Assembly (NCBI GenBank): GCA_003661385.1
Contig: QMWA01000111.1
Coordinates: forward strand, 1-5,948
Reading direction: 5' to 3'
Length of the DNA: 5,948 nt
DNA from: Thermoproteota archaeon
Lineage (GTDB): Archaea > Korarchaeota > Korarchaeia > B14-G2
Part shown: positions 1 to 5,948 of the stretch, piece by piece
How the letters are laid out: each line of letters starts with the position of its first letter
Numbering within the stretch: position 1 is the first letter of the stretch
The notes under the pieces: generated by a model
The model's database searches: none
The model's input: only the letters and a program-made list of their open reading frames with translations
Told to the model about the DNA's origin: nothing
Position numbers and translations under genes: made by a program

Positions 1-159
1 AAGCTGGTCTTCATCTGGTTCTTTGCCCTGCTGCTCATAGCAGTTAGGGAGTCTCTCCAAGTGGACTACAGCAGGGCTTTTGTCTCGGCTGCAGTCGGCG
101 TGGTGGCGTCTAGGCTGGTCTTGCAGCTGCTAGACCAGGCTACGCTGCTCCTAGGCTAG
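1..159 (+). CDS. Probable Yip1-family membrane protein, C-terminal 52 residues (5' truncated)
   Basis: Frame 1 is open from the first base to a TAG at 157-159, giving 52 residues. There is a hydrophobic helix (about residues 3-16, FIWFFALLLIAV), a short polar turn (RESLQVDYSRAF), then a second hydrophobic helix (about 27-44). The pattern of an aromatic-led helix, an 'AVRE' boundary, a short polar stretch with 'YSRAF', and a final helix ending at the C-terminus resembles the last two helices of archaeal and bacterial Yip1-domain membrane proteins, which are multi-pass proteins of largely unknown role. That assignment is pattern memory on a short fragment; another multi-pass family is possible. 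The gene lies 135 bp upstream of the next likely start, on the same strand, and no clear TATA box was seen between them, so cotranscription is plausible. Confidence 0.6.
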   Translation, partial: KLVFIWFFALLLIAVRESLQVDYSRAFVSAAVGVVASRLVLQLLDQATLLLG

Positions 160-294
160 GTGCTGGCGGCAGCTAGCAGCCCCTGCAGGCCTGTAGAGTG
201 AAGACTTCACTCGTCATAGAGCTGTCTTCAGGTGAGCTTTTCTACCAGCTCAACCACGTTCCCCAGTGGGGTGCTGGAGTTGGGTGTGATAGAC
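160..294 (+). other. Intergenic region holding overlapping inverted repeats
   Basis: This 135-bp gap contains no convincing TATA box and no T-run terminator. It holds an 8-bp palindrome CCTGCAGG at 182-189, the near-perfect 17-bp palindrome at 196-212, and a second inverted repeat TGAAGAC (199-205) / GTCTTCA (224-230). If the downstream gene starts at the GTG at 232 instead of the ATG at 295, the gap shrinks to 72 bp and the repeats sit immediately before the start codon. Confidence 0.5.
196..212. promoter_or_regulatory. 17-bp palindrome, candidate operator
   Basis: GAGTGAAG (196-203), one central A, then CTTCACTC (205-212): perfect 8-bp arms around a single base. A centre this short favours a dimeric helix-turn-helix protein site over an RNA hairpin. 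A half-site-like copy, GTCTTCA at 224-230, lies just before the alternative GTG start at 232. The regulatory role is inferred from symmetry and position only. Confidence 0.45.
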
Positions 295-693
295 ATGTTA
301 GCTGACCTTGGAGAGGCTATAGAGAGGCACCTGAGCAGTGCTGTGGTGTCGCTGCTCGTGATAGCGCTGGCATGGATCCACCATGGAGTGAGCGCCATGA
401 TAGTGACCCTGCTAGTAGTAGCCATATACGCCAGGGGGAGGAGGCCTCCTACACCTCCACCTCAAGCTGCAGCAGGCGAGGAAGCTCCTGGAAAGCCTGA
501 GGAGAGGAGGAACAACGTCAGCCTGCTGCTCGGGATGATCATGGTGTTCGCTGGAGTCTACTGGCTTCTAAAGGAGTACCTCCCCCAAGCTACCATACCA
601 GGGTCTGTTGCACTGGTCATACTCGGCCTTATCCTGATAGCAGTAGGTGTTAGAGGTGAGGAGCGTGGGGAGAGCAGCAACAAGCCTAGGTAA
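295..693 (+). CDS. Four-helix membrane protein with a LiaI/LiaF-like C-terminal module
   Basis: The protein has 132 residues from the ATG at 295. Two hydrophobic segments (about 14-28 and 31-47) are followed by a basic, Pro/Glu-rich linker (48-74, with RPPTPPP) and a helical hairpin (about 76-93 and 101-120). The hairpin pattern (LLLGMIMVFAGVYWLL, a short loop with a Pro-Gly, then VALVILGLILIAVGV) resembles the two-helix module of LiaI/LiaF-type membrane proteins. In Bacillus relatives these act in cell-envelope stress sensing; that role is not shown here. The reading frame stays open back to a GTG at 232 (153 aa), but the added residues are Ser/Thr-rich. The ATG at 295 has a GGTG-like element at 283-286; GTG codons at 271 and 286 are also possible. 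The 3' end overlaps the next gene by about 29 bp, so the two are probably cotranslated. The fold call is moderate and the function unknown. Confidence 0.75.
   Translation: MLADLGEAIERHLSSAVVSLLVIALAWIHHGVSAMIVTLLVVAIYARGRRPPTPPPQAAAGEEAPGKPEERRNNVSLLLGMIMVFAGVYWLLKEYLPQATIPGSVALVILGLILIAVGVRGEERGESSNKPR
653..659 (+). promoter_or_regulatory. Ribosome binding site fixing the DUF4097 gene start
   Basis: GAGGTGA is a 7-base match to the archaeal anti-Shine-Dalgarno complement, 5 nt before the GTG at 665. It lies inside the preceding coding sequence, and it favours 665 over the in-frame GTGs at 647 and 656. Confidence 0.7.
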
Positions 694-1753
694 GCTGCTG
701 GTGTGGGTTGGCCTCGTGGTCTTGGGGTACAGGTATGTGCCATGGAGCCAGCTTCCAGGGTACTATAGGCCTCTAGCCCTGGTTGCAGCTGGGCTTCTGA
801 TGGTGGCTGCAGGGGTAGCCAAGCCTAGAGTGGAGTCTCTTGCAGCAAGAGAGGCCATAAGCCTGGCTGCAGTAGCTGCGCTGGCAGTGGCTACAGCAGC
901 CTTCATATCTCTACTGGCTTCAGCCTCCACTGGGATCTGGCTGCCTGGGCCATATCAGGCCAGCAAGACCAGGACGCTGTCAGAGAGCCTCGAAGGCGTC
1001 TCAGAGCTCAGGATCGAGGTGAGTGGTGTCTCCTGTGACATCAGAGTACACAGCTGGAATAGAAGCGAGGTCGTGGTGAATGTGACAGCATATGTCAGGG
1101 GGGCTTCAGACCCTGAGGCGGCTCTCAGGAAGCTGCTCAGCTCGATCAGGGTAGACTCATCTAGGTCAGATGGTACTTTGAGGATTGAGGTCAAGGAGGA
1201 AGCTCAGAGGTACTTCTGGTGGTGGGTTGCATCCCACATCGATGTCGACGTCTACGTCGGCAACATTACATCGAGCATTGTGGCTGAGGCTGTAAGCGGG
1301 GACATGGAGGTTGAGCTGGCTAGGGGAAGCGTGAAGCTCGAGACTACAAGCGGGAGCATAAGAGTTGTTGGAGGCATGCTAGAGCATGTCGAGGCTAAGG
1401 CTATAAGCGGGGACATAAGGGTTGAGGGGTTCGCCAGCAGGATAGCTGCATCTACGACCAGCGGGGACATAAGGGTCAGGCTCAAGCCTGCTGGAGACTG
1501 CGTCTGCGAGCTTAAGGCGGTAAGCGGGGACATAGATGTCCAGATAGCAGGAGACCACAGTGTAGGCTGTAAGGTGAGGCTTGAGACCATGAGCGGCAGC
1601 CTGAGAGCCGATGTGCCGCAGATGAGGCTGACAGTGGATGAGAGCAGGAGGAAGGTTGGTGAGACCGCTGGCTTCGACGATAAGCCCATCAAAGTCGAGG
1701 TCAGCGCTGAGACCACGAGCGGCAGCATATCTGTCGAGGCACCAGGAGGCTAG
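665..1753 (+). CDS. DUF4097-type beta-repeat protein with LiaI/LiaF-like membrane anchor
   Basis: The protein has 362 residues from the SD-supported GTG at 665. A helical hairpin (about 11-25 and 36-52) closely resembles the hairpin of the preceding gene product. A third helix (about 65-88) leads to a domain of about 270 residues. Basic residues before helix 1 and between helices 2 and 3 (K53, R55, R62) suggest that the C-terminal domain lies outside the cell. The domain starts with a strand pattern (LRIEVSGVSCDIRV) and carries seven SG[DS]-[IML/V] motifs at S211, S229, S248, S266, S287, S310 and S352. The steps are 18-23 residues, with a last step of 42, about two units. This periodic strand-turn pattern is typical of the DUF4097 putative-adhesin family. 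Three N-glycosylation sequons (N132, N139, N200) and four cysteines (C124, C279, C281, C302) fit an exported domain. Molecular function is unknown. Related bacterial proteins often occur near PspC/LiaF-like genes. Confidence 0.85.
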   Translation: MGRAATSLGKLLVWVGLVVLGYRYVPWSQLPGYYRPLALVAAGLLMVAAGVAKPRVESLAAREAISLAAVAALAVATAAFISLLASASTGIWLPGPYQASKTRTLSESLEGVSELRIEVSGVSCDIRVHSWNRSEVVVNVTAYVRGASDPEAALRKLLSSIRVDSSRSDGTLRIEVKEEAQRYFWWWVASHIDVDVYVGNITSSIVAEAVSGDMEVELARGSVKLETTSGSIRVVGGMLEHVEAKAISGDIRVEGFASRIAASTTSGDIRVRLKPAGDCVCELKAVSGDIDVQIAGDHSVGCKVRLETMSGSLRADVPQMRLTVDESRRKVGETAGFDDKPIKVEVSAETTSGSISVEAPGG

Positions 1754-1766
1754 CTCACCCACTTTA

Positions 1767-1784
1767 CTGCAGCTAGAGCTGCAG
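1767..1784. terminator. Palindrome between convergent genes, candidate bidirectional terminator
   Basis: CTGCAGCT (1767-1774), AG, then AGCTGCAG (1777-1784): perfect 8-bp arms. It occupies over half of the 32-bp gap between the stop codons of two convergent genes, and either transcript could form a 7-bp stem with a 4-nt loop. No T-run follows on either strand, although archaeal intrinsic termination usually depends on U-tracts, so the terminator role is tentative. Confidence 0.4.
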
Positions 1785-1785
1785 G

Positions 1786-2658
1786 TCAGTACTGGCCCAA
1801 GGAGCCGTCTCTCCTGCTCGAGTTATACCCTCTCCTGAACACCTCCATTGATATCGGGGCTGTCACAGCTGTGAAGGCGAGTAGAGACCTTATGTTCGCA
1901 GCTACCCTAGGTGATGCTAGGGTTTCGCCTGCCATAAGCGTCAGCCTCAAGGCGTCTAGCGAGTAGGTTAGCGGGAAGGCTTTGCTGAGGACTCTGAGCC
2001 AAGGTGGTAGCAGGCCAAGCGGGTAGAGCACGCCTGAGAAGAGCTGGGTTGACCAAGAGAAGAGCCAGACAACAGGGGACCCCTCCTTGAACTTCATTAT
2101 GACCCCAGCGCTGAGCACACCTATTGTAGAGTGGCTTACTATCAGCAGCAGAGACAGCACTGCAGCTGCTATGGCTGAGCTGAAGGAGACCTCTAGCTTA
2201 GCTCCTAGAGCTAGCCCTGTAGCTAGGGCTGCAGCTAGGAAGTACGTTGCTAGGATGAAGGTTGCCAGGGACTTTCCAGCTAGGAAGGTTATGAAGCCGG
2301 TTGAGGTCGATAGTATGCTCTCCATGGTGCCTCTCCACTGCTCCTCTCTTATGGCCTCAGCTATCCCCTGGATCGCCCCAAAGACATACATCTGGAACGC
2401 CAGGCCTAGCACAGCGAAGGTGAAGAAGTCTCCTCTCCCATATGCTTCAGCTACAGCTCTAGGTGAGGTGAACTTCGAGACGAGCACGTAGGTTGCCACG
2501 TGCAGGACTGTCCCAGTCACATCTAGTATGACCCACAGCCTGTAGGTCCACCAGGTCTTGAGCTCGACTAAGGCGAGCTCCCATATCTTCCGGATGACAC
2601 CTACCCTAGGTGTGTACTCCTCTGACAGGGCTTCTACCACGCTGGATCGGCTCAACAC
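1786..2658 (-). CDS. ABC-2 type exporter permease, second paralogue
   Basis: This 290-residue integral membrane subunit would form the channel of an ABC exporter powered by the ATPase at the head of the operon. Helices lie at about 41-60, 77-98, 123-150, 158-187, 196-216 and 253-272. Family hallmarks are the coupling-helix-like stretch EEQWRGTMESILST (105-118), and FSGVLYP (207-213) followed by FPLTYSLDALR (228-238), the usual ABC-2 ending around helices 5-6. The frame is open to a GTG at 2685 (299 aa, overlapping the upstream gene by 20 bp). The GTG at 2658 is preferred because AGGTG (2667-2663 on this strand) lies 4 nt before it and because the trimmed N-terminus lines up with the upstream paralogue; a TTG at 2655 is also possible. 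The substrate cannot be told from sequence. The C-terminus (GYNSSRRDG) echoes that of its neighbour. Confidence 0.88.
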   Translation of the reverse strand: MLSRSSVVEALSEEYTPRVGVIRKIWELALVELKTWWTYRLWVILDVTGTVLHVATYVLVSKFTSPRAVAEAYGRGDFFTFAVLGLAFQMYVFGAIQGIAEAIREEQWRGTMESILSTSTGFITFLAGKSLATFILATYFLAAALATGLALGAKLEVSFSSAIAAAVLSLLLIVSHSTIGVLSAGVIMKFKEGSPVVWLFSWSTQLFSGVLYPLGLLPPWLRVLSKAFPLTYSLDALRLTLMAGETLASPRVAANIRSLLAFTAVTAPISMEVFRRGYNSSRRDGSLGQY

Positions 2659-2662
2659 AGGA

Positions 2663-2667
2663 CACCT
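2663..2667 (-). promoter_or_regulatory. Ribosome binding site of the second permease, overlapping the upstream stop
   Basis: AGGTG on the minus strand begins within the TAG stop of the upstream permease (2668-2666) and ends 4 nt before the GTG at 2658. The layout suggests translational coupling and supports the shorter start. Confidence 0.55.
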
Positions 2668-3523
2668 AGTAGGTGGCTGTCTCACCTAGCTGCCTGACCC
2701 TATTATACCCCCACTTGAAGGAGAGCATGCTGAGGGGTATGAAGAGCGCGGAGAACCCTAGGAGCACGAGAGTGCTTCTCCACACGCTTGGGCTAGCTAA
2801 GGTCTCTCCTAGGATCAGTATCCTCCTTAAGGCGTCTATCCCATGGGTGTATGGTATCGCAAGCGATATGGCCTTCAGCAGAGGGTACTTCTCCAGCATC
2901 TTCAGCGGGAACATGATCCCTGAGAAGAACTCTGCGAACACTGTGAAGAAGAAGGTCAGGGGGTCTCCCTTCTTGTAGACGAGGATCACTCCAGCTGAGG
3001 CTATCCCTAGGCTGAACAGCGCTACCACCATCACCACGAAAAGCAGAGCCGCTGAAGCTAGTGTAGCTGGTGTGGCCACGTACCTCACGCCTAGAGCGTA
3101 GCCTGCAGCGAAGCTTCCGAGGAGCCAGAAGAGGCCTGTTGTGAACCCCCTTGCTGACTGCCCTATGACGTAGCTCCACAGGGGTATCTGGCTGCTCACA
3201 ACTGTCTCGAACGTCCCCTCCCTGATCTCATGCTGCATGGCGTGGCTCAGCCTGTTCACACAGGCCCAAAGGTAGTATGCTGTCGCTATCCCTACCAGCG
3301 AGAACGCTAGGTAGCTTTCCCCGTAGCCTAGCTCCCTGAACTCCTCTGGTGGGATCTGGAAGCTCATGAAGTAGTACATCGCTATCGATATCATGGTGTT
3401 GAGGATGTCTGATGCAACCCAGAGCTTGTACGAGAGGAATATCTTCATCTGAGCCCAGAACACAGCCCATATGTGCCTGAGCCCTCCTCTAGCTGGCTTG
3501 AAGCCCTCTCCCAGCAGGGACAC
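2666..3523 (-). CDS. ABC-2 type exporter permease, first paralogue
   Basis: This 285-residue integral membrane protein is the first of two permeases after the ATPase. Helices lie at about 34-54, 71-90, 126-148, 154-182, 189-208 and 252-270. EGTFETVVSSQIPLW (102-116) is the conserved amphipathic segment of ABC-2 permeases. FFSGIMFPL (199-207) and IPYTHGIDALR (223-233) form the typical motif near the C-terminus. It shares with the downstream permease a common layout and the segments DALR, GETLASP and WGYN/RGYN, pointing to an old tandem duplication and a probable heterodimeric channel. The frame is open to a GTG at 3550, which would overlap the ATPase by 23 bp. The GTG at 3523 is chosen because AGGAGG lies 9 nt before it and the ATPase stop is only 4 nt away. 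The exported substrate is unknown. Confidence 0.88.
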   Translation of the reverse strand: MSLLGEGFKPARGGLRHIWAVFWAQMKIFLSYKLWVASDILNTMISIAMYYFMSFQIPPEEFRELGYGESYLAFSLVGIATAYYLWACVNRLSHAMQHEIREGTFETVVSSQIPLWSYVIGQSARGFTTGLFWLLGSFAAGYALGVRYVATPATLASAALLFVVMVVALFSLGIASAGVILVYKKGDPLTFFFTVFAEFFSGIMFPLKMLEKYPLLKAISLAIPYTHGIDALRRILILGETLASPSVWRSTLVLLGFSALFIPLSMLSFKWGYNRVRQLGETATY

Positions 3524-3527
3524 GAGC

Positions 3528-4517
3528 TCAGCCCTCCTCAAGCTGGCCACCTTCAGTTATGGCTATGAAGGCCTCTTCAAGTGAGGGGACACGCCTCTTA
3601 ACTGACAGCAGCTCTCCTCCAGCTGAGACCACGGCCTTAGCTATCTCGCACATGGCCTCGTTCTCGCTTGTGACCTCAGCTACAGCCCTAGTGACATCGC
3701 TTTGAGAGAGCACTCTCATAGCCTTGACGGATGGGAGCTTGCTGACCTCATCTAGGACGCCTTCAGGCCCCTTGTACTCGAACTCCACTTCCATCCTGCT
3801 CCTTATCTTCATGCTTATCTCGATTGGGGGGCCTTCAGCTATTATCCTCCCCCTGTGTATTATGGCTACTCTCTCACATAGCTCCTCGACTTCATTGAGG
3901 TTGTGGCTTGTGAAGAGTATCGTCGTGCCAAGCTCCCTGTTTATGTCCTTGAGGAGGAGCCTCGTCTCTCTGGCTGAGGGCGGATCCAAGCCTACTGTGG
4001 GCTCATCTAGCAGGAGAATTGGGGGGCTGTGTATCAGGGTTCTAGCTAGCATGAGCTTGACCTTCATCCCAGTAGAGTAGTCCTTGACAAGCCTATCCGC
4101 GTCATCCTCCAGCTCGAAGAACTCTAGGAGCGCCTTGATCCTCTTCTCAGCCACGTCGCTTGGGACATTCTGCAGGTAAGCATAGAACCTCAGGTTGTCT
4201 CTCCCACTGAGCCTCCAGTACAGAGCTCTACCGCCAGTCTCGCCGTGAAGCCACCCTATGCTCCTCCTGACCTTGCTAGCCTCCCTGACAACATCATAGC
4301 CATTCACCCTAGCAGTGCCAGAGTCAGGTATCACCAGAGTACACAGCACCTTCGTGAAGGTCGTTTTCCCAGCTCCATTCGGCCCAAGGAGACCAAAGAA
4401 CTCCCCCTCCTCCACAGTAAGCGACAAGCCGTCTAAAGCAGCTATCCTACGCTTCACTCCATCCTCCTTCTTCACAAAGTACTTCCTCAGCTCCACTGCT
4501 TCTATAACGTAGCCCAT
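3528..4517 (-). CDS. ABC transporter ATP-binding subunit (ABC-2 exporter, DrrA/CcmA-like)
   Basis: This 329-residue cytoplasmic ATPase would energise the two permeases encoded just downstream. The nucleotide-binding domain spans about 3-235: Walker A GPNGAGKTT (45-53), signature YSTGMK (147-152), Walker B ILLLDEP (167-173) with catalytic Glu172, D-loop GLDPPSA (177-183) and switch His205 (SHN). A C-terminal region of about 90 residues ends in PSLEEAFIAIT (311-321), as in drug- and polysaccharide-export ATPases of the DrrA type. The usual Q-loop glutamine is not obvious: the region reads IGWLHGETGGRALYWRLSGR (87-106), which resembles an archaeal and bacterial subclade with YWRLTGR-type sequences. 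The ATG at 4517 is preferred because the longer reading frame to 4601 adds residues that cross the promoter region; a GTG at 4529 is also possible. It is first in a three-gene operon, with 4 nt between its stop and the next start. Confidence 0.93.
   Translation of the reverse strand: MGYVIEAVELRKYFVKKEDGVKRRIAALDGLSLTVEEGEFFGLLGPNGAGKTTFTKVLCTLVIPDSGTARVNGYDVVREASKVRRSIGWLHGETGGRALYWRLSGRDNLRFYAYLQNVPSDVAEKRIKALLEFFELEDDADRLVKDYSTGMKVKLMLARTLIHSPPILLLDEPTVGLDPPSARETRLLLKDINRELGTTILFTSHNLNEVEELCERVAIIHRGRIIAEGPPIEISMKIRSRMEVEFEYKGPEGVLDEVSKLPSVKAMRVLSQSDVTRAVAEVTSENEAMCEIAKAVVSAGGELLSVKRRVPSLEEAFIAITEGGQLEEG
3533..3538 (-). promoter_or_regulatory. Strong ribosome binding site of the first permease
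   Basis: AGGAGG on the minus strand, inside the last codons of the ATPase gene and 9 nt before the GTG at 3523. It decides for that start over the GTG at 3550, which has no comparable element upstream. Confidence 0.6.
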
Positions 4518-4601
4518 TGCCAGACCCACACAGAAGCAGCTAGCCCCCAGTACTCCTAGCCTAGGGTGTTTAAAAACAGTAGAGACCGAGCTAGGAGACA
4601 C
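4518..4601. promoter_or_regulatory. Shared divergent promoter region
   Basis: These 84 bp separate the divergent ATPase and DUF3800-like genes. The only TATA-like element is TTTAAAAAC at 4569-4577, read as GTTTTTAAA on the minus strand. On the minus strand, a start site about 26 bp downstream gives a leader of about 28 nt for the ATPase. On the plus strand it puts the start site almost at the ATG at 4602, a nearly leaderless message. An 8-bp inverted repeat, CTCCTAGC (4553-4560) and GCTAGGAG (4590-4597), is centred at 4575, within the box, so one regulator could govern both directions. No clear purine-rich BRE is visible on either side. Confidence 0.5.
4593..4597 (+). promoter_or_regulatory. 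Ribosome binding site of the DUF3800-like gene
   Basis: AGGAG ends 4 nt before the ATG at 4602. It supports that start over the GTG at 4566, which would put TATA-box sequence into the coding region. The site is also part of the GCTAGGAG arm of the inverted repeat around the promoter. Confidence 0.55.
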
Positions 4602-5168
4602 ATGCTCGTAGCAGGCATCGACACAAGTGGCAGAATAGGGCAGGCGCCAATATACATCGGGGTAGCTGGCGCAGAGAGCATGAAACAGGCCATAGAAGCC
4701 AGGAAACCCATCAAGGTAGCAGGAGAGCTGAAGTACTCCAAGCTACGCCCACAGGTCACCATGGTAGTAGAGAGCCTACTACACCACGGGATAGAGGCCA
4801 TAGCCCTCAAGGCAAGCAGGCCACTACTCGAAGAGCTCAAGAGCAAGCTAGGAGGGATGAGGCTCTGGAAGATCAAAATACTCACAGCAGCATACACCAA
4901 AGCAGCAATAGAAGCTGCAGACGCCAAGATACTGCACCTAGAAGTCGACAGAGACTACGGGCCTAGAGAAATGTCCTACATAACAGCCAGACTCCAAAAG
5001 AACCTGAGGAAAGCCGGAATAAAGCCTATAGTGGCAGCAATAGACAGCAAGCACTCAGTACTAGTCCAGTACGCAGACTGCATAGCAGGATACGCCAGAA
5101 TCCACCCGAAAAGCCCCAAAATCAAAATCCACATCCTAAAGCCAGCAGACATCCTAGAATACATATGA
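4602..5168 (+). CDS. DUF3800-like protein, predicted RNase H fold
   Basis: The protein has 188 residues. An N-terminal strand carries an acidic residue, LVAGIDTSG (2-10, Asp7), followed by a second strand, PIYIGVAG. A mid-protein 'ELKYSKLRP' (42-50) follows, then strand LHLEVDRDYG (111-120, Asp116/Asp118), and a C-terminal IDSKHSVLVQYADCIAG (147-163, Asp148, Gln156, Asp159). The order D-x-S-G, K-x-S, and finally an S-x(6)-Q-x-A-D-x-x-A-G motif is the pattern I associate with DUF3800. This is a large, poorly characterised family with an RNase H-like core, often found in mobile or defence settings. Enzymatic activity is not known. The N-terminus also recalls RNase HII (GIDEAGRG), but the rest does not fit. 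The gene is divergent from the ABC operon. Coding-strand composition is odd: only 5 of 188 codons end in T. Two 38-bp repeats begin 2 bases after its stop. Confidence 0.7.
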   Translation: MLVAGIDTSGRIGQAPIYIGVAGAESMKQAIEARKPIKVAGELKYSKLRPQVTMVVESLLHHGIEAIALKASRPLLEELKSKLGGMRLWKIKILTAAYTKAAIEAADAKILHLEVDRDYGPREMSYITARLQKNLRKAGIKPIVAAIDSKHSVLVQYADCIAGYARIHPKSPKIKIHILKPADILEYI

Positions 5169-5169
5169 T

Positions 5170-5207
5170 TAGCTGCTGCAGGTCGCCTGCTCACCCCCAC
5201 AGCAGCA
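5170..5207. repeat. 38-bp direct repeat, copy 1
   Basis: Begins TAGCTGCTGCAGGTCGCCTG and ends CTCACCCCCACAGCAGCA; identical to the copy 46 bp downstream. Each unit can fold: outer stem GCTGCTG (5172-5178) with CAGCAGC (5200-5206), inner stem CAGG (5179-5182) with CCTG (5186-5189) around a TCG loop, leaving a C-rich single strand (5190-5199). It begins 2 bp after the DUF3800-like gene. Its role is unknown; it could be a structured 3' end, a protein-binding site or a remnant of a mobile element. Confidence 0.9.
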
Positions 5208-5215
5208 TCAAGCGA

Positions 5216-5253
5216 TAGCTGCTGCAGGTCGCCTGCTCACCCCCACAGCAGCA
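5216..5253. repeat. 38-bp direct repeat, copy 2
   Basis: Exact copy of the unit at 5170-5207, separated from it by 8 bp (TCAAGCGA). A degraded core, CAGGTAGCCTGCT (5286-5298), matches 12 of 13 bases of the repeat's CAGGTCGCCTGCT and keeps the CAGG/CCTG stem. The short spacer argues against a CRISPR array. Confidence 0.9.
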
Positions 5254-5272
5254 CTAGGTAGAGGAGGACTCT

Positions 5273-5302
5273 GTATTTAAGCCTTCAGGTAGCCTGCTTA
5301 AA
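5273..5302 (+). promoter_or_regulatory. TATA-like element with dyad upstream of the ribonucleotide reductase gene
   Basis: TTTAAGC (5276-5282) and GCTTAAA (5296-5302) form a perfect 7-bp inverted repeat around 13 bp. GTATTTAAGCCT (5273-5284) resembles the proximal box GTATTAAGCCT at 5360-5370. It could be a distal promoter, an operator, or both. Confidence 0.4.
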
Positions 5303-5324
5303 GTTGAGTCTAGAGCTGCTATGC

Positions 5325-5370
5325 GGTTTTAAGCTACATGAGAGCTTGTGGGAGAAAGAGTATTAAGCCT
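5325..5370 (+). promoter_or_regulatory. Candidate proximal promoter boxes of the ribonucleotide reductase gene
   Basis: Two TATA-like boxes: TTTTAAG (5327-5332 region) and TATTAAG (5361-5367). From the second, a start site about 26 bp downstream falls near 5391, giving a very short or absent leader before the ATG at 5398. That agrees with the lack of a Shine-Dalgarno sequence there. From the first, the leader would be about 40 nt. Placement is by spacing rule only. Confidence 0.45.
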
Positions 5371-5397
5371 GTGCTGGACTCAGCTCTCAGATGTAGC

Positions 5398-5948
5398 ATG
5401 GGGATAAAGCTAACTGAGACAGCTCGCAGAGTCCTTGAGAAGAGGTACTTGCTTAAGCGGAATGGTAAGGTCATAGAGACACCTGAGCAGATGTTCAGGC
5501 GAGTGGCTAAGTGCATAGCTGGAGTCGAGAAGAAGTATGGGAAAAGCGACAGCTTTGTCGAGAAGCTTGAGGAAGACTTCTACAAGCTCATGAGCACGCT
5601 GACATTCTTGCCTAATTCACCTTGCCTGATGAATGCTGGAACTGAGCTTGGGCAGCTTTCTGCTTGCTTTGTGATCCCTGTTGAGGACTCTATTGAGGGT
5701 ATATTCGACGCGTTGAAGGCCATGGCTGTGATCCAGAAGTCTGGTGGCGGGACTGGTTTCTCCTTCTCGAGGATTAGACCTGAAGGGGATGTTGTCAGGA
5801 GCACAGGTGGTGTTGCAAGTGGGCCTGTGAGCTTCATGAAGATATTCAACGCTGCAACAGAGCAGATCAAACAAGGCGGGCGGCGGCGAGGAGCTAACAT
5901 GGGGATACTGCGTGTAGACCACCCTGACATCGAGAAGTTCATAACAGC
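5398..5948 (+). CDS. nrdJ: Adenosylcobalamin-dependent (class II) ribonucleotide reductase, N-terminal part
   Basis: The first 183 residues are present and the frame runs off the window. The enzyme reduces ribonucleotides to deoxyribonucleotides for DNA synthesis, using B12 to generate the thiyl radical, so it works without the class I beta subunit. [13 protein letters not shown] (residues 7-19 region) and [11 protein letters not shown] (27-37) are the N-terminal segment typical of class II enzymes. [11 protein letters not shown] (71-81) leads to [12 protein letters not shown] (87-98), where Cys90 should be the first cysteine of the substrate-reducing redox pair. [16 protein letters not shown] (113-128), [16 protein letters not shown] (140-155) and [12 protein letters not shown] (160-171) are near-invariant. 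The radical-site cysteine and C-terminal cysteines lie beyond the window. The ATG at 5398 fits the family N-terminus; an in-frame ATG at 5338 would add 20 residues. Third positions are T-rich compared with the upstream gene. Confidence 0.95.

Follow-up and report, generated by a model that had tools for sequence, protein, structure and literature searches.

Introduction

Why does an archaeal genome carry two identical 38-bp repeats directly behind a gene for a DUF3800 protein, and which strand of this DNA, if either, would be read as RNA? DUF3800 proteins adopt an RNase H fold in which the catalytic residues are rearranged, and they have been linked to putative non-coding RNAs (PMC10910872). 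Several DUF3800 RNA families are present in Rfam (PMC11701678), and some VI-F and V-A2 CRISPR loci encode DUF3800 (PMC12669027). A literature search found no paper giving the function of DUF3800. Here we argue that the repeat pair is probably a small RNA gene on the minus strand (~5253 to 5170, 84 nt) that has its own archaeal TATA promoter (5284-5272), lies tail-to-tail with the DUF3800 gene, and stands where DUF3800-X and related RNAs are found in other archaea, with a sequence unrelated to theirs.

Results

A repeat pair behind a divergent DUF3800 gene

The window is an entire contig (C111, 5948 bp) of an archaeal genome of 1.74 Mb in 206 contigs, which is the sole representative of its family in our phylum sample of 29 genomes. 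The 38-mer TAGCTGCTGCAGGTCGCCTGCTCACCCCCACAGCAGCA occurs in it at 5170-5207 and again at 5216-5253, the two copies being 100% identical with a period of 46 and separated by the 8-bp spacer TCAAGCGA (5208-5215). This is exactly the arrangement given in an initial annotation of the DNA, which described two identical 38-bp repeats, 8 bp apart, in non-coding sequence behind a DUF3800-like gene. The repeats are indeed non-coding, as the DUF3800-like reading frame stops at 5166-5168 (TGA), so that the first copy begins 1 nt past the stop, and as 46 is not a multiple of 3. The pair exceeds chance: over 377 kb of sequence sampled from this genome, the next longest exact direct repeat within 300 bp measured 27 bp. 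The annotation was also right to set CRISPR aside, since there are two copies with an 8-bp spacer and an array is expected to have spacers of about the length of the repeat. For iteron-like binding sites, one of the options it listed, we found nothing in favour. Elsewhere in the window, repeats of ~54-63 bp at 1282-1726 lie in a DUF4097 'toastrack' gene and are an ordinary coding repeat of a beta-helical protein.

The 8 nt that follow copy 1 (TCAAGCGA, 5208-5215) and those that follow copy 2 (CTAGGTAG, 5254-5261) show six differences, all of them transitions, and the chance of zero transversions among these differences is ~0.4%. With this mismatch, a simple recent tandem duplication of 46 bp does not account for the pair.

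The gene in front of the repeats (4602-5168, plus strand) encodes a 188-aa protein that we identify, from its sequence, as a divergent member of the DUF3800 (RNase H-fold nuclease) family. Its PF12686 score was 19.8 bits, slightly below the cut-off of 21, and an HMM trained on 22 further DUF3800 proteins from archaea detected it at E 3.5e-5. Its IDTSG, GELK, VDRD and S..Q.AD.IAG motifs align with the family. By sequence alone, the protein had no relatives among genome contigs, viral contigs, phages, plasmids, its own phylum and one other archaeal phylum, and an AlphaFold model of the protein on its own was unusable (pLDDT 41).

The minus strand has the stronger fold

The strand read initially was the plus strand. 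Its described fold, in which the stems are nested, the loop is TCG and a C-rich arm stays unpaired, was recovered, but it is not exceptional for the genome: the plus-strand 93-mer folded at -39.5, and 969 of 25,030 genome windows did better after GC correction. The minus-strand 93-mer folded at -49.3 kcal/mol, and as good a fold was found in just 10 of the 25,030 windows. Nine of those ten lie within the first 4 kb of the contig that bears the 16S 3' end, and for this reason presumably belong to rRNA. The minus-strand 84-mer alone had a z of -4.0 against shuffles. Of the options in the initial annotation, the small structured RNA, taken here with a tie to the RNase H-fold protein next to it, is supported by position, orientation, promoter and the archaeal DUF3800 parallels described below. 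The strand looked at initially was probably the wrong one, the minus strand being the remarkable one.

If the plus strand were nonetheless the functional one, the repeats could be a 3'-UTR element of the DUF3800 mRNA, with nested hairpins exposing UCACCCCCA, which resembles the anti-Shine-Dalgarno end of 16S rRNA (GAUCACCUCC) and could pair with ribosome-binding sites. In favour of this, 1 nt separates the element from the stop codon, GGATCACCTCC is the sequence at the 16S 3' end in this genome, GGTGA/GGGGT motifs are enriched ahead of starts, and one 16-nt match, at another genomic site, overlaps a gene start with GGGGGTGA. We consider such an element improbable, given the low rank of the plus-strand fold and the finding that the known RNA of other archaeal DUF3800 loci lies on the strand opposite the gene.

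A probable promoter at tRNA-like spacing

A promoter profile was learned from the genome's own gene starts. Its highest score over 4520-5420, on both strands, fell on AGGCTTAAATACA (5284-5272, minus strand), a TATA box with a purine-rich flank that ranks in the top 5.6e-5 of the genome background. As the profile is weak, we made a comparison with the tRNA genes of the same genome, which have TATA boxes ~22-31 nt upstream. The window TATA, CTTAAATA, lies at -28 to -21 relative to 5253, where unit 2 of the repeat begins on the minus strand. With this spacing, a minus-strand RNA would run from the first base of unit 2 to the stop codon, unit 2 (5216-5253) forming its 5' half, with a predicted start at ~5253, and unit 1 (5170-5207) its 3' half, ending 1 nt from the DUF3800 stop codon. 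No clear T-run terminators were found at the tRNA genes of this genome. In the window's genome, ARAGORN predicted a tRNA-Pyl with an intron at L058:5150-5243.

On the other side of the repeats lies a gene for the large chain of ribonucleotide reductase (RNR; 5398-5948, plus strand; PF02867 and PF00317), with its start inferred at ATG 5398, which is not thought to be part of the proposed system. Direct repeats are typical of operators, and the element is ~145-230 bp upstream of the likely RNR start, so a regulatory DNA site with two operators for this gene has to be weighed. We judge it less probable still than the 3'-UTR element. The RNR promoter is inferred at ~5370, more than 100 bp away, and 19 RNR loci of the same class had no comparable repeats. 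An operator would also not require a unit with 11 bp of self-complementarity, a fold like that of an RNA, or a TATA box in the reverse direction.

A predicted rod, or two kink-turn-like hairpins

Each unit begins with GCUGCUGUGGG and ends with CCUGCAGCAGC, so that the two units of the proposed minus-strand RNA can either fold apart or pair together. They are predicted to form one two-fold-symmetric rod or two kink-turn-like hairpins. Folded separately, the units reached -42.2; joined in one rod they reached -49.3, with a predicted pair probability >0.99. The predicted rod has two 11-bp helices flanking a two-fold symmetric internal loop with GGUGAGCAGGCGA on each side, and in the fold of minus-strand 5170-5253 the 8-nt spacer (5208-5215) closes it as a small hairpin loop (AUC/GAU around GCUU). 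The minus-strand element totals 84 nt, which is close to DUF3800-X (model of 73 positions; matches mostly of 71-94 nt). No homologue of the 38-nt unit was found in our searches, and its stems are predicted from two identical copies in one genome.

Each half of the element also contains a kink-turn sequence, consisting of a helix, the 3-nt bulge GGU, and GA opposite GA. A motif scan placed the kink-turn-like cores (GGU bulge, GA, GCAGGC, GA, atop an 11-bp stem) at 5229-5241 in unit 2 and, identically, at 5183-5195 in unit 1, both on the minus strand. By the definition that we used (PMC10573300), a kink-turn has a 3-nt bulge and tandem G.A and A.G pairs between two helices; the likeness of the units to it is one of sequence, and the helix past the GA pairs just GC..GC. 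The motif with an 11-bp helix had no other site in 754 kb of strand sequence. It was noticed before being scanned for, and its chance on a given hairpin is ~1% by estimate. We treat it as a lead. Kink-turn hairpins like those of the window were not found beside other DUF3800 genes, where there were a few weaker motif matches away from the gene ends.

An RNA of this kind might bind L7Ae independently of DUF3800, as a guide-RNA-like molecule or an L7Ae decoy, and the bulge, the tandem GA.AG and the length of the stem, unequalled for this motif in the 754 kb, speak for such a role. We rank it below the operators in probability: there was no match to Rfam C/D or H/ACA families, the predicted lowest-energy structure is a rod in which one unit is paired to the other, a GA..GA motif at the estimated ~1% per hairpin is not rare, and the position of the element is tied to DUF3800, as in other archaea.

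The same layout at other archaeal DUF3800 genes

DUF3800 genes were gathered from 393 archaeal genomes. DUF3800-X RNA (RF02984) was present at 4 of 20 scanned archaeal DUF3800 loci, and in all four, once gene orientation was corrected, it was on the opposite strand behind the gene. RF02984 was also sought independently in 246 genomes, which gave 30 loci, 18 of them with a DUF3800 gene in reach. In 17 of these 18 the RNA was on the opposite strand at the 3' end of the DUF3800 gene, either downstream of it (14) or overlapping its end (3), and the gap from RNA to gene was -6 to +10 nt in 13 of the 14 downstream loci. Upstream of the RF02984 RNAs, AT content reached its maximum, 0.89, at -28 to -25. 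For a convergent DUF3800-associated RNA gene, a TATA of its own is expected ~21-31 nt ahead of the start, and the window has one in this range.

Four DUF3800 loci of the same class as the window (L061, L062, L063 and L066) have a DUF3800-X-like RNA at the matching spot, with the core GAUGAUGCC...UGGGAC. An Rfam search had not picked up these RNAs. In the alignment of these RNAs, 99% of pair cells were kept and two pairs had changed on both sides, which with n=4 is not separable from chance (113 of 500 shuffles). Sliding the partners in this four-sequence alignment destroyed the pairing.

Structure behind the stop codon extended beyond the loci with a recognized RNA. On the opposite strand, the median best z was -3.0 for 30 archaeal DUF3800 genes and -1.0 for 124 controls, with a p of 1e-9 that is too small because related loci were treated as independent; the window had a z of -5.3 in the same comparison. 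The sense strand behind DUF3800 genes was likewise more structured than in controls (p 3e-7), as expected of any hairpin, so the minus strand is preferred for its fold energy, its promoter and the parallels. What the window shows (the repeats, a minus-strand fold of very high stability, a correctly spaced TATA box) goes with a layout seen at further DUF3800 genes of archaea: convergent, with the RNA ending at the stop codon and a TATA near -28. We regard this comparative layout, as read from the sequences, as the decisive evidence for a probable RNA gene.

Several other structured elements were seen in this survey. An RNA of the form GGGUAAGUCC, long stem, GUACC(U)UGAGGUGCAC-like loop, GGGUCC is recurrent in archaea on the opposite strand behind the DUF3800 stop (loci L068, L070, L071, L073, L079, L081, L082, L084 and L088), with no Rfam match there. 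Two copies of a GGGCGGTCACGCCCC hairpin, at L091:1259 and 82 bp on, lie near the 3' end of another DUF3800 gene, and L076 has a similar hairpin. An exact 38-bp hairpin-forming direct repeat (L061:1330-1367 and 1416-1453) immediately precedes another DUF3800 gene. The L061 sequence is that of L062 with 86 bp added (38+48), which leaves two repeat copies in one genome and one in its relative.

Direct repeats near DUF3800 genes, which the initial annotation had suggested looking for, were rare: L061 was the only one of 31 other loci with a repeat of at least 30 bp. Repeats as such are therefore not the rule; structure is. A search of the genome and of relatives for the 38-mer, also suggested, gave no further copies in its own genome. 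Its 21-22-nt core had no exact match in viral contigs or in 84,980 species genomes, a set from which the records of the window's own genome may be missing. The annotation had taken a 38-mer occurring only here and without conservation to count against it; this is how the sequence behaves, but position and architecture are conserved nonetheless. Least probable of all the explanations we weighed is a neutral or mobile duplication (a REP-like element, as once proposed, or a slippage product) that is there by chance: perfect identity can mean recent duplication, and L061 has, where L062 lacks, an 86-bp insertion that shows 38-bp direct repeats, but the 38-mer is confined to a single genomic place with no dispersed copies, six of 8 sites differ between the spacer and the 8 bp after copy 2 as against none in the 38 bp, and it has a strong fold and a promoter at the expected spacing.

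Relation to known RNAs

The candidate minus-strand RNA resembles DUF3800-X, a structured RNA of 70-90 nt, in several respects. It is convergent with and opposite to the DUF3800 gene, has its 3' end at the stop codon (gap 1 nt), has its own TATA near -28, and is predicted to form a rod with a purine-rich internal loop. In contrast to DUF3800-X, it is built of two identical 38-nt units and lacks the GUAAG and GAUGAUG/UGGGA motifs, reading GUGAGCAGG with no GAUGAUG. Nor is its sequence detectably similar: neither DUF3800-X nor any other Rfam family matched in 5100-5400 up to E 10, and the gathering cut-off was not reached. Model R3 gave a best E of 8 in the window's own genome and 11.1 bits on the window with filters off, and model R2 had no match at other DUF3800 genes. 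A weak R3 match (18.8 bits) was seen at L064:2231-2299, on the minus strand, directly behind a divergent DUF3800 gene. Weak covariance matches in the window's own genome were rejected as CTG-rich chance matches by appearance; one of them overlaps a gene start with a Shine-Dalgarno-like run. The window RNA may be a far-diverged copy of DUF3800-X or a replacement for it.

With the RNAs of L061, L062, L063 and L066 the window RNA shares its class and its position and orientation behind DUF3800 genes, but its units are unrelated to them in sequence, and the layout of these relatives has an inserted hairpin. The Rfam families DUF3800-I and -IX are structured RNAs named after the same gene family (PMC11701678) and had no match in the window.

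A further comparison is with the ToxI RNA of type III toxin-antitoxin systems. ToxI is located upstream of the toxin gene, on the same strand. It consists of RNA repeat units beside a nuclease gene (PMC8860590), an arrangement that the window resembles. Unlike ToxI, the window RNA would be downstream and convergent, with a TATA directed toward the opposite strand, and the protein is a DUF3800 rather than a ToxN-kind endoRNase.

Discussion

What would an RNA gene in this position do? In the model that we propose, the minus-strand RNA would be transcribed from its own promoter and would join the DUF3800 nuclease in an RNP as its cognate partner, whether in the role of substrate, cofactor or inhibitor. 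The two identical units would be kept as the two strands of one rod, with the symmetric internal loop GGUGAGCAGGCGA on both sides giving room for two kink-turns, and such a two-fold symmetric rod could suit a dimeric protein.

A wider proposal, which we offer tentatively and think unlikely, is that archaeal DUF3800 genes are a general two-part RNP system with a convergent RNA that has its own promoter and whose sequence can be swapped wholesale. In the window, the two identical units of this RNA would make up a two-fold symmetric rod, and with its paired kink-turns the rod would bind a DUF3800 dimer as guide, scaffold or inhibitor. The orientation rule may already be known.

The layout rule, a convergent RNA with its own promoter and its 3' end on the stop codon, indicates where to seek the RNA partner of any DUF3800 gene, even at loci with no model match, and makes the question whether DUF3800 works with such an RNA directly testable. 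The window offers a version pared down to two identical 38-nt units, which would make a small substrate for this purpose.
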